In this document: positions 1-64,000 of the stretch, piece by piece
How positions within the stretch are numbered: the first letter of the stretch is position 1
How the letters are laid out: every line of letters begins with the position of its first letter
The notes under the pieces: generated by a model
Told to the model about the DNA's origin: nothing
What the model saw: the letters and a program-made list of their open reading frames with translations, nothing else
Database searches by the model: none
Translations under genes and position numbers: made by a program
Source of the DNA: a virus
DNA: 64,000 bases
Reading direction: 5' to 3' (one strand)
IMG/VR virus record: IMGVR_UViG_3300046713_000096
Coordinates: 1 to 64,000 of that record

Positions 1-269
1 GAGAACATCGTCTTGCCGACACCGTTGTCGCCGACGAACAGAAGCGAATAGCCGCGTCGCAGGGCGCGACGAAGTCGCTTGCGGTAGCGCACCACGACAG
101 CACTGAACACCGCGGTGTTGTACGTGACGTCATCGCCGCGCACGTTCCAAAACGTGCGAGGTATGCACGCCTCGAAGCAAGCCACGCGATAGCCAACGCG
201 GGGATCGTCTTCGCCAAGCTGGTCGATCGTCGCCAGTTCAAACGCCGCACACTCTGCCTCACTTCGCAT
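1..269 (-). CDS. DnaC/IstB-like P-loop ATPase, helicase loader (partial, 3' end outside window)
   Basis: An open frame starts at an ATG at 269-267, overlapping the stop of the initiator gene by 11 bp, and runs off the window edge. About 89 residues are visible. A Walker A motif, FVGDNGVGKT, lies near residues 78-87 and is preceded by a basic helix (RYRKRLRRALRRGYS). A P-loop ATPase directly downstream of an origin-binding protein is the lambda O-P / DnaA-DnaC arrangement, so I infer a replicative-helicase loader. The catalytic Walker B and sensor motifs lie outside the window, so an IstB-like or other AAA+ role is not excluded. Confidence 0.6.
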   Translation of the reverse strand, partial: MRSEAECAAFELATIDQLGEDDPRVGYRVACFEACIPRTFWNVRGDDVTYNTAVFSAVVVRYRKRLRRALRRGYSLLFVGDNGVGKTMF

Positions 270-1755
270 ACAGGTTGCTCGCTGCCCACCGTGACATATC
301 TCGCAAGGCGCCCTTGCCGATGAAAATATCTCGACCCGCTGCCAATCCAAGCGCGTTCTTCTGCACGGTCAGCAGATACCGATCGTCGAGCTGACGCGTG
401 GAAAAACCCGCGCCGTCGAGCCCGGGGCGCAGTCGCGGATCGAGCCGGCCCGTGTCGCTGAAGCTGTTGCCGGCGCTCGGTCGCGGGCTATTCGCCTCTG
501 CGTCCGACGTGCCGATGCGCATGCCACCGGGCGCAGTCTCGTCGAGCACGAGCCCGCACGCGACAGTGTCGATGTTCGCGATGCCCGACAGGAACGCAAG
601 CGATGGAACCTGCATGCCAGCGGCCCGGCGAAAATGTTTGATGTTGGCGTGCCAAAACTGCATGAGCTGCCGCGGCGTGACACCGCGCTGCACGCACTGG
701 ATCGCAGCTGCCGCGGCATATTTTCGTTCCGGGGTGCTCACGTCGTACGTGACCGTTGCTCGCCCGTTCGCTCGCTCTGCCGCGCGACGGTAGCGCGAGT
801 AAAGCCGGCACATCTCGGTTTCGAGTCGCTTCACGAGCGCGACCCGTTCCGGGTCTTTGGACTTGCGCCCGAGCACTTTGCGCATGAGCCGGTGCTTGTC
901 GCTGCGAGGGTCGAACGTCACGAGGTCGAGATCATTCCAATCGAGCACGTCGATGCCCCGGGCGCGGTTGCGTGCGTTCCGAACATCGCGACGCTGGCGC
1001 GTACTACTGCGTAGTACTGATCTTCTCTTCTTCTCTTCTAATTTAATTGATCCAATTAGATCCCTGTAAGCAGCCGTTTTGTCGAAATACGCGTCTTCGG
1101 ATATGAACTTATGGCGAATAACACGCGACGTTGAAGCGCCCATTTTCCCCGGCTTCCTGTTGTTAGAAAACGCGCCGACGCCTATGGCCTGATAGGGGTC
1201 GTCCGAAATCGATTGGTAACTACATGGCGAAACGGGTAACTGATCGACCGAAGTGGGTAACTGCATGGCGTTTTTGGGTAACGACCTGACGCACCCTATA
1301 TCTCCATAGGCATAGGCGGGATCCAGCGACACAGATTTGCCCGCGACCTGTTCTCGAAAATGCATCTCTGAAATCGGCGAGAACAGGAACCGGGCGAATC
1401 TAGTGAAGCTGTGGCCACGCTCAAGAAGTGGCCGGCGCACGATCACGATCACCGTTCGACGCCACGGCCCGTGCGGAATGAACTGCACGAAGCCCTTGCG
1501 TTCGAGCTCGCGCAAGAGCTCGTCGCCCTGTCGCCGCGAGTAGCCGAGCATGAGCGACAGCTTCGCGCGCCCGACGCGCAGCTCGCGCCGCTCGGCCACG
1601 GCCATGCGGATCCAGACTGCGAACGCGCCCCGGGTCAGCTGTCCGTACGCTTCTGCGAGGGCGCACGGGCCCTCGTTTGGGAACAGGGCAGGTGAGGCCT
1701 TCGTGCGCTCGCGCTTGCTCTCAAGAGGCCGGCGCTTGCCTAGACGGCGTCGCAT
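259..1755 (-). CDS. Phage replication initiator (lambda O-like), origin embedded in gene
   Basis: 498 residues starting at an ATG with GAGG about 8 nt upstream. Residues about 35-120 look like a winged helix (GRAKLSLMLGYSRRQGDELL, then a basic wing with RRTVIVIVRRP), typical of phage/plasmid initiators. The middle of the gene (1213-1293) carries four iterons with exact 21-bp spacing and an AT-rich stretch (1018-1072), as in the lambda O gene, where the origin is inside the coding sequence. The C-terminal half is basic and may contact the helicase or loader. It follows a helicase gene and precedes a DnaC-like ATPase. The role is inferred from context and fold; I do not recognise a specific family. 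Confidence 0.6.
   Translation of the reverse strand: MRRRLGKRRPLESKRERTKASPALFPNEGPCALAEAYGQLTRGAFAVWIRMAVAERRELRVGRAKLSLMLGYSRRQGDELLRELERKGFVQFIPHGPWRRTVIVIVRRPLLERGHSFTRFARFLFSPISEMHFREQVAGKSVSLDPAYAYGDIGCVRSLPKNAMQLPTSVDQLPVSPCSYQSISDDPYQAIGVGAFSNNRKPGKMGASTSRVIRHKFISEDAYFDKTAAYRDLIGSIKLEEKKRRSVLRSSTRQRRDVRNARNRARGIDVLDWNDLDLVTFDPRSDKHRLMRKVLGRKSKDPERVALVKRLETEMCRLYSRYRRAAERANGRATVTYDVSTPERKYAAAAAIQCVQRGVTPRQLMQFWHANIKHFRRAAGMQVPSLAFLSGIANIDTVACGLVLDETAPGGMRIGTSDAEANSPRPSAGNSFSDTGRLDPRLRPGLDGAGFSTRQLDDRYLLTVQKNALGLAAGRDIFIGKGALRDMSRWAASNLYAK
1018..1072. other. AT-rich stretch, candidate DNA-unwinding element
   Basis: A pyrimidine/A-T run (tcttctcttc, then taatttaattgatccaatta) stands out against the otherwise GC-rich sequence and lies about 140 bp from the iteron array inside the initiator gene. 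In iteron origins the melting region is AT-rich and adjacent to the initiator sites. Function is inferred from position and composition only. Confidence 0.45.
1213..1293. repeat. Iteron array: four GGGTAACTG-type repeats, 21-bp period
   Basis: Copies begin at 1213 (degenerate first bases), 1234, 1255 and 1276, with core GGGTAACTG followed by a variable dinucleotide and a TGrcGA-like end. The 21-bp spacing is two helical turns and seven codons, so the initiator shows a matching seven-residue repeat (QLPTSVD, QLPVSPC). The same core recurs six times at 63371-63922. These are most simply initiator-binding iterons of the replication origin. Confidence 0.7.
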
Positions 1756-3215
1756 TCGAGCACCTCTGCGCTGAACTCGCCCTCGCTCTTGTAGACCTTC
1801 AGGCGCGCCCGTGAGTGCTTCTCGAACACGCGCGACATGCAGTCGTAGAAGTCGACCATCAGCGGCGCCTTCTTCGAGCCCTCGACCACCGTCAGATTAC
1901 GCTGACGCTGCCAAGTCTGCTTTTCATCCTTGCCGCCTTCGGCGTTCACGACGACCTCGACGTCAGGGATGTCGACGCCCTCACCGAGCACGTTGCCGAC
2001 GAGCACGTGCGGCCCGCGCTTGCTCGTGAAGTCGTCGACGTAATCCATGCGCTGATCGTGCGACGTCTTGCCCGTGAGCACCCGGAACGGTACATCGTTG
2101 CTGTCGAGCATTTCGCAGATCGCGCGGATGTGCGCGTGCTCGCGCGCGATGATGATCGTCTTGCGCGGTGCAAGGTCGCGCACGATGGCTGCGATCATCG
2201 CGTTGCGTCGCTCGTTCTCGGTGATGCAGCGCTTCTTGAGCGTCGCGCTGTAGCTCGCTTCGCGCACGTCGTCGGGCTCGTGTACGCGGTACATCTTGAC
2301 CGACTGTGCGAGCAGGTAACCGGCCTGAATCAGTCGCGACGCTGACACCTCGTAGCGAATCGGCCCGCACGTGCCGCGAAGCCAGATGATGCCGCTCTCT
2401 TGCTCTTTCGTGTTGTCGAAGAACACCGTCGCCGACACGCCGATCTTGAACCGCGCGTCGAGATCGACGAAGACGCGATACCAATCGCCGTCGCCGCGGA
2501 TGTGGTGCGCCTCGTCGAACACGCCCACGTCGAAGCTCTTCATCAGCGATGCGTAGTCAGGGTGCGCAGCGCGGCCCGTCTTCTTCGCCGTCTTGCGCAC
2601 AGGCGACATGCTCGACAGCGACTGAATCGTCGCGACTGTGAAGAACTTCACGTCGTAAACGCCGTCGCCAATCTGCCCGATCTCTGCATCGGGCATGCAC
2701 TCGCGCAGGCTCGCGATCGTCTGATGCAAGAGCCACTTGGACGGCACGACGAAGAGTGATCGACGCCCGATCACGTGCAGCACCTTCGCGACCGTCTTCG
2801 TCTTGCCCGAGCGGATCGGCATCTTCAGCACACCGCGCCCGGGCACTTGGCCACCGAGCAGCGCGCGCACGGCTTCGATCTGGTAGTCGCGCAAGACTAC
2901 GTCTGTGTTCCACGTGATGCGCCGCTCTTCCGAGTTGAAGGCCCGCGCGTGCACGACTTCGTAGTCGACCTTGCGTTTCTTCAGCGCGCGCGCGATGTCT
3001 TCGGCCATGCCAGCGGGCGCGTGATAGCCCCTCGCCTGCGTGAACTTGAAGAGATGCTCTTTGCCATCCCAGCGGCGCGACTTGTAGGCGGGCGAAAACC
3101 AGTAGCCCGCCACGCGATACGAGCAGATTTTGTCGAGCGCGCGCAGCGTCTTCAGGTCGGCCTTGTCGACGCGTACGAACCGGTTCGAGATTGTCAGAGT
3201 GACGGCCACGCGCAC
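1740..3215 (-). CDS. SF2 DEAH-box helicase (UvsW/type III-res-like)
   Basis: 491 residues, GTG start. Helicase motifs in order: Q-like LRDYQIEAV (108-116), motif I PIRSGKTKT (133-141), motif II DEAH (234-237), motif III SAT (261-263), motif V GEGVDIPDV and a motif VI variant QTWQRQRN near the C-terminus. Residues 1-100 form a separate N-terminal domain with basic and aromatic residues, as in UvsW and XPB-like phage helicases. It would remodel forks or branched DNA in phage replication or recombination. Its stop overlaps the start of the initiator gene by 16 bp, placing it in the replication module. Confidence 0.85.
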   Translation of the reverse strand: MRVAVTLTISNRFVRVDKADLKTLRALDKICSYRVAGYWFSPAYKSRRWDGKEHLFKFTQARGYHAPAGMAEDIARALKKRKVDYEVVHARAFNSEERRITWNTDVVLRDYQIEAVRALLGGQVPGRGVLKMPIRSGKTKTVAKVLHVIGRRSLFVVPSKWLLHQTIASLRECMPDAEIGQIGDGVYDVKFFTVATIQSLSSMSPVRKTAKKTGRAAHPDYASLMKSFDVGVFDEAHHIRGDGDWYRVFVDLDARFKIGVSATVFFDNTKEQESGIIWLRGTCGPIRYEVSASRLIQAGYLLAQSVKMYRVHEPDDVREASYSATLKKRCITENERRNAMIAAIVRDLAPRKTIIIAREHAHIRAICEMLDSNDVPFRVLTGKTSHDQRMDYVDDFTSKRGPHVLVGNVLGEGVDIPDVEVVVNAEGGKDEKQTWQRQRNLTVVEGSKKAPLMVDFYDCMSRVFEKHSRARLKVYKSEGEFSAEVLECDAV

Positions 3216-3269
3216 TAGGTACCTATGCCCTCGCGTGCCCGCGCGTGATCGCCCGCCCCCGTGTGCGCA

Positions 3270-3767
3270 CTAGTGCGCGATGGCAATACCTGCGAGCGCC
3301 CCTGCAGCGGCGCCTACGGCCAGCCACACGATCGGCGAGCGCCACCATCGCCCGAGCTCGGCCCGCGCCTCGGTGGCGTCTGCAGTGGCCGCACTGGCCT
3401 CTTTCTCGCTCGCGACCACAGCGGCCGTCAGCTTGCCGTTCGCGGCCCGCTCAGCGTCGAGCGCGCCCCGAAGCGCCGTAACCTCGCTGGCGCGCGCGAC
3501 TTCCATTTTCCTGTAGGTTTCCAGCTGCAGTGTAAGCTCAACACCCAGCTTGACCGACCTCAAGAGCTCTTGGCCTTCGGCCAGCCTGAACCACGTGCCG
3601 CCGACGCCCCTGAACTTCATCGCGACGCACGTGCTCGTCGGCAGTGCGTTCGCCTCGGTGTCGCACGCGCGCGCCCGTGGCGCGCCCACAGCGAGCGCAA
3701 CGGCCACGAGCGCGCAGGTCGCCAGCCTACAAGCCAGCGTCCGAAAACAACTTTGCGATCTCTTCAT
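3270..3767 (-). CDS. Spanin candidate: signal peptide/lipobox-like Cys, coiled coil, C-terminal TM
   Basis: About 165 residues from the ATG at 3767 (a longer frame to 3815 exists). Visible: a basic N-terminus and hydrophobic segment (CALVAVALAVGAP) ending in ARAC, which is lipobox-like though not canonical; a long periplasmic part with heptad-like helix (about 75-140); and a C-terminal TM segment (IVWLAVGAAAGALAGIAIA). Outer-membrane lipid anchor plus C-terminal TM is the unimolecular-spanin layout of phage T1 gp11. It follows the i-spanin-like and holin-like genes, overlapping the former by 41 bp. Alternatively it could be the o-spanin of a two-gene pair. Function inferred. Confidence 0.5.
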   Translation of the reverse strand: MKRSQSCFRTLACRLATCALVAVALAVGAPRARACDTEANALPTSTCVAMKFRGVGGTWFRLAEGQELLRSVKLGVELTLQLETYRKMEVARASEVTALRGALDAERAANGKLTAAVVASEKEASAATADATEARAELGRWWRSPIVWLAVGAAAGALAGIAIAH

Positions 3768-4101
3768 CGGACGCCCCATCAGGTAACGGCTTAGCAGAAG
3801 CGAGCTCGACCGCACGCCGCTTGCTTTCCGTGATCTGTAGCTGAAGCTGCTTTACTTCGTCGCCGTGCACGTTTGCCTGCGCGGTCAAAATCTCGGCTTG
3901 CGCCTCGTCGCGCGCGACCGACGCCTTGATCTTCTGAACTTCGAGCGCGCCCTTCAGCGTCGAAACCTGATTCGTCTTCGAGCGCACCATCAGCACGGCC
4001 CCGGCGAGGGCGCCGATCGCGCCCGCGAGCGCAGCGGGGTGCGACCACAGCCACGCCCCGAAGCGCTTCAGCGCGGCCCAAGCGCCAGCGAGCCAGGTCA
4101 C
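3727..4101 (-). CDS. i-spanin/Rz-like: N-terminal TM plus coiled coil
   Basis: 124 residues, GTG start sharing GTGA with the upstream stop. A short hydrophobic region (about 22-42, HPAALAGAIGALAGAVLMV) is followed by a charged helix rich in K, E, Q and A (about 43-105). Single N-terminal TM with a periplasmic coiled coil is the Rz/i-spanin layout. It lies between the holin-like gene and a second spanin candidate. No enzymatic motif is present. Sequence similarity to named Rz proteins is not apparent to me, so the call rests on topology and position. Confidence 0.45.
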   Translation of the reverse strand: MTWLAGAWAALKRFGAWLWSHPAALAGAIGALAGAVLMVRSKTNQVSTLKGALEVQKIKASVARDEAQAEILTAQANVHGDEVKQLQLQITESKRRAVELASAKPLPDGASDEEIAKLFSDAGL

Positions 4102-4520
4102 GAATCGCCCTTCGGCGTCGCGCCTGCACCTGCAGGGGGTGGAACCTGCAGGGGTGGGGGTGGCAGTGTCTCAGCAAGCACGATGCCGCGCGACGTCATG
4201 AAGTGCTTGAATGCCGCGAACGTCCAGGCCGCCATGGCACCCGCGACGAAGTGATACAACGCGCGCGCAAGCCAGGTGTCATCAATGCCCGGCGATACTG
4301 GCATGCCGATCGCGCCCGCGAGCGCGCCCACGACAGGCGCGTGCAGCCCAAGCGACGAGTGCATGAAGGCCCAAAAGCCGCCCTTCTTCACGGCCCTGTC
4401 GAGCGTCCACACCTGTTTTTTGAAGAACTGCCCCACGATGCCAAGCGCGAACGACATGAACACGAACGGCCAGTGTGGCAATACGTATTGCTGCAAGAGC
4501 CCGAAGAAACCTTCGTCCAT
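4098..4520 (-). CDS. Holin-like membrane protein
   Basis: 140 residues; ATG with GAGGAT 7-12 nt upstream. Three hydrophobic segments can be seen (about 16-33, 58-75, 88-108), then a proline-rich hydrophilic tail. Small multi-TM proteins next to spanins are normally holins or antiholins that release the endolysin. It is the first gene of the lysis cassette, directly downstream of the fibre gene. I could not find an obvious endolysin beside it. Confidence 0.45.
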   Translation of the reverse strand: MDEGFFGLLQQYVLPHWPFVFMSFALGIVGQFFKKQVWTLDRAVKKGGFWAFMHSSLGLHAPVVGALAGAIGMPVSPGIDDTWLARALYHFVAGAMAAWTFAAFKHFMTSRGIVLAETLPPPPLQVPPPAGAGATPKGDS

Positions 4521-4537
4521 TTCAGATCCTCACTTTC

Positions 4538-6685
4538 TTACACGCCGTGAATCGTGTTCGGTCGGAACGGCGAGCCGGTCAAAATGACCGCGTCGCCCGC
4601 TGCATTCTGGCCGAAGACATGCAAGGTCCCCTTGACGTTCACCCCGCCAGCCGGCACGCAGTCGACGATGTGAAAGATGTTTTGGTAGCCGCTGACGTTG
4701 TTCATCGGCGTCTGCGCCACATCTTCTGCAACGATCGCGCTGAAAAGCGTGCCGTTGCTGTAGAAATACGCGACCTGCCTGTCGAGCAACGCGAGCCGAA
4801 AGCCACTTGCGGGAATGACGCCCGTGAGCTTTGTCGATTGATGCGTCCAGGTGATCCCGTCGTCCGAATGCGACAAGCCAAGGTCGCCACCGAGCGTGTT
4901 GCGAAGGGCCACGAATCCGAAGCGCGCTGAATACTGCAGCATCCTCGACAGGTAGGTCGTCGACGCGACCGTGCCCGACGCCCGCGCCGTCCAGGTGATG
5001 CCGTCGGGGCTCGTCATGACCTTGCCCGAGGCCGTCATCACGACAAACAAGGTCCCGTTTGTCTCGATCGCGAGATAGTTCTCGGTGGTCATGCCGACAG
5101 CGCCCGTGCGCTGCGTCCAGGCCGTCAGGTTCGTCGACGTCCACACGTCGCCACTGTCGCCGACCGCGCAATAGGTGCCGCCCTTGTAGGCGACGTCGCG
5201 CAAGATGTTTCCGCCGTTGAGCCGACGCGTCATCGCGCCGCTGATATACGACTGAATCTCGCCCGCGTTGCCGACAAGCGCGAACCCAATCGCGCCATAC
5301 GCGACCGCATTGAAGCCGGCACTGAAGGCCGCGTCCGGCGTCACTGAAAGCCACTGCTGCCCGGGCGTGAATCTGGCGATCGTGTTCGTGTCGCCGACCG
5401 CGAGCATTTGCACGATGTAGTCGTTCGGATCGTCGCCGTTGAAGTGCGTCGCGATGTCTCTGAACGCGCCGCCGCCGACGTCGGTGTAAACGACTTCCAA
5501 GCTGCGAATGGCTTCGAACTCGCTGCGTCGTTCGTTGAAGACAGCCGTTTCATTGAGACTCGTCTGCAGGGCCGCGAGCTGCAGCACGAGCGAGCTCGAC
5601 CCCATCGCGTAGGGGCTGCCCCCGGCGAGGTCCACGCCGTAGATCTTGCCTGTGCCGCCTGCACCGGTAGTCGACGTCAGATCCGTAACCAGCTTCGCAA
5701 GCTGCAGCCGCAACTGTGTTGCGGGGTTCGTTGTGCCGTCCGCCCATGCGGGCAAGTCGTCGGACGTCAGATCCGTGATGATCTTTTCGAGCGAAGCTTG
5801 CACCGTGCCGCCCGGATTGGTCGTGCCGTCGGCCCAATCGGGCAACGGACTGACCGTCACGAAATCAGCCGATTGCGACTGAATGATCTGCTGCCCCGTG
5901 ATGTCGAACGTTACCGGTGTGCCAGCGTTGCCGAGCACGGTGCCGAGGAAGAAGACGCTTTCGGGCAGCTGCGACGGTCGATTCGACGCCCCGTTTGCGA
6001 GCACGGTCAGGCCAATCAGTTGCACGAGGTATGCGCTCGCAGTGGCTGATGCCGACGTCTGCCCGAGCAGGCCCGTCGTGGTGATCTTGTTGTGGCCGCC
6101 GCTGTAGAACACGGTACACGTCTCGATCGCAACGGCTTCAGACGTCGCCGCGTCGCCTGGCACAGACAGAAAGACGCGCACCTGTCGCCCCGCATGGTTG
6201 CCCGGGGTGATGCCTTGCTCGAACAGACTGTCGACCACAAAAGTCAGCGTCGAAGCGCCGACCGCCACGCTGTCAGGGGTGGCCGCGACGCCGATCCCTT
6301 CTCGCATGTGGTCGTATTCGAACTTGCCGGTGCGTGGGTTCGTGCGGATCCCGACGGGATATTCGATATACGCGGCGCCGACCTCGTACGTCTGACCGTT
6401 CACGTTGGGGAAGTACGCCACTCGGTCGATCTCTTCGAGGTCGAGAAGGCGGCCGCTGCCGTCGTGCGCCATGCCATCGAGCTCGGTAGGTTTCAGATCG
6501 GCCCTTACCCTTCCGGCACCGGGGCTTGACAGCGGCAGCCGCTCTAAGAACGCGCCCTGAATGAACAGGCGCTTGACGGCTTGGCTCGTGCGGTCGCTAA
6601 GATACTTCAGCGTCCACAGGTCGAAGTCGCGCACGCCCAAAAGCTTCTTGTCGGTCACGAGGGCGAAGTCTGATCCGGTCGGCAT
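4538..6685 (-). CDS. Tail fibre protein with sialidase-type (Asp-box) C-terminal repeats
   Basis: 715 residues, ATG with an AAGGGGA ribosome site. The N-terminal third is a structural domain with no motif I know. The C-terminal half has propeller-like repeats including Asp-box motifs SPDGITWT and SDDGITWT, as in sialidase/BNR beta-propellers. Near residues 285-330 a short segment repeats (LPDWADGTTNPGGT and LPAWADGTTNPATQ). The position after the gpI-like gene fits a receptor-binding fibre. The Asp boxes are fold markers; glycosidase activity is not implied. Confidence 0.65.
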   Translation of the reverse strand: MPTGSDFALVTDKKLLGVRDFDLWTLKYLSDRTSQAVKRLFIQGAFLERLPLSSPGAGRVRADLKPTELDGMAHDGSGRLLDLEEIDRVAYFPNVNGQTYEVGAAYIEYPVGIRTNPRTGKFEYDHMREGIGVAATPDSVAVGASTLTFVVDSLFEQGITPGNHAGRQVRVFLSVPGDAATSEAVAIETCTVFYSGGHNKITTTGLLGQTSASATASAYLVQLIGLTVLANGASNRPSQLPESVFFLGTVLGNAGTPVTFDITGQQIIQSQSADFVTVSPLPDWADGTTNPGGTVQASLEKIITDLTSDDLPAWADGTTNPATQLRLQLAKLVTDLTSTTGAGGTGKIYGVDLAGGSPYAMGSSSLVLQLAALQTSLNETAVFNERRSEFEAIRSLEVVYTDVGGGAFRDIATHFNGDDPNDYIVQMLAVGDTNTIARFTPGQQWLSVTPDAAFSAGFNAVAYGAIGFALVGNAGEIQSYISGAMTRRLNGGNILRDVAYKGGTYCAVGDSGDVWTSTNLTAWTQRTGAVGMTTENYLAIETNGTLFVVMTASGKVMTSPDGITWTARASGTVASTTYLSRMLQYSARFGFVALRNTLGGDLGLSHSDDGITWTHQSTKLTGVIPASGFRLALLDRQVAYFYSNGTLFSAIVAEDVAQTPMNNVSGYQNIFHIVDCVPAGGVNVKGTLHVFGQNAAGDAVILTGSPFRPNTIHGV

Positions 6686-6720
6686 GGCAAAATCCCCTTA
6701 TCGGCTAGCAGGGCTTAGGC

Positions 6721-7983
6721 CTAGCTAGCGCCTTGAATGTCGATGAAGTCTTCTTCGAGCGGCAGAAAGAACATTTCCACCTCGCGAACCTCGATCGCGT
6801 TCGATACGAAGCCGCCCAAAAAACCGAATGTGCCCTGCGCAAAAGTACTGTCGAGCACGCTCAGCATGAAATTGCCGTTCAGCCAGGCAGTGATCCTCGT
6901 CTGGCCGTTCTCTTCCACTGCCTGCACACGCAACGTATGCGCCTGCGCATCGTCGGTGAACCACACGTCAGGACCGATCGCGACCTCGGGATAGTCCGGC
7001 GCATAGGTCATCGCCACACCGAGCAGCGTCGGCACGCCAGCGACCAACACGTAGATCGCAACCTGCCCGGATTGATACGACACGAAGTAGCTATCGGTGT
7101 CGCTTTGTCGGTACACCTGAAACACCATGCCAGCCGCCTTGAACGTGACGCTGACGCAGTAGTTTTGCCACGCACTCGACGCGCTCGGATTCGCATGGAC
7201 CGTGTCGCTCGCCCCGTTCAGAAACATCGACCCGTCGTGCACGGCTGGCGAGGGCCCGCTTTCGGTCCATTGGCTCGCGTCGTCGTCGACCGTGAACAGG
7301 TCGAGAAACCCGAGGTAGCTGATCGTGATGCGCTCGCCACCGGGCCGCGTCAGCTTCACGAGGTTACGCACGAGCCGGCGATTGAGCGTGCCGTCGTCGA
7401 CGATGCGCACGTTCATTTGATTCTCGGGATGCTCGGACGTGCCCGGTAGTTCGAGCATCCATGAATCGAACCCCTCGTGCGTCTCGCCGACGCTCGTCTC
7501 GTCCGCGATATAGCGCAAGTCGAACCAGTCCAGCACCCGCGTGCGTGCCGCCGTGGTCAACTGAAGGATCTCGCCCAAAGCATCTTCCGTGCCCCGAACT
7601 TTCCAGAAGGGCACGCTCGTCGCGATGAGCCGGCGCAGTGTCGCCGCGTCGAGATCGTCTGTGATGAAGTCGAGCTCGCTTGTCCACCCCACGATCCATT
7701 TCAAAAACGGCAAGAAGCGGTCGGCGCATTTCGTGATCGACCACATGTCAGGCAGCGATCGAATCGAAGCGTCGATCCCTGCCCACACGCTTTGCGGCCC
7801 ATTGAGAAAGCGCTCGACGAAGCGATCGCCGTCGACTTGATCTGCCTCGCGAATGCCTTCGATCAGAAACGGATAGATGCGCAGCGAGAGTTGTCGCCGC
7901 GGTTCCGACGGCAGCACGAATCCGATCATCGGGCTCGAAGCCGAATGAAACGGATTGCCGGCGAGGTCTTGAATGGTGCTCAT
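6721..7983 (-). CDS. Baseplate/tail protein I-like with LamG-like C-terminal domain
   Basis: 420 residues. The N-terminal half matches the P2 gpI 'phage tail protein' pattern: LPFLKWIVGW, then LRRLIATSVPFWKVRGTEDA (about 88-130). The C-terminal 200 residues look like a laminin-G/concanavalin beta-sandwich (GMVFQVYRQSDTDSYFVSY, HTLRVQAVEENGQTRITAWL). Start overlaps the stop of the upstream gene as ATGA. gpI links the baseplate to the fibres, consistent with the position between gpJ and the fibre genes. The fused lectin-like domain probably contacts the host surface. Confidence 0.7.
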   Translation of the reverse strand: MSTIQDLAGNPFHSASSPMIGFVLPSEPRRQLSLRIYPFLIEGIREADQVDGDRFVERFLNGPQSVWAGIDASIRSLPDMWSITKCADRFLPFLKWIVGWTSELDFITDDLDAATLRRLIATSVPFWKVRGTEDALGEILQLTTAARTRVLDWFDLRYIADETSVGETHEGFDSWMLELPGTSEHPENQMNVRIVDDGTLNRRLVRNLVKLTRPGGERITISYLGFLDLFTVDDDASQWTESGPSPAVHDGSMFLNGASDTVHANPSASSAWQNYCVSVTFKAAGMVFQVYRQSDTDSYFVSYQSGQVAIYVLVAGVPTLLGVAMTYAPDYPEVAIGPDVWFTDDAQAHTLRVQAVEENGQTRITAWLNGNFMLSVLDSTFAQGTFGFLGGFVSNAIEVREVEMFFLPLEEDFIDIQGAS

Positions 7984-8786
7984 GCAGCCACCCCGAATTG
8001 CTTGCGAGCATACATGTCATGCTCGCCCAAGAGCTCATCCGGCACGCACTTGTCGTCGATCCACATTTCGTAGAAGCGACCGGTGAAGTACGCGCCCCCG
8101 GTTGCGCTGCTAAAAAGCGTCAGGGGGAAGCCCGGATCCCCGGTGTTGTATGCTGTCACCGCGTCGCCCTGACGCACCATATATCGGCTTGTCGTGTCGC
8201 CATTGACCCGAAGCGCCATCATGCGTTCGTAGGGCTTCGAGAAGGTGTTTTGCGGATTCAAAAGACCGCGATGAACGCCGACGACGCTCATGATGTTCGT
8301 GTTGGGGCGCCGATCTTCTACACAGAGCACGTTGCCCGCCGCGCTGTTGTTGATCAACACCCAGGGACCCCACACCGTCGCGCTCGTCCAGCCAAAAAGA
8401 AACCACGCCTGCGTCACGGCACCGCCGCCCGTTCCGCAAATCGCAAGATACTGTGATCCGCTAGGCGCACTTGGATAGTGATAGATGGCTGCCCACGTCC
8501 ACTTGGATCCGTCGGTCAGGAACTTCCAATTCGTCGCCGCGCCAGCCTGATACAAGTGCGACGTCCCGTTCGGCTGCGCATAGACATTGCCGTTGCCGTC
8601 GGTCGCCAGCGGACATCGCAAGCTGGCGTTCGCTTGCGCAAAGGGCATCCCGCCGACGCGCCCGCTGTCATTGAACTGCGAGACGTTCGAAGAGCCATCG
8701 AGAACGACGTCGCTCGCACGCCAGCGATGACGAGGGTTGATGTTCTTCGCTACGTCGAAACACGCACGTCTTGGCAGATAGCTCAT
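7980..8786 (-). CDS. Receptor-binding/fibre protein, paralogue A (LamG-like)
   Basis: 268 residues; AGGGG about 8 nt before the ATG. It is closely similar along its whole length to the next gene upstream (INPRHRWRASDVVLDGSSNV and ELLGEHDMYARK are shared nearly unchanged). The predicted beta-rich sequence with WTWAAIYHYPSAP suggests a concanavalin-like sandwich. Located in the fibre region after gpJ. A tandem duplication of a surface-exposed tail protein suggests host-range diversification; the biochemical role is inferred. Confidence 0.6.
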   Translation of the reverse strand: MSYLPRRACFDVAKNINPRHRWRASDVVLDGSSNVSQFNDSGRVGGMPFAQANASLRCPLATDGNGNVYAQPNGTSHLYQAGAATNWKFLTDGSKWTWAAIYHYPSAPSGSQYLAICGTGGGAVTQAWFLFGWTSATVWGPWVLINNSAAGNVLCVEDRRPNTNIMSVVGVHRGLLNPQNTFSKPYERMMALRVNGDTTSRYMVRQGDAVTAYNTGDPGFPLTLFSSATGGAYFTGRFYEMWIDDKCVPDELLGEHDMYARKQFGVAA

Positions 8787-8801
8787 AAAGGGACCCCTTT
8801 C

Positions 8802-9611
8802 TTACGCAGCCGCCTTGAGCACGCTTCGGGCGTACAGATCGTGCTCGCCCAAGAGCTCGTCCGACACGCACTTGTCGTCGATCCACATTTCGTAGAGGCG
8901 CCCGCCGAAGTAGCTGCCCGGCGTTGCGGTGCTGAAAAGCGTCAAGGGGAAGCCAGGATCGCCCGAGCTGTAGTTATTCAACAAGCTATCGGCCTGTCGA
9001 AACAAATACTGACTCGTAGTGTCGCCATTATTCCGCAGCGCCAGCTGATGCCCGTAAGGCTTCACGAAGGTGTTTTGCGCAAGGATATAGCCGCGATGAA
9101 CGCCGACGACGCACGAGATGCTTGTGTTTGGACGCTGATCCTCGATCGAGATCACGTTGCCGCCGCCACTACTGTTGATCAGCAGCCAAGGGCCCCACAC
9201 CGTCGAGCTCACGCGGTTGATTACAAACCACGCCTGCGTCACGGCACCGCCGCCCGTTCCGCAAATCGCAAGATACTGCGATGCGCTAGGCGCACTCGGC
9301 ATGTGGTAGATGGCCGCCCACGTCCACTTTGACCCGTCGGTCAGAAACTTCCAATTCGCCGCCACGCCAGCCTGATAGGTATGCGACGTCCCGTTCGGCT
9401 GCGCATAGACGTTGCCGTTGCCATCAGTCGCCAGCGGACATCGCAGACTCGCGCTCGCTTGGGTGAATGGCATTCCGCCGACGCGCCCGCTGTCATTGAA
9501 CTGCGAGACGTTCGAAGAGCCATCGAGAACGACGTCACTCGCGCGCCAGCGATGACGAGGGTTGATGCTCTTCTGAACGTCGAAGCGGCCGACCTTAGTG
9601 AGATAGGTCAT
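8802..9611 (-). CDS. Receptor-binding/fibre protein, paralogue B (LamG-like)
   Basis: 269 residues from the ATG at 9611, which overlaps the stop of the upstream gene; a longer open frame to 9893 is a shadow of that gene. Clearly a paralogue of 7980-8786: N-terminus, central WTWAAIYHMPSAP and C-terminal DELLGEHDLYARS are shared, whereas the middle (about 135-215) differs most. Probably another tail surface protein. Confidence 0.6.
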   Translation of the reverse strand: MTYLTKVGRFDVQKSINPRHRWRASDVVLDGSSNVSQFNDSGRVGGMPFTQASASLRCPLATDGNGNVYAQPNGTSHTYQAGVAANWKFLTDGSKWTWAAIYHMPSAPSASQYLAICGTGGGAVTQAWFVINRVSSTVWGPWLLINSSGGGNVISIEDQRPNTSISCVVGVHRGYILAQNTFVKPYGHQLALRNNGDTTSQYLFRQADSLLNNYSSGDPGFPLTLFSTATPGSYFGGRLYEMWIDDKCVSDELLGEHDLYARSVLKAAA

Positions 9612-10894
9612 ACGAGCCCCCATGCCGTGCCGTTGTAGACCCAGTGCAACGACACACCAGCTGCGCCGATCGTGAAGCTCGCAGCGAAGGCTTCTGCGAC
9701 TGGATCCCAGATGTTGACCCCGTTGCCACTGACCGTGATCGCTCGTGTGCTGCCGCCCGTTTCCAGGACAGCGAACTGAGCGCCTGCCAATGGTGAGCCC
9801 GGCGCTGTCAGCGTGAAAGTGCTCGCTGTCGGGTTGTAGCCTTGCCGCACGCCGCTCGTGATAGTGGTGTTGCTTGTTACGACCCCTGCCCAAAACATAT
9901 CGTCATCGCTCCCTTCGGCCAAAACTACATCCGTAATAGCAATTGAATCGGTTCCGCGGACCGACTTGGTCAACGACGTCCTGCCCAAGTCGGAAACAGA
10001 AACGAAGTCAGTGGGGATCCTGAACGAGTAGCTGCATGCAATCGAGACAGCGTCCGCAGTGTCGACACTGTCTTGAAGCGTTTTCTTGAAGAAGTAGGCC
10101 GCGGCAATCGCAAGCAGATCGACAGCGTCGACAGCGTCTTGCATCGTTACGCTGTGAAAGAGTTTCGGATCTTCCACCGTGAGCGAGTAGAGCTGCCCCG
10201 GAATCTGTGAAGTCGTCTGCAGCGTGACCACGTTGGCGACAACACTGCGCACCGCAATCGTCGAAAGGCCGCCTGTCCAGGTGTAATTCAGGGGATCATT
10301 CGCTTCTGCGTTGTTCTCGATCGGCTCGTCAAAATGCACTTCGACTTCGGTTGCCGACACCGCGAGCACGACCTTTAGCTTCGGCGAGACGCCGATGCCG
10401 ACATAGGGCACCGGCACCGTGGAACCGACTTCGCCCGCGGCGCCACGAATCGACGAGGTCAAAGCTACTTCGTAGTCCGCCTCGTTCGTGTGCTCGGTAG
10501 TCTCAATTTCGACGTATAACGGGTTAGCCTGCCCCGGTGGCAGGCTAACGCTCAGCGGCACGACCTCGACGCTGCCCGATGAGACGTTTGTGAATCGGTA
10601 ACTCGAAGCGCGAGTCAGTGCCGTGTTGATCGTCGCAGGGCGCTCGAAGTCGATGCGAATGCGGGTTTCTGAGAACGCGCGGACTTGACTGATCTTCAAC
10701 GCGATCGAAATGGCTGCGATCAAAGAATCCGCGATCGCGACCGTGTCGGTCAGGCGACGAGCAGCATTCAACGCGCTCTGCAGGCGGTCGGCTACCGATA
10801 GCGTGTCGGTCGAGCTCGATGCCTGAAAAAGCCGCGAAGAGATCGCGTCTGTCACGCCAATCGTATCGCCTATGGTGGCGGTAAATTCGGACAT
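9608..10894 (-). CDS. Tail fibre/adhesin-like protein with repeated D-x-V-x-V-x-D motif
   Basis: 428 residues from the ATG at 10894, which overlaps the gpJ stop (TGATG). Short repeats dominate both ends: DTIGVTDAI, DTLSVADRL, DTVAIADSL, DAVDAVDLL, DSVDTADAV, DFVSVSDLG, DSIAITDVV. Between them (about 100-260) are Ig/fibronectin-like beta segments (SATEVEVHFDEPIENNAEAN, as in bacterial Ig-like folds). The last 80 residues form another beta domain. A structural tail protein is likely; the same short motif occurs in the product of 27178-27645. Confidence 0.5.
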   Translation of the reverse strand: MSEFTATIGDTIGVTDAISSRLFQASSSTDTLSVADRLQSALNAARRLTDTVAIADSLIAAISIALKISQVRAFSETRIRIDFERPATINTALTRASSYRFTNVSSGSVEVVPLSVSLPPGQANPLYVEIETTEHTNEADYEVALTSSIRGAAGEVGSTVPVPYVGIGVSPKLKVVLAVSATEVEVHFDEPIENNAEANDPLNYTWTGGLSTIAVRSVVANVVTLQTTSQIPGQLYSLTVEDPKLFHSVTMQDAVDAVDLLAIAAAYFFKKTLQDSVDTADAVSIACSYSFRIPTDFVSVSDLGRTSLTKSVRGTDSIAITDVVLAEGSDDDMFWAGVVTSNTTITSGVRQGYNPTASTFTLTAPGSPLAGAQFAVLETGGSTRAITVSGNGVNIWDPVAEAFAASFTIGAAGVSLHWVYNGTAWGLV

Positions 10895-13065
10895 CAGGGC
10901 CTCACGAGTGTCACGTTGATCGTGCCTGCCACCGGAAGCTGACGCGTGCTCAGCGTCATGTCGCTGATCGGGTAGTCGACATCGACGTCGGTGATGAGAT
11001 CGTCGACCTTGAAGATTTCGTGCTGAACACGTGACAGCGGTACGCGCCCGCCAAAGTTCCACTCGTACGTGACGCCGTCAGCCTTGAGCGCTTCAGGCTG
11101 CACGACCTGCACGATCCCATTTTTGATCTGCGCTTCTGTCACGCCTTCGGGCGCTTCGACCGTCACGTTCAGATCGATGACGAACGGATCGAACGCGACC
11201 GCGTACACCTTTTGATTTCCGACGTAGTGAGAGCGCACCGGGGGCGTCGCGTACTTGTCGCCGTTGAAATACAGCTCGATCTCGCGCAGATGTGCCGAGG
11301 TCGGCACGACCCCACCGGACCCGCAAAGTATGAGCTCAAGCGTCTTCGGGCCGAATCCTTCTTCGACAAACGTTGCCCGGCTGAATGGCTTCGTGCCATC
11401 TCTCGCGACGAACGACTTCACGAGCACGATCGCGTCATCGCCATTCAGCGCGACCTCTTTCGTGCGCAGCGTTGCGGGGCCGGCGAGCTTGGCGCGTTCG
11501 AAGCTTTCAGGCGAGGCGCCTTCAGCTTCTGCCCATCCGCCCGCTTGCCGTGGGTTGTACAGGTCATTGACAAAGCTCAGCCCCGTCTTGTCGACGACGA
11601 TCGTGTTTGCGCCCGCGTTGCCGTCTTCTTCGGCGTTGAAGCGGTAGTCGATCGACACATTGCCCTGACCAAGTGGCGGAAGCCGCCCGGTCACGCCATC
11701 GCCGAAGCGCACCGTCGCCCGGTCGTTCTCACCGAGGATCAGCATGTAGTGCTTGTCTTGTGGGCTCGACTGCAGGAAGTTGCGCACGCGCGTCCAGGCT
11801 TCATCATCGACCGTCACGATCTCCGACCCGTCGATGAAGTGATCGCGCGACGTCTCGAATTCTTGAGACGGCCCGCCGTTCGACGAGCCGAGCGGGTCGT
11901 CACTGACCGAGCGCCCCTGCGTCACCGACGCGATCACGTACTGCGACCCCGTGTCGAGACGACAGCGGGTCAGCGTCGGCGAGGTCGGGCCACTCACTGT
12001 CACGATGCGGAAGCGAACCCAGAAGGCCGACAGGCCGTTCACAGCGGCCTTATTCCAGCTCGTCAGCTTCGTCTGTGGCAAGGCATACGTGACGTCGCCC
12101 GAGAGCGTCAGGCCTGTCGAAGCGTCCGCGAAGCTGAGCTCGGGTGAGAGCTTGAACTCGGTCCATTCCGAGCCGACTGTGTAGTCGGTCGTCACCACCG
12201 AGGGAGAGGTCTGCCCGAGCAGGCCCGTCGTCGCGATGTTCTTCGAACCGTTCCACGTTGACACCACGTCTTCGACCACGCCCGACTCGTTCAGAGACAC
12301 GCGCACGCTCGCCCCGCGCCTGTCCGAGGCCCCCAAGAGCGGGGTAAGGTCAAACTGAAGCGAGCCCCCGCCGATGTTCGTGACGTCGTCTGGCTGCGTG
12401 TCGAAGAGATCGCCGTCGTAGTACTCCCATGCGCCGACGATGTTCGCGAGCGGGGCCGTCAGCGTGATCGCGAGCACGTCCCACATGATCGAGTCGTGCC
12501 CGAAATACAGCGCGTCACCGCTCGCAGGCGATGGCCACGGGGTGAACGCGCTGCCAACGTTCGCCGCGGTCGTGTGATCCGTGAAGACGCCGCCGTCGGA
12601 CGATTGCACGCTCGTGAATTGATCCGTGCGCGACACCGTGACGCCCGTCAGTGCCTCGTAGAAAACCACCGGGGTCGTGCCGTCGCTGCGCGTCGCACAC
12701 TGCGCTTTGGCCGGCACGACTTCGAACGACGAAGCGAAAACCCGTGAGAGCTCGTACACGACTTCAGCGCTTGCGGGCGATGCCGAAGCGAGGTTGTAGT
12801 CGATCAGCTGCAGCATGTTGCGCACACTCTCGACGAGCTGCGCCGTGGGCAAGGTGTTCTCGTTTGCCACGACGTCGAGCAAGACGTTATTCAGATGGCC
12901 CACGAGCGCGAAGCTGCGCAAGAGCTGAATGAACGGCTCGAAGTCGCTTTCGTCGGTGAGCTCGGGAACGTCGATGCGTTTGCGCACGAGCAATGCTTCG
13001 AGGATCTGCCCGTAGTAGAAGGCGCTGAACTCGAACGAAGGAACTTCGATATTCTTGGATGCCAT
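10894..13065 (-). CDS. Baseplate J-like protein (wedge)
   Basis: 723 residues, ATG start. The mid-to-late region has the Baseplate_J signature: HYMLILGENDRATVRFGDGV followed by GRLPPLGQGNVSIDYRF (about 440-490), and a C-terminal domain of gpJ type (VTVEAPEGVTEAQIKNGIVQ). It lies directly after the gp25/gpW-like gene and before the fibre genes, the usual P2-like baseplate order. It is longer than P2 gpJ because of an inserted beta-rich region at about 150-370 containing NIATTGLLGQTSPS, a segment also seen in the fibre protein at 4538-6685 (KITTTGLLGQTSAS). Confidence 0.8.
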   Translation of the reverse strand: MASKNIEVPSFEFSAFYYGQILEALLVRKRIDVPELTDESDFEPFIQLLRSFALVGHLNNVLLDVVANENTLPTAQLVESVRNMLQLIDYNLASASPASAEVVYELSRVFASSFEVVPAKAQCATRSDGTTPVVFYEALTGVTVSRTDQFTSVQSSDGGVFTDHTTAANVGSAFTPWPSPASGDALYFGHDSIMWDVLAITLTAPLANIVGAWEYYDGDLFDTQPDDVTNIGGGSLQFDLTPLLGASDRRGASVRVSLNESGVVEDVVSTWNGSKNIATTGLLGQTSPSVVTTDYTVGSEWTEFKLSPELSFADASTGLTLSGDVTYALPQTKLTSWNKAAVNGLSAFWVRFRIVTVSGPTSPTLTRCRLDTGSQYVIASVTQGRSVSDDPLGSSNGGPSQEFETSRDHFIDGSEIVTVDDEAWTRVRNFLQSSPQDKHYMLILGENDRATVRFGDGVTGRLPPLGQGNVSIDYRFNAEEDGNAGANTIVVDKTGLSFVNDLYNPRQAGGWAEAEGASPESFERAKLAGPATLRTKEVALNGDDAIVLVKSFVARDGTKPFSRATFVEEGFGPKTLELILCGSGGVVPTSAHLREIELYFNGDKYATPPVRSHYVGNQKVYAVAFDPFVIDLNVTVEAPEGVTEAQIKNGIVQVVQPEALKADGVTYEWNFGGRVPLSRVQHEIFKVDDLITDVDVDYPISDMTLSTRQLPVAGTINVTLVRP

Positions 13066-13076
13066 GCCTCGCCCTC

Positions 13077-13466
13077 TTAGGTGTTGCGCGATGCCGCGCT
13101 GAAGCTCTCGCGAAAGGTCTGCTCGCTCTCGCTCTCAAGCGACAGATATTTGAACTGCAGGATCAGATCTTGTGTCTCGCTGTCGCGCGACCACAGGATC
13201 GTCTCGCGCTTGATGATGTATCGCCGCTGCGCCTCGAAGCGTTTGAACACCTCGCCAAGCCGGCGCATGATCGACGCCTGCAAGAGCTCGTCGGACTGAC
13301 CGAACACCATGTCAGCGCCGACGCCTACATTCTGCTGAAAGGCGTTTTCGTTGCTGTCGTCACCGAGCGACAGCCGGATGATCTTGTCATCGTTCGCGTC
13401 GCCCACTGCGAGGCGCGCACCGCCATCAGGACCGACGCCGACGGGCACGGCTAGACCGGTAGGCAT
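13077..13466 (-). CDS. Baseplate wedge protein, gpW/gp25-like
   Basis: 129 residues; ATG overlaps the upstream stop (TGATG). The central part (about 30-100) has the pattern of GPW_gp25 proteins: NENAFQQNVGVGADMVFG, ELLQASIMRRLGEVFKRFEA, then a beta-rich end. gp25-like proteins initiate sheath assembly at the baseplate. The gene order V - small protein - W - J supports this. Assignment is by position and weak sequence pattern. Confidence 0.6.
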   Translation of the reverse strand: MPTGLAVPVGVGPDGGARLAVGDANDDKIIRLSLGDDSNENAFQQNVGVGADMVFGQSDELLQASIMRRLGEVFKRFEAQRRYIIKRETILWSRDSETQDLILQFKYLSLESESEQTFRESFSAASRNT

Positions 13467-13723
13467 CAGCTCAGCCCTCCCGGTGGCAGGGTCAGAGGCC
13501 CGCCTGTGAGCGGCACTGGCGCGGGATTCGGAACGCCCGCGGTCGCAGAAACTAGGAACGTTCCAGCCGGAACGTACACGGTCGCAAGCGCCGTCTTCAC
13601 GTACGCGTCGATCGCGTCCGAAATCTGCGTCGCTGCGTCTTCGGCCGAGATGCCGTCGCCGTCGATGTTCTCGAAGATGCCTTGCAGAGTCGTCTTCAGG
13701 CTCGTCTTGTTGAGTGACATCAT
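13466..13723 (-). CDS. Small conserved-type phage protein, baseplate cluster
   Basis: 85 residues, tandem ATG ATG start overlapping the stop of the spike gene. The N-terminal helix (ISAEDAATQISDAIDAYVKT) resembles short proteins found between gpV and gpW in myophages. The C-terminal half is proline-rich (PNPAPVPLTGGPLTLPPG). No known function. Confidence 0.55.
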   Translation of the reverse strand: MMSLNKTSLKTTLQGIFENIDGDGISAEDAATQISDAIDAYVKTALATVYVPAGTFLVSATAGVPNPAPVPLTGGPLTLPPGGLS

Positions 13724-14418
13724 CCCACCTTCGACTTTGTGCTCAGGGTGCTTGTTGGCATCGGCACGATCGGCGCGCCGCTCGGCCCCACGCCTGTCGG
13801 ATGCGTGTGTGTGTCGAAGTACGCCTTGAACAGGTCGCCCAAGATCATCGACTCTGCGCCGCCGTTGGCCTCGATCGTGTCGGCCGTGATCACGATCTTG
13901 CTCGTCGTTGAATCCATCACGATCGTCGCGCCCGCTTTGTTCTTCAGCGTCACCGTGCCCTTCGAGTCGAACGTCAGCAGTGCGCTACCGTCCTTCCACG
14001 ACAGCGTGATCTCTTCCTGTCCCTCGGTATCGTCGAACATGAACACGTGCCCGGCTGGCGTCGCGAAGCCCCGGCGCTTGCCGTAGTTCTTCGAGGTGAA
14101 AGCCGCATTGATGGGCGTCGGCGTCTCGCCCTCGTCGTTGCCGTAGTGGCGCGCGCTGCGCCACTTGAGATCGAGATTGTCGATCGAAGCCTGCCCGTTT
14201 TGCTCGTCTTCCGACGACCCTTCGATGCACTCGATCTCGACGAGCTCGCCAATGTCGGGCACGAAGAACCATCCCCAATCGTGCACAGGCAACACGTCGA
14301 GCGGGATCTCTGTCTCGTCGTCGCCGATGATTCCGACGCACGCCACGCGAATCGCGCCCCGCTTCTTGGGGTCTTTGTTGAAAGTAACTTTCGCTGGGTA
14401 GGTCGCGGTGTAGAGCAT
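13720..14418 (-). CDS. Baseplate spike/assembly protein V-like
   Basis: 232 residues, ATG start. N-terminal OB-fold-like segment (ATYPAKVTFNKDPKKRGAIR, VHDWGWFFVPDIGELVEI) is typical of gp5/gpV proteins. It is followed by a beta-helix-like stretch (ALLTFDSKGTVTLKNKAGAT, then IVMDSTTSKIVITADTIEA), the usual membrane-piercing part. The C-terminus FDTHTHPTGVGPSGAP is the common phage 'THTH' tip motif. Lies after the gpD-like hub gene. Confidence 0.75.
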   Translation of the reverse strand: MLYTATYPAKVTFNKDPKKRGAIRVACVGIIGDDETEIPLDVLPVHDWGWFFVPDIGELVEIECIEGSSEDEQNGQASIDNLDLKWRSARHYGNDEGETPTPINAAFTSKNYGKRRGFATPAGHVFMFDDTEGQEEITLSWKDGSALLTFDSKGTVTLKNKAGATIVMDSTTSKIVITADTIEANGGAESMILGDLFKAYFDTHTHPTGVGPSGAPIVPMPTSTLSTKSKVG

Positions 14419-14424
14419 GTGGCC

Positions 14425-15801
14425 TCACGCCATCTCGGGCACAGATTTGCGCATCGTGCAGTCGAGCTCGTAGCCCGAGCCATTCTGCATGACGTGCCTC
14501 ACGTTCGTGAAGTAGTAGTCGCCATCGAGGCCCATGCCGACGCCGCTGATCTTGTGGTGCTGGCGAGCCATGACGGTTTCGATGCCGATGATCGTGCCGT
14601 GCGACAGCACGAAGTTTTCGCGATGCCGCCTGAACCACTGGCGCGCCCATTGGATCAGCTCGGCCTCGCTGCGAAAGCGCCGATTCGTGTTCGCGAAGAA
14701 GCTGAAGTCGTCCAAGAAGATCCGGACACTCGCAGCTGACTTGTACTCGCCCGTCATTACGTTGCCTGCGACGTCGAGCTCGACGTCATCGAACGCCACA
14801 GCGAGCGGGTCGGGCGTCTCTTCGTTGTCTTCGTCGAAGACGGCCTCGAACTTCTTGCCCGATGCAGGATCGACGACCTGTGCTTGCAGGCGCGTCGTCG
14901 CCCCCTGCAGCACGAGCTCAGGCTCGAACTCAAGCAGTGAGCTCGTCGCCCCTTGATCGTATTTGAACGTATAGTACTTGTCCTGAACGATCTTCCGGCG
15001 CAGCGTGTCGGGATTCTTGAAGTGCAGCCACCATTGCAGAGGGTCATATGCGCCGTCGGGATCGCGCGCATCGACCCAGAAAAAATAGCCCGTCAGATTC
15101 GACAGGCCCTTCACGAAGTCGTAGTCGCTCAGTCCGATCTTTTGCGTGAAGTCTGACGGTGCGTCCATCGAGTCGTCGACGTCGAGCTCGAAATTGTATT
15201 CGAGCGCGCGCGTGCGCACGGCGTCAGCGAAAGTCGTTTGCTTGAAAACGCGCGTGCCAGCCGGTGGCACCTTCTCGGCACCCTTCTTGCGCTTCTTTTT
15301 CTGTGGCGGGTTCTTCGGCTTCTGTGGGCTGTTGTCCATCATGGCCGAGTCTTTGGTGTAGCCAATGACCACGACCGATGGCATCTCGTCGCGCGGATAG
15401 TTCGGGCGCACCTTGCGGATCACCACGCGCCCGATGCACTTGAGCGCCGTTCCGTAGCCGAGCCAAAGTGCCATCTCATTACCCGGCTGAAACACCTTCA
15501 GGTCGCGCAGCGACAGCGCGCTTCCGCTGCCGCCCCCGCCCGGACCGAGGCCGCGCAGCGGGCCCTTCGCGATCAGGCCCTTCGGGGGAATGTAAAGCGG
15601 GTCGCGAAAAGTGACTTTCATCACGTCGGCCATGCCGTCAGACGACTCGTATTCGACCTTTTCGGCGAGCTGCCGAATGCCAGCCGGCACGAACGAGCCA
15701 CCGACCGAGATCTTGAAGTCGGGCGCGTTGAAGCCGACGTCGTTCGTGAACGGCTTGTCGACCGTGGAAATGTCCGGGGGTGAGCGCCTGAACAGGGTCA
15801 T
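14425..15801 (-). CDS. Late control/tail hub protein D-like (gp27-like)
   Basis: 458 residues; ATG overlaps the stop of the LysM-type gene by TGATG-like spacing. The N-terminal half (SYSG-like beta barrel with VEYESSDGMADVMKVTFRDP) and the segment TRALEYNFELDVDDSMDAPS, which is followed by a FVKGLSNLTGYFFWVD module, are the pattern of phage late control D/VgrG-N proteins. A GPGGGGSGS linker sits near residue 85. It forms the hub between tube and spike. Confident by pattern and gene order. Confidence 0.7.
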   Translation of the reverse strand: MTLFRRSPPDISTVDKPFTNDVGFNAPDFKISVGGSFVPAGIRQLAEKVEYESSDGMADVMKVTFRDPLYIPPKGLIAKGPLRGLGPGGGGSGSALSLRDLKVFQPGNEMALWLGYGTALKCIGRVVIRKVRPNYPRDEMPSVVVIGYTKDSAMMDNSPQKPKNPPQKKKRKKGAEKVPPAGTRVFKQTTFADAVRTRALEYNFELDVDDSMDAPSDFTQKIGLSDYDFVKGLSNLTGYFFWVDARDPDGAYDPLQWWLHFKNPDTLRRKIVQDKYYTFKYDQGATSSLLEFEPELVLQGATTRLQAQVVDPASGKKFEAVFDEDNEETPDPLAVAFDDVELDVAGNVMTGEYKSAASVRIFLDDFSFFANTNRRFRSEAELIQWARQWFRRHRENFVLSHGTIIGIETVMARQHHKISGVGMGLDGDYYFTNVRHVMQNGSGYELDCTMRKSVPEMA

Positions 15802-16628
15802 CAGAAGCCGCCCCTTCTTGACGTCATCGCCGTCGACATCCGATGCGAGACATACGAGCTCGACCGCTTGTCGAAGAACTTCAGGCGAAGCTCGCGCTGT
15901 GCCGTATCCTTGCGACCGAAAGCTGTCTTCAAAGGGACCGAAGTCTGTGTCACCTGCACCGTGCGCACGCCTTCGATCGAGGGTAGCTTGACGATGTCGC
16001 CCGTTTCTAAGCTCTGCAGCTGCGGGTGCGCCTTCCGGATGACGTCGCCGATCATCGGGTTGCCGTATTCTTCGAACGCCAAAAGCTCGAAGTAGTCGCG
16101 CTCGCGCGCGTGCGCGTAGCGCGTATCTGTCTCGACCTCGTCGTCGATCGAGAACGTCGTGAACTCTAAGAGCGAGATGCTGAAGCCCACGTCGCGCAGC
16201 TCGCCGAAGAAGTCGGGCCGCTTATACGTGGCGGTCAGGCCCGAGATGACGCAGTTCATCTGTATGTGGCCATCGCCGACCCAAAATTGCAGCACCGGGG
16301 GTCGTCGCACCTTGTCGTAAATCTTCGTCCACGAGATGAGCTTTTCGAGCTTGACCTTTGGCGAGCTGTCGAACGCGTGGTCGCGGAAGAAACGCCCGTC
16401 GAACGACAGCGTTTCCTGTGCCCCGTTCAGGAACTGCAGGATCGCATTCTGCCGATTCAGCGAGGTGAACTGCCCCCAATTTGCGCCCACGTCACGCGTC
16501 ACGTTCTCGGGCTCGAACTGGCCTTGCAACACCTCGCCCGTGTCGAGGTTCTTCATCTGCCAAACTTTGAAGTTCGGAATAAACGTGGTCGCTGCAGCCG
16601 CGCCAGCGCTCAGAAGCGGACTGACCAT
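15801..16628 (-). CDS. Baseplate hub/LysM-type tail adaptor (gp53/Afp7-like)
   Basis: 275 residues, ATG start. N-terminal domain (about 20-150) resembles the tube-adaptor domain of contractile systems (VLQGQFEPENVTRDVGANWG, LSFDGRFFRD). The C-terminal region (about 170-225, YFELLAFEEYGNPMIGDVIR followed by LETGDIVKLPSI) has the shape of a LysM module. Located between tape measure and gpD, where such proteins link tube and hub. Family name inferred from pattern and position. Confidence 0.6.
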   Translation of the reverse strand: MVSPLLSAGAAAATTFIPNFKVWQMKNLDTGEVLQGQFEPENVTRDVGANWGQFTSLNRQNAILQFLNGAQETLSFDGRFFRDHAFDSSPKVKLEKLISWTKIYDKVRRPPVLQFWVGDGHIQMNCVISGLTATYKRPDFFGELRDVGFSISLLEFTTFSIDDEVETDTRYAHARERDYFELLAFEEYGNPMIGDVIRKAHPQLQSLETGDIVKLPSIEGVRTVQVTQTSVPLKTAFGRKDTAQRELRLKFFDKRSSSYVSHRMSTAMTSRRGGF

Positions 16629-16629
16629 A

Positions 16630-19185
16630 TCAACCCCCCACCGGGGCAGCGCCGTGCTCGACAGCGGCCCTACGCTGCCACGGTGTGGCCTTCACACCGG
16701 CCCGTTCGCTGAGCTCTTGCTGATGCGTCGCGGTCGCCTTCGCGATCGTCTTGCCGTCGACGCACACCTTCGACTCGACGTTGATCGTCTTGGGCATGTT
16801 GTCCGCGACGGCTTGCCCGACCTGCATGGCTAGCGCCTCGTTCTTTGCCTGATCGATCAACTCTTGGCTGACCGTGGTGTCGATCGCGTCTTCGGCCATC
16901 TGGTTACCCATGCCGCGCTCGACACCGACCTGCACGTGAAACTCGTTCTGTCCGAAGTCCTGCATCGCTGCGCCCCAATCGAAACCCAGCTTTTCGCCGA
17001 TGTAGCCGATGCCAAACGACAGCGTCTTGATGAAGTTCACGACCGACTCGACCACCGAGAGAATGATGTTTTTGACGACGTTCATCACGCCCTTGATCAC
17101 GTCGAGCAACTTCGTAAACGCGAGGCCGATGCCGGCCACGATGACGCCGACAATGTTGCCGATGAACGTGAAGAGCACGCGGAAGAACGGGGCGAGCTCA
17201 CGGAACGCGCTCATGATCCCGACGATCAGATCGTTGAAAATCACCTTCATGTTGAAGGCGAATTCTTTGATCTTCTCCCATACGTAAAGGAACACGTTCG
17301 GGATGTACTGAAACCCGCTGATGAACGGTTGCACCACGTTCGCCATGATCCAATTGAAGCCGTCGGTAAACGACGTGACGACCGTGGCCATCATGCGCGC
17401 CAGCGTCTGCCCGACCGACTCGCCCTCGTTCCGGAACATCAAAAAGGCGCCCACTGCGATCGCCACAGCGGCAAGCACCGGGGCGCTGAAGACGAACGCG
17501 AAGACTGACCCGACCGCTGCGACAGCCGGCACGATCACGCTTGAGATGAAAAACGCCAGCGCGCCGAACGCAGCCATGACCGGGGCGAGTGCGGCTGCGA
17601 TAAGCACGATCACCGTAGCGATCTTCGCGAAGTTGTAGATCATCGGGCCCGATTGGCTGCCGACAAAGTCGCTGATGAAATCGGTCACCTGCTTTCGAAG
17701 CGCCTTCCACGCGTCGATCACCATGTGGATCCCGTCCAGGATGCCGATCGCGACCTGCGTGCTCGTGTCGCCGACCTTGTTGGCTGTCTCTTCCGAGAGG
17801 TAGCCCTGTGCATTGAGGTCGGTCATCGCGAGCACGACGTCGCTCAGAACGTCGCCATACATCGCGACCGATTCCTTCGCAGGCCCCAAGAAGAGCCCGG
17901 TCGTTTCGAGCGCGAAGCCCTCGACTGCGCCCTTCAGCTGTTCCATGGCGCCCGCGAAGTTGTCGAGGCGCGCCTTTGCCATCTCGTCGGCTGCGCCCTT
18001 CGCATCGTACAGAGACTGCACGAGGGTATCTGCCTTGTGCGCGGGGTCATTGATCGCTGTCGCGACCGCCGAAAACGCTTTCGATCCTTGCGTGCCGAAG
18101 AGCGCAGTCGTGATGCGCGCGCGTTCCATGACGTCAGGGATCCCGCTCACCTTCGCGTTGACCTGCTTGAACACGTCCATGATGTCGAGCCCGCCCTTGT
18201 TTGGGCCGTCGGCGAACTTCGTCATCTTGATCCCGAGCTGCCCGATCAGCTCGCCCGCTTCCTTCGAGGGCTTCGCGAGCTCTTGCAGCGCGTGCGCGAA
18301 CGATGTGCCGCCCGCCGATCCCTTGACGCCTGCGTCCGCGACCAAGCCGAGAATGCCCGCGGTCGTCTCGACGCTGATGCCAAGCGTCTTCGCGAGCGGC
18401 GCTGCGTATTTGAAGCCCTCGCCAAGATCCGCGATGCTTGTAGCCGTAGTCGCGCTCGTTTTCGCGAGCACGTCGGCCACACGGGTCGCGTCGCTCGCAG
18501 GTAGCGCCATGCCCTTGAGCGCAGCGCCGACGATCTCGGCTGCCTGCCCGAGGCCAATGCCGTCGGCTGCCGCGGCGCTCAGCACCGGACCGATCGCGGT
18601 GATCGACTCGTCGACCGAGAAGCCAGCCAGGGCCAAAAACTCAAGGCCCTGACCGGCTTCAGTCGCGCTGAACGCCGTCGAGGCGCCCTGTTGTTTGGCC
18701 ACGATCGTCAGGCGAGCCATGTCTTCGGCGCTCGCGTGCGCCACAGCGCCGACCGCCGACATTTGCTTCTCGAACGTCTGTGCTGTGTTGAAGCCCGAGG
18801 CGAACGCGATCGTGACCGGGGCTGTCGCGACCGCGAGGCCAGCGGCCGCAATGCCCGCTTGTTTGAACCCTGCGCTGATGTTTTGCGTCGCGCCTTCGAG
18901 CGACATCATGTCGCCCGCGAGCCCCTTCGCTGCGCCGCCCCCGTCGAGAAAACGGCCATTGGCGTCGCGCATTCTGCCGCTTGCATCTTTGTAGGGGCCC
19001 GACGCCTTCTTGACCCCCTCGACCCCCTCGCGCATGCGCGTGTCTGTCTTCTTGGCTGACACACCGATGCCGGCCCAATCGCGCGCGAACTTCTTCGCAA
19101 CGCCTGAAGCCGATTCCATGCCGGAAACAGCATCCTTGTAGGCGAAGTCTAGAACGCCGCCTAAGCCGAGATTTTCGAGGGCCAT
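16630..19185 (-). CDS. Tail tape measure protein
   Basis: 851 residues, ATG start. N-terminal helical part, then the TMP core typical of phage families (FEKQMSAVGAVAHASAEDMA, GQGLEFLALAGFSVDESITA, GISVETTAGILGLVADAGVK). Strong hydrophobic/TM-like segments at about 510-590 (IYNFAKIATVIVLIAAALAP) and further amphipathic segments to about 740. Follows the frameshifted chaperone pair, the invariant position of tape measures. It sets tail length and helps DNA cross the membrane. Confidence 0.9.
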   Translation of the reverse strand: MALENLGLGGVLDFAYKDAVSGMESASGVAKKFARDWAGIGVSAKKTDTRMREGVEGVKKASGPYKDASGRMRDANGRFLDGGGAAKGLAGDMMSLEGATQNISAGFKQAGIAAAGLAVATAPVTIAFASGFNTAQTFEKQMSAVGAVAHASAEDMARLTIVAKQQGASTAFSATEAGQGLEFLALAGFSVDESITAIGPVLSAAAADGIGLGQAAEIVGAALKGMALPASDATRVADVLAKTSATTATSIADLGEGFKYAAPLAKTLGISVETTAGILGLVADAGVKGSAGGTSFAHALQELAKPSKEAGELIGQLGIKMTKFADGPNKGGLDIMDVFKQVNAKVSGIPDVMERARITTALFGTQGSKAFSAVATAINDPAHKADTLVQSLYDAKGAADEMAKARLDNFAGAMEQLKGAVEGFALETTGLFLGPAKESVAMYGDVLSDVVLAMTDLNAQGYLSEETANKVGDTSTQVAIGILDGIHMVIDAWKALRKQVTDFISDFVGSQSGPMIYNFAKIATVIVLIAAALAPVMAAFGALAFFISSVIVPAVAAVGSVFAFVFSAPVLAAVAIAVGAFLMFRNEGESVGQTLARMMATVVTSFTDGFNWIMANVVQPFISGFQYIPNVFLYVWEKIKEFAFNMKVIFNDLIVGIMSAFRELAPFFRVLFTFIGNIVGVIVAGIGLAFTKLLDVIKGVMNVVKNIILSVVESVVNFIKTLSFGIGYIGEKLGFDWGAAMQDFGQNEFHVQVGVERGMGNQMAEDAIDTTVSQELIDQAKNEALAMQVGQAVADNMPKTINVESKVCVDGKTIAKATATHQQELSERAGVKATPWQRRAAVEHGAAPVGG

Positions 19186-19200
19186 CGACTGTCAACCTCC

Positions 19201-19434
19201 CTACTTGCGCCGTCGCTTTGCGCGCGCTTGAGCGGCGCGCATTGCTTCGGCTTCTTCTCTCTTTTGCTGCGAGATCCGCTTCAGATTCCAGTGCCGCTCT
19301 GAAGCTTCCATATCCTGCACGTCGCCGTATGTGATCCCGCCGCCGCCTTCGTGTGTCGAGTAGTAGTAAAGCGCGAACGTCTCTTCCCGAAGTTCCTCGA
19401 CATCGCCTATTGGGAAGAACCGCCGAAAAAATTT
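19201..19434 (-). CDS. Tail assembly chaperone, frameshift extension (T part of G-T)
   Basis: This -1 frame lacks its own convincing start but continues the upstream gene after the slippery site: about 74 residues (RRFFPIGDVEEL, then THEGGGGITYGDVQDMEASE) ending in a basic tail (MRAAQARAKRRRK). Slippage of the ribosome at 19425-19434 would give a fusion of about 375 residues. In lambda gpGT and related phages, the minor frameshift product binds the tape measure during tail assembly. Position directly before the tape measure supports this. Confidence 0.75.
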   Translation of the reverse strand, partial: KFFRRFFPIGDVEELREETFALYYYSTHEGGGGITYGDVQDMEASERHWNLKRISQQKREEAEAMRAAQARAKRRRK

Positions 19435-20327
19435 CGGTAGTTCCAATCGATCGGCAGCTTGAACTCGACCCCGCCCTGTCGATAGCGCGTGCACACTTCC
19501 GGGGTGCACTTGCCTTCGAGCCCCATCTTCGGGCCCAAAAAGTTGCGGTTGATGTTCTCTTGCAGGCCCTCGAAGTCGCGTTTCGAGAGCTCGTCGATCT
19601 CGTTCAGCGTGAGGTACACAGGCTCTTCGTCGTCGTTGATGCCGACGATCGTGCCTTGCAGAACAAACGCCTTGATGTCGGCTTCGTTGTCCGAGCCCTT
19701 GCCCTGATCCATCACGGACCACTTCGGGGCAGCGAGCATGAAGTGCGTCACGAGCTTCTTGCGGATCGTGACCGGATCGGCGAGATCGACCTTGCGCAAG
19801 ATGCTGTCGATCTCGTCGACAGCCATGACCTCGGTCGTGCGCAGGTCGCCCGTGTAGGGGAAGCTCACGCCGCAATGCGCCCTCGGGCACGACACCTGCA
19901 GCTGTAGCCTGTGGCCCATCGTCTTTGTACGCAGCAACGTGTACGCATAGAAGACGTCGGCCATGTACATCGTCGACAGGATCACCGACTTCTCGCCGTC
20001 GGGGATCGCGTCCATGTTGTGCGGGCCAATGCGCGAACACATGTTCGCCACGACGAGCGGCACGTGTTCGATCATGCCGGCGTCAGCTGCGAGCTTCTTG
20101 CCGAGCTCGCGCTCGTCGCGCGTCTTCCACGGCTTGCACACGATGTCTTTGTGCAAGTTGCCATCCTTGTCGAGGATGCCGATCGGCAGCTTGTCGCCGT
20201 ACTCGCCGATCGTGGTTTTGATCCGCGTCGCCATGGCCGCCACCTTGGGTGGCGCCACTTCGGCCGGTGGCGGTGTTGCCTGTGCTGCGCGTCCGACTCT
20301 TCGTTCTGCTGTTGTTTGCTGTGTCAT
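19407..20327 (-). CDS. Tail assembly chaperone (G part)
   Basis: 306 residues, ATG start. The N-terminus is low-complexity (TPPPAEVAPPKV); the rest is an alpha/beta protein with ILDKDGNLHKDIVCKPWKTR and a zinc-like SCPRAHCGVSFPY segment (about 140-152). It sits between tail tube and tape measure, and its last codons contain the slippery heptamer, the hallmark of phage tail chaperones. The longer fused product is made by -1 frameshifting into 19201-19425. Size is larger than classical gpG, as in several large myophages. Confidence 0.75.
   Translation of the reverse strand: MTQQTTAERRVGRAAQATPPPAEVAPPKVAAMATRIKTTIGEYGDKLPIGILDKDGNLHKDIVCKPWKTRDERELGKKLAADAGMIEHVPLVVANMCSRIGPHNMDAIPDGEKSVILSTMYMADVFYAYTLLRTKTMGHRLQLQVSCPRAHCGVSFPYTGDLRTTEVMAVDEIDSILRKVDLADPVTIRKKLVTHFMLAAPKWSVMDQGKGSDNEADIKAFVLQGTIVGINDDEEPVYLTLNEIDELSKRDFEGLQENINRNFLGPKMGLEGKCTPEVCTRYRQGGVEFKLPIDWNYRNFFGGSSQ
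19425..19434 (-). promoter_or_regulatory. -1 ribosomal frameshift slippery site
   Basis: On the minus strand the sequence is AAATTTTTTC. In the zero frame it reads A AAT TTT TTC, so both A AAT TTT and T TTT TTC fit the X XXY YYZ rule. The zero-frame stop TAG follows six codons later (19407-19409) and the -1 frame stays open to 19201. Downstream stimulator structure was not evaluated. Confidence 0.7.
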
Positions 20328-20453
20328 CTGTCACGGGTCCCTTCAATCGGCCGTGTGGGCCTTGATAGGTCAACCAACTTCGTCCGGTGAGGCCGTCGCG
20401 TCGTGAGCGCGAAGAAGCTTCGTAAGGCTTCGGCCCCTGTGCGCCTCGCCGCG

Positions 20454-20891
20454 CTACAGCGGCAAGACGTCGTCAGCCGAGAACGTCCACTCGACTTGAG
20501 CGAGCTCGCCCTCGTTCTTTCGTTCGAGGTCGGGCAGCTTGCGCTTCTTCGGGAACACGCCCGCCAAGCTGAATGTGCGGTTGTTGTTGCCCGACAAGCT
20601 GTGATGCGTGAGCGTCACGGGCTTCTTGTAGCCGGGGCTAACTGGGTCCTGGCTCTCGCGATACCAGATTTCGAGCGCAGCTTGCTCGGCCGTGTGGTGC
20701 ATCGGCACCATCGCCGTAAACTCGGTCGCCTTTCGATTGCCGCCGCTCGCGACTGTGCGGTCGGGCAGCTCTGTCGTTTCGAGCTCGTCTTCGATGCCCG
20801 ACACCTCGGTCGCTGTAAACGGGATCAACCCGATCACTGCGAAGGTGTACTTGTTGACTGGCATGTGGTCGGGTTGAATCTCGCCCTTCAC
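20454..20891 (-). CDS. Tail tube protein-like
   Basis: 145 residues; GTG start with AAAGGGA about 6 nt upstream. A compact beta-rich protein (NKYTFAVIGLIPFTATEVSG, TEFTAMVPMHHTAEQAALEI, YKKPVTLTHHSLSGNNNRTF) with the length and layout of phage T4 gp19/tail-tube proteins. Located two genes after the sheath and before the chaperones, the standard tube position. Assignment by position and composition. Confidence 0.65.
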   Translation of the reverse strand: MKGEIQPDHMPVNKYTFAVIGLIPFTATEVSGIEDELETTELPDRTVASGGNRKATEFTAMVPMHHTAEQAALEIWYRESQDPVSPGYKKPVTLTHHSLSGNNNRTFSLAGVFPKKRKLPDLERKNEGELAQVEWTFSADDVLPL

Positions 20892-20939
20892 TGTCGATCC
20901 CTTTCGTTGAAGTCCTGTTTGCGCGCCCGGGCGGGCCCG

Positions 20940-21386
20940 CTACGCCTCGACCGTGACGGGCTTGAGCCGCACGGTTGCCACGAGGTTCGCGGCGCCTGTG
21001 GCGACCGCTGTGACTGACAGGTCGACCTGATCGCCCGCTGCGACCGGCAGATTGATCGCGAGGCCCTTCGAGGTGCCGTCGGCTTCGGCGTTGTCGATGC
21101 TGAGCGTCCCCTTCGACACGCCATTGACGAGCACCGCGACCGTGCTCACGCCAGCCGTGCCAGCCGTGCCAGCCTTGATGTACAGCGTCGCCAGCGTGTT
21201 CGGACTGTCAGCGAGCGTGCTCGCCTTGACGCCCGTGGTCGGGGTCGCTTGGTTGTAGCTCAGTGCCTCGCCCGATGACGCTGCGAGCGCTAGAAGCACC
21301 GCATACAGATTGCTCGGTGCGCCGTTCGATTCGTCGAGGAACGCGCCGCCCTCGCCTAGTGACCGCTTCAAAGTAGCTCTTGACAT
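20940..21386 (-). CDS. Unknown structural protein between sheath and tube
   Basis: 148 residues, ATG start. A short N-terminus (MSRATLKRSLGEGGAFLDES) precedes a beta-rich domain with Ala/Thr/Gly/Val-rich strands (ATLYIKAGTAGTAGVSTVAV, GDQVDLSVTAVATGAANLVA) typical of decoration or fibre-like virion proteins. Position between sheath and tube suggests a virion component. I do not recognise a family. Confidence 0.6.
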   Translation of the reverse strand: MSRATLKRSLGEGGAFLDESNGAPSNLYAVLLALAASSGEALSYNQATPTTGVKASTLADSPNTLATLYIKAGTAGTAGVSTVAVLVNGVSKGTLSIDNAEADGTSKGLAINLPVAAGDQVDLSVTAVATGAANLVATVRLKPVTVEA

Positions 21387-21452
21387 GATCCGTTTTCCTT
21401 CCCTGCATTGGCGCGCAGAGCGCCTGTATTTGTGCCCGTGTTCGCCCGTTCG

Positions 21453-23771
21453 CTACGCCACTGCTTCGAAGATTCCTTGCTTGCCGATCTTGATGATGAA
21501 CCGCTCGACGGTGTCGGCCAGACGCAAGCTGACCTGCGCGTACTTGTCCGCGTCGCCGCGGGTCGCATCGGTGTTGATCTCTTCGTCGACCTTGATGATC
21601 GCCGCTTCCTTGAAGGTCTTTCCGCGCAGCGCACGCTTGACGAACTCGGGCTGAAAGAATGTGATCAGCGCCGTCTCTGCCTTCTTGTCGCTTTGCTGGT
21701 CGTTGATATCGAAGATGATGAAGTCGAACGACTCTTCGAGCACCTGCTCGTAGTAGCTCATCTGCTCGCGCTGATGCTTGAAGCGCCACGTCGAGTCACG
21801 ATGCACCGTGCGATCGCCCCAAATCACGAAGTTGCCCGACTTCTTTCTGATGACCGCGATGCCAGCCGGATTGAGCAGTTCGTCGTTCAGTCTGCGATCG
21901 AGCGTCGGGATCTTGAGCACTCGGGGCAGCGTCGCGTCGACGCCCGCCTCTGCCTTGTGGTAGCCAGTGAAGTCGACCGCGATGCGTGCTTCGCGCCCGT
22001 GAACCTGACCCGTCAGCGGAATCAGCTTCAGCCGGCCCTCGCGCGCGAATGCGGGGTCGGGGTCGGGCACGTAGCCGTAGGATGGCCACGCGATCACTGC
22101 GTAGTCCGAACGCCCGAGCGTGTCATTCACGAGCTGCAACACTGCTTGCTCGGTCGTGACGTTCGCGCCCGCCTCGTACCGATATTGATGGTTCTTGGCT
22201 TCGACGTACGCGACGCCCGCCTTCTGCACCGCCGTCGATGTCACACCCGGGGTCGCGAACTTCACGAGCCCGAGGCCCTGCCCCTTGATGTCGTTGAATG
22301 GCGACGAGTCGACATCCCACGCCTGATTGACGTAGTCGGCGTCGAGCACGTCTGCGTTGCCGTCTACGCCGCCCGACAACTGCATCGCAACGGACACCAT
22401 GAATTTGTCGTTCGCTGTGCCGCTCACGGTCAGATCCGATCCGGCTGCGACCGTGATCGTCTTGTGGTCGTTCGCGGTGATCCGATACGACTCTAGCTTC
22501 GCGTTGACCTTGTCGGGGTAAAGCGAGCCGCCGATCAAAGCGTCTTTCGTGAACGGCTTGTAATGTACGGTCAGCACGTCGGCCGCAGCCAGCGCACCGC
22601 CGCCAGCGGTCACAGTGAAAGGTGGCACCCATTTATTGGCGGTTGCACCGCCTGCGCCCGTGGTCGTGTTGAAGAGCGTGCCGAGCGTCACGGTACCGAG
22701 TGCGCCGAAACGATCCGACACGGCTGTGCCGACCGTCGCCGACGACATCGTGATCGTGATCGTCTGCGCTTGATGTGCGTCGGTCGTGGTGCCGAGCGCG
22801 AAGGTCGGCGTGCCGAGTGCGCTCGCGATCTGGAAGTCGTGGATCTTCGCGGTCAGAATGGTCGCGAGCACCGAGGCGATCCGCCCGTACACATTCGCGG
22901 GCCGAACGGCTGCGACGTGTGCGCCCGTCCAAAGATCTTCGGCCTTCACGTAGAAGTTTGAAGAGTCGTTGTTGATGATGTTGACCCAGTAGCGCGCATT
23001 GTCCGGATCGGTGTGCAGGTTTCCCCATTTGCGCGCGCTCGCGCCGTCGAGAAGAACCTCGATCGCGAACTCGGAATCGGGCGACTCTTCGCCGTCGCTG
23101 ATGCGAAACGACACTGCCTTGCCCGCGTTTTCGAGCGTGATGTAGAAGCGCAACGACGCACCTGACACCGCCTCGTAATCGCTTTCCATCGTCTGATCGC
23201 TGGCCACCGAGATCAGCCCTGTGGCCGTGCTGCCCACGATCGGATAGCGCGTGTTCGAGACTTCGGGCAGCTCGATGTAGCCACCTTTGAAGTAGTCGGT
23301 CGGGTAGTTGCTGTCGATCACACCGGGCAGCTGCAAGGTCGTCTCGTCGAGGTCGGCGATGTTGTCGAGCGTTGCCACTACCTTCGCGGCCTTGCCACCC
23401 CATCGCCCGCCGTTGTCTGCCTTCAGCGTGCCCATGGGTGTCAGCACATCGGCATTGCGCGCGTACAGCGTGGCGCTCGCCTGCACTTCGTTGCCGTCGG
23501 TCACGCGCACGAGCGCGAGCCCGCCTGCGCCATTGGCAAGGCTGAAGTAATCTTGCGCGGCGTCAGGCAAGAAGCTGTCCGAAATGATGCCGCCCGTGCG
23601 CGCGAACAGATCCGTCTTGGAACTGATCAGCATGAGCTCGCGCACTCGCCCACGTTCCAAGATGCCGGCATAGCCTGCCCATCCCAACGCACCGGGCGAG
23701 ATCGTCTTGTCGCCCTCTTGTTCTTCGATCACCGTGCCAGCGCCACGGGTCGGGCCAAATCTCTTCACCAT
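21453..23771 (-). CDS. Contractile tail sheath protein
   Basis: 772 residues, ATG with GGAGGAT upstream. Opens with the sheath-like VIEEQEGDKTISPGALGWAG and ends with the conserved C-terminal domain (LLNPAGIAVIRKKSGNFVIW, then GDRTVHRDSTWRFKHQREQM). This C-terminal 'GDRT' segment is typical of phage sheath proteins. A large beta-rich insertion occupies about 100-480. Its presence defines a contractile tail. Confidence 0.9.
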   Translation of the reverse strand: MVKRFGPTRGAGTVIEEQEGDKTISPGALGWAGYAGILERGRVRELMLISSKTDLFARTGGIISDSFLPDAAQDYFSLANGAGGLALVRVTDGNEVQASATLYARNADVLTPMGTLKADNGGRWGGKAAKVVATLDNIADLDETTLQLPGVIDSNYPTDYFKGGYIELPEVSNTRYPIVGSTATGLISVASDQTMESDYEAVSGASLRFYITLENAGKAVSFRISDGEESPDSEFAIEVLLDGASARKWGNLHTDPDNARYWVNIINNDSSNFYVKAEDLWTGAHVAAVRPANVYGRIASVLATILTAKIHDFQIASALGTPTFALGTTTDAHQAQTITITMSSATVGTAVSDRFGALGTVTLGTLFNTTTGAGGATANKWVPPFTVTAGGGALAAADVLTVHYKPFTKDALIGGSLYPDKVNAKLESYRITANDHKTITVAAGSDLTVSGTANDKFMVSVAMQLSGGVDGNADVLDADYVNQAWDVDSSPFNDIKGQGLGLVKFATPGVTSTAVQKAGVAYVEAKNHQYRYEAGANVTTEQAVLQLVNDTLGRSDYAVIAWPSYGYVPDPDPAFAREGRLKLIPLTGQVHGREARIAVDFTGYHKAEAGVDATLPRVLKIPTLDRRLNDELLNPAGIAVIRKKSGNFVIWGDRTVHRDSTWRFKHQREQMSYYEQVLEESFDFIIFDINDQQSDKKAETALITFFQPEFVKRALRGKTFKEAAIIKVDEEINTDATRGDADKYAQVSLRLADTVERFIIKIGKQGIFEAVA

Positions 23772-23782
23772 GTGATCCTCCT

Positions 23783-25003
23783 TTAGGGGACTTCGATTGA
23801 TAGGCCGCCTGTCACTACGAAGCTCGAAACCCCTGTGATCGGCCGGGCATCTTCGGGGTAGAATACAGCGTTGCGGATCCGCGCCTGCACTCTTGCGCTG
23901 TGCATCTCTTTCTGCGACGCACTCGACACGTCGTCAAACACGCCGTCGTCGCAGATGGGATAGAACTCATCTTGTCCGCGCACACGAATCAGCGGATTGT
24001 TGGCGAAGAACCTCGAAGCTTCTTCGCTCATGACGTGCAGGTCGCGCGAGCTGGCGCAAAGCAGCTTCAGCGGCACGTCGAGGTCGGCCTGATAGCCGTT
24101 GTCGAACGCGAAGCCCTGCATCGTGCCCTTGTTCAAAACGTAGGGTCGCTCGCGAATGACCGAGCGGTTTACGACGTCGACCCCATCGACAACGATGGCC
24201 GGGATTCGGGGGATCTCTGTATAGTCTTGCGACTGCATCAGGACCACGTGAGGCCGCCACGCAAACCGGACATCGAGCGTGTTGCCGACCGGTTGTGCCG
24301 GGATCGAAAGTAGCTTCGTGCCCGCGTCATACGAGCACCCCGCGAGCGGGTGCATGTGCATCGGGTCGGCTGCGTTGTTGTAGACCGCGTCGACGTCGAC
24401 GATGTCGTAGGGCGTCTGAAGCTTTCCGAGGTCGATGCTCGTTTGACCGGTCGACTTGACGGCGTAGATCGACACGCCCCGGAAGTTCTCGCGCAGTGCC
24501 TCAATGTACGAACGCACGACGTAGTCTTCGAGCGACACGAGATCGGTGTCGAAAAGCAAGCGCACTTCGCTCACCCATGGCGTGACCGTCGGGTCAGTCG
24601 TCGACAGCATGATCACCACGCTGAGCGCCTGCGTCGGCCAAGCGTCGATGTGATCGGCGATCTCGATCTCGGTGTTCCAATTGTTCGGGGCAGCTGGCAC
24701 CCAGTCATTGGCGCCGCTGTTCCAATACCGATCGATCACGCCGTCATTCAGCCGGAAGCGCACGTCAGTGCCCGGGGGCGTCTTCGAGATCGCCATGAAG
24801 CCGCACCACTTGCGACAGGCCTCGGGCGTCGTCACACGCGTGCGCGCGTGCAGGTCAGGCGCGATCGGATATACCCCGCCCAATGGGCGCGCGAGCTCAA
24901 GTCGATGGCGCTCAGGGTGCAGCGCCACACCCACGAATTGCATGCTGCGTCGCGCGGGTTCTTCGAACAGAAAACTCTTCGGCCATTTGCGATAGCGTGG
25001 CAT
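23783..25003 (-). CDS. Unknown virion-associated protein upstream of sheath
   Basis: 406 residues, ATG start. Beta-rich with possible lectin-like N-terminal half (DVRFRLNDGVIDRYWNSGAN, SVVIMLSTTDPTVTPWVSEV) and a C-terminal half resembling neck/terminator proteins. Located between the HK97-gp10-like gene and the sheath gene, where tail terminator or neck proteins are found. No family recognised; the role is positional inference. Confidence 0.6.
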   Translation of the reverse strand: MPRYRKWPKSFLFEEPARRSMQFVGVALHPERHRLELARPLGGVYPIAPDLHARTRVTTPEACRKWCGFMAISKTPPGTDVRFRLNDGVIDRYWNSGANDWVPAAPNNWNTEIEIADHIDAWPTQALSVVIMLSTTDPTVTPWVSEVRLLFDTDLVSLEDYVVRSYIEALRENFRGVSIYAVKSTGQTSIDLGKLQTPYDIVDVDAVYNNAADPMHMHPLAGCSYDAGTKLLSIPAQPVGNTLDVRFAWRPHVVLMQSQDYTEIPRIPAIVVDGVDVVNRSVIRERPYVLNKGTMQGFAFDNGYQADLDVPLKLLCASSRDLHVMSEEASRFFANNPLIRVRGQDEFYPICDDGVFDDVSSASQKEMHSARVQARIRNAVFYPEDARPITGVSSFVVTGGLSIEVP

Positions 25004-25006
25004 GGG

Positions 25007-25645
25007 TCATCCTTCTTCTTCGTCGACGGGGCCCGCGCTCTTCTTCTGTTCTCGGAACGAGGCCGCGATCGCCTTCGACCAGTTGTCGCGCACTAACTTT
25101 TTGAACTGTGGATCTGAGAACGCGATCCGCATAAAGGGCCGCGCAGGAATCACGATAACCTGCGTGTCTTCGCGCAGCGGATACCAGCCACCGGGCTTGC
25201 GCTTCCACAGCTCGGCTGCGCGCCCGGTCAGCTTGCTCGAATCGATCTCGCCGATGCTGGCGCGCCATAGGTTGAAGAACATGCCGCGCATAGCTGGCGT
25301 GACCCTGATGGTTTCGCCCTCGTGAAGCGTCACGACCAAGTGATATTTTTCCGACGTTCGCAGCACGCCGATAAACACCGTGAAGTCGTCTTGCACCTTC
25401 GAAGTGATCGCCTGAAAGGTCAGGCCGCTGTCGACGAGCGGCTTCGAGCTGCCCTTGATCGACTTCGTCAGCGGGGCGTTCGGCTTCAGCTTGCCGCCGC
25501 TCTGAATCACCTTGCGCAAAACGGCCTCGCCGATCTTGCCGTTCAGCGTGGTCGCGACGCGCACGTTCTTTCGCAAGGCGGTCGTGAACCCTTGCGGGTC
25601 GAGAGCCTTCAGCCAGCGTTTGATCCCCTTGCTCTTGAACCCCAC
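25007..25645 (-). CDS. Tail completion/HK97 gp10-like or virion morphogenesis protein
   Basis: 212 residues, GTG start right after the upstream TAG. Contains a Mu gpG/P2 S 'virion morphogenesis' like pattern: N-terminal basic helix, LTKSIKGSSKPLVDSGLTFQ (the 'pLvdTG.l..s' motif of tail completion proteins, about 59-78) and VIPARPFMRIAFSDPQFKKL near the C-terminus, the common 'iPaRpfl' motif. It likely joins head and tail. Confidence 0.7.
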   Translation of the reverse strand: MGFKSKGIKRWLKALDPQGFTTALRKNVRVATTLNGKIGEAVLRKVIQSGGKLKPNAPLTKSIKGSSKPLVDSGLTFQAITSKVQDDFTVFIGVLRTSEKYHLVVTLHEGETIRVTPAMRGMFFNLWRASIGEIDSSKLTGRAAELWKRKPGGWYPLREDTQVIVIPARPFMRIAFSDPQFKKLVRDNWSKAIAASFREQKKSAGPVDEEEG

Positions 25646-26068
25646 CTATGCCCCGGGTTTCTGTCGCTCGGGGGCTCGGTCGTTGAAAAACGCTTTCACG
25701 AGCCCGGGCCCGTGCTGATCGGGGTAGTGCCCCTCGTAGCGAAGCTTGGTCACGTACACGTCGAGCTCGGTGCGCGCGACGCCCGAGCCATACGCCACGA
25801 TGCGATCGCCCGTCTTGATCCTCTTGCCGAGCGCGCGCAAGTCCGACATGCGAAAGAGCACATAGCCCGTCGAGTATTCGACTGCGCCGATGTCCTGCGC
25901 GCGCAGCTCTTTGTCGGATAGCCATTTCCACTGACCCGGCACCGTGTAGACGTCGTCGTATTGCACGAGCTGCACGGGTTCGCTGTAGCCAGCATCTTGG
26001 ATCGTCATGTCGCGATTCACCGACTGCACGTCAGTCGGTAGCGGGTGAATGAGTCGGGGTAAGACCAT
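25646..26068 (-). CDS. Head-tail joining protein candidate
   Basis: 140 residues, ATG start. No catalytic motif; contains QWKWLSDKELRAQDIGAVEY and TGDRIVAYGSGVARTELDVY, the latter typical of a small beta-barrel. Sits between a gp6-like connector and the gp10-like protein, matching stopper/adaptor genes in other phages. Family not recognised. Confidence 0.55.
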   Translation of the reverse strand: MVLPRLIHPLPTDVQSVNRDMTIQDAGYSEPVQLVQYDDVYTVPGQWKWLSDKELRAQDIGAVEYSTGYVLFRMSDLRALGKRIKTGDRIVAYGSGVARTELDVYVTKLRYEGHYPDQHGPGLVKAFFNDRAPERQKPGA

Positions 26069-26071
26069 GGC

Positions 26072-27178
26072 TCACGTCCAGGTTGGATTTGCAGGTGCAG
26101 CCATTCCGATCGGCGCCTTGTAGAGCTTCACGATCATCTGCACTTCGGGGTCGTTGATCAGGCCCGACAAGCCGGGCGCACGCGCCCTGATGTCGCCGCC
26201 TGCGATGTCGTACTTGATCGAGTGCCCGTCGGTGACTTCTTCGCGCACGAGGCCGGCTGTGATCGGTGGCGGGGTGAGGCCGCCGCCTGCGCCCGACACG
26301 AGGGGACTGGACAGGTCAGCGATCACGAGCTTGAGCGTCGCGCGCTTGATCAGCGCTGGCGTCGAGCCGTCCTGTTCGATGTAGCCGAACACGCCTCTGA
26401 TGAATTGATTTTGACGCCCCTTGAAAAAGCGACTTCGCGACGTGCGGTCTGATGCCGTGTAGATGTCGCGACCGTAGCCGTCGAAGTTGTCGACGAGCTT
26501 GATGCGCGGGTTCTTCCGGTCGTCCGGAAGCTGTCGCCCTGCATAGACTCTGTACCTTGCGGCTGTCAGCGCGTTCGAGTCGGTGTTGATCCGAAGCTCG
26601 CTGACCGAGATGATCGGCACGGGCAGGTGCAGCGTGTCGCTGTCGGTGCCGTCGAGACGAAACTCGCACGCGATCGGCCTGAACCACTGGCGCGTCACGC
26701 GTTCGAGCACTTGTTGCCACAGCATGATTGACGCGAAGATCGTTGCGTCGTCGGGCGGATTTGCGTTCAGGCCCGCGGCTCGCACGTCCGCGACGCTGAT
26801 GTACAGATCGCCCGAGCCGATCGAGACATCCGACAGCACCTCGAACTCTTCCGTGTAGGACTGCTCGGGACTCGTGAGCAGGTACCTCGAAAACCAGCGG
26901 ATCTCATGCGTCCCGATCAGCTCGACGAGCGGCACTTCGTAGTCGGCCACGTAGTGGCCGGTGTCCAAGCGCCCGCCTGTCGGGTATGGGTTCAGGTTGA
27001 CGGTCTGCCGACCGCTCGAAGGATAGACCTGCACGGGCACGCCCGGGGTCGACACCTTCTCGAAGATCTGAAACGACAGTTCAGCCACATTGATCGGTGT
27101 GCCTGCGCTGCTTTTCATGAACACATCGAGCTTCGGATTGTCGCCGTCGCTCACTTCGCCTCGCGTCATTGCTGGCAT
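26072..27178 (-). CDS. Head-tail connector/adaptor protein (gp6-like) with extra N-terminal domain
   Basis: 368 residues from the ATG at 27178, which overlaps the upstream stop (TAATG). The longer frame to 27472 is a shadow. N-terminal about 115 residues form an Ig-like beta domain (NPKLDVFMKSSAGTPINVAE, TGGRLDTGHYVADYEVPLVE). From about 120 it is helical with YISVADVRAAGLNANPPDDA and IMLWQQVLERVTRQWFRPI, the helical-adaptor pattern of gp6-like connectors. Probably attaches to the portal. Confidence 0.6.
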   Translation of the reverse strand: MPAMTRGEVSDGDNPKLDVFMKSSAGTPINVAELSFQIFEKVSTPGVPVQVYPSSGRQTVNLNPYPTGGRLDTGHYVADYEVPLVELIGTHEIRWFSRYLLTSPEQSYTEEFEVLSDVSIGSGDLYISVADVRAAGLNANPPDDATIFASIMLWQQVLERVTRQWFRPIACEFRLDGTDSDTLHLPVPIISVSELRINTDSNALTAARYRVYAGRQLPDDRKNPRIKLVDNFDGYGRDIYTASDRTSRSRFFKGRQNQFIRGVFGYIEQDGSTPALIKRATLKLVIADLSSPLVSGAGGGLTPPPITAGLVREEVTDGHSIKYDIAGGDIRARAPGLSGLINDPEVQMIVKLYKAPIGMAAPANPTWT

Positions 27179-27645
27179 TACCCTATCGCCTCCACGTTGT
27201 CGGTCAGCACGACCGTAATGCTCGCGCTCGACACGAGCTGATCTGTCACCGCGACGAAGTCGCCCGATCTCGTCACGAAAACGACCGGGCCCGGGCCGGT
27301 CGAGATGTCGGGCCCGCCTGACATCGACAGGGGCCCCGCGCCGTCGACGCTCGCAAAGCTGATCGGACCGATGCCTACTGCGTCGTCCGCGCCCTGCAAG
27401 ACGAGAACGAGGTCGCCTTCGTTCGCGGCGTCTTCCACTGCGAGAACGTCGCTGACGACACGCGCGAACCAAGTCATGCGCCCAAACAGATCCGACGCAG
27501 TGACGGCGTCAGTCGACAGCGAGAGCACGTCAACGGTCAGCGCATCGCCGACCGTCGCTACATCACTCGCGCCGGCCCCGAGCACGCGCTGCACGCGCAG
27601 CTCGTCAAGCAGTGTAACGTTCTCGCTGAAATCATAGGCTGCCAC
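27178..27645 (-). CDS. Small virion protein with D-x-V-x-V-x-D repeats
   Basis: About 155 residues from a GTG at 27645 with GAGG 10 nt upstream; the longer frame to 27933 is out of register with the neighbour and looks spurious upstream. Repeats include DVATVGDAL, DAVTASDLF, DVLAVEDAA, DFVAVTDQL. These match those of the fibre protein at 9608-10894. Low-complexity, glycine/proline middle (GAGPLSMSGGPDISTGPGPV). Position in the connector region suggests a minor virion protein. Confidence 0.5.
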   Translation of the reverse strand: MAAYDFSENVTLLDELRVQRVLGAGASDVATVGDALTVDVLSLSTDAVTASDLFGRMTWFARVVSDVLAVEDAANEGDLVLVLQGADDAVGIGPISFASVDGAGPLSMSGGPDISTGPGPVVFVTRSGDFVAVTDQLVSSASITVVLTDNVEAIG

Positions 27646-27700
27646 GTCAACACCTCGGGCTGCGCCCGAGCGCACGAAGTGGCGCGACTCGGGCAGACTT

Positions 27701-28045
27701 TCAGAGCTCGAAAACGTTTCGGCACACTGGATCCGAGCACACGCGCTGCGTCGTTGCGCCCGCTCGACCCGACTGAAGCACCTTAGTCTCGCGCCCGCAC
27801 TGCGGACACGGAAAGTGCGGGCGCGGGTCGAACGGTCCGGTGCGCTCGGCCTCTTGTTGCGCGGTGTGGATGAGACGGCATCCATGCCATGAGCATATGC
27901 GCTGCGACTCGTCATGACGTGGCGGCTCGCCATGCTCGCGCGACTCTGCGCCGCAACTTGGACAGGGGAAGACGGGATCGACGGGCACAGCCTCGATTGT
28001 GGCTGCGACCCCGTCTTCGACCTGCGCTCGATCTTTCGCTGCCAT
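27701..28045 (-). CDS. Tandem zinc-ribbon protein
   Basis: 114 residues from the ATG at 28045, overlapping the upstream stop (TGATG). Two similar zinc-ribbon units: FPCPSCGAE...CSWHGC (about 30-60) and FPCPQCGRE...CSDPVC (about 77-109), each CxxC plus CxxxC. Internal duplication is plain. Such small zinc ribbons are common in phages, but one within a connector module is unusual. Function unknown. Confidence 0.65.
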   Translation of the reverse strand: MAAKDRAQVEDGVAATIEAVPVDPVFPCPSCGAESREHGEPPRHDESQRICSWHGCRLIHTAQQEAERTGPFDPRPHFPCPQCGRETKVLQSGRAGATTQRVCSDPVCRNVFEL

Positions 28046-28539
28046 CAGGTGATCCGCACGTTGTAGGTCAGCTTGAGCTTGTCCGCCGTCGTCTTGTTGA
28101 CCGACGAGAACACCGCGCGCATGAGCGCAGACCCGCCCGGGCTCGTGTTTTGATTGAGCACCACGACTTCTTTGATGCCCGTCGCCGACTTCGAGCCGAC
28201 GCCCGAGGGGTAGCTCACGACGAGCTGAAATGTGCGGGTGCCAGCCAATAGCGTCTTGAGATCGGCTGTGTTGATCGTGCCGGTCACAGGCGACACCACG
28301 TTCGTTTGACCGCTCGCAGCGGCCACGCCACACGTGCCGATGCGTAGCTGATCCCAGTCGTTCGCGTTCAAGCCGCATGCTTGACGCCACGTCTGGCGCT
28401 TGCCCGTGTTCACGACCAAGTTGTGCGTGCGCACGTGCTTGATCACCTTTGGACCATCGCCGCTGTCGCGAATCACTTCGATGTCCACCCATCCACCGAA
28501 GTCGCGATTATCGAGAACGTCTTGAATGCCCTGCGTCAT
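28045..28539 (-). CDS. Unknown beta-rich structural protein
   Basis: 164 residues, ATG start. Contains IEVIRDSGDGPKVIKHVRTH and the motif HNLVVNTGKRQTWRQACGLN (about 39-58), a pattern often seen in phage fibre-attachment or virion surface proteins, and a beta-rich C-terminus (ALMRAVFSSVNKTTADKLKL). Lies downstream of the glycosyltransferase fusion and could be a virion decoration that the enzyme modifies. That link is speculative. Confidence 0.55.
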   Translation of the reverse strand: MTQGIQDVLDNRDFGGWVDIEVIRDSGDGPKVIKHVRTHNLVVNTGKRQTWRQACGLNANDWDQLRIGTCGVAAASGQTNVVSPVTGTINTADLKTLLAGTRTFQLVVSYPSGVGSKSATGIKEVVVLNQNTSPGGSALMRAVFSSVNKTTADKLKLTYNVRIT

Positions 28540-28545
28540 GTCGAC

Positions 28546-30390
28546 TTAGTCCTCTCGTGCTGAGCGCCCGTTGAGCGCCCCTTCGATCAGTGTAACGTTG
28601 GCCCTCGCTTCGGCGAAAGCTTCGGCCGGGGCGTCGTCTGGCAAGAGCTCGACGACGCGCTTGCACCATGCCAGCGCCTCGGAATAAAGCCCGAGCTCAC
28701 CACAGACCATCGCCAGCCGCTGCGCTGGCAAGTACGAATAGAACGAGAGGTCGATCCACCACACGGTCACCGGGGGCTCGCCAATCGCCGTTGCCCCGAG
28801 CGTGTAGAATCGGCGCGCCTTCTCGTGGTCCTTCGCAAGGTACGCGATGTCACCCAACCATACGAAGTGTTCCGAACGCGACCAGTCATCCCGCGTGCAC
28901 TCGTGAAGCGCAGCGGAAGCTTCTTTCATGCGACCTTGGATCATGTACTCTTTGGCCAGCACGAGGCGCGCCTGATACTTCTGCACGCCGTTGTTGCTCA
29001 CGACGAGAAACTCTTCGAGCCGTTCGAGCGAGCGAGCGACGTCGAGGTCGCGCCATTCTTGTCCGAGGTAGAACAGGCTGGCCTCTGACTTGCGCGAAAG
29101 CCAGTCATCAAGTAGCGCGCTTCTGTTCTGGGCCTTGCGTTGTTTGGCGCGGGTCGCGCCCCGTTCGGGGTGGCGATCGTGGTACGTCTTGACCTGTGCG
29201 AGGGTCACCGCGAAGGTGCCCTCGGGGAAGTCGAGCACGTTGTGCACCGGGCGACTGAAGCGGATGTCGGATGCGTTCTGAAAGAGCCAAGGAAACGCCC
29301 ACTGCTGACCGTTGCCCTGACGTAAAACGAAGCCGACGCGAGCGGCCTTCGGCATGATCACGTCGAGCGCGCGCAGCACATCGTGTCCCGCGACTACGCG
29401 CTCGTGACCTTCAGTCATGAAGATCCAGTCGCCCGAGCACTGTTCGATGCACTGGTTACGGGCCCATGCGAAGTTGATCCCAGCCTCGCCCATGTACTCT
29501 TTGCACGCGCCCTTGCAGATCTCGCACTCAGCGATCGAGTGCCCATCGGGCGGGCCCATCGGGTCGCGCAGAAAGAACACCTTGTCGGCGTACGCTGCAG
29601 CGACGTCCCACGTGTTGTCAGTCGTGCGCGGATCGATGCCGACGACGAGCTCGTCGGCGAAGCCGCGCAGCGACGCAAGGGTCGGTTCGAGGTCGTGCCC
29701 TTCGTCGCGCACGGGCAGCGTCGCCGAAAGCCGATAGGACTTCTGCGCAAGCGGCCCGCACACCGCGAGCAGGAAGGGTCCGAGCACTTCGATCCGCACG
29801 TCGGCGAAGTGCGCTTGCAGCTCTTGCTTGAGCGATACCGCCGTGAACTTGACCGCGTGCTGTGGCTCTTCGTCCGGACCGAGCCGGTTATTCGGGACGC
29901 TGATCAACGCGCCAGCATGACGCCCCGTGTTATGGGTCATGGCGTCGAGCACGACGTTACGCGTATGCGACGACAAGTGCTCGAAGCACTCGGTCGACAC
30001 GAACAGATCGACGCGCTCGAAGGCGACATACAGGCTGTCGCTTTCGAGGTCGAGGCGCTGCGCGATGGGTCGACGTAGCCCGGCCCCGCGTTGCCGGGCT
30101 AGTTCGAGCGCTACTTCGCTGTTGTCGACGATCGTGACCTCGCCTACTTTGGGCAGGTCGAGCAGCTTTTCGGCAAGCACACCGACGCCGCCCCCGATAT
30201 CCATCACGCGCATGCCGTCGACGCGAACGCCGCCTACGAGCGCCTGCACGCGCGCGTACACACGCGCAAGCGCCTGCGCGCGCCACGTGTCTTCGCCCTC
30301 CCTTTCCCAAAGGTGATCCCACAGATCCGCCGCGTTGTGCCTTCGGGCTTGCTCTTCGTCGCGCTCTTGTTGGGCAATGGCTTCGACCAT
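28546..30390 (-). CDS. SAM methyltransferase - family 2 glycosyltransferase - TPR fusion
   Basis: 614 residues, ATG start. Residues 1-210: class I methyltransferase with motif I VMDIGGGVGVL (63-72) and VDLFVSTECFEHL (128-139). Residues about 218-420: GT2 fold starting LSATLPVRDEGHDLEPTL, with GIDPRTTDNT in place of DDGSTDGT and DWIFMTEGHERV (321-332) in the place of the acidic metal/base motif; an inserted CEICKGAC (289-296) may bind zinc. Residues about 440-600: TPR-like helical repeats. GT2-TPR proteins such as SunS modify peptides; in a virion gene block, it may glycosylate a phage structural protein or precursor. The substrate is unknown. Confidence 0.75.
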   Translation of the reverse strand: MVEAIAQQERDEEQARRHNAADLWDHLWEREGEDTWRAQALARVYARVQALVGGVRVDGMRVMDIGGGVGVLAEKLLDLPKVGEVTIVDNSEVALELARQRGAGLRRPIAQRLDLESDSLYVAFERVDLFVSTECFEHLSSHTRNVVLDAMTHNTGRHAGALISVPNNRLGPDEEPQHAVKFTAVSLKQELQAHFADVRIEVLGPFLLAVCGPLAQKSYRLSATLPVRDEGHDLEPTLASLRGFADELVVGIDPRTTDNTWDVAAAYADKVFFLRDPMGPPDGHSIAECEICKGACKEYMGEAGINFAWARNQCIEQCSGDWIFMTEGHERVVAGHDVLRALDVIMPKAARVGFVLRQGNGQQWAFPWLFQNASDIRFSRPVHNVLDFPEGTFAVTLAQVKTYHDRHPERGATRAKQRKAQNRSALLDDWLSRKSEASLFYLGQEWRDLDVARSLERLEEFLVVSNNGVQKYQARLVLAKEYMIQGRMKEASAALHECTRDDWSRSEHFVWLGDIAYLAKDHEKARRFYTLGATAIGEPPVTVWWIDLSFYSYLPAQRLAMVCGELGLYSEALAWCKRVVELLPDDAPAEAFAEARANVTLIEGALNGRSARED

Positions 30391-30417
30391 GATCCCCTCG
30401 CTTCTGTCGCAGGTGGT

Positions 30418-30825
30418 TTACAGAACGTTGTGCCAAAGCGACTTCAGCACCATCGTCACCGTTTCGGCTTCCGCTTTCGCCTTCGCGACGCTCGCGGATT
30501 CCTTCGGCTGGTAGCTAACTACCTGCTCGACCTCGGTCAGCGTGCTGAACTCGAAGGGGCCGGTGTCTTTGCGCGTGTACGCCGCTGCGAAGTAGCGATA
30601 CCGCTGCGACTCTTCGACGTTCGCGCCGTACTGCGAGACGCTGAAGATCACCGACTTCGAAAACACTTCGACCGGGTAGCAATACGAATCCTTCGTCGGC
30701 AGATTCAGCTTCTGCTTGACGTACTTGCAGCCGGCATCACGCACCTTCTGTACGTACGCCCCCAAGCTCTCGCCCGTTGACAGCGCGATGTCCTTCTGAA
30801 CTCTGATCGTTTCTGTCCGTTCCAT
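30418..30825 (-). CDS. Unknown phage structural protein
   Basis: 135 residues; ATG with AGAGG 4-8 nt upstream, which decides the start despite an 89-bp overlap with the upstream gene. Mixed alpha/beta with GESLGAYVQKVRDAGCKYVK and a helical end. No motif recognised. It sits between capsid-side genes and the glycosyltransferase. Confidence 0.6.
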   Translation of the reverse strand: MERTETIRVQKDIALSTGESLGAYVQKVRDAGCKYVKQKLNLPTKDSYCYPVEVFSKSVIFSVSQYGANVEESQRYRYFAAAYTRKDTGPFEFSTLTEVEQVVSYQPKESASVAKAKAEAETVTMVLKSLWHNVL

Positions 30826-31243
30826 GTGCCTCTGCTTTCAGTGCGTTGAAGGTTTGCTTGCCAACCTTGGCGAACGTCACGCGCGCAGCGGGTTGCCCCG
30901 CGTGCGCCATCAGCGTCAGCCGATGATCGTCGGCGAACACGGTTATGCGCTCGCCCCCTTTGATCTTGCCGTCGGGCTCGACCCATTCGGCGTGCATGAA
31001 GACACGTCGAGCGTCATCGGGGCGCGTCACCGAGTACTGAACCCCGATGTCGCGCCCCGATGACTCACCACACGCCGTGCACCTCACGCGCACACAGTGA
31101 CGCTCGACAAGCGAGATGCCCTGCATCGTTGCTTGAAACTCGTCGCGCGAGAGTTTGGCTAGCCACATCTTCGCCTGCTTGCTGTCTTGCAGGTCGATGC
31201 TGTGAGTCTGGCCATCGGCTGTGTGGATTTTCAGCACATCCAC
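30737..31243 (-). CDS. Unknown protein with CxxC zinc site
   Basis: A frame with no ATG close to the upstream stop; I favour a GTG at 31243 or 31237 (GGGG precedes), giving about 168 residues, though an ATG at 31300 is possible with a 47-bp overlap. Central part has CVRVRCTACGESSGRDIGVQ (one C-x4-C-x2-C cluster) and beta strands (GERITVFADDHRLTLMAHAG). The last 30 residues overlap the next gene in another frame and look random. Function unknown. Confidence 0.5.
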   Translation of the reverse strand: MDVLKIHTADGQTHSIDLQDSKQAKMWLAKLSRDEFQATMQGISLVERHCVRVRCTACGESSGRDIGVQYSVTRPDDARRVFMHAEWVEPDGKIKGGERITVFADDHRLTLMAHAGQPAARVTFAKVGKQTFNALKAEAHGTDRNDQSSEGHRAVNGRELGGVRTEGA

Positions 31244-31253
31244 CCCGAATAAG

Positions 31254-31577
31254 TTACTTTTCTTCGTCCTCGCCCTGTGCGCCTTCAGGTTGCCCGCCAC
31301 CGAAGGGGGAAGCCGGAATGCCGGGCAAGGTTCTCAGGGGCGTCTCTGCAGCTGGCGCGGGGTCTGTCGGGGCCTCGCTGAGCGGCGCGGGCTTCGCCTT
31401 GCCCACGACGCTGTACTTGATGCCCCTCGACGTCAGGTGCGCCGCCTCGCCGTCGCTCAGAACGTACGTAGCACCGGGGCGAATGTGCAGCGACCCCTCG
31501 ATGGTCCGTTCGACCGTGTCGGGGAAGTCGTCTAGTTGCTGCAGCTGCGCCGTCGGCGAAATGATGATGGTCGGCAT
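31254..31577 (-). CDS. Unknown small capsid-side protein
   Basis: 107 residues, ATG start with AAGGAT upstream. Begins MPTIIISPTAQLQQLDDFPD, has a beta segment RPGATYVLSDGEAAHLTSRG, and a proline/acidic tail. Similar short proteins follow major capsid genes in many phages, often as head-completion or decoration proteins. No family recognised. Confidence 0.55.
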   Translation of the reverse strand: MPTIIISPTAQLQQLDDFPDTVERTIEGSLHIRPGATYVLSDGEAAHLTSRGIKYSVVGKAKPAPLSEAPTDPAPAAETPLRTLPGIPASPFGGGQPEGAQGEDEEK

Positions 31578-31605
31578 TGGATCCTTTCAGGCTTGAATCG
31601 ATCGG

Positions 31606-32064
31606 TCAGTCTTCGTCGCCGCCACCCTTTTGCGCGTCGAGGATCAGGTCGATGATCTCTTTCTTGCCCGCTTCCGTGGGAACGTCGCGCTTCTTCAGGG
31701 GCAGCTCTTTGTCGCCCTTGATCAGATCGAGCAGGGCTTTCTTCGACATCTTCTTCAGGTCGGCCCGTTCGTAGCCGCCCGTGACCTCGGATGGGCGCAC
31801 GTCTTCTTCGCCCTCGTCTTCGTCGCCACTGCCCGACTCTTCGTCGTGCTCGACGGGTTCTTCGGGCTCTTCTTTGGGCTTGCTGTGAAGCTTGCCCTTC
31901 TTGAGCGTCACCGAGAACCCGGGTTGCGCCTCGTAGTACGAAGCCTCTTCCGGGTTCGTGGTCGTGAAGCTCTCGCCCTTCTTCATCACACGGCCCTGAA
32001 AGCCGGTATGCGTCAGAGGGCCCTTCTTCGATGGTCCGAGTTTGATCGTTGCTTGAAATGCCAT
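31606..32064 (-). CDS. Small virion protein with acidic linker and C-terminal HeH/SAP-like helix
   Basis: 152 residues, ATG with AGGAGG upstream (strong site). N-terminal beta part, an extremely acidic linker (about 70-100, EESGSGDEDEGEEDVRP) and a C-terminal basic helical module (ADLKKMSKKALLDLIKGDKE, KKEIIDLIL) resembling HeH/LEM-type motifs in phage proteins. Located just after the major capsid. Probably a head-associated protein. Confidence 0.55.
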   Translation of the reverse strand: MAFQATIKLGPSKKGPLTHTGFQGRVMKKGESFTTTNPEEASYYEAQPGFSVTLKKGKLHSKPKEEPEEPVEHDEESGSGDEDEGEEDVRPSEVTGGYERADLKKMSKKALLDLIKGDKELPLKKRDVPTEAGKKEIIDLILDAQKGGGDED

Positions 32065-32091
32065 TTCTTGGGCCTCCTATTGGCCAATCAA

Positions 32092-32115
32092 AACGTGCCT
32101 CGCTTAGTGGCACTG
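32092..32115 (-). terminator. Possible weak terminator after the major capsid gene
   Basis: On the minus strand GTGCC-N9-GGCAC followed by GTTTTGATT, 19 bp after the capsid stop. Short stem, so partial termination at most. Confidence 0.3.
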
Positions 32116-32133
32116 CCACAAGCTAACTACCGA

Positions 32134-33330
32134 TCAGACACCCTTGCCGATGTTTCGCACCTTGACGATCGCGCTCAGCTCTTCGAACTGCACGTCGACC
32201 TTCGAGGTGATGGCGTACTGATTCACGCCTTTGTAGATGTCGCGATCCTTCTCGATTCGAACGTCGCGACCGATGCCCACGACGAAGTTGTTCTGATGCG
32301 TGAGCAGGATTTGCGGGCTCGAACGGTAGGTCACCTTGACGACCTCGCCGCTCGCGATGGCGCCGCCACCGTTGCGCGCGATGGTGCCTGCAGCTGCGTC
32401 GAGTACGTAGTCGGTGGTCAAGATGTACGCTTCGGTTGGCGAGGCACCGAGCTCGTCGACGTGCACCGTGACGTCGGTGATCGCGCTGTTCTTGAGCGCC
32501 ACGACAGTCGTACCAGTCAGCGTCACGTGCTCGACAGTCAGGGGCTCGAACTCCCAAAGGGGCACGGGCACGGCTGTAATCCCGAACGGGCCGGGCATGC
32601 CGCCGCCGCCCTGCGCAGCGTTGTCACCGAGCGAAGTGCCGCGCGTCGCCAACTTTTCGAGGTACAGCTGCCACAGGTCGGGCGAGATGAACCAGCGTAG
32701 CGCGCTACGGTTGCGCCGGAACTTCGTAGGCAACGCGCGGATCGCTTTGCTGAACACCGACAGGCCGATGTTTTGGCCGAGTGCGTCGACCACATTCGCA
32801 CTGTCACCGAGCAATGACCAGCCGTCGGACAGCGCAAGGAACGAATCCTTGATCGCGTCACTCGAACCGCCTTCGAGAATGTCGCTTTGCGGCACAGCCG
32901 GGCCGAGCTTGTTGCCGTTGATGTAGAGATCTTCGAGATCGTTCGCGAGCTGTGTTGCCATCAGGCGAATGATCGTCTCTTCGACGTTGTCGCCTTCGAT
33001 GTTCAGCTCGCGGAAGTTGTCGCCGATCTCGAACGGCACGATCAGCTCGTGCGGGGTGATCGTGATCTTCGACGTGGTGATCCCGCGACGCACTTGCGGA
33101 TCGACGCCCTCGGACTTCGGCATAGCGACGCGCCGACCGACGCCGATTTTGTCGATGTCGAGGTTCTCATTGCGGAACCGCACGATTCGCGCGTTGTCTT
33201 TCAGAACCGTCTCGTCGATCACGTAGTCGAGGAAGCGATCGGACTGCGCATCGTTCAGCTTGCCGCCCGTCGCGAGATTGTCCGCGACGATTGTGGCCTT
33301 CCTGACGAGCTCTTCGTTTGCGATGGTCAT
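32134..33330 (-). CDS. Major capsid protein (HK97-fold type) with inserted Ig-like domain
   Basis: 398 residues, ATG start. Pattern of phage major capsids: N-terminal ELVRKATIVADNLATGG, mid-region FEIGDNFRELNIEGDNVEET and ATQLANDLEDLYINGNKLGP, and C-terminal LLTHQNNFVVGIGRDVRIEK with IYKGVNQYAITSKVDVQFEE. A probable Ig-like or beta insertion lies near residues 260-330 (VTLTGTTVVALKNSAITDVT, AYILTTDYVLDAAAGTIARN). Sits downstream of protease and scaffold genes as expected. Confidence 0.85.
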   Translation of the reverse strand: MTIANEELVRKATIVADNLATGGKLNDAQSDRFLDYVIDETVLKDNARIVRFRNENLDIDKIGVGRRVAMPKSEGVDPQVRRGITTSKITITPHELIVPFEIGDNFRELNIEGDNVEETIIRLMATQLANDLEDLYINGNKLGPAVPQSDILEGGSSDAIKDSFLALSDGWSLLGDSANVVDALGQNIGLSVFSKAIRALPTKFRRNRSALRWFISPDLWQLYLEKLATRGTSLGDNAAQGGGGMPGPFGITAVPVPLWEFEPLTVEHVTLTGTTVVALKNSAITDVTVHVDELGASPTEAYILTTDYVLDAAAGTIARNGGGAIASGEVVKVTYRSSPQILLTHQNNFVVGIGRDVRIEKDRDIYKGVNQYAITSKVDVQFEELSAIVKVRNIGKGV

Positions 33331-33390
33331 CTTCTTGTCTGTCTCCGTTGAAAGTTGCTTTCGGTTAGCCGTCGTCGTGGGGTTCGCGCG

Positions 33391-34359
33391 CTACAGCACG
33401 CCCTTCCACATGCTGGACTTCTGCACGTTGCTGTCGGTGCCACCTTCGTCGGTGACGCTGTTCGAGCCCGGACGGGCTTTCTCGATCGCTTGCACGCGGT
33501 CGACGAGGCCAGTCACCGCACCGGCCAGCGACTTGATCGTCTTCACGATCTCTTGATCGCTGTCCGACTTCATCGTCGGCACGCTCGGCTTCGTGTTGGG
33601 CTTCGTCAGGTCGTCGATGCCGCTTGCATTGCTGTGCGACGACACGGCCGGCACCTTCGAGTCGGGCGACGTGCCCGGGGCCACCGCTTCGAGAACCAAC
33701 TTCAAGATCTCTTGCGCGTCGGTCAGCGCCTTGATGCGCGCTGGCGTGAACGCAGCGGCCTTCTGCACTGCAGCCGCGAGTGCGGCCATCGTCAACGGTG
33801 CGTCGGCTTCGTCGACGAGCACGGCGCTCTTCTTCGTCTTGGCCGGCTTCTCTTCTTCGTCGTCATCCTCGGGCGCCTTGCCGCCCTTCGGTGGCGGGAA
33901 CGGATTCTTGCCCGCTGCCTTCGCGCTCAGGTCGAAGCCCGCCGCCTTGAGCGACGAGTAAACCTGCTTGCTCATCGCAGCGTCCATGCCGCACTTGGCC
34001 AAGACGGCCTTGAGGCTCTTCGCTGCCTTCTCGGTCGGCGTCTCTGTGTCTTCTTCGTCGTCGTCGCCTTCGCCACCTTCAGCCGGGGGCGCCGGGTGCT
34101 CGCTCTTGTTGGTCACGAGCTGCGTGATCTTGGCGACGATACCGTCGACGTGCGCGAGTGCTTTGGAAACGTCCGACGACTCGTCGGTGTCGTCGCCTTC
34201 GGCTTCGCGCTGTTTCTTTGCTGCAGCTGTTGCGCTCATTTTCTGATCCTCCGTGTCGTTCTTCACGACTAGAAATTCGACTTCGTTAGCGGGGCTGTCG
34301 ACCAAGCTTACTTCTTGAGTGTCGAGCCCAACGAATCTGCGCTTTGCGTCCTTCGGCAT
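33391..34359 (-). CDS. Scaffold-like capsid assembly protein
   Basis: 322 residues from the ATG at 34359; the frame continues upstream into the protease region as a shadow. N-terminus RRFVGLDTQEVSLVDSPANE resembles the start of XkdF-type/phage prohead proteins (the 'EVSLVDxPAN' motif). The rest is Ala/Lys/Glu-rich with acidic runs (about 90-105, 145-155) and helical segments, as for scaffolding proteins. Located between protease and capsid. Functional call inferred from composition and order. Confidence 0.65.
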   Translation of the reverse strand: MPKDAKRRFVGLDTQEVSLVDSPANEVEFLVVKNDTEDQKMSATAAAKKQREAEGDDTDESSDVSKALAHVDGIVAKITQLVTNKSEHPAPPAEGGEGDDDEEDTETPTEKAAKSLKAVLAKCGMDAAMSKQVYSSLKAAGFDLSAKAAGKNPFPPPKGGKAPEDDDEEEKPAKTKKSAVLVDEADAPLTMAALAAAVQKAAAFTPARIKALTDAQEILKLVLEAVAPGTSPDSKVPAVSSHSNASGIDDLTKPNTKPSVPTMKSDSDQEIVKTIKSLAGAVTGLVDRVQAIEKARPGSNSVTDEGGTDSNVQKSSMWKGVL

Positions 34360-34376
34360 GCTTCGCTTCCCTTTTG

Positions 34377-34952
34377 TCACTTCGCGATCGGTACGACCTT
34401 CGCCTTGCCGCCGATCGAGAAGCCCGTGATCTTGCCGGCCTTGACCTTCTTCCAAACCTCAGCGTCGAGAACCTTGACGGTCATGATCCAGCTGCCTTGC
34501 TTGACGGTCTTTGCACCGAGCACGATCCCGTTGGGCGCGATGTACGACTCACACAGCGCGAGCTTTCCCTTCGGGAAAGTGGCGTGTTGCAAGCCGAGCT
34601 TCGTCGACTTGTTGATCCCTGACAGGAAGTCGTAAGCTGCCTGCTTGATGACGTCGGCCGACATGATGTCGCCTTGCGCGTCGACCACTTCCGGTTGCAG
34701 CACGACGCCGCTGACGGTCTGCTCTTCGTCGGCCTTGACGACGATAGCTACCTCGAACCGTTTTTCGACGCGCTTCTGTTTGTCGTCGTCGTCTTCTGCG
34801 TAGCCCTCTGCGTCGTCATCGGCTTCGTTTTCGAAGCCGGCCCGGGGCTTGGCGGTCGACACCGGGGCACCCGAAAGCTGGTTTCGGGCGCCCCGTTTTC
34901 CGCTGCGCTTAGCGAGAAGTGCGATCGACTCGACGTGCTCTTTGATTTCCAC
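34377..34952 (-). CDS. XkdF-like prohead serine protease
   Basis: 191 residues, GTG start. Strong XkdF pattern from about residue 60: KRFEVAIVVKADEEQTVSGV, VLQPEVVDAQGDIMSADVIK, LCESYIAPNG, GSWIMTVKVLDAEVWKKVKA, GFSIGGKAKV. The C-terminal GFSIGG carries the likely catalytic serine of this protease fold; H (GLQHATF, about 121) is a candidate histidine. The N-terminal 55 residues are acidic/basic linker. A perfect hairpin occupies the place of the ribosome site (see 34954-34970). Confidence 0.75.
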   Translation of the reverse strand: MEIKEHVESIALLAKRSGKRGARNQLSGAPVSTAKPRAGFENEADDDAEGYAEDDDDKQKRVEKRFEVAIVVKADEEQTVSGVVLQPEVVDAQGDIMSADVIKQAAYDFLSGINKSTKLGLQHATFPKGKLALCESYIAPNGIVLGAKTVKQGSWIMTVKVLDAEVWKKVKAGKITGFSIGGKAKVVPIAK

Positions 34953-34953
34953 G

Positions 34954-34970
34954 CCACGATTTTATCGTGG
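34954..34970 (-). promoter_or_regulatory. Hairpin immediately upstream of the protease GTG start
   Basis: Perfect 7-bp stem with a 3-nt loop (CCACGAT-TTT-ATCGTGG on the plus strand), ending one base before the GTG at 34952. No Shine-Dalgarno sequence is visible apart from the bases inside the stem, so the structure may limit or couple protease translation. Confidence 0.45.
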
Positions 34971-34996
34971 TGTGGTTCAAGCACTTACGATCGAGG

Positions 34997-35152
34997 TCAG
35001 CGCGTGCGTTTCGTCTTCGGCTTCGTCTTGCCCGACGACATGGGCTTCGACGGTGTGCCGGACACGAGCTTGCCCGCCTTGTCGAACACGAGATCGGGCA
35101 GCTTGTCGGCTGCACTTTCCAGCGTTACGGCGAGATCGACGGGGTCTTTCAT
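34997..35152 (-). CDS. Small 51-residue protein between head protein and protease
   Basis: A short frame: MKDPVDLAVTLESAADKLPD, then LVFDKAGKLVSGTPSKPMSS and a basic end. Its ATG overlaps the stop of the Mu-F-like gene as ATGA, strong evidence of translational coupling. Acid-to-basic polarity, no motif. Unknown role, possibly packaging or scaffold-related. Confidence 0.6.
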   Translation of the reverse strand: MKDPVDLAVTLESAADKLPDLVFDKAGKLVSGTPSKPMSSGKTKPKTKRTR

Positions 35153-37038
35153 AGCTTCTTGATCCTAGCTGGCGTTTGGGACATTTCAAGGTGCGGCTGC
35201 GCAGCGCCGATGTCGGCGCGGTACTGGATCAAGAAGTCTTTGCCGATCCGCTTCTTGCCAACGACCACGCGCGAAAGATCCTGTGGTGTCTTGACGTTGG
35301 TCATGATTTCCGCCGCGGCTTCAGCACCGACTTCGCGCTTCAGGCGCGCCGTGAACTTGTCGAACACCTTCTTGATCTGCTCGGGGTTCGTCCATTCGAA
35401 ACCCGCTTTCGTCCAAACGTACTTGCCGACCTCTGCAGCTTCGAGCCGCACCTTGTCTACGCCGTGCCTCATGTAAGCGTCGATCTGCGCGTTGAAGATC
35501 TCGCGCCCGATGCCCGCGTTCTGCACCTTCTTGTCGAGGAAGAACGCGGCGTGATGCACGTTCAGCTTGCCGCCGTCGCGCGTGTAGTCGCGCCCGAATG
35601 TGCCGACGACGTTGTTCTTCTTGTCCATGATGCCGGCACCGATCGTCACGCGCCCGTGCTTCTCGCTCTCGCGCACCGTCACGACCATCCGATGATCGGG
35701 CGGTAGCTTCGCCTTCAGCCCTGCGAGATCTTCGATTTCGGCGTCTGTGAGCCGTTTGCCGAACACCTTTTCGCCAATATCTCCCAAGCGCGTCGAGGGC
35801 ACGCGAGGCTTCTTCGCCTCGGGCGGTATCGGGGGCGGTGCCTTCGGCGTCTTCGGCGCCTTCGGGGCAGCGTCTGGCGTCTGTGGCGTCTGCTTGGGTG
35901 CTGCAGCGCGCGGCGTCTTCTTCGGCTCGGCCTCGGGCGCTTCTGGCGCAAGGCGATCGAACGACATCGACTCGGTCGACACGTCGACCGTCGAGCGACA
36001 CCGGAAGTGGTAGGGCGGAAGTGCTAAACCTGCTTTCGCGAGGCCCTTCGTTCCGCCCTTCGAGAAGATCGCGCTGACCTTTTCGGCGCCAAGCCAGGGG
36101 TGCGCGCTCTTCACGTCCGCGGGTGTCTTCGCTGCAGACGTCCGAGCGATCTGATCGTTCGCTTGTTTGACCTCGAACACCTTGCCGTTCATCGTTCGAC
36201 AGATCGGCGTCGTCCGTTCGTCCATCGGATTGACGATTTCGTACTTCGTGATCCCGATGTCGCTGAACGATCGTATCTGTCCGCGCACGCGCGCGTTGGT
36301 CGAGACGTTTGCCGCGATGCCTTCGAAATATTTCGCGTCCGAGCCGCTGAAACCTTCGGGCACAACGACCTTGCCGAGCGTTCCGGCCACAGCGTCGCGC
36401 ACGACGACGCCCGCTTTGTCGTGGCCGATGCCCTTGATCATGCCGGGCTCGACCGCTTGCCTCACTGCATCGCGCAGATTCGCGCCGTAGTGCCGCCCGA
36501 TCCACAGCATTTGATCGGCCTGCAGGTCGGCGACTGCTTTTTCGTCACCGAGATCGAAGCTCGGCAAAACTTCGGCGACCTTGCGCGCTTTGGCTACCGA
36601 CTCGTCGCCCGCTTCCAACGACTCGGTGAGATTGGGCACGATGTACTGCAGCGACGCCTTCGTTTTGCCCGTGCCCTTCTTCCACCCCGCTTTTCGGGCC
36701 AAATAATAGACGTTTTCGAGGTCCTTTTTTGCACGTGACTCAACCTCGCTTGCCCATTTCCCCATCACTTTGTCGACCGCTGCGTATGCTGTCGCGAGGT
36801 TTCCCCCGCCCGACACCACTGCGCCGGCACGAGCGGCCGCTTCCTTCGCCCGATTGCGCCACTTGCCGAGCAAGTAGTCGCGCATTCGCATCTCAGTGCG
36901 TGCGATCTGCGCGACGTCGCTGATCATCAGCGCCTTTGCGATTGAAACATCGCTCAGCCTGATGACGTCGTGCAAGACGTCGAGCCGCTGCGCGCAGCAC
37001 TCGCACGCGAGCTCGTGTTGCAGCGCCGCGAGTCTCAT
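35149..37038 (-). CDS. Mu gpF/SPP1 gp7-like head morphogenesis protein fused to GNAT-like domain
   Basis: 629 residues from the ATG at 37038 (GAGG upstream; ATGA overlap with the portal stop). N-terminus has CECC. Middle (about 280-355): Mu-F signature DERTTPICRTMNGKVFEV and LPPYHFRCRSTVDV. A proline/lysine linker (about 370-415) leads to a C-terminal region (about 450-545) with GNAT-like features: RVTIGAGIMDKKNNVVGTFG, then QNAGIGREIFNAQIDAYMRH and KYVWTKAGFEW. The (Q/R)xxGxG-like acetyl-CoA loop QNAGIG is plausible. Such proteins are packaged with the portal and may enter the host with DNA; the acetyltransferase role is inference. Confidence 0.65.
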   Translation of the reverse strand: MRLAALQHELACECCAQRLDVLHDVIRLSDVSIAKALMISDVAQIARTEMRMRDYLLGKWRNRAKEAAARAGAVVSGGGNLATAYAAVDKVMGKWASEVESRAKKDLENVYYLARKAGWKKGTGKTKASLQYIVPNLTESLEAGDESVAKARKVAEVLPSFDLGDEKAVADLQADQMLWIGRHYGANLRDAVRQAVEPGMIKGIGHDKAGVVVRDAVAGTLGKVVVPEGFSGSDAKYFEGIAANVSTNARVRGQIRSFSDIGITKYEIVNPMDERTTPICRTMNGKVFEVKQANDQIARTSAAKTPADVKSAHPWLGAEKVSAIFSKGGTKGLAKAGLALPPYHFRCRSTVDVSTESMSFDRLAPEAPEAEPKKTPRAAAPKQTPQTPDAAPKAPKTPKAPPPIPPEAKKPRVPSTRLGDIGEKVFGKRLTDAEIEDLAGLKAKLPPDHRMVVTVRESEKHGRVTIGAGIMDKKNNVVGTFGRDYTRDGGKLNVHHAAFFLDKKVQNAGIGREIFNAQIDAYMRHGVDKVRLEAAEVGKYVWTKAGFEWTNPEQIKKVFDKFTARLKREVGAEAAAEIMTNVKTPQDLSRVVVGKKRIGKDFLIQYRADIGAAQPHLEMSQTPARIKKL

Positions 37039-38906
37039 GCTGCCTCGACGCTCTTGCGCCACATCATTTCGGCAGCCTTGTTCAGCGCGAAAAGCTTCTT
37101 CGCCACGTCGATCACGCTGTCCGGATCGTCTTCGTCGAGATCTTCGAGGTCGAGCACGCTTAGATCGAGCTCGTTCTCGTCACTGAGTAGGCCGAGAGCC
37201 TTCAACGTCTTGATCGCGGTCACTTGCTGACCGGGCTCGGTCGGCTCGGCCTGATTCTTGACCGCTTCCGCCATCGTCAGACTGAACGGAATGTCGGCCG
37301 GGAAGCCGCCTGCGAAGTCGGGCAGGTCGATCCCGAGAATGTCTTCGAGCATGTAGCGCGCGATCCGGGGCGTCATGCCGCCCGTTTTCTCGCTGCCACC
37401 GAGGATCTTCACGAGCTGCGTGTTATCGGTCGTGTTGGGCGTGTTGCTCTTGAACTTGTGGAAGATCACCCCCATCTCGGGGAAGATGAAGCGGTTCATG
37501 ATCTCGTCGAACTCGGTTCGCTCGGGGGAAAAGAGTTGCTCGTCGGCCAGCCGGCGCGATGACTCTGCTGTCGAGCGTGAATAGTCGCTCGACTGCCCGA
37601 CGAAGATGGGCGGCAAGCGGAACGAGCGCCGGATCTTGTCGTGGTTCTTCTCGCTGTAGTTTTGAAAGAGCGCATCGGCGTGCTGCTCTTTCGTCAGCGG
37701 CTTGATGTCGATCTTCACTTGGCCGCCGTCTTCGCCCGTGTCTTCGCCCATGGGCTCGGCTTCGACGATCAGAAACTTGCTGTAGTTGTCCGAGCCCTGA
37801 ATCTGCGACTCGACGAAGGACTCGATACGCTCGATCGTGCCCTGCGTCAGCTGACCGTTCGACACCGCGACGACCATTGACGGGATGTTGTTGTTCTTGA
37901 ACGTGATCCAATTGATTTCTTCAGCTGCGCGGTCACCGAAGATCGAAAGCAAGTTCCCGATGAAGCGCGGCATGCCGTACGGACTGCGCGGGCTATACAG
38001 CTTCATGTGGATGATCTCGCTCGCGCGATCGCTCACCTTGAGCTTGTCCTTCAGCTCGCCGTCGCGCTTCGACCAGAAGCGCGGATCGCCGAACTCTTTG
38101 AACCACACGACCTTATGCCCGCTGATCGACGACGTCGTGCGGCCCTGATGGATCGAGCGAGACTGCACGAAGGTCCGGAAGCGACGCATCACTCGCTGCG
38201 TTTTGATCTGCACGCTGCCGTCAGGCTGCAGCTCAGCGATTTTGCGAGGCACCTCGATCGCGTCGTCTTCGACCTTGCCAAGACGCATTTGATAGCTCGG
38301 AATGTGCGTGAACCCCTGAATCTCGTTCGCGCTGTTCCGGATCACTTCGAAATACGCATTGCCGGTCGTCTCAAGATCGCGTCGCAGGCGACGACGAAAC
38401 GAGATGAACGACTCGTCGGTGCAGTACGTGAAGAAGTTCGTCAGCGCGACCTTCTCAGCGTGCGAACGATCGAGCAACTTGCGCTGTTCCGGGGTGAGGT
38501 CCTTCGTGTCTTGCCCCGCGTCGTCTTCGGTGCGCGTGACTTCGTCGAGGCGCAAGCGCGAAACGAAGCGATAGCCGGTCGCCTCGATGTTCGTTTCCAT
38601 GGCTTCGATGCACTGATTCAGCTCGCTCGAATTTTCGGGCAGCATCGCGAGCGTGAGCAGGTCGAACGGCGGCAAGATCACGCGGCCCTTGTGGCCGAGT
38701 GCGCTGAATGGTTCCTCGGGCAGCGCCTCTGTCTGCCCCGGCTTGATGTTGGGATCGTCCGACCGACCGTTCGCGCCCGTGCCCTTGCGAACGTCGATCA
38801 CGAGGGCCCGCACCTTGTTCAGCGCGCGCTTGTTGACCGTGTTCGAGTGAGCTGCAGCGGCGCGTTGACTGTCGATCGAGAGAACGTTTGCGTTTGCTGT
38901 TGACAT
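37035..38906 (-). CDS. Portal protein (PBSX-like)
   Basis: 623 residues, ATG start. Matches portal proteins by LETTGNAYFEVIRNSANEIQ (about 190-210), EIIHMKLYSPRSPYGMPRFI, NNNIPSMVVAVSNGQLTQGT, and FRLPPIFVGQSSDYSRSTAE (about 475-495), the conserved 'R.Pp...G....ys' segment of this family. Directly follows TerL. It forms the dodecameric DNA channel. Confidence 0.85.
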   Translation of the reverse strand: MSTANANVLSIDSQRAAAAHSNTVNKRALNKVRALVIDVRKGTGANGRSDDPNIKPGQTEALPEEPFSALGHKGRVILPPFDLLTLAMLPENSSELNQCIEAMETNIEATGYRFVSRLRLDEVTRTEDDAGQDTKDLTPEQRKLLDRSHAEKVALTNFFTYCTDESFISFRRRLRRDLETTGNAYFEVIRNSANEIQGFTHIPSYQMRLGKVEDDAIEVPRKIAELQPDGSVQIKTQRVMRRFRTFVQSRSIHQGRTTSSISGHKVVWFKEFGDPRFWSKRDGELKDKLKVSDRASEIIHMKLYSPRSPYGMPRFIGNLLSIFGDRAAEEINWITFKNNNIPSMVVAVSNGQLTQGTIERIESFVESQIQGSDNYSKFLIVEAEPMGEDTGEDGGQVKIDIKPLTKEQHADALFQNYSEKNHDKIRRSFRLPPIFVGQSSDYSRSTAESSRRLADEQLFSPERTEFDEIMNRFIFPEMGVIFHKFKSNTPNTTDNTQLVKILGGSEKTGGMTPRIARYMLEDILGIDLPDFAGGFPADIPFSLTMAEAVKNQAEPTEPGQQVTAIKTLKALGLLSDENELDLSVLDLEDLDEDDPDSVIDVAKKLFALNKAAEMMWRKSVEAA

Positions 38907-38908
38907 GG

Positions 38909-40432
38909 TCAGATGACTCCCGGTTCTTTGCGGTTGCTGCGCCCACGGCGTCGCATCTTGCTCGTCGTAACGGCGAGATCTAGCGCGTCGAAAAGGTCTT
39001 TGTATTTGTGGTTGGGGAAGAGCACTAAGTGCTCGATCAAAAGTGCTTGGGTACCCTTGCGAAAGAACATGCGCTTGTCTTCAAATAGCGCGCTGAGCTT
39101 CCATGCGCGGGTGATCTTGTCCTTATCGGTCTGCTGACGACGAAGCCGAATGTCTTTGTCGACCTCTCGCAGCGTCTGGTATTGCGCCGCTTGATACTGA
39201 TTCGTCTCGATGCCACAGCGGATCGGCTTCCAGCGCTTGTAATATTCGAGAATCTTTTTCGTCTGCGCGCTGAAGCGCAACTGATCCTCGAAGTAGTCGA
39301 GCACGTAGTATGCGCTGCGATCCTTGTTGATCCCGATGACGACGATCGCGAACTTGTCGGCCTTCTCTTCTTCGCTGATCGCGAGGTCGACGCCCATGAA
39401 GATGCGAAGCGACTTCGGGTCGGGCCAATCTTCTTCGACGAGCTGTTGACAGTAGTCGTACTGAAAGATCTCGCCCTTCATCGCCTCCGTGTCGCACTGA
39501 TATTGGGCGTTGAAGATGATCAGGCCGGCGCGTTTCCTGCGCTCTGCGAACCACTTCGCGGGGTACTTCTTCGGCCACGGGCTTCGCCCCTTGCGATCGA
39601 GCGCAGGAATCACTTGATGGTGCTTGCGCAGCTCGCTCTTCAGCAAGTGCCCATACAGATCGTCGTAGTGGTAGCGCGTGCCCAGCATGTGATGCTCGCC
39701 CCGGTGCGGCACATTGACGTCGGGCGGTTCGAGCGTCGGCATGAGCGTATTGTAAAACCACGTCTTCGTCTTCTCGCGCTGCAGCTTCGTCGAGCTGTTG
39801 TCTTCGTCGACCAAGTCGTCGCTGATGATCACGTCGTAGTGCTTCGAAACAACCGTGCCCTCACGCCCGACGCACGTGACAGAAGCTTCTTTCGCGACCA
39901 CGGTGCGCGGCAGCACCTCGATCTCGCGCTCGTCCCATTTGCCGACGCGCTTGCTGTCGTAGTACTGACCGAAGATCTCTTGCAGGCGCGTGTTCGTTTC
40001 GAAGTGCGACTTGATGTTCTTCAAAAAGCCGCACGCGTTCTGCAGCGTCTTCGACGCGATCAGAATCCGTAGATTCGGATTCTTGAGCAGAAGGTGAATG
40101 ACCTTCAGCTCTGTGCACGTCGTCGACTTACCGGCGCCACGAAAGCAGAGCTGCAAGCTTTCCGGGTGCTCGAACTGCCACTGCAGCATGGCAAGGTGAA
40201 AGGGTTCTATCTTGAGCCCGAGCACCTCTGTCGCGAGAATGTCGATGCGATCGTTGTTGAGAACCTGATCGCGAATCCAGTCGTTGCGCAGCTTGTAACT
40301 GTTCTCGTAGTACCCGATCAGCTCTGCACGGTCTGCCCGCCGAAGTTGCTTCGACGTGGGAATGACTAGTGCCAAGTGCGATCGCTTTTTGCTGCGCGCC
40401 CGTTCCTTGTCTTTGGTTGCAAGCGCTGTCAC
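38909..40432 (-). CDS. terL: Terminase large subunit
   Basis: 507 residues from a GTG at 40432 chosen for its AGAAGG site 6 nt upstream; a longer frame begins at 40477. Walker A variant CFRGAGKST (96-104), Walker B DVIISDDLVDED (200-211), coupling region with HHMLGTRYHYDDLYG, then RNase H-like nuclease starting IFMGVDLAISEEEKADKFAI (about 345-365) with later Asp residues DALDLAVTT near the end. Packs DNA into the prohead; followed by portal. Confidence 0.9.
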   Translation of the reverse strand: MTALATKDKERARSKKRSHLALVIPTSKQLRRADRAELIGYYENSYKLRNDWIRDQVLNNDRIDILATEVLGLKIEPFHLAMLQWQFEHPESLQLCFRGAGKSTTCTELKVIHLLLKNPNLRILIASKTLQNACGFLKNIKSHFETNTRLQEIFGQYYDSKRVGKWDEREIEVLPRTVVAKEASVTCVGREGTVVSKHYDVIISDDLVDEDNSSTKLQREKTKTWFYNTLMPTLEPPDVNVPHRGEHHMLGTRYHYDDLYGHLLKSELRKHHQVIPALDRKGRSPWPKKYPAKWFAERRKRAGLIIFNAQYQCDTEAMKGEIFQYDYCQQLVEEDWPDPKSLRIFMGVDLAISEEEKADKFAIVVIGINKDRSAYYVLDYFEDQLRFSAQTKKILEYYKRWKPIRCGIETNQYQAAQYQTLREVDKDIRLRRQQTDKDKITRAWKLSALFEDKRMFFRKGTQALLIEHLVLFPNHKYKDLFDALDLAVTTSKMRRRGRSNRKEPGVI

Positions 40433-40496
40433 GCAAACCTTCTTTCGCGCAGCAACCCGGGCCCTGCGTGGCCACAAGACCCGGGCCAGCTAGCGC

Positions 40497-40955
40497 TTAC
40501 AGTGCTTCGGCGTTGTATCCCTGTGCCGAAATGGCGACCACGCCAGCGGGTGTGCTCGTCACGAAGCAAGCGACGATCGATCCGTTCGCGTTCGGCACGT
40601 CGATCACGTGCGGCACGCCAACGCCTGCAGCTGTATGCGTGATCGGCGTCGACATCGGCACGAACGTGCGCGACTCGTCTGACCACACACGGATCTCGGT
40701 CGCAGGATTTGCGAGGCCTCCCACGACTGCAGCGGGGCTCGTTCTCGGGTCGGCCGTCATCGGCACCACCGAGAAGCGCACCCCTGTGAAGCCGCCCGCG
40801 TTGACGCCTTCAGTGCGCTTCGTGTAGGCGGCATCGGCTGCGGACACCACGCGCGAGAGCTGCCAATCTGGCGCCTTCGCGGGTGACACATCCAACGTCG
40901 TCCGCGGGTCGGACCTTCGCCGCCCGTCTAGATTCGAAAAAAAGGGCTCGGTCAT
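40497..40955 (-). CDS. Unknown beta-rich protein upstream of TerL (decoration candidate)
   Basis: 152 residues, ATG start. Beta strands such as GGFTGVRFSVVPMTADPRTS and NPATEIRVWSDESRTFVPMS, with an Ala/Gly/Val-rich C-terminus. Similar in style to the 100-residue protein at 41051-41353. Both could be head decoration or fibre proteins. No family known to me. Confidence 0.55.
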   Translation of the reverse strand: MTEPFFSNLDGRRRSDPRTTLDVSPAKAPDWQLSRVVSAADAAYTKRTEGVNAGGFTGVRFSVVPMTADPRTSPAAVVGGLANPATEIRVWSDESRTFVPMSTPITHTAAGVGVPHVIDVPNANGSIVACFVTSTPAGVVAISAQGYNAEAL

Positions 40956-40989
40956 GTTCGTTCGATCCTTTCCCGGTTGTTAGATGCGA

Positions 40990-41032
40990 CAAGGGCGAGC
41001 CCGCTTCTTGTTGACAGCAGTGCTCGCCCTTG
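40990..41032 (-). terminator. Long inverted repeat, terminator candidate
   Basis: An 11-bp perfect stem (CAAGGGCGAGC / GCTCGCCCTTG) encloses a 21-nt loop between the genes at 41051 and 40955. No clear T-run follows on the minus strand, so it may act as an attenuator or an mRNA end. Confidence 0.5.
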
Positions 41033-41050
41033 CCACGCGTGTTGTCCGAC

Positions 41051-41353
41051 CTACTCGTGCGCGACCCAATGCACCTTTTCGCCGTCGACGTTCACATCGG
41101 TGTCGGCACCGATGCGAAACCCGTTCGACAACGGGGTGACCCCGAGGCCCGCTGCGATCTGTGTCATGTCGCCAGCTGTCACGCGCTTGAAGCCGCGCCC
41201 CTCGGTCATGCTGTCGGTCCAGATGGCAGTAACGAGCCCGCCTTCGTTCACGAGCTCGACGCGACGGGGGCGATAGCCGACCGTGCGCACGTCGAGATTG
41301 GCGCCCGTGCCGATGACGGCGCCATTCTTAGATAGCTGTGTTCCGGATGACAT
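41051..41353 (-). CDS. Unknown small beta-rich protein (decoration candidate)
   Basis: 100 residues, ATG start with GGG-poor leader. Contains LDVRTVGYRPRRVELVNEGG, ending GADTDVNVDGEKVHWVAHE. This layout, with a 'GYRPRRVELVN' strand, is common to phage head or tail surface proteins of about 100 residues. No named family. Confidence 0.55.
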   Translation of the reverse strand: MSSGTQLSKNGAVIGTGANLDVRTVGYRPRRVELVNEGGLVTAIWTDSMTEGRGFKRVTAGDMTQIAAGLGVTPLSNGFRIGADTDVNVDGEKVHWVAHE

Positions 41354-41454
41354 GTGCGTTTTCTCCCTGACCCTTGACAGATCGCGGCATTGCTCGCGGC
41401 CCTGCTTTCGCTCGGGTCAAAATTACGTAACGCACGAAGAGTAGCCGGGCGCGT

Positions 41455-41959
41455 TCAGGGCTTGCTATTTCCAGCCGCGAGCGCGTAGGCCGCTTCTTCA
41501 TTCGCCGATCCGCTGTACGCGTCGTCACCGCGCAGCCACGCGACGACGTTGCCACCGAGCATGTACAGCCACGGGGTGACGATCCAAGTCGCAAGACTCA
41601 CGTGCAGCGGCGCGCCGAACGCGAGGCCGCACAGCGCGAGCACGAAGCCCGTCAGGCTTGCGCCTTCGTATTGCTTGCAGTGCACGTGTTCGTGCTCTTG
41701 CAGCATCGACCACCCTTGCGGGAAGTGGCACCCCCTTCTTGTAGACGATGACGTGCGGCGCAATCGTGATCGCGACGAACGACCCGAAGAGCTTGTCGAC
41801 GTCGACGGTCAGCGACCATGGCCCGGTCGCGTTGGGCTTGTGCTCGAATCGCAACCCGAGGCCCGACTGAAACGGGGCGAGCAAAATTGCGACAACTGTG
41901 GCGAGCACGTCTGCCGGTAGCCCGAACAGATACAGTAGCCAGCTGCGCGCCTTGATCAT
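41455..41959 (-). pseudogene. Membrane HExxH metalloprotease-like gene broken by a 1-nt frameshift
   Basis: Two frames make one protein: the first from the ATG at 41959 (GGGGG site) has a TM helix and APHVIVYKKG; the second, from about 41745 to 41455, has HFPQGWSMLQEHEHVHCKQY followed by TM segments. Deleting one G from the G5 run near 41730-41734 joins them into a protein of about 167 residues whose HEHVH (HExxH) would coordinate zinc. Either a homopolymer sequencing error, a true mutation, or +1 frameshifting. The putative substrate is unknown. Confidence 0.6.
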
Positions 41960-42023
41960 ATTTCCCCCGATCTCTGTTCGCGTGAAGCGACTTTTGCCGG
42001 TTCGTGAACCCTGCAAGCAAGAA

Positions 42024-42055
42024 GCCCCGGCCCGCGTGGAAGCGCGAACCGGGGC
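42024..42055 (-). terminator. Rho-independent-like terminator
   Basis: On the minus strand GCCCCGG ... CCGGGGC (7-bp stem, extended by partly paired CGCG bases) followed by TTCTTGCTTG, 26 bp after the stop of the 42081-42872 gene. Confidence 0.6.
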
Positions 42056-42080
42056 CCTTGGGTGGTCAGCCGATGAAGCT

Positions 42081-42872
42081 CTAAACGAGGCCGTCAGGTG
42101 CGAGCACGCCATGCAACTCGGCTATCGTCATGAACGGGGCTGCAAATCGCAAGTGTTTGCGTTCCATGGGGCCTGGCACGCCTCGCTTGCCCGCGAACCA
42201 TGCGGCCGGCTGCAGCATCGTGCCCCTGTCGAAGGGCGCCTTTCCGGCACAGCCAGCGACCCACAATGACCAAAGCGGGTTCTTCGGTGGCGGCTGGCGC
42301 ACAAGCACTTCGCCGCCCATCCCGCCGACCGTCGAGCCCTTGCCCTCGAACACCCTGACCTGTGGATTCATCGTCGTATGGCCCGCCGTGGTGTGCGCGT
42401 AGACACGCACCCATGGCGTGCCTTGCTGACAGAACGCGTCGCGCATTGTGTCGGCGAAGCCGCCGTCGCCGCCCGTCTCTGAAGCGGCTTCGGGCACGCT
42501 GCCCTTGGCTGCAGTCGAGCAGCAATACAGCGGCACGTGCAACACGCTGCGCGCGTCAGTGCCGATCTTTGTCGCGGCGTTCACGAGGTTGACGAAATCG
42601 GGGATCTGCGCGTTCCCGATCCCTGCTTGAATGCCGTTGTGCCAACCATGGCAGAAGAATGCGACGCCGCCATAGTCGAGGCCCTTCAGCTTGCCGAGCT
42701 CGTCGAACACATAGGCCCGACGCGCAAGCGGGCCCTTCGACGCGTCGAACTTGATCAGCGTGTGCTTGCCGGGCACGAGCGACATGAAGGTCAGCGACTC
42801 GGGCTCGAACGCGCCCTTGAAGTCGGTCGAATGGATGTTTCGGTCGGGTGTGATCACGATCATGTTTGGCAT
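42081..42872 (-). CDS. Unknown protein with caspase/CHAT-like H-G and C motifs
   Basis: 263 residues from the ATG at 42872 (AAGGA 11 nt upstream; a TTG at 42893 is less likely). Hydrophobic strand plus GVAFFCHGWHNGIQ (69-82) and SVLHVPLYCCSTAAKG (109-124) resemble the His and Cys blocks of clan CD (caspase/CHAT) peptidases; later VRVYAHTTAGHTT and CAGKAPF. HGW could also be an alpha/beta-hydrolase oxyanion, but no GxSxG is seen. Lies between the terminase-small candidate and decoration genes. Function unknown. Confidence 0.5.
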   Translation of the reverse strand: MPNMIVITPDRNIHSTDFKGAFEPESLTFMSLVPGKHTLIKFDASKGPLARRAYVFDELGKLKGLDYGGVAFFCHGWHNGIQAGIGNAQIPDFVNLVNAATKIGTDARSVLHVPLYCCSTAAKGSVPEAASETGGDGGFADTMRDAFCQQGTPWVRVYAHTTAGHTTMNPQVRVFEGKGSTVGGMGGEVLVRQPPPKNPLWSLWVAGCAGKAPFDRGTMLQPAAWFAGKRGVPGPMERKHLRFAAPFMTIAELHGVLAPDGLV

Positions 42873-42889
42873 TGGGTGTCGATCCTTTT

Positions 42890-43579
42890 TCAATCGCGCA
42901 CGCGCCGTCTGCCCGCGGCGCGCTTACCCGACTTCGCCCGGTTCTTCTTGTCGCTCGAAGCCTTCGTCATTGAAGGCTCACCGAGCGACGGGGCAGTCGC
43001 TACTTCGCCGATACCTTCGCCGTGATGAAGCGGGCCGGGCGACAGCTGGCGCACGTTCGCGCCCGTGCCGTACCGTTCGATCATCTGGCTAAGTCCGCCG
43101 ATCGCGGCCAGAACACCCTTACGCAAGTCGGTTTCGCTCATCTCGGTGATCGAGATACCGCCTAAGAGCAGGCGCCGCTCAGGCTCTTTCGCGATTACCC
43201 CGAGCGTTTGACCTGTCTTGATGACCGCGTCAGCGATTTCTGTGCGAATGCGAATCGCGCCGACCACGGCGCTGTATTGTTTCTTGTGGTCGAGGTTCGC
43301 GACGAGGTCGTTCAGATCGGCGATGTTCCGTTCCTGATCGATCAGATACCGGGCGAAGCGTTGTTCGGGCGTGAGCTCGCGCTCTTCGTTGCCCTTCGAC
43401 GTGAGCAAAAACTTCTTGGCGATCTGGTAGTGCTGCGCCGTGAGCCCGAGATCGTCGATGATCTCTTCTTCGGTGCTGCCGTCGACAAGCTGTTGATAGA
43501 TCGTGGTCGCGAGCTCGATCTTCTGCTTGCGCGTCAGAGGCAGATCATCGTCGCGATCGCGTGTCTTCTTTTTCTTCAC
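42890..43579 (-). CDS. Terminase small subunit candidate
   Basis: About 229 residues from a GTG at 43579 (GGGGAT upstream; a start at 43600 is possible). N-terminal basic KKKKTRDRDDD then an HTH-like segment (LTRKQKIELATTIYQQLVDG followed by SIEEEIIDDLGL-type helix and HYQIAKKFLL), a central helical region (about 90-150) and a basic C-terminus (KKNRAKSGKRAAGRRRVRD). This is the architecture of TerS: DNA-binding, oligomerisation, TerL-contact. Distance from TerL (four genes) is unusual, so the call is tentative. Confidence 0.45.
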   Translation of the reverse strand: MKKKKTRDRDDDLPLTRKQKIELATTIYQQLVDGSTEEEIIDDLGLTAQHYQIAKKFLLTSKGNEERELTPEQRFARYLIDQERNIADLNDLVANLDHKKQYSAVVGAIRIRTEIADAVIKTGQTLGVIAKEPERRLLLGGISITEMSETDLRKGVLAAIGGLSQMIERYGTGANVRQLSPGPLHHGEGIGEVATAPSLGEPSMTKASSDKKNRAKSGKRAAGRRRVRD

Positions 43580-43865
43580 GTGCAATCCCCAATCGAGCAC
43601 ACACTTCGCGTGCGGCTTCAGGTTCGAGCGCCTTCAAGATCGCGTCGCGCAAGTCGGGCCGGCACCGTGCATAGAACGCGATCGACCCGAGACAGTTCTC
43701 GCGCGCTTCTTCGATGGTGTTGCCGCTCTGCACGAACCACTTGAACACGAGGTCGCCCATTTCCGCGTCACCGTCGACGATGTGGATCAGCTTCACGTTC
43801 AGCTTGAGCTCGTCGGTTGACTCGACCCCGACGATCACAGACGCGTGCGGGCGGGGCGGCTTCAT
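43545..43865 (-). CDS. Unknown small protein
   Basis: 106 residues from the ATG at 43865, which overlaps the stop of the 42-residue gene as ATGA. ELKLNVKLIHIVDGDAEMGD and FYARCRPDLRDAILKALEPE are visible; alpha/beta composition. Overlaps the following gene by 35 bp. No family recognised. Confidence 0.6.
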   Translation of the reverse strand: MKPPRPHASVIVGVESTDELKLNVKLIHIVDGDAEMGDLVFKWFVQSGNTIEEARENCLGSIAFYARCRPDLRDAILKALEPEAAREVCARLGIAREEKEDTRSRR

Positions 43866-43990
43866 CGTCGATGCTCCCATGTGATTTGCGTTCGCCATAG
43901 GCGCAGCACGCGCGTGCGCGAGTGCGATTGATACGAGAAGGCTGGCCTGACGAATGCCCCGAGCTGCGAAATGCAGATCGTGATCGTCAT
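43862..43990 (-). CDS. Tiny 42-residue gene, coupled on both sides
   Basis: MTITICISQLGAFVRPAFSY then a basic C-terminus. Both ends use ATGA overlaps: its ATG with the stop of 43987-44259 and its TGA with the start of 43545-43865. The double coupling supports real translation. Function unknown. Confidence 0.5.
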   Translation of the reverse strand: MTITICISQLGAFVRPAFSYQSHSRTRVLRLWRTQITWEHRR

Positions 43991-44259
43991 TCGTCCGACC
44001 TCGCATATGGCCGATAGAACATTCGAAAGAGCATCGCGGTTTCCGCGAACCACGTGAACGCCCCGTGCGCCGAATGAAACAGGGGCGTGTAGATCTGCGA
44101 GCCGTCCGCGCACGTCACGCGCGTGCGCCACATGCCGCCACGATCCGGGAAGGTGTGCGAGGTGATGCCGGCTGGATCGGTGAACACCGCACACCACCTT
44201 TCTTTGTCTTCGTCGCTGATCTGCGTGATGAACCGGGCGCGGTCGTCTTGATCAAGCAT
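43987..44259 (-). CDS. Unknown small protein
   Basis: 90 residues, ATG start overlapping the HTH gene by 8 bp. Beta-rich with WCAVFTDPAGITSHTFPDRG and PLFHSAHGAFTWFAETAMLF. Possibly a small enzyme or binding protein; no motif. Confidence 0.55.
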   Translation of the reverse strand: MLDQDDRARFITQISDEDKERWCAVFTDPAGITSHTFPDRGGMWRTRVTCADGSQIYTPLFHSAHGAFTWFAETAMLFRMFYRPYARSDE

Positions 44260-44746
44260 CGCCGTCGACCTCCTTGCGGATCCATTCTGGCACGTTCTTC
44301 TTCGCGCCCCGAATCAGATCCTCGACCTCGTCGTCGGTGAGTTCCATGCGCAGCTGCGCCGCCTTCAACGTGCCGCGCACCATGTGCCCGTGCAGTCGCA
44401 AGCCCAAGACGGCCCGCCCTTGTTCGATGGCACGACGCACGGTCGATTCGGACACGCCGAGCTTCAGCGCGATGCGCCGGTTCGAAAGTCGCTTTCGAAC
44501 CTTCACGAGCGCGATCGCCTGACACTTCGCGAGGGGCAGCGCGCGCGTCGAGCTGTAGTCGCGCGTCCCGATCAGGCGACCCCGGGGCTTGACCGTCTTC
44601 CACGTGGCGCCCGTGGCGATCTTGTAAATCGTCATGTAGCCGACGCGATATTCTTTCGCGATCGGCTTCAAGGGTTCTTTCTTGACGATGCGCTTCTTGA
44701 TCGAACGCACATCGTCGCGGGACAGCTTAGGCTCGCCTACTGGCAC
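44252..44746 (-). CDS. DNA-binding protein with two helix-turn-helix segments
   Basis: 164 residues from the GTG at 44746 (the frame is open to a TTG at 44794). The GTG lies exactly 28 nt from a CTTCAGCGG element, as does the ATG of the excisionase-like gene, which supports this start and a leaderless mRNA. First HTH: LKPIAKEYRVGYMTIYKIA (about 25-45); second: LSNRRIALKLGVSESTVRRA (about 87-106), resembling resolvase/sigma-like HTH. Probable transcription regulator; no catalytic residues. Confidence 0.6.
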   Translation of the reverse strand: MPVGEPKLSRDDVRSIKKRIVKKEPLKPIAKEYRVGYMTIYKIATGATWKTVKPRGRLIGTRDYSSTRALPLAKCQAIALVKVRKRLSNRRIALKLGVSESTVRRAIEQGRAVLGLRLHGHMVRGTLKAAQLRMELTDDEVEDLIRGAKKNVPEWIRKEVDGDA

Positions 44747-44787
44747 GCCCCTATGTATCGCGTCAGCGGGCCCGCCGCTGAAGTTTT
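44747..44787 (-). promoter_or_regulatory. Promoter with AAAACTTCAGCGG box, leaderless-type
   Basis: Minus strand: AAAACTTCAGCGG (44787-44775), then 28 nt to the start codon with ATACAT as a -10-like hexamer ending 6 nt before it. The same spacing and box occur before the excisionase-like gene (48629-48669). No Shine-Dalgarno at the right distance. Confidence 0.5.
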
Positions 44788-44818
44788 CGGTCAAACAGTT
44801 TCCCGAGAAAGCTAGCGC

Positions 44819-45118
44819 TTAGTGGGCAGGTTCGAGCGATGACGCGATGTTATCGTAACCGTTCGCACGCATGCGCATGTCGGCTGCGAGCTCTCGCAGC
44901 TCTCGCGCAAACGCCTTTCGCAAGCTGTCATCGCTCGGCAGCAACGCCGACAAGTCGGGAATGTCTTGACGATTGGCGATGTACCCGAGCAACTTGATAA
45001 CGTCCAGGCGCGTAGCGGCCACGAGCTGCGCCTTCAACAACTCGCCCTGCGTAGCCATCATGGCCCGCTTGACCTCGATCAGGTCGGCTCGTAACTGCTC
45101 GTCGCCTTCGTTGCTCAT
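44819..45118 (-). CDS. Unknown helical protein
   Basis: 99 residues, ATG start; almost wholly helical and charged (QLRADLIEVKRAMMATQGEL, LLPSDDSLRKAFARELRELA). Begins a short block of early minus genes and is close behind the DUF6283 gene. No family known. Confidence 0.55.
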   Translation of the reverse strand: MSNEGDEQLRADLIEVKRAMMATQGELLKAQLVAATRLDVIKLLGYIANRQDIPDLSALLPSDDSLRKAFARELRELAADMRMRANGYDNIASSLEPAH

Positions 45119-45125
45119 GCTGTAA

Positions 45126-45524
45126 TTACCGCTTTCGGGCCGGCTTCGATGAATCTTCTTTCGGCAACGTGTCTTCGAAGTGCAAGTGTTGCTCGCCGTC
45201 GATCACGTAGTCGCCGCCACCGAGCCGGCCCAATCGAACGAGGTAGCGCACGAGCACATTGTCGCCGTCGGTCAGCTGATTGTGAAGCCAGCCAATGCAC
45301 GGCCTCTCGCGACCGACTGGCGACTCGTGACAGGCCATGATGTGCAGCGCGTCAATGTCGAGATTCGCCTCGCCGACTCGCGCGATCGTGTTCGTGAGTC
45401 GACGATGCGCAGCGCGGTCATAGCCGAGCGGGATCTTCGTTGGATCGGCGCCGACCTTCCACGGGCATTTGCGACACTGGCGTCGGCGCGTGCGTGACGG
45501 CGGCTCTTTGTCGTCGTCGGTCAC
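45126..45524 (-). CDS. DUF6283 family zinc-binding phage protein
   Basis: 132 residues, GTG start. Pattern of DUF6283: RRRQCRKCPWKVG (16-26) with KIPLGYDRAAHR, then MACHESPVGRERPCIGWL (about 64-81). The Cys and His residues form a zinc-ribbon-like site. Widespread in actinophages and other phages; function unknown. Next to further Cys-rich small proteins. Confidence 0.75.
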   Translation of the reverse strand: MTDDDKEPPSRTRRRQCRKCPWKVGADPTKIPLGYDRAAHRRLTNTIARVGEANLDIDALHIMACHESPVGRERPCIGWLHNQLTDGDNVLVRYLVRLGRLGGGDYVIDGEQHLHFEDTLPKEDSSKPARKR

Positions 45525-45526
45525 GT

Positions 45527-46180
45527 TCAGGCCTTCGGGATGTTCGTCAGGTCGCGCTTCAAGTTGTCGATGAAGATGCGCATCAGCTCGATCGTGTTGT
45601 CGAGCGTGTCGCCCACGAGCTCGGCTTGCATCCGAACGATCAGGCCGGCGACTGCGAGCGCTGTCACTCGTCGCTGACTGTTCCGCTCCATGATCGACAT
45701 AACAGCTCGCACCGCTTCGACGACGGTCAGCGGATTGTAAGCGACTGCTTTGATCCCGTGCTTCTTGAAGCTGTCACCGAGTGCCGGCTCGTGGGGCGTG
45801 CCGCCCTCGCTCACGAGCTCGGCTTCGTAGATGCCGGCGAACTCTCGAAGCGCGAACGTCAGCGCGGTCAGCACGTTGACCTTCGACGTCGTCTTGTTGT
45901 TGAAGACACCGTGCGCCTGCACGTCGATGCACTGCTCACTCGTCGGTCGGATCTCGACGATGAAGATCGTCGACTCGCCACGCAGGTCAGAGATCGCCTT
46001 GCTCAGCTTGTCGATCGGCATCGTCTTCAGTCGATCGATGAACTCGCCGTCGCTCTTCGCTTCGTCGTCCATGGCTTTCCTTTTCGCGCGCACGCGTTCG
46101 AGCGCACGCGTCACATCGGCGACCGTGAAGCCCCCGTTTCGGATCGCATGTGCGCCCTTGATGAAGTCGTCGGTCGTCAT
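45527..46180 (-). CDS. Unknown phage protein, mostly helical
   Basis: 217 residues from the ATG at 46180, coupled to the upstream gene by ATGA; the frame to 46459 is a shadow. N-terminal helices with charged clusters, a beta segment STIFIVEIRPTSEQCIDVQA, and the C-terminal helical half (RRVTALAVAGLIVRMQAELV). No recognised domain. Confidence 0.6.
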   Translation of the reverse strand: MTTDDFIKGAHAIRNGGFTVADVTRALERVRAKRKAMDDEAKSDGEFIDRLKTMPIDKLSKAISDLRGESTIFIVEIRPTSEQCIDVQAHGVFNNKTTSKVNVLTALTFALREFAGIYEAELVSEGGTPHEPALGDSFKKHGIKAVAYNPLTVVEAVRAVMSIMERNSQRRVTALAVAGLIVRMQAELVGDTLDNTIELMRIFIDNLKRDLTNIPKA

Positions 46181-46503
46181 CGCTTCACGTCCAGGTAGGC
46201 GCGCTTGAGCCGAGCGCGTGTGAGCTCGTCGAGCGACCCGACGGCCTTCAGCAGCGCGACGAACGACTCGCACCACAGGCAGCCACTCAAGGTGTCGTCG
46301 GTCGGCTTCGTGACGGCCCTCACGCCCCGGGCACGCAAGAGAGGGCCTTCGGGGTCGAGCTTGAACCCGGCGAGTGCAGGGCACGCGCAGCGGTCGTGCA
46401 CGAGGCACCCCGCGGTCAGGATGAAGTCGAGCCCGAGGGGCTTCGACTCGCACGTGCACAGCATCTCGATCAGGGTCGTCGCGGTCGTCGCATCGTCGGC
46501 CAT
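46177..46503 (-). CDS. Cysteine-rich small protein
   Basis: 108 residues, ATG start. Cysteines at C16, C18, C33, C38, C40, C73 and C76 (LIEMLCTCESKPLGLDF, GCLVHDRCACPALAG, SGCLWCESFVALL) suggest zinc binding. First gene of a leftward block next to the attachment site. Unknown function. Confidence 0.6.
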   Translation of the reverse strand: MADDATTATTLIEMLCTCESKPLGLDFILTAGCLVHDRCACPALAGFKLDPEGPLLRARGVRAVTKPTDDTLSGCLWCESFVALLKAVGSLDELTRARLKRAYLDVKR

Positions 46504-46582
46504 CCCGTCACCTGCCTTCCGCGCGGAAAGCTACCGTGCCCTGCTCGCCGTCGCGCGCCCCAAAGCACTGAACATCGCGGGC

Positions 46583-46862
46583 ACTGTCTGGGTGACTGTC
46601 TGGGCTTCAGTCGCCCGCGATGCTCTTCGGCCCCGTCATTCGCGTCGAAAACAGCTTGTTTTTCAGTCTTAGTAGCCGAGGTGAGACTCGAACTCACACG
46701 ACCCGAAGGTCACCGGATTTTGAGTCCCGTCGAATACCATGCTAGGGTGCTCTTCGGCGAGTTTAGAAGGGTCTGACCTTCCAAAACTTCACTGAACAGA
46801 CCCACCCAGACAGTAACCCAGACAGTTGCCCGAAGGACCCAGACAGTCGGGCACTGTCTGGG
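46583..46862. other. Phage attachment site (attP) with arm-type repeats and core
   Basis: A 392-bp gene-free stretch. Left arm: ACTGTCTGGG at 46583 and 46595 (12-bp period). Right arm: inverted CCCAGACAGT at 46805, 46817 and 46838, and a direct copy at 46853. Between them, 46673-46730 matches the 3' half of a tRNA-Leu. Integrase starts 34 bp further on. Paired arm sites around a tRNA-derived core is the lambda-integrase attP layout; both arms present implies the site is not split by integration. Confidence 0.7.
46583..46862. repeat. Six copies of ACTGTCTGGG / CCCAGACAGT arm-type site
   Basis: Two direct copies on the left (46583-46592, 46595-46604) and four on the right (46805-46814, 46817-46826, 46838-46847 inverted; 46853-46862 direct). 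The last two form a near palindrome around CGGGC. Probably the sites of the integrase N-terminal domain. Confidence 0.75.
46673..46759 (-). tRNA. tRNA-Leu(CAA)-like remnant (3' half intact)
   Basis: Minus strand: anticodon loop CTCAAAA (anticodon CAA), long variable arm GACC-TTCG-GGTC, T arm GTGAG-TTCGAGT-CTCAC and acceptor strand CTCGGCT-A are all good. The 5' half keeps GCCGAAG but its D-arm does not pair and the acceptor stem mismatches at both ends. So it is best read as the attP identity block that would rebuild a host tRNA-Leu 3' end on integration, not a working gene. Confidence 0.5.
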
Positions 46863-46895
46863 TGCAGCGATAGCCTACAAAACAAGAGGTATTTG

Positions 46896-48233
46896 ATGTC
46901 GAAAGCACAGGGAAAAGCACCGATCGTCGAGGCCCGCGCACGCGGCACCGTCGAATGGCGTCCCGAAAAAGGGGGGCGCTACATTGCCAAGATCAGCGCC
47001 CCCGGTGGTCGGCGCGTGTATGAAGAAATGGTCGACGACGATGGGGCCTTTCTGTTCACCGACAGAGAGAAGGACGAAGACGCGGCCCGTCGATGCGCTG
47101 CCGAGTATTCGGCAGCGGTGCGCAACACCGACGCGCCCATGCCCGACCGGCTTCGGTTCGAAACGACCGTGCGCATGTTCGGCGAAGAGTGGACGTCGGG
47201 AAAACTTCTGCTGAAGCACGGCAAGGTCAAACGGCTGAAGGCCAAGAAGTCGGTCGACGACGACGTGCGCCGACTCGAACAACACGTCTACCCGTACATC
47301 GGAACGCTGGCCGTCTCGGCCGTGACTGAGCAGCACATCGAACAAGCTTTCGCGAAGGCATGGGTCGCCTTCGAAAAGCGATACGGCTACGAGCCTTCAT
47401 CTGGTACGCGACGTCAGGTGTACATGGTGACGCACCGGCTCTTCGACCTGTCGGTCAGGCCCGGGCGCTTGCGCAAAGACAACCCGGTCGACATCGGGCT
47501 CTTGCCCGAGCCCGATCCCGAGAAGCTCTACAGCTATTTGTACCCGAGCGAGCTTTTGATGTTGCTGAAGTGCGTCGAGATCCCGATCGAGCGTCGCGTT
47601 TACTACGCGCTCGCGACGTACACCGGCCTGCGCAAGGGCTCGATCCTTGTCGCGTCGAAAAGGAAACGGGGCAACGCGAACGAAGACGATAACCTGATCA
47701 AGCGCTACCTGTGGTCGTCGATCGACCTCGAACACTCGACCGTGCTCAGCTTGATCAACAAGAACGGCAGACCACAACTTTTCGATCAGCTCGACGACAC
47801 ACTGCCCGGGCTCGGCTCGCTGATCGAGTTGCTTCGTCGCTGGCGTGAATACAGCGGATGGCCACCTGACTCGGCACCGATCATCGAGACGCTTCACTGT
47901 CGACGACGCAACGAAGCCGCGACGCTTCGACAAGATCTGCTCGTCGCTGGCGTCACGCGCGGCATACTCTTCTCGAACACCGACGAGATCCAAGCGCTGC
48001 GCTTTCACGACTTGCGCGCGACGTTCGTCACGTGGGCAAAGCGCGCAGGCAAACACGACGGCTGGATCAAGCATCGGACCGGCCACATCACCGACACGAT
48101 CATGGAACGATACAACCGCGCAGCGAGCAACGTCAGCGAGCTGCGCATGAAGCCCGGCCCGTTCCCTGACATCTCGCTTGCGATTCCCGAGCTCGTCGAC
48201 GTCAACGTGACTCGGCTGAAGCGTCGACGCTAG
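46896..48233 (+). CDS. int: Tyrosine recombinase/phage integrase
   Basis: 445 residues from the ATG at 46896 (AGAGGT 6 nt upstream). N-terminal strand-rich arm-binding-like domain (WRPEKGGRYIAKISAPGGRR), central SAM-like core-binding domain (about 80-190), C-terminal catalytic domain: TGLRKGS (catalytic Arg about 246), FHDLRATF (His/Arg about 371-374), HRTGH (about 393-397) and Tyr in ERYNRA (about 406). Next to attP, divergent from the minus genes and convergent with the excisionase-like gene. Confidence 0.9.
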   Translation: MSKAQGKAPIVEARARGTVEWRPEKGGRYIAKISAPGGRRVYEEMVDDDGAFLFTDREKDEDAARRCAAEYSAAVRNTDAPMPDRLRFETTVRMFGEEWTSGKLLLKHGKVKRLKAKKSVDDDVRRLEQHVYPYIGTLAVSAVTEQHIEQAFAKAWVAFEKRYGYEPSSGTRRQVYMVTHRLFDLSVRPGRLRKDNPVDIGLLPEPDPEKLYSYLYPSELLMLLKCVEIPIERRVYYALATYTGLRKGSILVASKRKRGNANEDDNLIKRYLWSSIDLEHSTVLSLINKNGRPQLFDQLDDTLPGLGSLIELLRRWREYSGWPPDSAPIIETLHCRRRNEAATLRQDLLVAGVTRGILFSNTDEIQALRFHDLRATFVTWAKRAGKHDGWIKHRTGHITDTIMERYNRAASNVSELRMKPGPFPDISLAIPELVDVNVTRLKRRR

Positions 48234-48628
48234 GCCAGGCCGTTGCGCTTGAGCATGCGCTGAACGGTATCGCCGAACTCGCCCTTTGGTTTCGGCTTCG
48301 CATCGGCCTCGGGTTTCACCTTCTTGGGGCCGATGCGTCGCGCGGCCAAAAACTTCGCGAGCTCTGACCGCTGCATCATGAGTCGACGACCGACCCGGCT
48401 GACTTCGCATTCGCCTCGCTCGGCAGCTGCGACGATGCGCTTCCACGGGTAGTCATCGCTGCGGATGTTGATCCAGTCGCCGTCATTCGCGGGCAACGCT
48501 CGCTCGGTGAGCGCGCCCAAGAGCTCGCGCACGGTCATGTCGAGCGGGTCGCCGCCCGAGAAAAGCGACGGCGCAGGCCGTGGTGCTTCTTGAACCGCTT
48601 CGACTCGGGGCGGGTGCTTCTTCGACAT
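48230..48628 (-). CDS. Excisionase-like DNA-binding protein
   Basis: 132 residues from the ATG at 48628; overlaps the integrase stop tail-to-tail by 4 bp. About residues 55-100 form a winged-helix/MerR-like DNA-binding unit (DDYPWKRIVAAAERGECEVS, RVGRRLMMQRSELAKFLAAR) as in excisionase and Xis-family proteins. The C-terminus is lysine-rich. Position beside int suggests a recombination directionality factor. Preceded by the same promoter box as 44252-44746. Confidence 0.6.
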   Translation of the reverse strand: MSKKHPPRVEAVQEAPRPAPSLFSGGDPLDMTVRELLGALTERALPANDGDWINIRSDDYPWKRIVAAAERGECEVSRVGRRLMMQRSELAKFLAARRIGPKKVKPEADAKPKPKGEFGDTVQRMLKRNGLA

Positions 48629-48669
48629 GCCGATCAGATACCGGCTCGTCGGGCTTCCGCTGAAGTTTT
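48629..48669 (-). promoter_or_regulatory. Promoter with AAAAACTTCAGCGG box, leaderless-type
   Basis: CTTCAGCGG followed by exactly 28 nt before the ATG at 48628, with TATCTG at -10-like distance (6 nt from the start). Same architecture as 44747-44787, so both genes may be coregulated. Confidence 0.5.
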
Positions 48670-48751
48670 TAGAGTGAGGCGCGCGCCCGTTTGGGGGCTT
48701 CAATGGGGCCGACCCCGAGGGCGGGTCGGAAGGGCGCGCGCCGATCCCGGG

Positions 48752-48985
48752 TTACCGCCTCTCGCGCGCGCACGCAAGGGGGTCGGCATGGATCGGGCAC
48801 GACGTCGCCAGCCTGTGACTCGCTTCGGCGTCCCGTCGCACGCGCGCTGCCTGTAGCCCTGCATGATCCACGGGCAGCGCAGTGCTTGGGTCGTACACCA
48901 TTGTGCGCGCGTATTTGTTTTCTTCCCTACGAACGCGATCCGCGCGCACGCACGCGAGGGCGACTTGTCTTTCGTCGTGGTTCAT
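48752..48985 (-). CDS. Doubtful small ORF
   Basis: 77 residues from an ATG at 48985 inside the next upstream gene. MNHDERQVALACVRADRVRR then a basic, motif-free sequence. It would fill an otherwise empty interval of about 300 bp, but there is no ribosome site and composition is poor. Otherwise 48670-48926 shows nothing else I can support. Confidence 0.25.
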   Translation of the reverse strand: MNHDERQVALACVRADRVRREENKYARTMVYDPSTALPVDHAGLQAARVRRDAEASHRLATSCPIHADPLACARERR

Positions 48986-49127
48986 CCGGCCAGCATGGTT
49001 CACAGAGGGTCACGACGCCAGCTTGCCAACACGGCAAGCACCACATGCCCATGCGCCCGTCGACGAGCTCTGCATAGAATGGCATCGGCTGCGCGTGCCC
49101 CGCGGGGCACCTGAAGTGCTGGGTCAC
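48927..49127 (-). CDS. Small zinc-ribbon protein
   Basis: 66 residues from a GTG at 49127 just after the upstream stop. Motif HFRCPAGH ... MWCLPCWQAG ... LCEPCW gives four to six Cys/His ligands. Arg-rich C-terminus. Function unknown. Confidence 0.5.
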   Translation of the reverse strand: MTQHFRCPAGHAQPMPFYAELVDGRMGMWCLPCWQAGVVTLCEPCWPDEPRRKTSRPRVRARGSRS

Positions 49128-49128
49128 T

Positions 49129-49377
49129 TCACTTCCGCCGTTTCTCGATGAACTGATCGACGACAGCGTATGCGAGCACCGGCCAAACCAGCGCCACGAG
49201 AAACCACGTGTAAAGCCCCATGCCCGAGTAGTAGCCGCCGCCGTCACCGTAGCCCTGTCGGCGGCGCTTCATCGCTGCGAGGTGTCGCCGTTCCGAGCCC
49301 GTCATGTAGATGACGTGCGCGAAGCCAATCGCAAGCCAGACGCACGCACCGGTCAGGACCCATCGCATCGCCGTCAT
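49129..49377 (-). CDS. Small membrane protein (two TM)
   Basis: 82 residues from the ATG at 49377, coupled to the PadR-like gene by ATGA. Two TM helices: WVLTGACVWLAIGFAHVIYM and GLYTWFLVALVWPVLAYAVV, separated by a basic loop with GYGDGGGYYSG. Possibly a superinfection-exclusion or lysis-modulating protein; not identified. Confidence 0.6.
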   Translation of the reverse strand: MTAMRWVLTGACVWLAIGFAHVIYMTGSERRHLAAMKRRRQGYGDGGGYYSGMGLYTWFLVALVWPVLAYAVVDQFIEKRRK

Positions 49378-49673
49378 CTCCAAACCTCGCAAGCCGCTTC
49401 CCATGCCTTCAGCGCGAGAACACCTTCGCGCGTCGCATAGTACATCCGACGAGAGGGACCGATCTCGCCGACGGGCGGAAGCTCTCGACGCGACCACAGG
49501 AAGCCGCTCTTGACCAGTCGCCCAAGTAGCACGTACATCGTGCCTCGCTTCACGTCGGCAGCTCGACAGAGCTGCAACCCATACGAGCCACCGAGATCCA
49601 CGATCATCGAAAGGATCTTCTGCTCGGTCGAACTGAGTCGCGTCGCGTTGCAGTTGTTCGCTTGTGGCGGCAT
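49374..49673 (-). CDS. PadR/winged-helix-like regulator
   Basis: 99 residues from the ATG at 49673, overlapping the upstream stop (TGATG). Winged helix: STEQKILSMIVDLGGSYGLQ, GTMYVLLGRLVKSGFLWSRR, then MYYATREGVLALKAWE, the 'R.YY.lT..G' segment of PadR proteins. No ligand domain. May control phage or neighbouring genes. Confidence 0.65.
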   Translation of the reverse strand: MPPQANNCNATRLSSTEQKILSMIVDLGGSYGLQLCRAADVKRGTMYVLLGRLVKSGFLWSRRELPPVGEIGPSRRMYYATREGVLALKAWEAACEVWR

Positions 49674-50296
49674 CAAACCTTCTTCGGCGCCACGCGCTGC
49701 AGCTGCGTCGTCGGCGAATAGAGATCGCGAAAGGTCACGACCGCTGCGTTCTGCACGAAATCCCAAGCCTGCCCGGTGTGATCCTTGTTGCCGGACGCGT
49801 CGGGCGTGAAGTGATTTAGCAGCGCATGCAGAAGCTCGTGCATGAGCGGCTGCCCCGTGCCGATCATCTCTTTCGCGAGCGACTTGCGGATGATCGCCAG
49901 CGGCACGCGCTCGAAGGCGCTCGACACGTCGGTCAGGTAGGCCGCGATGCGCTTGCCGAACATCGCTGCGCCGATTTGATCGACGAGCTCGTCGTCAGCG
50001 AAGTGCACCCCGATCCTCGGGAACACGGTTTCGGCGCCAGCGTCCCCCGGGCGCCACGAGCGCCACGCTGTGAAGATTGCAGTCGTCGCGGTCTGACACG
50101 CGTCGAGAAGCAAAAGCCTCTCGCCGTCCGAGCCAGGCGGGTCGATCACGATGACGTCGACCCCGAGCACGCTTGTGCGGATCAGCTGTGCGCCCTTCGG
50201 CCACGAGAGCCGGCGCATGTTGATCCATCCGACCACGCCGACCACGCTGAAGCCGATCATCGTTGCCACGACCACAAACCAAGCTTGTGTGCTCAT
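49673..50296 (-). CDS. Membrane-anchored zinc metalloprotease candidate (HELLH)
   Basis: 207 residues from the ATG at 50296. N-terminal TM helix (FVVVATMIGFSVVGVVGWI), then a soluble domain with LMHELLHALLNHFTP (about 155-169): HExxH with a downstream His, typical of zincin peptidases. Precedes the PadR-like gene with overlap. Secretion side of the active site is unknown; may act on cell envelope or host proteins. One of three HExxH proteins in the window. Confidence 0.55.
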   Translation of the reverse strand: MSTQAWFVVVATMIGFSVVGVVGWINMRRLSWPKGAQLIRTSVLGVDVIVIDPPGSDGERLLLLDACQTATTAIFTAWRSWRPGDAGAETVFPRIGVHFADDELVDQIGAAMFGKRIAAYLTDVSSAFERVPLAIIRKSLAKEMIGTGQPLMHELLHALLNHFTPDASGNKDHTGQAWDFVQNAAVVTFRDLYSPTTQLQRVAPKKV

Positions 50297-50301
50297 ACAC
50301 A

Positions 50302-50829
50302 CTAGGCTAACCGAAGAAATGACCACTCGGGCCCGTCGTACCCTCGCCACATTTCGAGCTGCGCGCTGTAGGGCAACATGAGCGGGCGCCTCGGGTGCCC
50401 GTCTTTGGACATGCCCAAGCACCACGGCTCGACGTCGAGCTCGTCCGATGCCTCTGCAAGCCAGCGCAGCGACCGCGCACGGGGGTCAGGTGGCACCTGC
50501 AGTATCGACGCACCCCATGCGAAGACGACGGCGTCTGTGTCCTGCAGGCGCGCGCGCACGGCTGCGATGTTCGACAGCACGCGCCCTGTTCTGTGGCGCA
50601 GTTCTTTGGGGTCGGTCGCGCGCAAAGAAAACAGGTTCACGACATACATGCGCCCATATCCGAGGCGCTGTGCGAATCCGATGCATTTGCGAATCGTAGG
50701 GTCGTCGACCTCGCCGTCTGCGACCGACGGATTCAGCATTACAAACGTAATCGTTCGCAAGCCATGCCAGTCGCGTAGCAGCCAAAAGCGGTTTTCGCCC
50801 GCGCGATCGATATATGCTTTTCGGATCAT
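50302..50829 (-). CDS. DUF1643 family protein
   Basis: 175 residues, ATG start. Strong DUF1643 pattern: TFVMLNPSVADGEVDDPTIR (28-47), RKCIGFAQRLGYGRMYVVNL and FSLRATDPKEL. Enzyme-like fold, common in phages and mobile elements, biochemical role unknown. Next to the cytosine methyltransferase. Confidence 0.85.
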   Translation of the reverse strand: MIRKAYIDRAGENRFWLLRDWHGLRTITFVMLNPSVADGEVDDPTIRKCIGFAQRLGYGRMYVVNLFSLRATDPKELRHRTGRVLSNIAAVRARLQDTDAVVFAWGASILQVPPDPRARSLRWLAEASDELDVEPWCLGMSKDGHPRRPLMLPYSAQLEMWRGYDGPEWSFLRLA

Positions 50830-50848
50830 CGCTTCCGCACCCGGATCG

Positions 50849-51568
50849 TCATGAGCACAACCTCTTGATCACGTGACCCACGACCTCGCCGCATTTCGGC
50901 ACAACCGCATTGCCTAGCGCTTTACGGCGCGACGAAGGCTTGTCCAATCTTCCGGAAAGCCCATGAACCACTCGCACCATCTTGGGTTCAGCGGCCCGCC
51001 AGCAATCGCCTGAAGCGACAAGCGAATCTTTCCAACGCGACCCGCCGCCCCCCCCCTGTTCGAACCGTACGATTGAGCTGTTAGCGTGGGCAGCAATGAT
51101 GAAGACGCGAGCGCGCCTATGTTTCGCGCCAACATATCGCGCCGCAATCGGGATCGGTAGACACGCATAGCCGTCCCGTGCCAGGGCCCTGCATACAGCG
51201 TCGACCCACTTACGCGCGCCGCTGGCGACATTTTCCACCACGACCCACGACGGGCGAAGCTCTTGAACGATTCGTCGGAACTCAACCCATAAGCCGCTTT
51301 TAGAACCAGCAAGGCCAGCGCGCTTGCCGACGCTGCTGATGTCTTGACACGGGAATCCGCCACAGATGAGATCGACTCGCGCGAGGTTCTTTTTGCCGAC
51401 TGTTTTGACATTTCTGTATCTCTCAACGTCTGGCCAACGTCGAGCAAGAACCGCTCGGCAGTAGGCGTCTCGCTCGACCTGCCACACTGTTTCGCCGATG
51501 CCGGCGCGTTCTAGCCCCAATTCGAGCCCGCCGACGCCCGAAAACAACGACCCGATCTTCATCGTCAT
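50849..51568 (-). CDS. C5 cytosine-specific DNA methyltransferase (orphan)
   Basis: 239 residues, ATG start. Motifs: I SLFSGVGGLELGLERAG (7-23), IV GGFPCQDIS with catalytic Cys (about 74), VI WVVVENV (about 108-114), VIII HRRARVFII (about 149-157), X RRKALGNAVVPK near the end. Short for a Dcm with its own TRD; recognition domain is about 165-205. No restriction endonuclease nearby, so it likely protects phage DNA or regulates host genes. Confidence 0.9.
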   Translation of the reverse strand: MTMKIGSLFSGVGGLELGLERAGIGETVWQVERDAYCRAVLARRWPDVERYRNVKTVGKKNLARVDLICGGFPCQDISSVGKRAGLAGSKSGLWVEFRRIVQELRPSWVVVENVASGARKWVDAVCRALARDGYACLPIPIAARYVGAKHRRARVFIIAAHANSSIVRFEQGGGGGSRWKDSLVASGDCWRAAEPKMVRVVHGLSGRLDKPSSRRKALGNAVVPKCGEVVGHVIKRLCS

Positions 51569-51885
51569 GACTTGAGTCGCTGCCTACCGAGGTGGCCGCG
51601 CAAAACACGCAGGTAGTAGAACACGCGAAGCTTGGCCTTCTTCCACCATGGAAGCGCCGAGTACAGCGCACGGGCGTGATCCGTCACGACCTGCTTCGTC
51701 AGCAACACGACCACGCCCGTGCGCATGAGCTGCGTCTGCAGCCGGGCGAAGCGCTTGGCTTCGTTCGGTTTCAGCTTCCGCGCCGACGATGTCGTCACGA
51801 GCTGCGTGAACTCTTGAACCGACCGGGCATTCAGACGATTGACCCGGGCGTCGACTACAGCGAATCGCATTGGTTGACCGCTCAT
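51565..51885 (-). CDS. Small basic helical protein
   Basis: 106 residues from the ATG at 51885, coupled to the methyltransferase by ATGA. QFAR/KLKPNEAKRFARLQTQLMRT helical, basic, with C-terminal WKKAKLRVFYYLRVLRGHLG. First gene of its leftward operon. Unknown. Confidence 0.55.
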   Translation of the reverse strand: MSGQPMRFAVVDARVNRLNARSVQEFTQLVTTSSARKLKPNEAKRFARLQTQLMRTGVVVLLTKQVVTDHARALYSALPWWKKAKLRVFYYLRVLRGHLGRQRLKS

Positions 51886-52140
51886 GCCCATAGGTACGCG
51901 ACGACCCGGGCCGGCGCTGACTCGACCACAGCACCCGCCACCTTGCCCGGGCGTTTCCAAGCGTCGCCGCCACAGGATACGATCGAGCCACATCCGATCG
52001 CCGTCACAGTAAAGGGAAGACGTCGAGCGCATGACGACTACAGCCGGGGCAGTGTGCGGCTTCTGCCATCGCCCGCGATGCCGCGCAGCTTCGTCTTACT
52101 TTCTTCGGATCGCGACCTCACACCGAAAGGCCCGCAACGA
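51886..52140. promoter_or_regulatory. Divergent intergenic region
   Basis: 255 bp between a leftward and a rightward gene. It must carry promoters for both. Nothing beyond short GC-rich inverted segments is plain to the eye; no small gene supported. Confidence 0.35.
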
Positions 52141-52410
52141 ATGACGAACGAGCGGCACGCACAGATCAGGGTTCGACTGCGAGAGATGACCTGCAAACGA
52201 GTAAGCGTGCCGATCGACTTGTATTTCGTGGGATGGGGCCCGAACGAAGACGGCACAAAGACGTTTTGGTGTGTTGGACCGGGGCTGCAGCTCGTCGAAG
52301 GTACGACGCTGCGCGCTGACACCGATGTCGCCGACTTCGAAACGCTTCACGAATTTCTTGGCATGGTTACATCCGACCACGAATCGATGCTAAACGACTT
52401 GATGCGTTGA
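52141..52410 (+). CDS. Unknown small protein
   Basis: 89 residues from the ATG at 52141 (the frame is open from 51592 and an ATG at 52078 is also possible). MTNERHAQIRVRLREMTCKR then a beta-rich stretch IDLYFVGWGPNEDGTKTFWC and acidic C-terminus. No motif recognised. Confidence 0.5.
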   Translation: MTNERHAQIRVRLREMTCKRVSVPIDLYFVGWGPNEDGTKTFWCVGPGLQLVEGTTLRADTDVADFETLHEFLGMVTSDHESMLNDLMR

Positions 52411-52462
52411 AGCGTTCATCCGATACTTATGGTGTCACGTTTCAACAAGAGGACAAAACGCC

Positions 52463-52915
52463 GTGAAGTTTGTATCGACACTGTTCGCCGCTGCCCTGCT
52501 ACTGACCGCAAACGTCGCCGAAGCCAAGAAGCCAGAAGCCAAAGCGACTTTCACCTGTGCGATCGTCGACCTGAAGGTCGTTACCGAGCTCGATGGCCGT
52601 GGTTGGGAACGCTTCAATGCCCTCGTGCGCATGAGCTGCACGAACACGGGCCCCAACGTCGCGAGCATCGACGTCGCACATGTATTCTTAGAGGATCAAG
52701 AGTACGAATGGGACCCATCGAGTGATATCGACGTCTTCAATTCCTACTACGGCAACGACCCCTCGGTCGACTTCGCGCGGCGCACCATCAAGACGGCACC
52801 TGGCAAATCGTCCGACTTCGTCTTTTTCTTCGAAGACGTAAACAGCAAGTACGGCGTCGACCTCGTACTTGACGCCGACGGCACGAAGTATCCCTTGCCA
52901 GTGTTGCCACACTGA
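52463..52915 (+). CDS. Secreted periplasmic protein
   Basis: 150 residues, GTG start with AGAGGA 12 nt upstream. Signal peptide KFVSTLFAAALLLTANVAEA with cleavage expected after AEA. Mature part beta-rich (ATFTCAIVDLKVVTELDGRG, NALVRMSCTNTGPNVASIDV), the layout of DUF4352-like Ig-type extracellular domains. Unusual for a phage early region; may act on the envelope. Confidence 0.6.
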   Translation: MKFVSTLFAAALLLTANVAEAKKPEAKATFTCAIVDLKVVTELDGRGWERFNALVRMSCTNTGPNVASIDVAHVFLEDQEYEWDPSSDIDVFNSYYGNDPSVDFARRTIKTAPGKSSDFVFFFEDVNSKYGVDLVLDADGTKYPLPVLPH

Positions 52916-52950
52916 TATGACGATGTGGTGACATAACCCACCCACACAAA

Positions 52951-52990
52951 AAAGTTTGCGCGTTGAAGCAAACGGGACTAGGTTATAGCC
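52951..52990 (+). promoter_or_regulatory. Promoter of the 52991 gene, leaderless-type, shared with 54294-54337
   Basis: AAAAAGTTTGCGCGTTGAAGC matches AAAAAGTTGTTGCGTTGAAGC at 54294 in 18 of 21 positions. Candidate -35 TTGCGC, 17-nt spacer holding GTTGAAGC, -10 TAGGTT ending 6 nt before the ATG. No ribosome site, so transcription likely starts at the codon. Confidence 0.55.
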
Positions 52991-53386
52991 ATGGACGCGA
53001 CGAGCAACGGTTACCGCTTCGCAGAGCTCGCTCTCGGTGAGAGTTTGCAGTCGCCGACAGTGTGTGATCATTGTGGACGAGAGGATCTCAAGCGCACGAT
53101 AAAGCTGATCAATCCAGAAGGTCGCGCCATGTGGATAGGTGGCGGCTGCGCCGCTCGGTTGATGGGCGTCGAAGTGAAAGTCGTACGTGCCGCCAAGAAG
53201 GTCGCAGAGGATCGCGCCTACGAAGCCGAGCAAGCTGCCAAGCGCGCGGCGCACAGGCTCGAAGACGCTGCCTGGCAAGCCTTTCTCGACCGCAACGCGC
53301 CTGGCCTCGACCGCTACGATCAGATCCGTGCGTTGGGCGGCATGGCCAAAGCGCGCGAGCTCTTGCGCCAACAGTCGGCCAGCTGA
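52991..53386 (+). CDS. Zinc-binding protein, DUF6011-like N-terminus and helical tail
   Basis: 131 residues, ATG start on a leaderless-type promoter. CDHCGREDLKRTIKLINPEG then GRAMWIGGGCAARLMG (about 25-59) forms a zinc ribbon close to the DUF6011 pattern. The remainder is an alanine-rich charged helix (AAKKVAEDRAYEAEQAAKRA). Unknown function. Confidence 0.55.
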   Translation: MDATSNGYRFAELALGESLQSPTVCDHCGREDLKRTIKLINPEGRAMWIGGGCAARLMGVEVKVVRAAKKVAEDRAYEAEQAAKRAAHRLEDAAWQAFLDRNAPGLDRYDQIRALGGMAKARELLRQQSAS

Positions 53387-53488
53387 TGTAAGTGGAAGCT
53401 GACGAAGGACATGCGCTCACAGTACGCCTGACAGCTTCGACTTTCCCACATGCGGCGCCGATCACCTGGAAGAAGTAAAACAGGGTGA

Positions 53489-53956
53489 GTGAAGAAGTTG
53501 TTTCTGTTGCTCGTTTTCGCCGCGGCATGCGCACCGCTTGGCGAGAATCAAGCCGCGAAATATCGGGCCGAGATGAAGCTGATCGTGCAGTCGATGGCCA
53601 TCGACGGCCACCACGTCGACGCGAACGAGCTCGGGGGCATCGACGTCATCGAGTTGCCGCTCGACGAGCTGCACGAGCACTGCAAGCGCAATGCCTACGG
53701 CTGCACGACGGGCTACGTGTCAGGTGTTACGATCCTCTTGCCTGATCGACGCGCATGGGTGTGCACGGGTGAACCGGGCACGCGCAAGGGTCAAGGATGC
53801 TGGTACACACAGGGCGAGATCGCGCTTCACGAATACACACACGCCGCCTATCGCCAGCTCGGGATCGAAACGGGCGACCATCCTGATTTTTTCAAAAAGA
53901 CCTTCAAGCGCGCCTATGACGAATGGGCCTTGTGGAATCACCCCGACGAAGAATAG
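53489..53956 (+). CDS. Lipoprotein zinc metalloprotease candidate (HEYTH)
   Basis: 155 residues, GTG start with GGGTGA upstream. Lipoprotein signal KKLFLLLVFAAAC (lipobox AAAC). Mature domain has GEIALHEYTHAAYRQLGIET (about 113-132): HExxH with a following Tyr. An earlier Cys pair is seen. A membrane-anchored periplasmic peptidase is inferred; a third HExxH protein of the window. Confidence 0.55.
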   Translation: MKKLFLLLVFAAACAPLGENQAAKYRAEMKLIVQSMAIDGHHVDANELGGIDVIELPLDELHEHCKRNAYGCTTGYVSGVTILLPDRRAWVCTGEPGTRKGQGCWYTQGEIALHEYTHAAYRQLGIETGDHPDFFKKTFKRAYDEWALWNHPDEE

Positions 53957-53968
53957 AAGGCGAACCCA

Positions 53969-54286
53969 ATGGATCCGAACGCAGCCCTTGACGGCATTCT
54001 CTCGAACTTCATGATCTCCGATCACGCAGAGGCGCTCGCGGGATGGCTCGCAAAAGAGGGCTTCGCGCCTGACGAACGCACATTGCCCGAGCACGACAGG
54101 TGCCCGGCGTTTATCCGCCAGCACGTCGCGCGCCATTACCCGGGCGCTGACTTCGAGTCGATTCGTGTGCGCGCGGATCGCGCGGGCTTGTGGACTGCCC
54201 CGCCCGCGGGGCAGTGGTTGTCACTCGCGATCTGGCCTGACCTCATGAGCGCCGACGACGACGAGTGCGACGAGCAGTCAGAATAG
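53969..54286 (+). CDS. Unknown small protein
   Basis: 105 residues, ATG 12 bp after the metalloprotease gene stop. MDPNAALDGILSNFMISDHA then AEALAGWLAKEGFAPDERTL; probably mixed alpha/beta with an acidic tail (ADDDECDEQSE). No family recognised. Confidence 0.6.
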   Translation: MDPNAALDGILSNFMISDHAEALAGWLAKEGFAPDERTLPEHDRCPAFIRQHVARHYPGADFESIRVRADRAGLWTAPPAGQWLSLAIWPDLMSADDDECDEQSE

Positions 54287-54293
54287 CTTACCT

Positions 54294-54337
54294 AAAAAGT
54301 TGTTGCGTTGAAGCGAACGCCTGCTAGTCTAGTTCTC
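54294..54337 (+). promoter_or_regulatory. Promoter of the DUF6011 gene, leaderless-type
   Basis: AAAAAGTTGTTGCGTTGAAGC, then CGAACGCCTGC and TAGTCT (-10) ending 7 nt before the ATG at 54338. Counterpart of 52951-52990. TTGCGT to TAGTCT spacing is 16 nt. The shared GTTGAAGC may be an operator half-site. Confidence 0.55.
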
Positions 54338-54739
54338 ATGGACGCACGCCGCTTCATTCTCGCTGGAAACGCAACGTTCACGATCACGAGTGCCAAGTCG
54401 GGCACGCGGTTCACGTACAAGATCAAGGCGAAAGAGCTCGACGGCGGCCGCACGTTGCACTTCGTCTCGGTGCTGACCGGCGACGACAACGAATCCGACT
54501 ACACGTTTTTGGGAACGATCTTCGAGGGCCGCGAGTTTCGCCACAGCTCGAAGTCGCGGATCGGTCGCGAGGCCCCTTCGGCGCGCGCCTTCGCTTGGTC
54601 GTTCACGCGGATCATGGGCGAGTCGCTGAACGGTCAGGCGACCGTGCACCACGAAGGCCGGTGCGGACGCTGTGGCCGCAAGCTGACCGTGCCGAGCTCG
54701 ATTGAACTCGGCCTCGGGCCCGAGTGCGCTGGCGCGTGA
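54338..54739 (+). CDS. DUF6011-type zinc-binding protein
   Basis: 133 residues, ATG on a leaderless-type promoter (upstream frame to 54308 is not needed). N-terminal beta domain of about 85 residues; C-terminal zinc module GRCGRCGRKLTVPSSIELGL then GPECAGA (about 107-133), which fits DUF6011 well (CxxCgrkLt..sSie.GlGPeC). Found widely in actinobacterial phages and elements. Unknown role. Confidence 0.7.
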   Translation: MDARRFILAGNATFTITSAKSGTRFTYKIKAKELDGGRTLHFVSVLTGDDNESDYTFLGTIFEGREFRHSSKSRIGREAPSARAFAWSFTRIMGESLNGQATVHHEGRCGRCGRKLTVPSSIELGLGPECAGA

Positions 54740-54753
54740 CCGCTTTTGGCAAA

Positions 54754-54785
54754 GCGCCCCGAGGCGAGACTCGCTTTCGGGGCGC
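54754..54785. terminator. Bidirectional terminator hairpin between convergent blocks
   Basis: Perfect 9-bp stem GCGCCCCGA / TCGGGGCGC with a 14-nt loop, 14 bp after the stop of 54338-54739 and ahead of the leftward small-gene operon end at 54977. No T-run. The rest of 54740-54976 shows no gene. Confidence 0.55.
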
Positions 54786-54976
54786 CTGTCGCTCATCTTG
54801 CGAGACGGATCTCGCAGACACGTGCCAGCACGAAAGTCTCAAGCCCCGGGGCGGCTTACGATTTAGTCACAGGCCCTTGCAGGCCAGCAAGCTTTGGCTA
54901 ACTGTGGCCCCGCTTTCGTGTTTCCGAGGGCTTGCGATCTCGGGGGGACACACGAGGGTCGCGCGGCAGCGGGCCG

Positions 54977-55216
54977 CTAACCCGCTGTGCCGCGCTTGCG
55001 AACTTCGCGGTCGACTTCGGCCCGGGCACGTCGACGAGCTCGACGATTGCCGCCGTACTCGGCTGCGAGCTTCTTGTATTTCGCCTCGGTCGCGTCGAGC
55101 TCTTGCCGCTTGGCCAGCAAGGCCGCTGACCGCTCGCGTGTCGGGCTCGACGCTGGCGCCTGGCCTGCGACGGCCTGCTCGTCGAATGGCGGCTTGCCCG
55201 GGCGCTCAGTGTCCAT
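54977..55216 (-). CDS. Small helical basic protein
   Basis: 79 residues, ATG overlapping the next upstream gene by 11 bp. Disordered N-terminus then a charged helix (LLAKRQELDATEAKYKKLAA, ARRRARAEVDREVRKR). Last gene of the leftward small-gene operon. Unknown. Confidence 0.55.
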   Translation of the reverse strand: MDTERPGKPPFDEQAVAGQAPASSPTRERSAALLAKRQELDATEAKYKKLAAEYGGNRRARRRARAEVDREVRKRGTAG

Positions 55217-55520
55217 TGCGCGGGTCGTTCTCGACCGCGTCGTCGGTCAGCTTGACGACGGGCCCGGGGTGGCCCTGCACGACCGGTGCGATGGGTAGGC
55301 TTCCGACCGAGCTCGTAAGTGCGAGCTCGACCCGGTTCATAGATGCCTTCATGTCGTCGAGATCACGAAGTAGCGCGTCGCGGTTCGACTCGCACGTCGA
55401 CACGTCGACAGCACCGAGGCCCCATCGCATGACGCGACCGACCGCTGTTTGCACTCTGCCGCTCGCCTCGACCAATAGACCGAGCTGCACACCGAATCGT
55501 TCTTCTTCGATCGTCATCAT
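55206..55520 (-). CDS. Small protein of unknown function
   Basis: 104 residues from ATG at 55520 (GAGGGAT upstream); frame continues to 55712 as a shadow. Contains a helix-rich region (CESNRDALLRDLDDMKASMN) that looks like coiled coil and a mixed C-terminus. No motif. Confidence 0.55.
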   Translation of the reverse strand: MMTIEEERFGVQLGLLVEASGRVQTAVGRVMRWGLGAVDVSTCESNRDALLRDLDDMKASMNRVELALTSSVGSLPIAPVVQGHPGPVVKLTDDAVENDPRNGH

Positions 55521-55531
55521 CTTGGAATCCC

Positions 55532-55795
55532 TCACTCGCGCCGACGATGGCGCTTGCAGAAGATCTGTGTCGCTGACTTTTCGCTCACCCATCCCCACGA
55601 CCACCCCTCGGGCAAAACGACTTTGACCGGGGCAAGTGCGATCGGATGCTGCATCCCGTGAAGCGCGGGCTTCATGCGAAACAGCACAAGCGCGCGCGTG
55701 CGCGCTCGACAACCGGGCACGTCACACAGCGCTATGAACCGCTGCGCGAGCATCGCCTTCGACCTTACGTCGCTCGCTGAAGTTTCGTAACGCAT
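55532..55795 (-). CDS. Small zinc-ribbon protein (CDVPGC ... CKRH)
   Basis: 87 residues from the ATG at 55795 (a start at 55747, MLAQRF, is also possible). FIALCDVPGCRARTRALVLF, LPEGWSWGWVSEKSATQIFC, then KRHRRR: a CxxxxC / CxxH zinc ribbon of the type where a 'P.GW' turn lies before the second pair. Overlaps the next gene by about 74 bp. Confidence 0.5.
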   Translation of the reverse strand: MRYETSASDVRSKAMLAQRFIALCDVPGCRARTRALVLFRMKPALHGMQHPIALAPVKVVLPEGWSWGWVSEKSATQIFCKRHRRRE

Positions 55796-55931
55796 CGCCG
55801 CACGTCGCTGCATCGTGCGGAATGCGGCAGAACGTATCGGCACAAACGTACTTTCGGCAGTGCTCGCACTTGGACACGACGAAGTGATCTTTGCGAACAC
55901 GGCTGCAACACTCACAACTAGGTTTTTTCAC
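55722..55931 (-). CDS. Small zinc-finger protein (B-box/AN1-like spacing)
   Basis: 69 residues from a GTG at 55931. CECCSRVRKDHFVVSKCEHC and RKYVCADTFCRIPHDAATC: eight Cys plus His in a compact pattern reminiscent of cross-brace fingers. Overlaps genes on both sides, suggesting a tightly packed operon. Function unknown. Confidence 0.5.
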   Translation of the reverse strand: MKKPSCECCSRVRKDHFVVSKCEHCRKYVCADTFCRIPHDAATCGDALRNFSERRKVEGDARAAVHSAV

Positions 55932-56157
55932 GTTTCCTTTTCCTTGCGAGCTTCGCGAGCGCGCTATCGCGCGAGCTCTGCAGCACGCGCAAATCGACTT
56001 CGAGCTTCGAGAGCTTCTTCTCGACCTGTTCGAGCCGGGCAGCTGCACAGATCGGGCACATGCCGTGAAACTCGAATTCGCAGGCCCAAAAACGCGCGCA
56101 CTCGGGGCAGCGTCGCTCGCGTAGTCGGACGATGATCGGTTGAATCTCGATCGCCAC
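55918..56157 (-). CDS. Zinc ribbon plus coiled coil
   Basis: 79 residues, GTG start. RRCPECARFWACEFEFHGMC then PICAAARLEQVEKKLSKLEV: CxxC...CxxC ribbon followed by a heptad coiled coil (about 40-75) with basic end. Possibly a dimer or protein-binding adaptor. Unknown. Confidence 0.6.
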   Translation of the reverse strand: MAIEIQPIIVRLRERRCPECARFWACEFEFHGMCPICAAARLEQVEKKLSKLEVDLRVLQSSRDSALAKLARKRKREKT

Positions 56158-56192
56158 GACGAGAGTTACCGCAAACGATCAGACGCCGCTGA

Positions 56193-56552
56193 CTACTTCT
56201 TTCGTTTCCCGCCGCCGCCTTCGTCGCCTTGTCCCCGATCTTTGGGCGGCGGGACGATCGGTGTCGGCAGCTTGCTCGATCGCATCTTCCGACCGTGTGG
56301 CCCTACAATCGGTGTAGCGTCAGTCGACGACGCTACGTTTTCATTTCTCAGCGCCGCCGACACGTTGCCGAAGCGAACCATCGTGTCGCGAACGCCCGCG
56401 TGATAGTGGGCATTGCTCAGCGCGCGCAGCGTCGCGATGACTCGATCACGAATCGAGTCGGGTAGCACTGCGAGCTCGACGCGAAACTCTGCCGCGATCG
56501 AAGCGAGCGCGAGGTGTATGTCGCCGTTGCGGTTCGTCGTCTGAGACACCAC
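56193..56552 (-). CDS. Unknown small protein
   Basis: 119 residues; GTG start (56552 or 56549). N-terminal helical part IHLALASIAAEFRVELAVLP, then HYHAGVRDTMVRFGNVSAAL and a Pro/Lys/Gly tail. 56158-56192 separates it from the next gene. No family. Confidence 0.5.
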   Translation of the reverse strand: MVSQTTNRNGDIHLALASIAAEFRVELAVLPDSIRDRVIATLRALSNAHYHAGVRDTMVRFGNVSAALRNENVASSTDATPIVGPHGRKMRSSKLPTPIVPPPKDRGQGDEGGGGKRKK

Positions 56553-56703
56553 GGCTACAGCTTACCCGATCGACTCACCTGCACACTCGACACCGATGGG
56601 GCTGCGCCACGCAAGCGACTTCACGGCCTGCGCTCAAGCCCCGACTTCTGCGACATTTCCCCCTGTTTCGTGCCGAAACTTGCCGCGTTCCTGTTCTCAG
56701 GCG

Positions 56704-57159
56704 TCACTTGTTTGCCCCGCCCTTCACACGCGCCACCATGGCGGCGAACGCGGCCCGGTTGCCGTAGCAGTCGAACACCGTCATAGGGCCCTCGTCGAAG
56801 CGCACGAGGCGCTTGTTGTACGTGATCGCAGTCCGACGCACTTCGGCCCGGCCCCGAAGCCACTCGGCACCGAGAGGCGTCAGGCGCCAGCGCCCATACT
56901 CGACCTGCTCGACGAGCCCCCAATGACGCAACTTGGCATAGTCGCCGTTGCCGTCGCGCAGGCCCTTCGTCGACGTCGTGTGCTGCAGATACATCTTGAC
57001 AAGCGTCACGCACATCTTTCGCGTGATGTGCCTGCGACTCTTGTGCGCTGGCTTCCTGCAGCACGGGCACTTCACTGCGATCTTGCGTTCGAGCCGAGCT
57101 TCGAGCCAGCGCCTACAGAACGCGAGCGTGACTTTCTCGGGGTCATGCTTCGAAGTCAT
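56704..57159 (-). CDS. Zinc-containing winged-helix-like protein
   Basis: 151 residues, ATG overlapping the upstream gene. N-terminus AFCRRWLEARLERKIAVKCP then CCRKPAHKSRRH (possible zinc site), then a winged-helix-like part (YAKLRHWGLVEQVEYGRWRL, TPLGAEWLRGR), common in phage small DNA-binding proteins. May be a transcription factor or host-directed inhibitor. 56553-56703 holds no other gene. Confidence 0.5.
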   Translation of the reverse strand: MTSKHDPEKVTLAFCRRWLEARLERKIAVKCPCCRKPAHKSRRHITRKMCVTLVKMYLQHTTSTKGLRDGNGDYAKLRHWGLVEQVEYGRWRLTPLGAEWLRGRAEVRRTAITYNKRLVRFDEGPMTVFDCYGNRAAFAAMVARVKGGANK

Positions 57160-57364
57160 CGATCGGAACTACCGAATCGCGCGCGTCGTCGCTGACCTCG
57201 TCGTCATCGTCGTCGCCCTTCGCTTTCTTGAGCCAATCGGCAAACGCTTCGATGTCGATCACGCGCAGCAAGCTCAGCGACGTGTACACGTCACGCGGCA
57301 TCGTCGCGCCGACGGCGCGCTCGATGCGCCGAAGCGCCTTTTGCTTTTTCGTGTTCGGTGACAT
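57143..57364 (-). CDS. Small acidic protein
   Basis: 73 residues, ATG start. Basic N-terminus (MSPNTKKQKALRRIERAVGA) and an acidic end (KAKGDDDDDEVSDDARDS). Central helix ADWLKKA. No motif. Confidence 0.5.
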   Translation of the reverse strand: MSPNTKKQKALRRIERAVGATMPRDVYTSLSLLRVIDIEAFADWLKKAKGDDDDDEVSDDARDSVVPIDDFEA

Positions 57365-57926
57365 CTAGCTTGCGACGAAGCGCCTTTCGACCTTGGCGCC
57401 AACCGTCGCGCCACAGCTCGTACATGTACAAGTATAGTCCGGCGCTCATCACCGGGCGACCTTTTACGAGGTACGCGCGAGCCCGCAACGTGCGAACGAA
57501 CCTCTTGCAGTCTTGCCAGCGCTTGGGGTGGCAATCTGCTTTCGAGGCGTCTGCGCTGATCTTCGTGCTCTTCTTCATCGCGTCTCGCATTCCCTTGGCT
57601 AGGTCGCCCATGTCTTTCGTCTGCTGATCGGGGGTGCCTTCGTCGAGATGGTGCTCGCCAGCCGAGACGACGCGCACCGCTGCGCGCGCGACGTGGCGCC
57701 CGTTCGGGCGCTCAAGACAGACGTGGCGCCCGAGCTGACAGAGATCGCAGGCGCACGCCGAAATGACGAAACGTGCTTGACCGGCCAATCCGACTGACTG
57801 CCCCATCGCTCGCAACGCCTTGCCCGTGTACATCACCACGGCACCCGGTCGCAGCTCGCCCGCGAACCGACGAGAGCTCTCGTCGCGCGTGCGCTTCAAG
57901 TTCCCTGCATAGGTGTCGGGCTGCAT
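57291..57926 (-). CDS. Unknown protein, CxxC plus helical-basic C-terminus
   Basis: 211 residues from the ATG at 57926; the frame to 58154 is a shadow of the neighbour. N-terminal domain has RFAGELRPGAVVMYTGKALR and ISACACDLCQLGRHVCLERP (beta barrel with Cys cluster, about 50-70), common to phage DUF-type small proteins; C-terminal half basic and helical. Overlaps the small acidic gene by 74 bp. Confidence 0.55.
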   Translation of the reverse strand: MQPDTYAGNLKRTRDESSRRFAGELRPGAVVMYTGKALRAMGQSVGLAGQARFVISACACDLCQLGRHVCLERPNGRHVARAAVRVVSAGEHHLDEGTPDQQTKDMGDLAKGMRDAMKKSTKISADASKADCHPKRWQDCKRFVRTLRARAYLVKGRPVMSAGLYLYMYELWRDGWRQGRKALRRKLDVTEHEKAKGASAHRARRRRDDAA

Positions 57927-58357
57927 GCCGCCTTCTTTCGCGCGCGCACCGCGCGCCGATTGCATTTGACCGAGCAGTAGATCGCGTCGACGCGACGACC
58001 CTTCACGCAACGACCACAGACCGAGCATGTGCGAGCCGTCTGCTTTCGAGCCTTCTTGCGCCGATAGTAAGCCTGCAGCGAAAGGTGTCGAATCCGGCAC
58101 GCGTCCGAACAATAACGCGTGTTGCCACGGTACGGGCAGAACTGCACCTCGCACCCTTTTCGCTTGCAGGTGATCAGGCCCCGACGAAACATGCGCGTGC
58201 GAAGAGCGCGCAGCGAATGGCGCCTTTTCGCATCGCGTTTGCGCTCGACGTAGTCGCTGTGCCGATGCCAGCCGATGGCCCGCAATCGTTCGGCATGATG
58301 CGACTGTGCATCGCAGAACACCTCGATCACGTCGGCAGTTAGATCAAGCCATGTCAT
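57896..58357 (-). CDS. Double zinc-ribbon DNA-binding-like protein
   Basis: 153 residues, ATG start coupled to the upstream gene. N-terminus lacks a clear fold; middle LITCKRKGCEVQFCPYRGNT and RYCSDACRIRHLSLQ form one zinc ribbon and TCSVCGRCVKGRRVDAIYCS with VKCNRRAVR the next, both ending in 'YCS..C'. Many basic residues suggest nucleic-acid binding. Confidence 0.6.
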   Translation of the reverse strand: MTWLDLTADVIEVFCDAQSHHAERLRAIGWHRHSDYVERKRDAKRRHSLRALRTRMFRRGLITCKRKGCEVQFCPYRGNTRYCSDACRIRHLSLQAYYRRKKARKQTARTCSVCGRCVKGRRVDAIYCSVKCNRRAVRARKKAACSPTPMQGT

Positions 58358-58529
58358 TTTGTGGATCTCGGCACGCGATGCACTCGCCTGTCACAAGACT
58401 GATCGGGCCCGCTTCATGATCGGTCGCGCCGCAGTTGCAACAACAAGGCAGACAGGTCGCGCACCAAAAGATCTCTTCTGGATCGAGCGGACCGGCACAT
58501 GCTGCGCATTCGAGCACGGCCACTCTCAC
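58344..58529 (-). CDS. Small cysteine-rich zinc protein
   Basis: 61 residues, GTG start coupled by GTGA. Eleven or so cysteines (LECAACAGPLDPEEIFWCAT, CLPCCCNCGATDHEAG, ECIACRDP), zinc-binding. Probably a protein-interaction module; function unknown. Confidence 0.6.
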   Translation of the reverse strand: MRVAVLECAACAGPLDPEEIFWCATCLPCCCNCGATDHEAGPISLVTGECIACRDPQNDMA

Positions 58530-58807
58530 CGCTTCCGCTTCCGCTCGGTCGAGCTCGCGAGCACATGCCGGCGAACGTTCTTCCGGACGTCGACGACCTC
58601 TCGCTTCACTTCGCCCGGATACGGCGGCGGCGGCAAGCGAACCTCGCTCAGCGCGCGCTCAAGCGCCTTGTGCAGCGTCGAGCCTTCGAGCTCGGTCGCG
58701 ACAAACGAGTACAGAGCACACAGCCCTTGCTTGCCGGCTTCGTTCGGATCGCATTCGCTGTTCAGTAGCGCTGCCTGCACTTCTTGAAAAACGGTGTTGT
58801 CGCTCAT
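58526..58807 (-). CDS. Unknown small protein
   Basis: 93 residues from the ATG at 58807, coupled to the SspB-like gene by ATGA. MSDNTVFQEVQAALLNSECD, then a helix ALERALSEVRLPPPPYPGEV and basic end. No motif; could act with the adaptor upstream because of the coupling. Confidence 0.5.
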   Translation of the reverse strand: MSDNTVFQEVQAALLNSECDPNEAGKQGLCALYSFVATELEGSTLHKALERALSEVRLPPPPYPGEVKREVVDVRKNVRRHVLASSTERKRKR

Positions 58808-59253
58808 GCTGCACCCTTGTTGTTTTTCACGATGCGAAGATGACCCTTCATCTGTCGCGCCTGATTGCGATCGGCTTTCGCTTTCGCGTTGGCTCGGTGG
58901 CCAGCGTTCGCCAAGATCTCGCGCTGCACTTCGATCGGCGCATCGGGCAACCACACCCGGCCAATGTCTAGCACTGGCGAAGACAGCGCATAGACGAACG
59001 GCCACGGGATGCTGCACCACATGCGCAGGCTCGCGCCCTCGCCAAACGACAGAGTGCCGCTCAGCGCTTCGCTGTCGCACTTCAAGTCATGGATCGGCCG
59101 TGGCAGGTCGAAGCCCCATTCGAGCACGAGGCTAGGCGTCGCGCGCAGGTAGCCCGGCACGACGACTTGTTTCGGGCGCGGATCAAGATGAACTCTCAAG
59201 AGGCCGTGACCCATCCAATTGATCGCGATCTCTGACTTGCTCGGCTGATCCAT
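58804..59253 (-). CDS. SspB-like ClpXP adaptor
   Basis: 149 residues, ATG start. About residues 18-105 follow the SspB fold pattern: LLRVHLDPRPKQVVVPGYLR, LVLEWGFDLPRPIHDLKCDS, ALSGTLSFGEGASLRMWCSI, PWPFVYALSSP, then GRVWLPDAP; the remainder is a basic Ala/Lys tail in place of the acidic C-terminal XB peptide of host SspB. Host SspB tethers ssrA-tagged proteins to ClpX. A phage copy could redirect degradation to host or phage targets. Family match is by pattern; the altered tail is worth noting. Confidence 0.55.
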   Translation of the reverse strand: MDQPSKSEIAINWMGHGLLRVHLDPRPKQVVVPGYLRATPSLVLEWGFDLPRPIHDLKCDSEALSGTLSFGEGASLRMWCSIPWPFVYALSSPVLDIGRVWLPDAPIEVQREILANAGHRANAKAKADRNQARQMKGHLRIVKNNKGAA

Positions 59254-59611
59254 TGCCGGAAGTACCGGGCGGGCTCGATGGTCGCTGACCGCCCTTCGCG
59301 TTCTCGATCAGCTTCGCGTATTCGCTGCCCGAAAAGACCTCGGGCGCCATTGCGAGCGCGACGACAATCAGGGTGCGGAAGCGCGCAGCCTTCGGCAGCG
59401 CCCCGAGGATCGCGGACACGTGCGTCATGGCCTGCAGCTCAAGCACAAGCATTCCGGGCTCGGCAGCTGGCGGCACGTGCGAGAACAAAGGTGCTTCGAG
59501 CACTTTGCGCAGGCGCTCGACGGCCTGACAAAAGGCCATCATGCACAGCTCATCACGGAACCTGTGATCGTAGGCCGCGACGACGGCGAGTGCGAGCTCG
59601 CGCAAAGTCAC
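59183..59611 (-). CDS. Unknown protein, helical
   Basis: 142 residues, GTG coupled to Acb2 by GTGA. RELALAVVAAYDHRFRDELC and helical stretch AMTHVSAILGALPKAARFRT, then a disordered Gly/Ser/Pro end that overlaps the next gene by 71 bp. No family recognised. Adjacent to Acb2, it is a good candidate for another counter-defence protein. Confidence 0.5.
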   Translation of the reverse strand: MTLRELALAVVAAYDHRFRDELCMMAFCQAVERLRKVLEAPLFSHVPPAAEPGMLVLELQAMTHVSAILGALPKAARFRTLIVVALAMAPEVFSGSEYAKLIENAKGGQRPSSPPGTSGNGSAEQVRDRDQLDGSRPLESSS

Positions 59612-59940
59612 TTCGCACCTTCTTCTGTCGGTCGAGCGCGCTCGAACTTCCGCTTGTAGTATTCGCTTTGCACTTCGTGCTCGCAGGCGATCGCTGCGTT
59701 CGCGGTCATGAGCGCCTCGCGCACCTTGCGGATCGCTGCCATCTGATCGGCACCGGGCGGTGTGAACTCTGCAATGTACGTCGCGAGTTGCTTGCTCAGC
59801 CGACGAGTCTCTTCGTAGCGCGCTGTTTGGCCCGGTCGTGGCGGATGGTGCATGAACCAGTTGTCGAGATCGATCGCGTCGACGATCGGAACGAACGGGC
59901 GGTCAAGATCACCTTCTTCGGTCGTGTTGCGTGCCTTCAT
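59608..59940 (-). CDS. acb2: Acb2-type anti-CBASS cyclic-nucleotide sponge
   Basis: 110 residues from the ATG at 59940. Core (about 29-88) follows the Acb2/Tad1-hairpin domain: FMHHPPRPGQTARYEETRRL then ATYIAEFTPPGADQMAAIRK and REALMTANAAIA. The 'hPP..gq..RY..iR', the 'CPpsaEqt.Ai..L' and the 'M.ANAaIA' segments are the recognised signature. Acb2 from jumbo and other phages binds cGAMP and related signals to block CBASS. First gene of the leftward operon 59940-54977. The N-terminal 28 residues are extra. Confidence 0.8.
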   Translation of the reverse strand: MKARNTTEEGDLDRPFVPIVDAIDLDNWFMHHPPRPGQTARYEETRRLSKQLATYIAEFTPPGADQMAAIRKVREALMTANAAIACEHEVQSEYYKRKFERARPTEEGAK

Positions 59941-60067
59941 TGTCAGGGCTCTCGGTGTTGGGGGTTGCCACATCACTTCCACTAGCTACCCGGTCCGGGC
60001 CGCTGTGGCTGAAACTCTCTTGCGGCGCGGTCGGGCCCCGTGCGATACCGAGCCAGCCAAGAGCTCT
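59941..60067. promoter_or_regulatory. Divergent promoter region between Acb2 and rightward early genes
   Basis: 127 bp must hold leftward and rightward early promoters. A rightward candidate is TTGCGG (about 60020), 18 nt, GATACC. No small gene or clear operator visible. Confidence 0.4.
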
Positions 60068-60331
60068 ATGACGATGACATTCGAACAGGCCAAAGCTCGC
60101 GCCTATGGCGTAGCGTTCGGCGCATTTTTTCGTGTGATGCGACGACTCGTCGGCGAGACAGGTATCGCCCGCCTCGCAGGCGACAGCGACGATCACTTCA
60201 CGCTGATCAGCGTCGGCGACGGCAAGGCGTTCGCGGTGCACGTGATGGTCAAGTGCGGCCCGATCTTCAACGCGTCCGAGCTCGACGCAATCATCGACCC
60301 GCCGTCGACGCTCGACCCCACGAAGAACTAA
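60068..60331 (+). CDS. Unknown small protein
   Basis: 87 residues from the ATG at 60068 with AAGAG upstream. MTMTFEQAKARAYGVAFGAF, then VGDGKAFAVHVMVKCGPIFN; alpha/beta. No motif. First gene of a rightward early operon. Confidence 0.55.
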   Translation: MTMTFEQAKARAYGVAFGAFFRVMRRLVGETGIARLAGDSDDHFTLISVGDGKAFAVHVMVKCGPIFNASELDAIIDPPSTLDPTKN

Positions 60332-60342
60332 GAGGTGACACT

Positions 60343-60768
60343 GTGGCCATCACGACGCGGCCCTATATTCGCTGCAACACGTGCCAGCGGAAGAGCTACA
60401 GCGAAAACGACATTCGGCATCGTTTTTGTGGGGCATGTGACAAATTCCACGATGACCCGAGCAGCTACACGCTTGGATCGACCGACCGCGTAGCGTCACC
60501 TGACGAGCTGCATCAGATGGCCAATGCATGCGCGCTGTACCTGACGCAGGCCGAGCTCTCGACCGTGGTGAAAGCGTTTCTCGAATGCAATGACGAGCTC
60601 ATGCGAGAGCTCTCCCTGCAGCACGGCAACGACGCACCGATCACGCCGCTCGATTGGGCGCGGATAATGTTCACGAGCGCACACGCGGCGCTCGCGTCGC
60701 GAGAAGTCGATAACGCGATCAGGCTGTGCTTCGGGGCGCGCAAAGACAAAAAGGAACCGACACCATGA
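60343..60768 (+). CDS. Zinc-ribbon protein (phage type)
   Basis: 141 residues, GTG with AAGAGGTGA upstream. IRCNTCQRKSYSENDIRHRF and CGACDKFHDDP (about 10-40): the 'CxxC..ysenDi..rfC..C..fH' ribbon common in phage proteins. Helical C-terminus. Coupled to the DUF1653 gene by ATGA. Confidence 0.65.
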   Translation: MAITTRPYIRCNTCQRKSYSENDIRHRFCGACDKFHDDPSSYTLGSTDRVASPDELHQMANACALYLTQAELSTVVKAFLECNDELMRELSLQHGNDAPITPLDWARIMFTSAHAALASREVDNAIRLCFGARKDKKEPTP

Positions 60769-61205
60769 CAGAGACGGCCACGCTGAAGTCATATCGCCAC
60801 TACAAAGGGGGCACGTACACGCTTCTGCACGTCGCGCGTAGCAGCGAAGAGCGCGAAACGCTGCTCGCTGTCTACGTCTCGCATCAGACGCAAGCCGTAT
60901 GGGTGCGCCCATGGGTGATGTTCAATGAACCGGTGCGCTGGCCTGACGGCGAGATCCGCGCGCGCTTCTCCGAAATGGCGCCCAAGCGCTGGCGCCTGAT
61001 CGGTCACGACACGCTCGAAGGCGCCGACTATCCATTGACCGAACACGACAGCGAAGAAGCGGCGCAGCGAGCTGCAAGTGAACGAATGCGCATGCTCGAA
61101 AGCACACAGCCCTCGCGCTCGTCGGGCGGGCAAGACGGCATACAAGATCGCGTGTACATCGAGCGCCCTGACGGTTCGCGCTTCCGCTTCGGTGGCACCC
61201 CATGA
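60765..61205 (+). CDS. DUF1653-like protein
   Basis: 146 residues from the ATG at 60765 (the frame is open from 60726). YRHYKGGTYTLLHVARSSEE (9-28) and VSHQTQAVWVRPWVMFNEPV with FSEM match DUF1653, a small beta-barrel domain common in bacteria and phages. C-terminal half unrelated and partly disordered. Role unknown. Confidence 0.75.
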   Translation: MTETATLKSYRHYKGGTYTLLHVARSSEERETLLAVYVSHQTQAVWVRPWVMFNEPVRWPDGEIRARFSEMAPKRWRLIGHDTLEGADYPLTEHDSEEAAQRAASERMRMLESTQPSRSSGGQDGIQDRVYIERPDGSRFRFGGTP

Positions 61206-61639
61206 CGCACACCTATGCCTTCCTCGAAGTGCTTCCCTCGACGTGGCATGACGTCCGCAAGCGTCTCGAACAGGCCGACTACGTTCACGCCTTCCACGAC
61301 AACGCGATCGACATGCACGGGCTCGCGCTGATCGAAATGCGTCGACCGCCATACGAGGGCGAGAGCATCTTCGCGCGAATCGAGCGTGGCGACTATGACT
61401 ACCCAATCGACGACGTCACGGGCGAGGTCGACACGAACGCGATCGAACGCTTCAACCGCGAGGCGCTGCACTTCGTCGGCCTCACCGATCACCCGAAGGC
61501 GACCGAGATCTTCAACTTCTGCACGGGGCTCGTCGCGCACCACGTCGATCTCGACATCAAAGACACCGTCGGGTTTATGCGCAAATACAAGACAGAGATC
61601 GTGCGGAAGCTCGAAACGATCGCCTCGTTCATGCAGTGA
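61202..61639 (+). CDS. Unknown protein
   Basis: 145 residues, ATG coupled to the DUF1653 gene by ATGA. Starts MTHTYAFLEVLPSTWHDVRK; has YVHAFHDNAIDMHGLALIEM, then helices. No known domain; conserved layout of small phage early proteins. Confidence 0.6.
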   Translation: MTHTYAFLEVLPSTWHDVRKRLEQADYVHAFHDNAIDMHGLALIEMRRPPYEGESIFARIERGDYDYPIDDVTGEVDTNAIERFNREALHFVGLTDHPKATEIFNFCTGLVAHHVDLDIKDTVGFMRKYKTEIVRKLETIASFMQ

Positions 61640-61647
61640 CGCGAACA

Positions 61648-61674
61648 GGGCGCCTTGCGATGAACGAGGCGCCC
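61648..61674. terminator. Bidirectional terminator hairpin
   Basis: 8-bp perfect stem GGGCGCCT / AGGCGCCC with an 11-nt loop, in the 38-bp gap between convergent genes. Serves both operons. Confidence 0.6.
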
Positions 61675-61677
61675 GCC

Positions 61678-62118
61678 TCACTGCACGTCGAGTGCGCCAC
61701 CCAAGAGCGCGCGAACTTCAGCGCGCACCGACTGCCGCACCATAAGGCGCAAGCTAAGCGCCAATCGATCCGCGACCTCTTTCTCGTCATTCGGATCAAG
61801 AGCTTCGTGTGTCTTCTGCATGCCGGGATACTTCGCGAGCACAGCGGACGGCACCTTGACGTTGCTCTTCGCGTGCCCATTCGTCGCCGTCTTCGCAACA
61901 ACCTTCGCAGTTGCCGCCTTCTTCGCGGCCTTGCGCTTCTTGCCCTTGGCTTTCAGCTGCGCCTCGAACCTCGCTTGGTGACGAACCTGATGAACGGCCT
62001 GTCGCGAGATGTCGATGCCTTCAGCCTTGCCAGCCGCGATGACCTCGTCGACCGAAGCCGTGGGCCGTGCTCTCACGAAAGCAGCTTTCGACACTTTGCT
62101 TTTTTGCTTCTGCGTCAT
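61678..62118 (-). CDS. Basic DNA-binding/regulator-like protein
   Basis: 146 residues from the ATG at 62118. N-terminal HTH-like unit KAAFVRARPTASVDEVIAAG then GIDISRQAVHQVRHQARFE, followed by lysine/alanine-rich basic linker (KAKGKKRKAAKKAATAKVV). This 'skaaFVRa.P....keVia.akaeGi..s...vy.vR' pattern I associate with Myxococcota small regulators, a hint to host lineage. C-terminal helical region may oligomerise. Confidence 0.55.
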   Translation of the reverse strand: MTQKQKSKVSKAAFVRARPTASVDEVIAAGKAEGIDISRQAVHQVRHQARFEAQLKAKGKKRKAAKKAATAKVVAKTATNGHAKSNVKVPSAVLAKYPGMQKTHEALDPNDEKEVADRLALSLRLMVRQSVRAEVRALLGGALDVQ

Positions 62119-62202
62119 AACTCTTGGCCTATCCTTTCTAGGGTTTCGGTGTCTATCATTTTGCGCCACGGCTGACAACTTTGCCCCGGGGAACCGACGC
62201 AC
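62119..62202. promoter_or_regulatory. Divergent promoter region
   Basis: 84 bp between a leftward basic regulator and a rightward operon of small membrane proteins; relatively AT-rich centre (TTTCTAGGGTTTCGGTGTCT). No operator recognised. Confidence 0.35.
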
Positions 62203-62541
62203 ATGGCTGAAGACGCTCGCACGATGAAGCTCTACATCCTGCACACCGCAGCAACGCATGAAGAAGTCACCGAGTGCGGCGCATGGCTCGCGACGAAAAC
62301 CGGGCAGCTTGCTGTGTTCGACGAAGCGCCAAGCGGCTACGTCGTCGCAGCGCCCGCCGATACGGTGTGGACGCAGACGCGTTGGCTCGCCGCGATCGCG
62401 GTGCTGAGCGCTTCGCCCTTCGTCTTTCGCTTCGCGCAGCACTTCGCGCCCGGCTTGACGCCGCTGCAAGGCTTCGGCGTCGGATGGATCGCCGCCGTGC
62501 TCGTGTTGCTTCTCGGGCGTAACGCTATGAGAGCGCCATGA
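62203..62541 (+). CDS. Small membrane protein (two TM)
   Basis: 112 residues, ATG with GGGG upstream (ATG at 62224 is also possible). Soluble N-terminus, hydrophobic segments WLAAIAVLSASPFVFRFA and GFGVGWIAAVLVLLLGRN. First of three coupled membrane genes. Possible exclusion or envelope role. Confidence 0.55.
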   Translation: MAEDARTMKLYILHTAATHEEVTECGAWLATKTGQLAVFDEAPSGYVVAAPADTVWTQTRWLAAIAVLSASPFVFRFAQHFAPGLTPLQGFGVGWIAAVLVLLLGRNAMRAP

Positions 62542-62690
62542 CCGAACGCTTCTATCGCGACGCCCCCGAGTATCGCGCGGCCGTGCGAGCTCGAAAGCTG
62601 AAGCTCGCAGGTGCCATCGCCTTCGCGTTCATTCTCGGGGGCGCGCTGTGCGCGCTCGGCTTCGCCGCGCTGCGCTTTGGATGGCCATGA
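62538..62690 (+). CDS. Small membrane protein, 50 residues
   Basis: ATG coupled to the previous gene by ATGA. Basic N-terminus (RFYRDAPEYRAAVRARKLKL) and one TM helix (AIAFAFILGGALCALGFAAL). Overlaps the next gene by ATGA. Too short for many gene finders but supported by coupling. Confidence 0.55.
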   Translation: MTERFYRDAPEYRAAVRARKLKLAGAIAFAFILGGALCALGFAALRFGWP

Positions 62691-62788
62691 CGGGCCCCGA
62701 TTGGATCAAGGTCGCTTTTTTGCTTTGGCTCGTCGCGCGGGACTTTTTCGACGGGCCCGCGGACTGGCCTGACGAGCCGGAAGAGTGA
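62687..62788 (+). CDS. Tiny membrane-type protein, 33 residues
   Basis: MTGPDWIKVAFLLWLVARDF then FDGPADWPDEPEE; one hydrophobic segment and acidic tail, ATGA-coupled. Overlaps the antisense 3' end of 62706-63002, so the reality of one of the two is uncertain. Confidence 0.4.
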   Translation: MTGPDWIKVAFLLWLVARDFFDGPADWPDEPEE

Positions 62789-63002
62789 CGGCGGGGTTAT
62801 ACTGTGACAGCTCGAACGTGTCGCCCGAGAACGCTGCCATCGCCGACACCGCGCCGATCTCGAAGAGCCGTGCGAGCGAATGCGGGTGCGCCGTGATGAA
62901 CTTCAGCAAGCGATCGTAAAAGTCTTCGCTGAAGAGCGCTTGCTCTCGCAGCTCGCCGATCTCAATCACGACTCTCGTTTTCATGACCTTCGTGCGCTTC
63001 AT
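62706..63002 (-). CDS. Small protein with basic tail
   Basis: 98 residues from the ATG at 63002 (a start at 63041 is possible). VVIEIGELREQALFSEDFYD with helices, then a basic PARRAKAKKRP end. Convergent overlap of 83 bp with 62687-62788. No family. Confidence 0.45.
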   Translation of the reverse strand: MKRTKVMKTRVVIEIGELREQALFSEDFYDRLLKFITAHPHSLARLFEIGAVSAMAAFSGDTFELSQYNPAVTLPARQASPRARRKSPARRAKAKKRP

Positions 63003-63027
63003 GGTGTTCCGCCTTTCGGACGACCGA

Positions 63028-63321
63028 TCAGTCATCGTCATCGTCGTCTTGGTGGCGCCCGAACAGATTGTAAACGTTGAGCGCGAAATTCGTGAAGCGC
63101 TCGACCTTTTCGCGTGCCGTGTGCTCGTTCGATGCGTTGCCGGTCATTGCGATGACGGGTTCGCTCTCGACGTCATTGTCGTCGACGTGAATCGTCAACG
63201 ACCAACGATATCGGCTCGTGTTCGGATTCGGCGACTGAGTCTTCGACGCTCGCTCGCCCGATGTCGGTGCCAGCGTCGCGAGCTCAATAGTCTGATTGAT
63301 TCGGTATTTCTTCGACGCCAT
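63028..63321 (-). CDS. Unknown small protein
   Basis: 97 residues from the ATG at 63321. KYRINQTIELATLAPTSGER and RYRWSLTIHVDDNDVESEPV; beta-rich, acidic end DDDDD. Two tandem iteron-like repeats lie about 50 bp upstream. Function unknown. Confidence 0.5.
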   Translation of the reverse strand: MASKKYRINQTIELATLAPTSGERASKTQSPNPNTSRYRWSLTIHVDDNDVESEPVIAMTGNASNEHTAREKVERFTNFALNVYNLFGRHQDDDDDD

Positions 63322-63370
63322 GTGCGAGCCTTTCACGAACCCGGGGCGGCCCGAGCAGTCTGCAGTTTTC

Positions 63371-63465
63371 GGGTAACTACCTGAACGAGGGTAACTGTAT
63401 GAACGACCGGGCCGACCTCGTCGCGCCAAAGGGGTCGACGGTTCTTCGGGTAACTGCCTGACGGG
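63371..63465. repeat. GGGTAACTG repeats, left group of distal cluster
   Basis: Copies at 63371-63388 and 63389-63406 abut exactly (18-bp period, consensus GGGTAACTryyTGAACGA) and a third lies at 63448-63465. Same core as the array in the initiator gene. They lie upstream of the leftward gene at 63321. Confidence 0.7.
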
Positions 63466-63801
63466 TCATGCGCCAGCCGTCGACCACTCGCTCAGTAGGG
63501 CAAGCAGGTCGGGGCTCGTGCCGCACGCGGCCCGCCATTCGTGCCACCGGTCGACCAGTGCCGAGACATCGTCGCGCGACGTGACCGGGCACGGTGTCTC
63601 GTTCCACCAAAACCACGTGACGACGAGCACGCTCGACATCTTCGCGCGCGTGTCGAGACAGATGGCCGCTGCATCGTTGACAGTGCCGCCCTTCTTCGCT
63701 TTCCCGCGCCAGTGCCAAACGCCCGCCCGGTCCTGCATCCATTTGTTTACGCCGCCCATTCGGCGAACAGTGCCACGGGCCCGGGGACAGTGCCAAGTCA
63801 T
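63466..63801 (-). CDS. Unknown tryptophan-rich small protein
   Basis: 111 residues; ATG at 63801 (an ATG at 63759 is also plausible). GVNKWMQDRAGVWHWRGKAK then LVVTWFWWNETPCPVTSRDD; unusually Trp-rich. Lies between two groups of initiator-type repeats. No family recognised. Confidence 0.45.
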   Translation of the reverse strand: MTWHCPRARGTVRRMGGVNKWMQDRAGVWHWRGKAKKGGTVNDAAAICLDTRAKMSSVLVVTWFWWNETPCPVTSRDDVSALVDRWHEWRAACGTSPDLLALLSEWSTAGA

Positions 63802-63849
63802 CTGCGTCGCGCGGCCCGACCGACGGCGGACCGAGGTGTCAGCGGTAAC

Positions 63850-63922
63850 GGGTAACTGTTTGAACGAAGGCGCCTTTCGGGTAACTGTTTGAATGACACC
63901 CCGTGGGTAACTGATTGGCGGA
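63850..63922. repeat. GGGTAACTG repeats, right group of distal cluster
   Basis: Copies at 63850-63867, 63879-63896 (both GGGTAACTGTTTGAAyGA) and 63905-63922, in a gene-free interval (63802-64000). Possibly a second initiator-binding region or early operator. Confidence 0.7.
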
Positions 63923-64000
63923 AAACAGGCCCCGGGGCGGCTTCGGGTTTCATACCCGGGGCCATGCCTGGCACTGTCGCTCGGATTCCCGAACGCGCGT

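Follow-up and report, generated by a model that had tools for sequence, protein, structure and literature searches.

A methyltransferase–glycosyltransferase–TPR fusion encoded next to a fibre-like protein in the virion gene block of a contractile-tailed phage

A single gene in the virion gene block of a contractile-tailed phage encodes a protein with a methyltransferase, a GT2 glycosyltransferase (GT) and a TPR domain, and in 34 of the 36 homologous loci that we found in IMG/VR this gene is directly followed by a homologue of the same gene for a small fibre- or collar-like protein (hereafter the partner). It is very probable that the two genes form a functional unit. By analogy with known protein glycosyltransferases, the TPR-guided GT domain may glycosylate the partner and the methyltransferase domain may O-methylate the added sugar, a mechanism to which, taken as a whole, we give an even chance. 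The sequence analysed (the window) covers 64 kb of an IMG/VR record that is 100,854 bases long.

Domain architecture and distribution of the enzyme

The enzyme (614 aa) is encoded at positions 28546–30390 of the minus strand by one unbroken open reading frame of 614 codons; the plus-strand reading of the same segment was rejected, as stop codons break its frame. Comparison with Pfam showed a methyltransferase match at residues 62–151 (E = 2e-8), a GT2 match at residues 225–275 (E = 7e-5, which is at the cut-off) and a TPR match at residues 558–586 (E = 9e-7). All three domains are nevertheless firm, because a Pfam scan of 32 homologues detected GT2 in 28 of them (best E = 1e-10), Methyltransf_25 in 28 and TPR_2 in 24. 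The AF2 model, built with the family alignment as input, has a mean pLDDT of 90.7. In Foldseek searches with this model, the GT and TPR part matched SunS/ThuS (E = 8e-15), whereas the methyltransferase part matched Hen1 (3jwi, E = 1e-7) and other SAM methyltransferases. We place the methyltransferase domain at residues 18–216 (29743–30339, minus strand), on the basis of the Methyltransf_25, Hen1 fold and profile matches, the GT2 domain, which has a GT-A fold, at residues 217–440 (29071–29742, minus strand), where the chosen end takes in the first helices beyond the GT core, and the C-terminal TPR-type helical domain, defined by Pfam TPR models and modelled helices, at residues 441–614 (28549–29070, minus strand). 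No strongly hydrophobic 19-residue segment was found in the enzyme (the maximal mean hydropathy over all members is 1.56) and, as there is no membrane-like segment, the protein is consistent with a soluble cytosolic enzyme.

Two scans of IMG/VR revealed full-length or near-full-length colinear relatives in 36 further loci, with best-segment tblastn identities of 31–78%, on contigs of 6 to 452 kb. The recurrence of a colinear frame in 36 other contigs shows that the three-domain frame is not a chance reading, and the fusion put forward in the original prediction is in this way confirmed by the reading frame, the Pfam and Foldseek matches and the predicted structure as well as by its homologues. 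Some of the loci are near-duplicates (e.g. L003/L005, L010/L011, L013/L014, L016/L019 and L027/L035), leaving ∼ 30 independent lineages. No full relative of the enzyme was found in cultured phages, which yielded only weak partial GT matches, or in plasmids. None was found in the GTDB genomes either, in a scan with two exact peptide patterns, one of them containing E-x-H, that divergent copies can escape; a similar scan with a few exact peptide patterns of the partner, which divergent copies can likewise escape, returned no full relative of that protein. The GT2 and TPR part (residues 306–586) is matched by phrog_13126, annotated as 'beta-1,4-glycosyltransferase' (E = 4e-7), so that GT2-TPR phage proteins are already catalogued; this 394-position profile does not cover the methyltransferase. 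A narrow literature search found no report of a phage methyltransferase–glycosyltransferase fusion with tail fibre glycosylation.

The gene pair and its surroundings

The genes on one flank of the enzyme code for the terminase, portal, minor head protein, protease and major capsid protein, and those on the other flank for the head-tail adaptor, neck protein, tail sheath, tape measure and baseplate, which agrees with the originally predicted position in a block of virion genes. Judging from these genes, including those for the tail sheath and baseplate, the source is a contractile-tailed phage, that is, a virus of bacteria or archaea. The major capsid-type virion protein (32134–33330, minus strand; phrog_1623, E = 9e-73) matches major capsid proteins of Streptomyces phages with 39% identity over 57% of its length, which does not fix the host, and the head-tail adaptor (26072–27190, minus strand) matches phrog_442 (E = 4e-8). 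Elsewhere in the window, an integrase-like gene (46893–48233; phrog_1, E = 1e-20, with the Pfam integrase match below the cut-off) is located on the plus strand, opposite to the virion genes, a hint that the phage may be temperate, and the minus-strand segment 50849–51568 encodes a C-5 cytosine DNA methylase (PF00145, E = 1e-37) that is shorter than the profile.

The partner gene (28045–28539, minus strand), which codes for 164 aa, lies 6 bp downstream of the enzyme gene. It is directly followed by a gene (27701–28042, minus strand) for a protein of ∼ 113 aa with two CxxC-type Cys clusters resembling a zinc ribbon, relatives of which come after the enzyme–partner pair in a dozen or so of the first 19 loci. 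The two exceptions to the pairing are L029, whose contig ends inside the enzyme gene, and L028, in which a different gene comes next; in this AT-rich phage the exact position of the partner is taken by an apparent HNH homing endonuclease gene (9831–10460, plus strand). The reading frames of the enzyme and the partner overlap in 19 of 31 loci (with start codons picked by a script), and the pair is intact in L007, L013, L015, L016 and L019, where no other window gene is detectable between ∼ 9 and 46 kb. The position of the pair varies, after the neck gene in L008 and after the tail sheath gene in L018, and in L037, the most distant member, the pair is on the strand opposite to its upstream neighbours, which we read as replication genes. 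The distances between enzymes correlate with those between partners (r = 0.73, 0 of 5000 permutations, 28 loci), as would be expected of a co-inherited pair, and no neighbour other than the partner is conserved across the loci. These features, and above all the presence of the partner directly downstream even in loci without any other gene in common with the window, make it the likely client of the enzyme.

A reverse search with the partner returned 36 contigs, 35 of which were informative (L059 is cut at the contig edge). In three of the 35 (L056, L062 and L063), there was no enzyme beside the partner or elsewhere on the available contig; these enzyme-less partners lie among apparent baseplate and fibre genes, two of these genes having collagen-like runs. 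With the partner present but the enzyme missing in three related phages, the modification would not be obligatory, which fits a structural protein that is optionally modified.

The AF2 model of the partner is mostly to all beta, with a pLDDT of 84. In a Foldseek search of BFVD, it had the fold of several tail fibre and tail-collar fibre proteins (E values down to 3e-7), most of the better matches being unnamed proteins; the partner also has a match in phrog_5417, and one member of its family matches phrog_4176, tail fiber. A further fold match was to a 953-residue chain of the HFTV1 tail, which, judged by its length, is probably the baseplate hub gp44. The hhalign comparison of the partner profile with HFTV1 gp44 was not significant, so the link between the two is one of fold. 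In L016, a 219-aa protein encoded upstream of the enzyme (2051–2710, plus strand) contains the sequence GHNIWVNLGR, which resembles the HNLVVNTGK motif of the partner, and may be another protein with this fold.

Adjacency is linkage and does not by itself establish the partner as the client. The enzyme, encoded as it is in the virion block, could instead modify another virion protein, such as the major capsid protein, a collagen-like or long fibre protein or the product of a large downstream gene, in which case the partner would act as its carrier, take part in assembly or bind the finished glycan as a lectin. The occurrence of partners without the enzyme is in line with such a division of labour, as are some of the neighbouring genes. 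In L020, the gene directly upstream of the enzyme (873–7841, plus strand) encodes a protein of 2322 aa containing collagen-like G-x-y runs of great length, with GVTGATGPQG abundant in them, which is a possible glycosylation client in that phage, and large genes for unnamed proteins of 965–1577 aa are found between the pair and the head-tail adaptor in L004 (11875–16404), L006 (11006–13903) and L031 (11729–16462); two of these have no PHROG match, and the window has a short gene at that place. However, G-x-y runs adjoin the enzyme in L020 only, so that a collagen-like client was rejected as a general rule, and it is the partner alone that recurs next to the enzyme. A different virion client therefore seems rather unlikely to us, albeit not negligibly so, and we continue to regard the partner as the best candidate.

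Conserved motifs of the two putative catalytic domains

A profile of the GT part, compared with PDB, had its best match in GmaR (E = 2e-14), followed by SunS and ThuS. In these alignments, the family sequence WIFMTEGHE is opposite WIVAIDADE of GmaR, WIYFIDADN of SunS and WIYYIDADN of ThuS, indicating that the D-A-D (D-x-D) motif of these enzymes has turned into E-G/A-H. The replacement, E327-G-H329-E330 (29401–29412, minus strand), is kept as E-[GA]-H-E in 37 of 37 family sequences, a count to be read with some caution as to sampling, since the search pattern of the second scan included the E-x-H motif itself; in the first scan, only one of the six patterns covered the FMTE part, and all 19 of its loci have the motif. 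The altered catalytic motif TEGHER, pointed out in the original prediction, is thus no oddity of a single phage but a fixed, family-wide replacement, so far seen as a putative metal-binding motif only in viral sequences. The suggestion that its chemistry may be new found no support, as E-x-H may still be able to form a metal site: DXH serves as one in the mucin-type GalNAc-transferases.

Absence of the canonical D-x-D from all members could also mean that the GT domain is catalytically dead, a binding scaffold in a protein whose only activity is that of a protein methyltransferase. One would expect the sequence of an inactive domain to drift, yet not only E327, H329 and E330 but also D253, D258, H383 and H404 of this domain are invariant, and we consider loss of its activity improbable. 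An active GT domain with a putative E-x-H metal site thus remains the preferred reading. Among its cysteines, C318 is invariant and C314 is conserved in at least 90% of the family. The CEICKGAC insert (C289, C292 and C296), which belongs to a segment of the form GH-x4-C-x2-C-x3-C (residues 283–300; 29491–29544, minus strand), is indeed there as described, but its proposed relevance to catalysis found no support. It occurs with variable spacing in 10 of 37 members and is thus accessory, and with 27 of 37 lacking it, a role in the catalytic core was rejected; the region has low AF2 confidence and looks like an optional loop that possibly binds zinc.

The N-terminal domain has the Rossmann-type fold and motif I (D-x-G-G-x-x-G) of class I SAM methyltransferases, and its profile matches SAM methyltransferases including Hen1 and UbiG. 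The SAM-binding motif D-I-G-G-G-V-G (residues 64–70; 30181–30201, minus strand) is conserved across the family, with D64 and G70 invariant and G66–G68 at least 90% conserved. Also invariant in the family alignment are E134, E137, H138 and H178 (29857–29991, minus strand), which may form a metal site. The best PDB match for a profile of this stretch was Hen1 (4xrp), at an E value of 0.03 that makes it suggestive only; in this alignment, TEVLEH of the family is opposite TEVIEH of Hen1, and the later His falls in its DHHFEW region. At 25 bits, the NCBIfam cut-off for Hen1 (TIGR04074, 340) was not reached. Hen1 is a metal-dependent O-methyltransferase, and the His equivalent to H138 is a magnesium ligand in HEN1 and essential in UbiG (PMC9774615). 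The proposal that the enzyme O-methylates a sugar comes from the substrates of these relatives, since Hen1 and UbiG both act on vicinal diols and methylate one of the two hydroxyls.

Hen1 is a ribose 2'-O-methyltransferase of RNA 3'-ends and, with phage glycosyltransferases that hypermodify DNA known from work cited in PMC12619734, one could picture an enzyme of nucleic acids, whose GT domain would glycosylate modified bases of phage DNA or whose Hen1-like domain would methylate RNA ends. However, unlike Hen1, the enzyme has no RNA-related partner or domain at its locus; its gene stands with virion genes and a fibre-like partner, and the acceptors of its nearest GT relatives are peptides or proteins. 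Moreover, a search of the 100.9-kb record, which is possibly incomplete, detected no hydroxymethylase of the thymidylate synthase family, while the control genomes were positive. Modification of nucleic acids is accordingly very improbable, and a protein acceptor, as in the closest GT relatives, is favoured instead.

Comparison with known systems and the proposed role of the pair

By its fold and architecture, the enzyme appears to belong with the GT2-TPR glycosyltransferases, differing from them in the missing D-x-D and the additional methyltransferase. The flagellin O-GlcNAc transferase GmaR of Listeria monocytogenes consists of GT2, TPR, linker and antirepressor parts, and client recognition has been proposed for its TPR (PMC9638930). 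GmaR shares with the enzyme the order of a GT2 domain and a TPR-type helical domain and modifies a structural protein, as we propose here, whereas it has D-A-D-E in place of E-[GA]-H-E and an antirepressor domain of its own rather than an N-terminal methyltransferase. SunS, which comes from the prophage SPbeta, and ThuS are glycocin S-glycosyltransferases with peptide acceptors and, although they are the best Foldseek matches over the GT and helical C-terminal parts, they have D-A-D and no methyltransferase domain; the NCBIfam cut-off for SunS (TIGR04195, 350) was not reached, with only L037 listed, at 28 bits. The gene for SunS is clustered with that for its substrate SunA (PMC6405829), a parallel to the enzyme–partner pair. 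In FlmG, the flagellin glycosyltransferase of Caulobacter, the TPR part binds the client (PMC7591256); this cytosolic protein follows the same logic of a client-binding TPR joined to a glycosyltransferase domain, and no more than the logic, as its GT is of the GT-B type and its TPR is at the N-terminus. As a precedent for virion glycans only, glycosylated virion proteins of mycobacteriophages are reported by Freeman et al. 2023, as cited in PMC12619734, where the targets given are capsid and tail-tube proteins.

GT2 enzymes commonly work in the synthesis of cell-surface glycans, and methylated sugars cap bacterial glycans; the enzyme could thus modify the surface of the host, blocking superinfection or changing the receptor, and its position in the virion block would be incidental. 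Given its near-obligate pairing with a fibre-like protein, the lack of a membrane-like segment and the fact that its closest solved relatives modify proteins or peptides, such a role is unlikely. Modification of a phage structural protein, as originally suggested, is strengthened by the partner gene next door, with the modification itself, its suggested timing during assembly and the identity of the client all being predictions.

In the infected cell, the soluble enzyme would grip the phage structural protein, most likely the fibre- or collar-like protein encoded immediately downstream, through its C-terminal TPR domain, by analogy with FlmG and GmaR. Its GT-A domain, with the putative E-x-H metal site, would then transfer a sugar from a nucleotide-sugar to a side chain of this protein. 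The acceptor is most likely a Ser or Thr hydroxyl. Whereas SunS and ThuS target Cys of a bacteriocin peptide, about ten enzyme-linked partners contain no Cys, so that, with the partner as client, the clustered Cys acceptors of the SunS family have no counterpart and S-glycosylation is disfavoured as the general chemistry; Ser, Thr and Asn are equally conserved in partners with and without the enzyme, giving no acceptor-site signal. We infer that both domains are active and that the Hen1/UbiG-type methyltransferase acts second, O-methylating the added sugar, for which its E-x-x-E-H...H metal site would suit vicinal diols. The host would have to supply the nucleotide-sugar donor: no other glycosyltransferase was found in the record by a PF00535 search, which missed the enzyme itself and is too insensitive to exclude others, and at this sensitivity the record revealed neither a nucleotide-sugar gene nor any other glycan gene.

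More tentatively, and at a probability well short of even, the pair may be a mobile two-gene module in which a single polypeptide glycosylates the fibre protein of its phage by means of a metal centre of the E-x-H type, a catalytic variant that none of the related enzymes of solved structure shows. Its Hen1-like domain would then O-methylate the sugar, so that a protein for adhesion or decoration receives a capped glycan.

That proteins of phage virions can be glycosylated is already known; what is new here is the near-obligate fibre-like partner gene beside the enzyme. To our knowledge, few enzyme–client pairs have been described for the glycosylation of phage virion proteins, and in this case the sequence by itself suggests which enzyme and which neighbouring client may be involved and gives a precise active-site prediction (E327/H329). 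If the proposed mechanism is true, phages carry self-contained kits for placing capped glycans on fibre-like proteins, which would be relevant to adsorption, stability and host recognition, and the metal site of a GT-A enzyme can be rebuilt as E-x-H.
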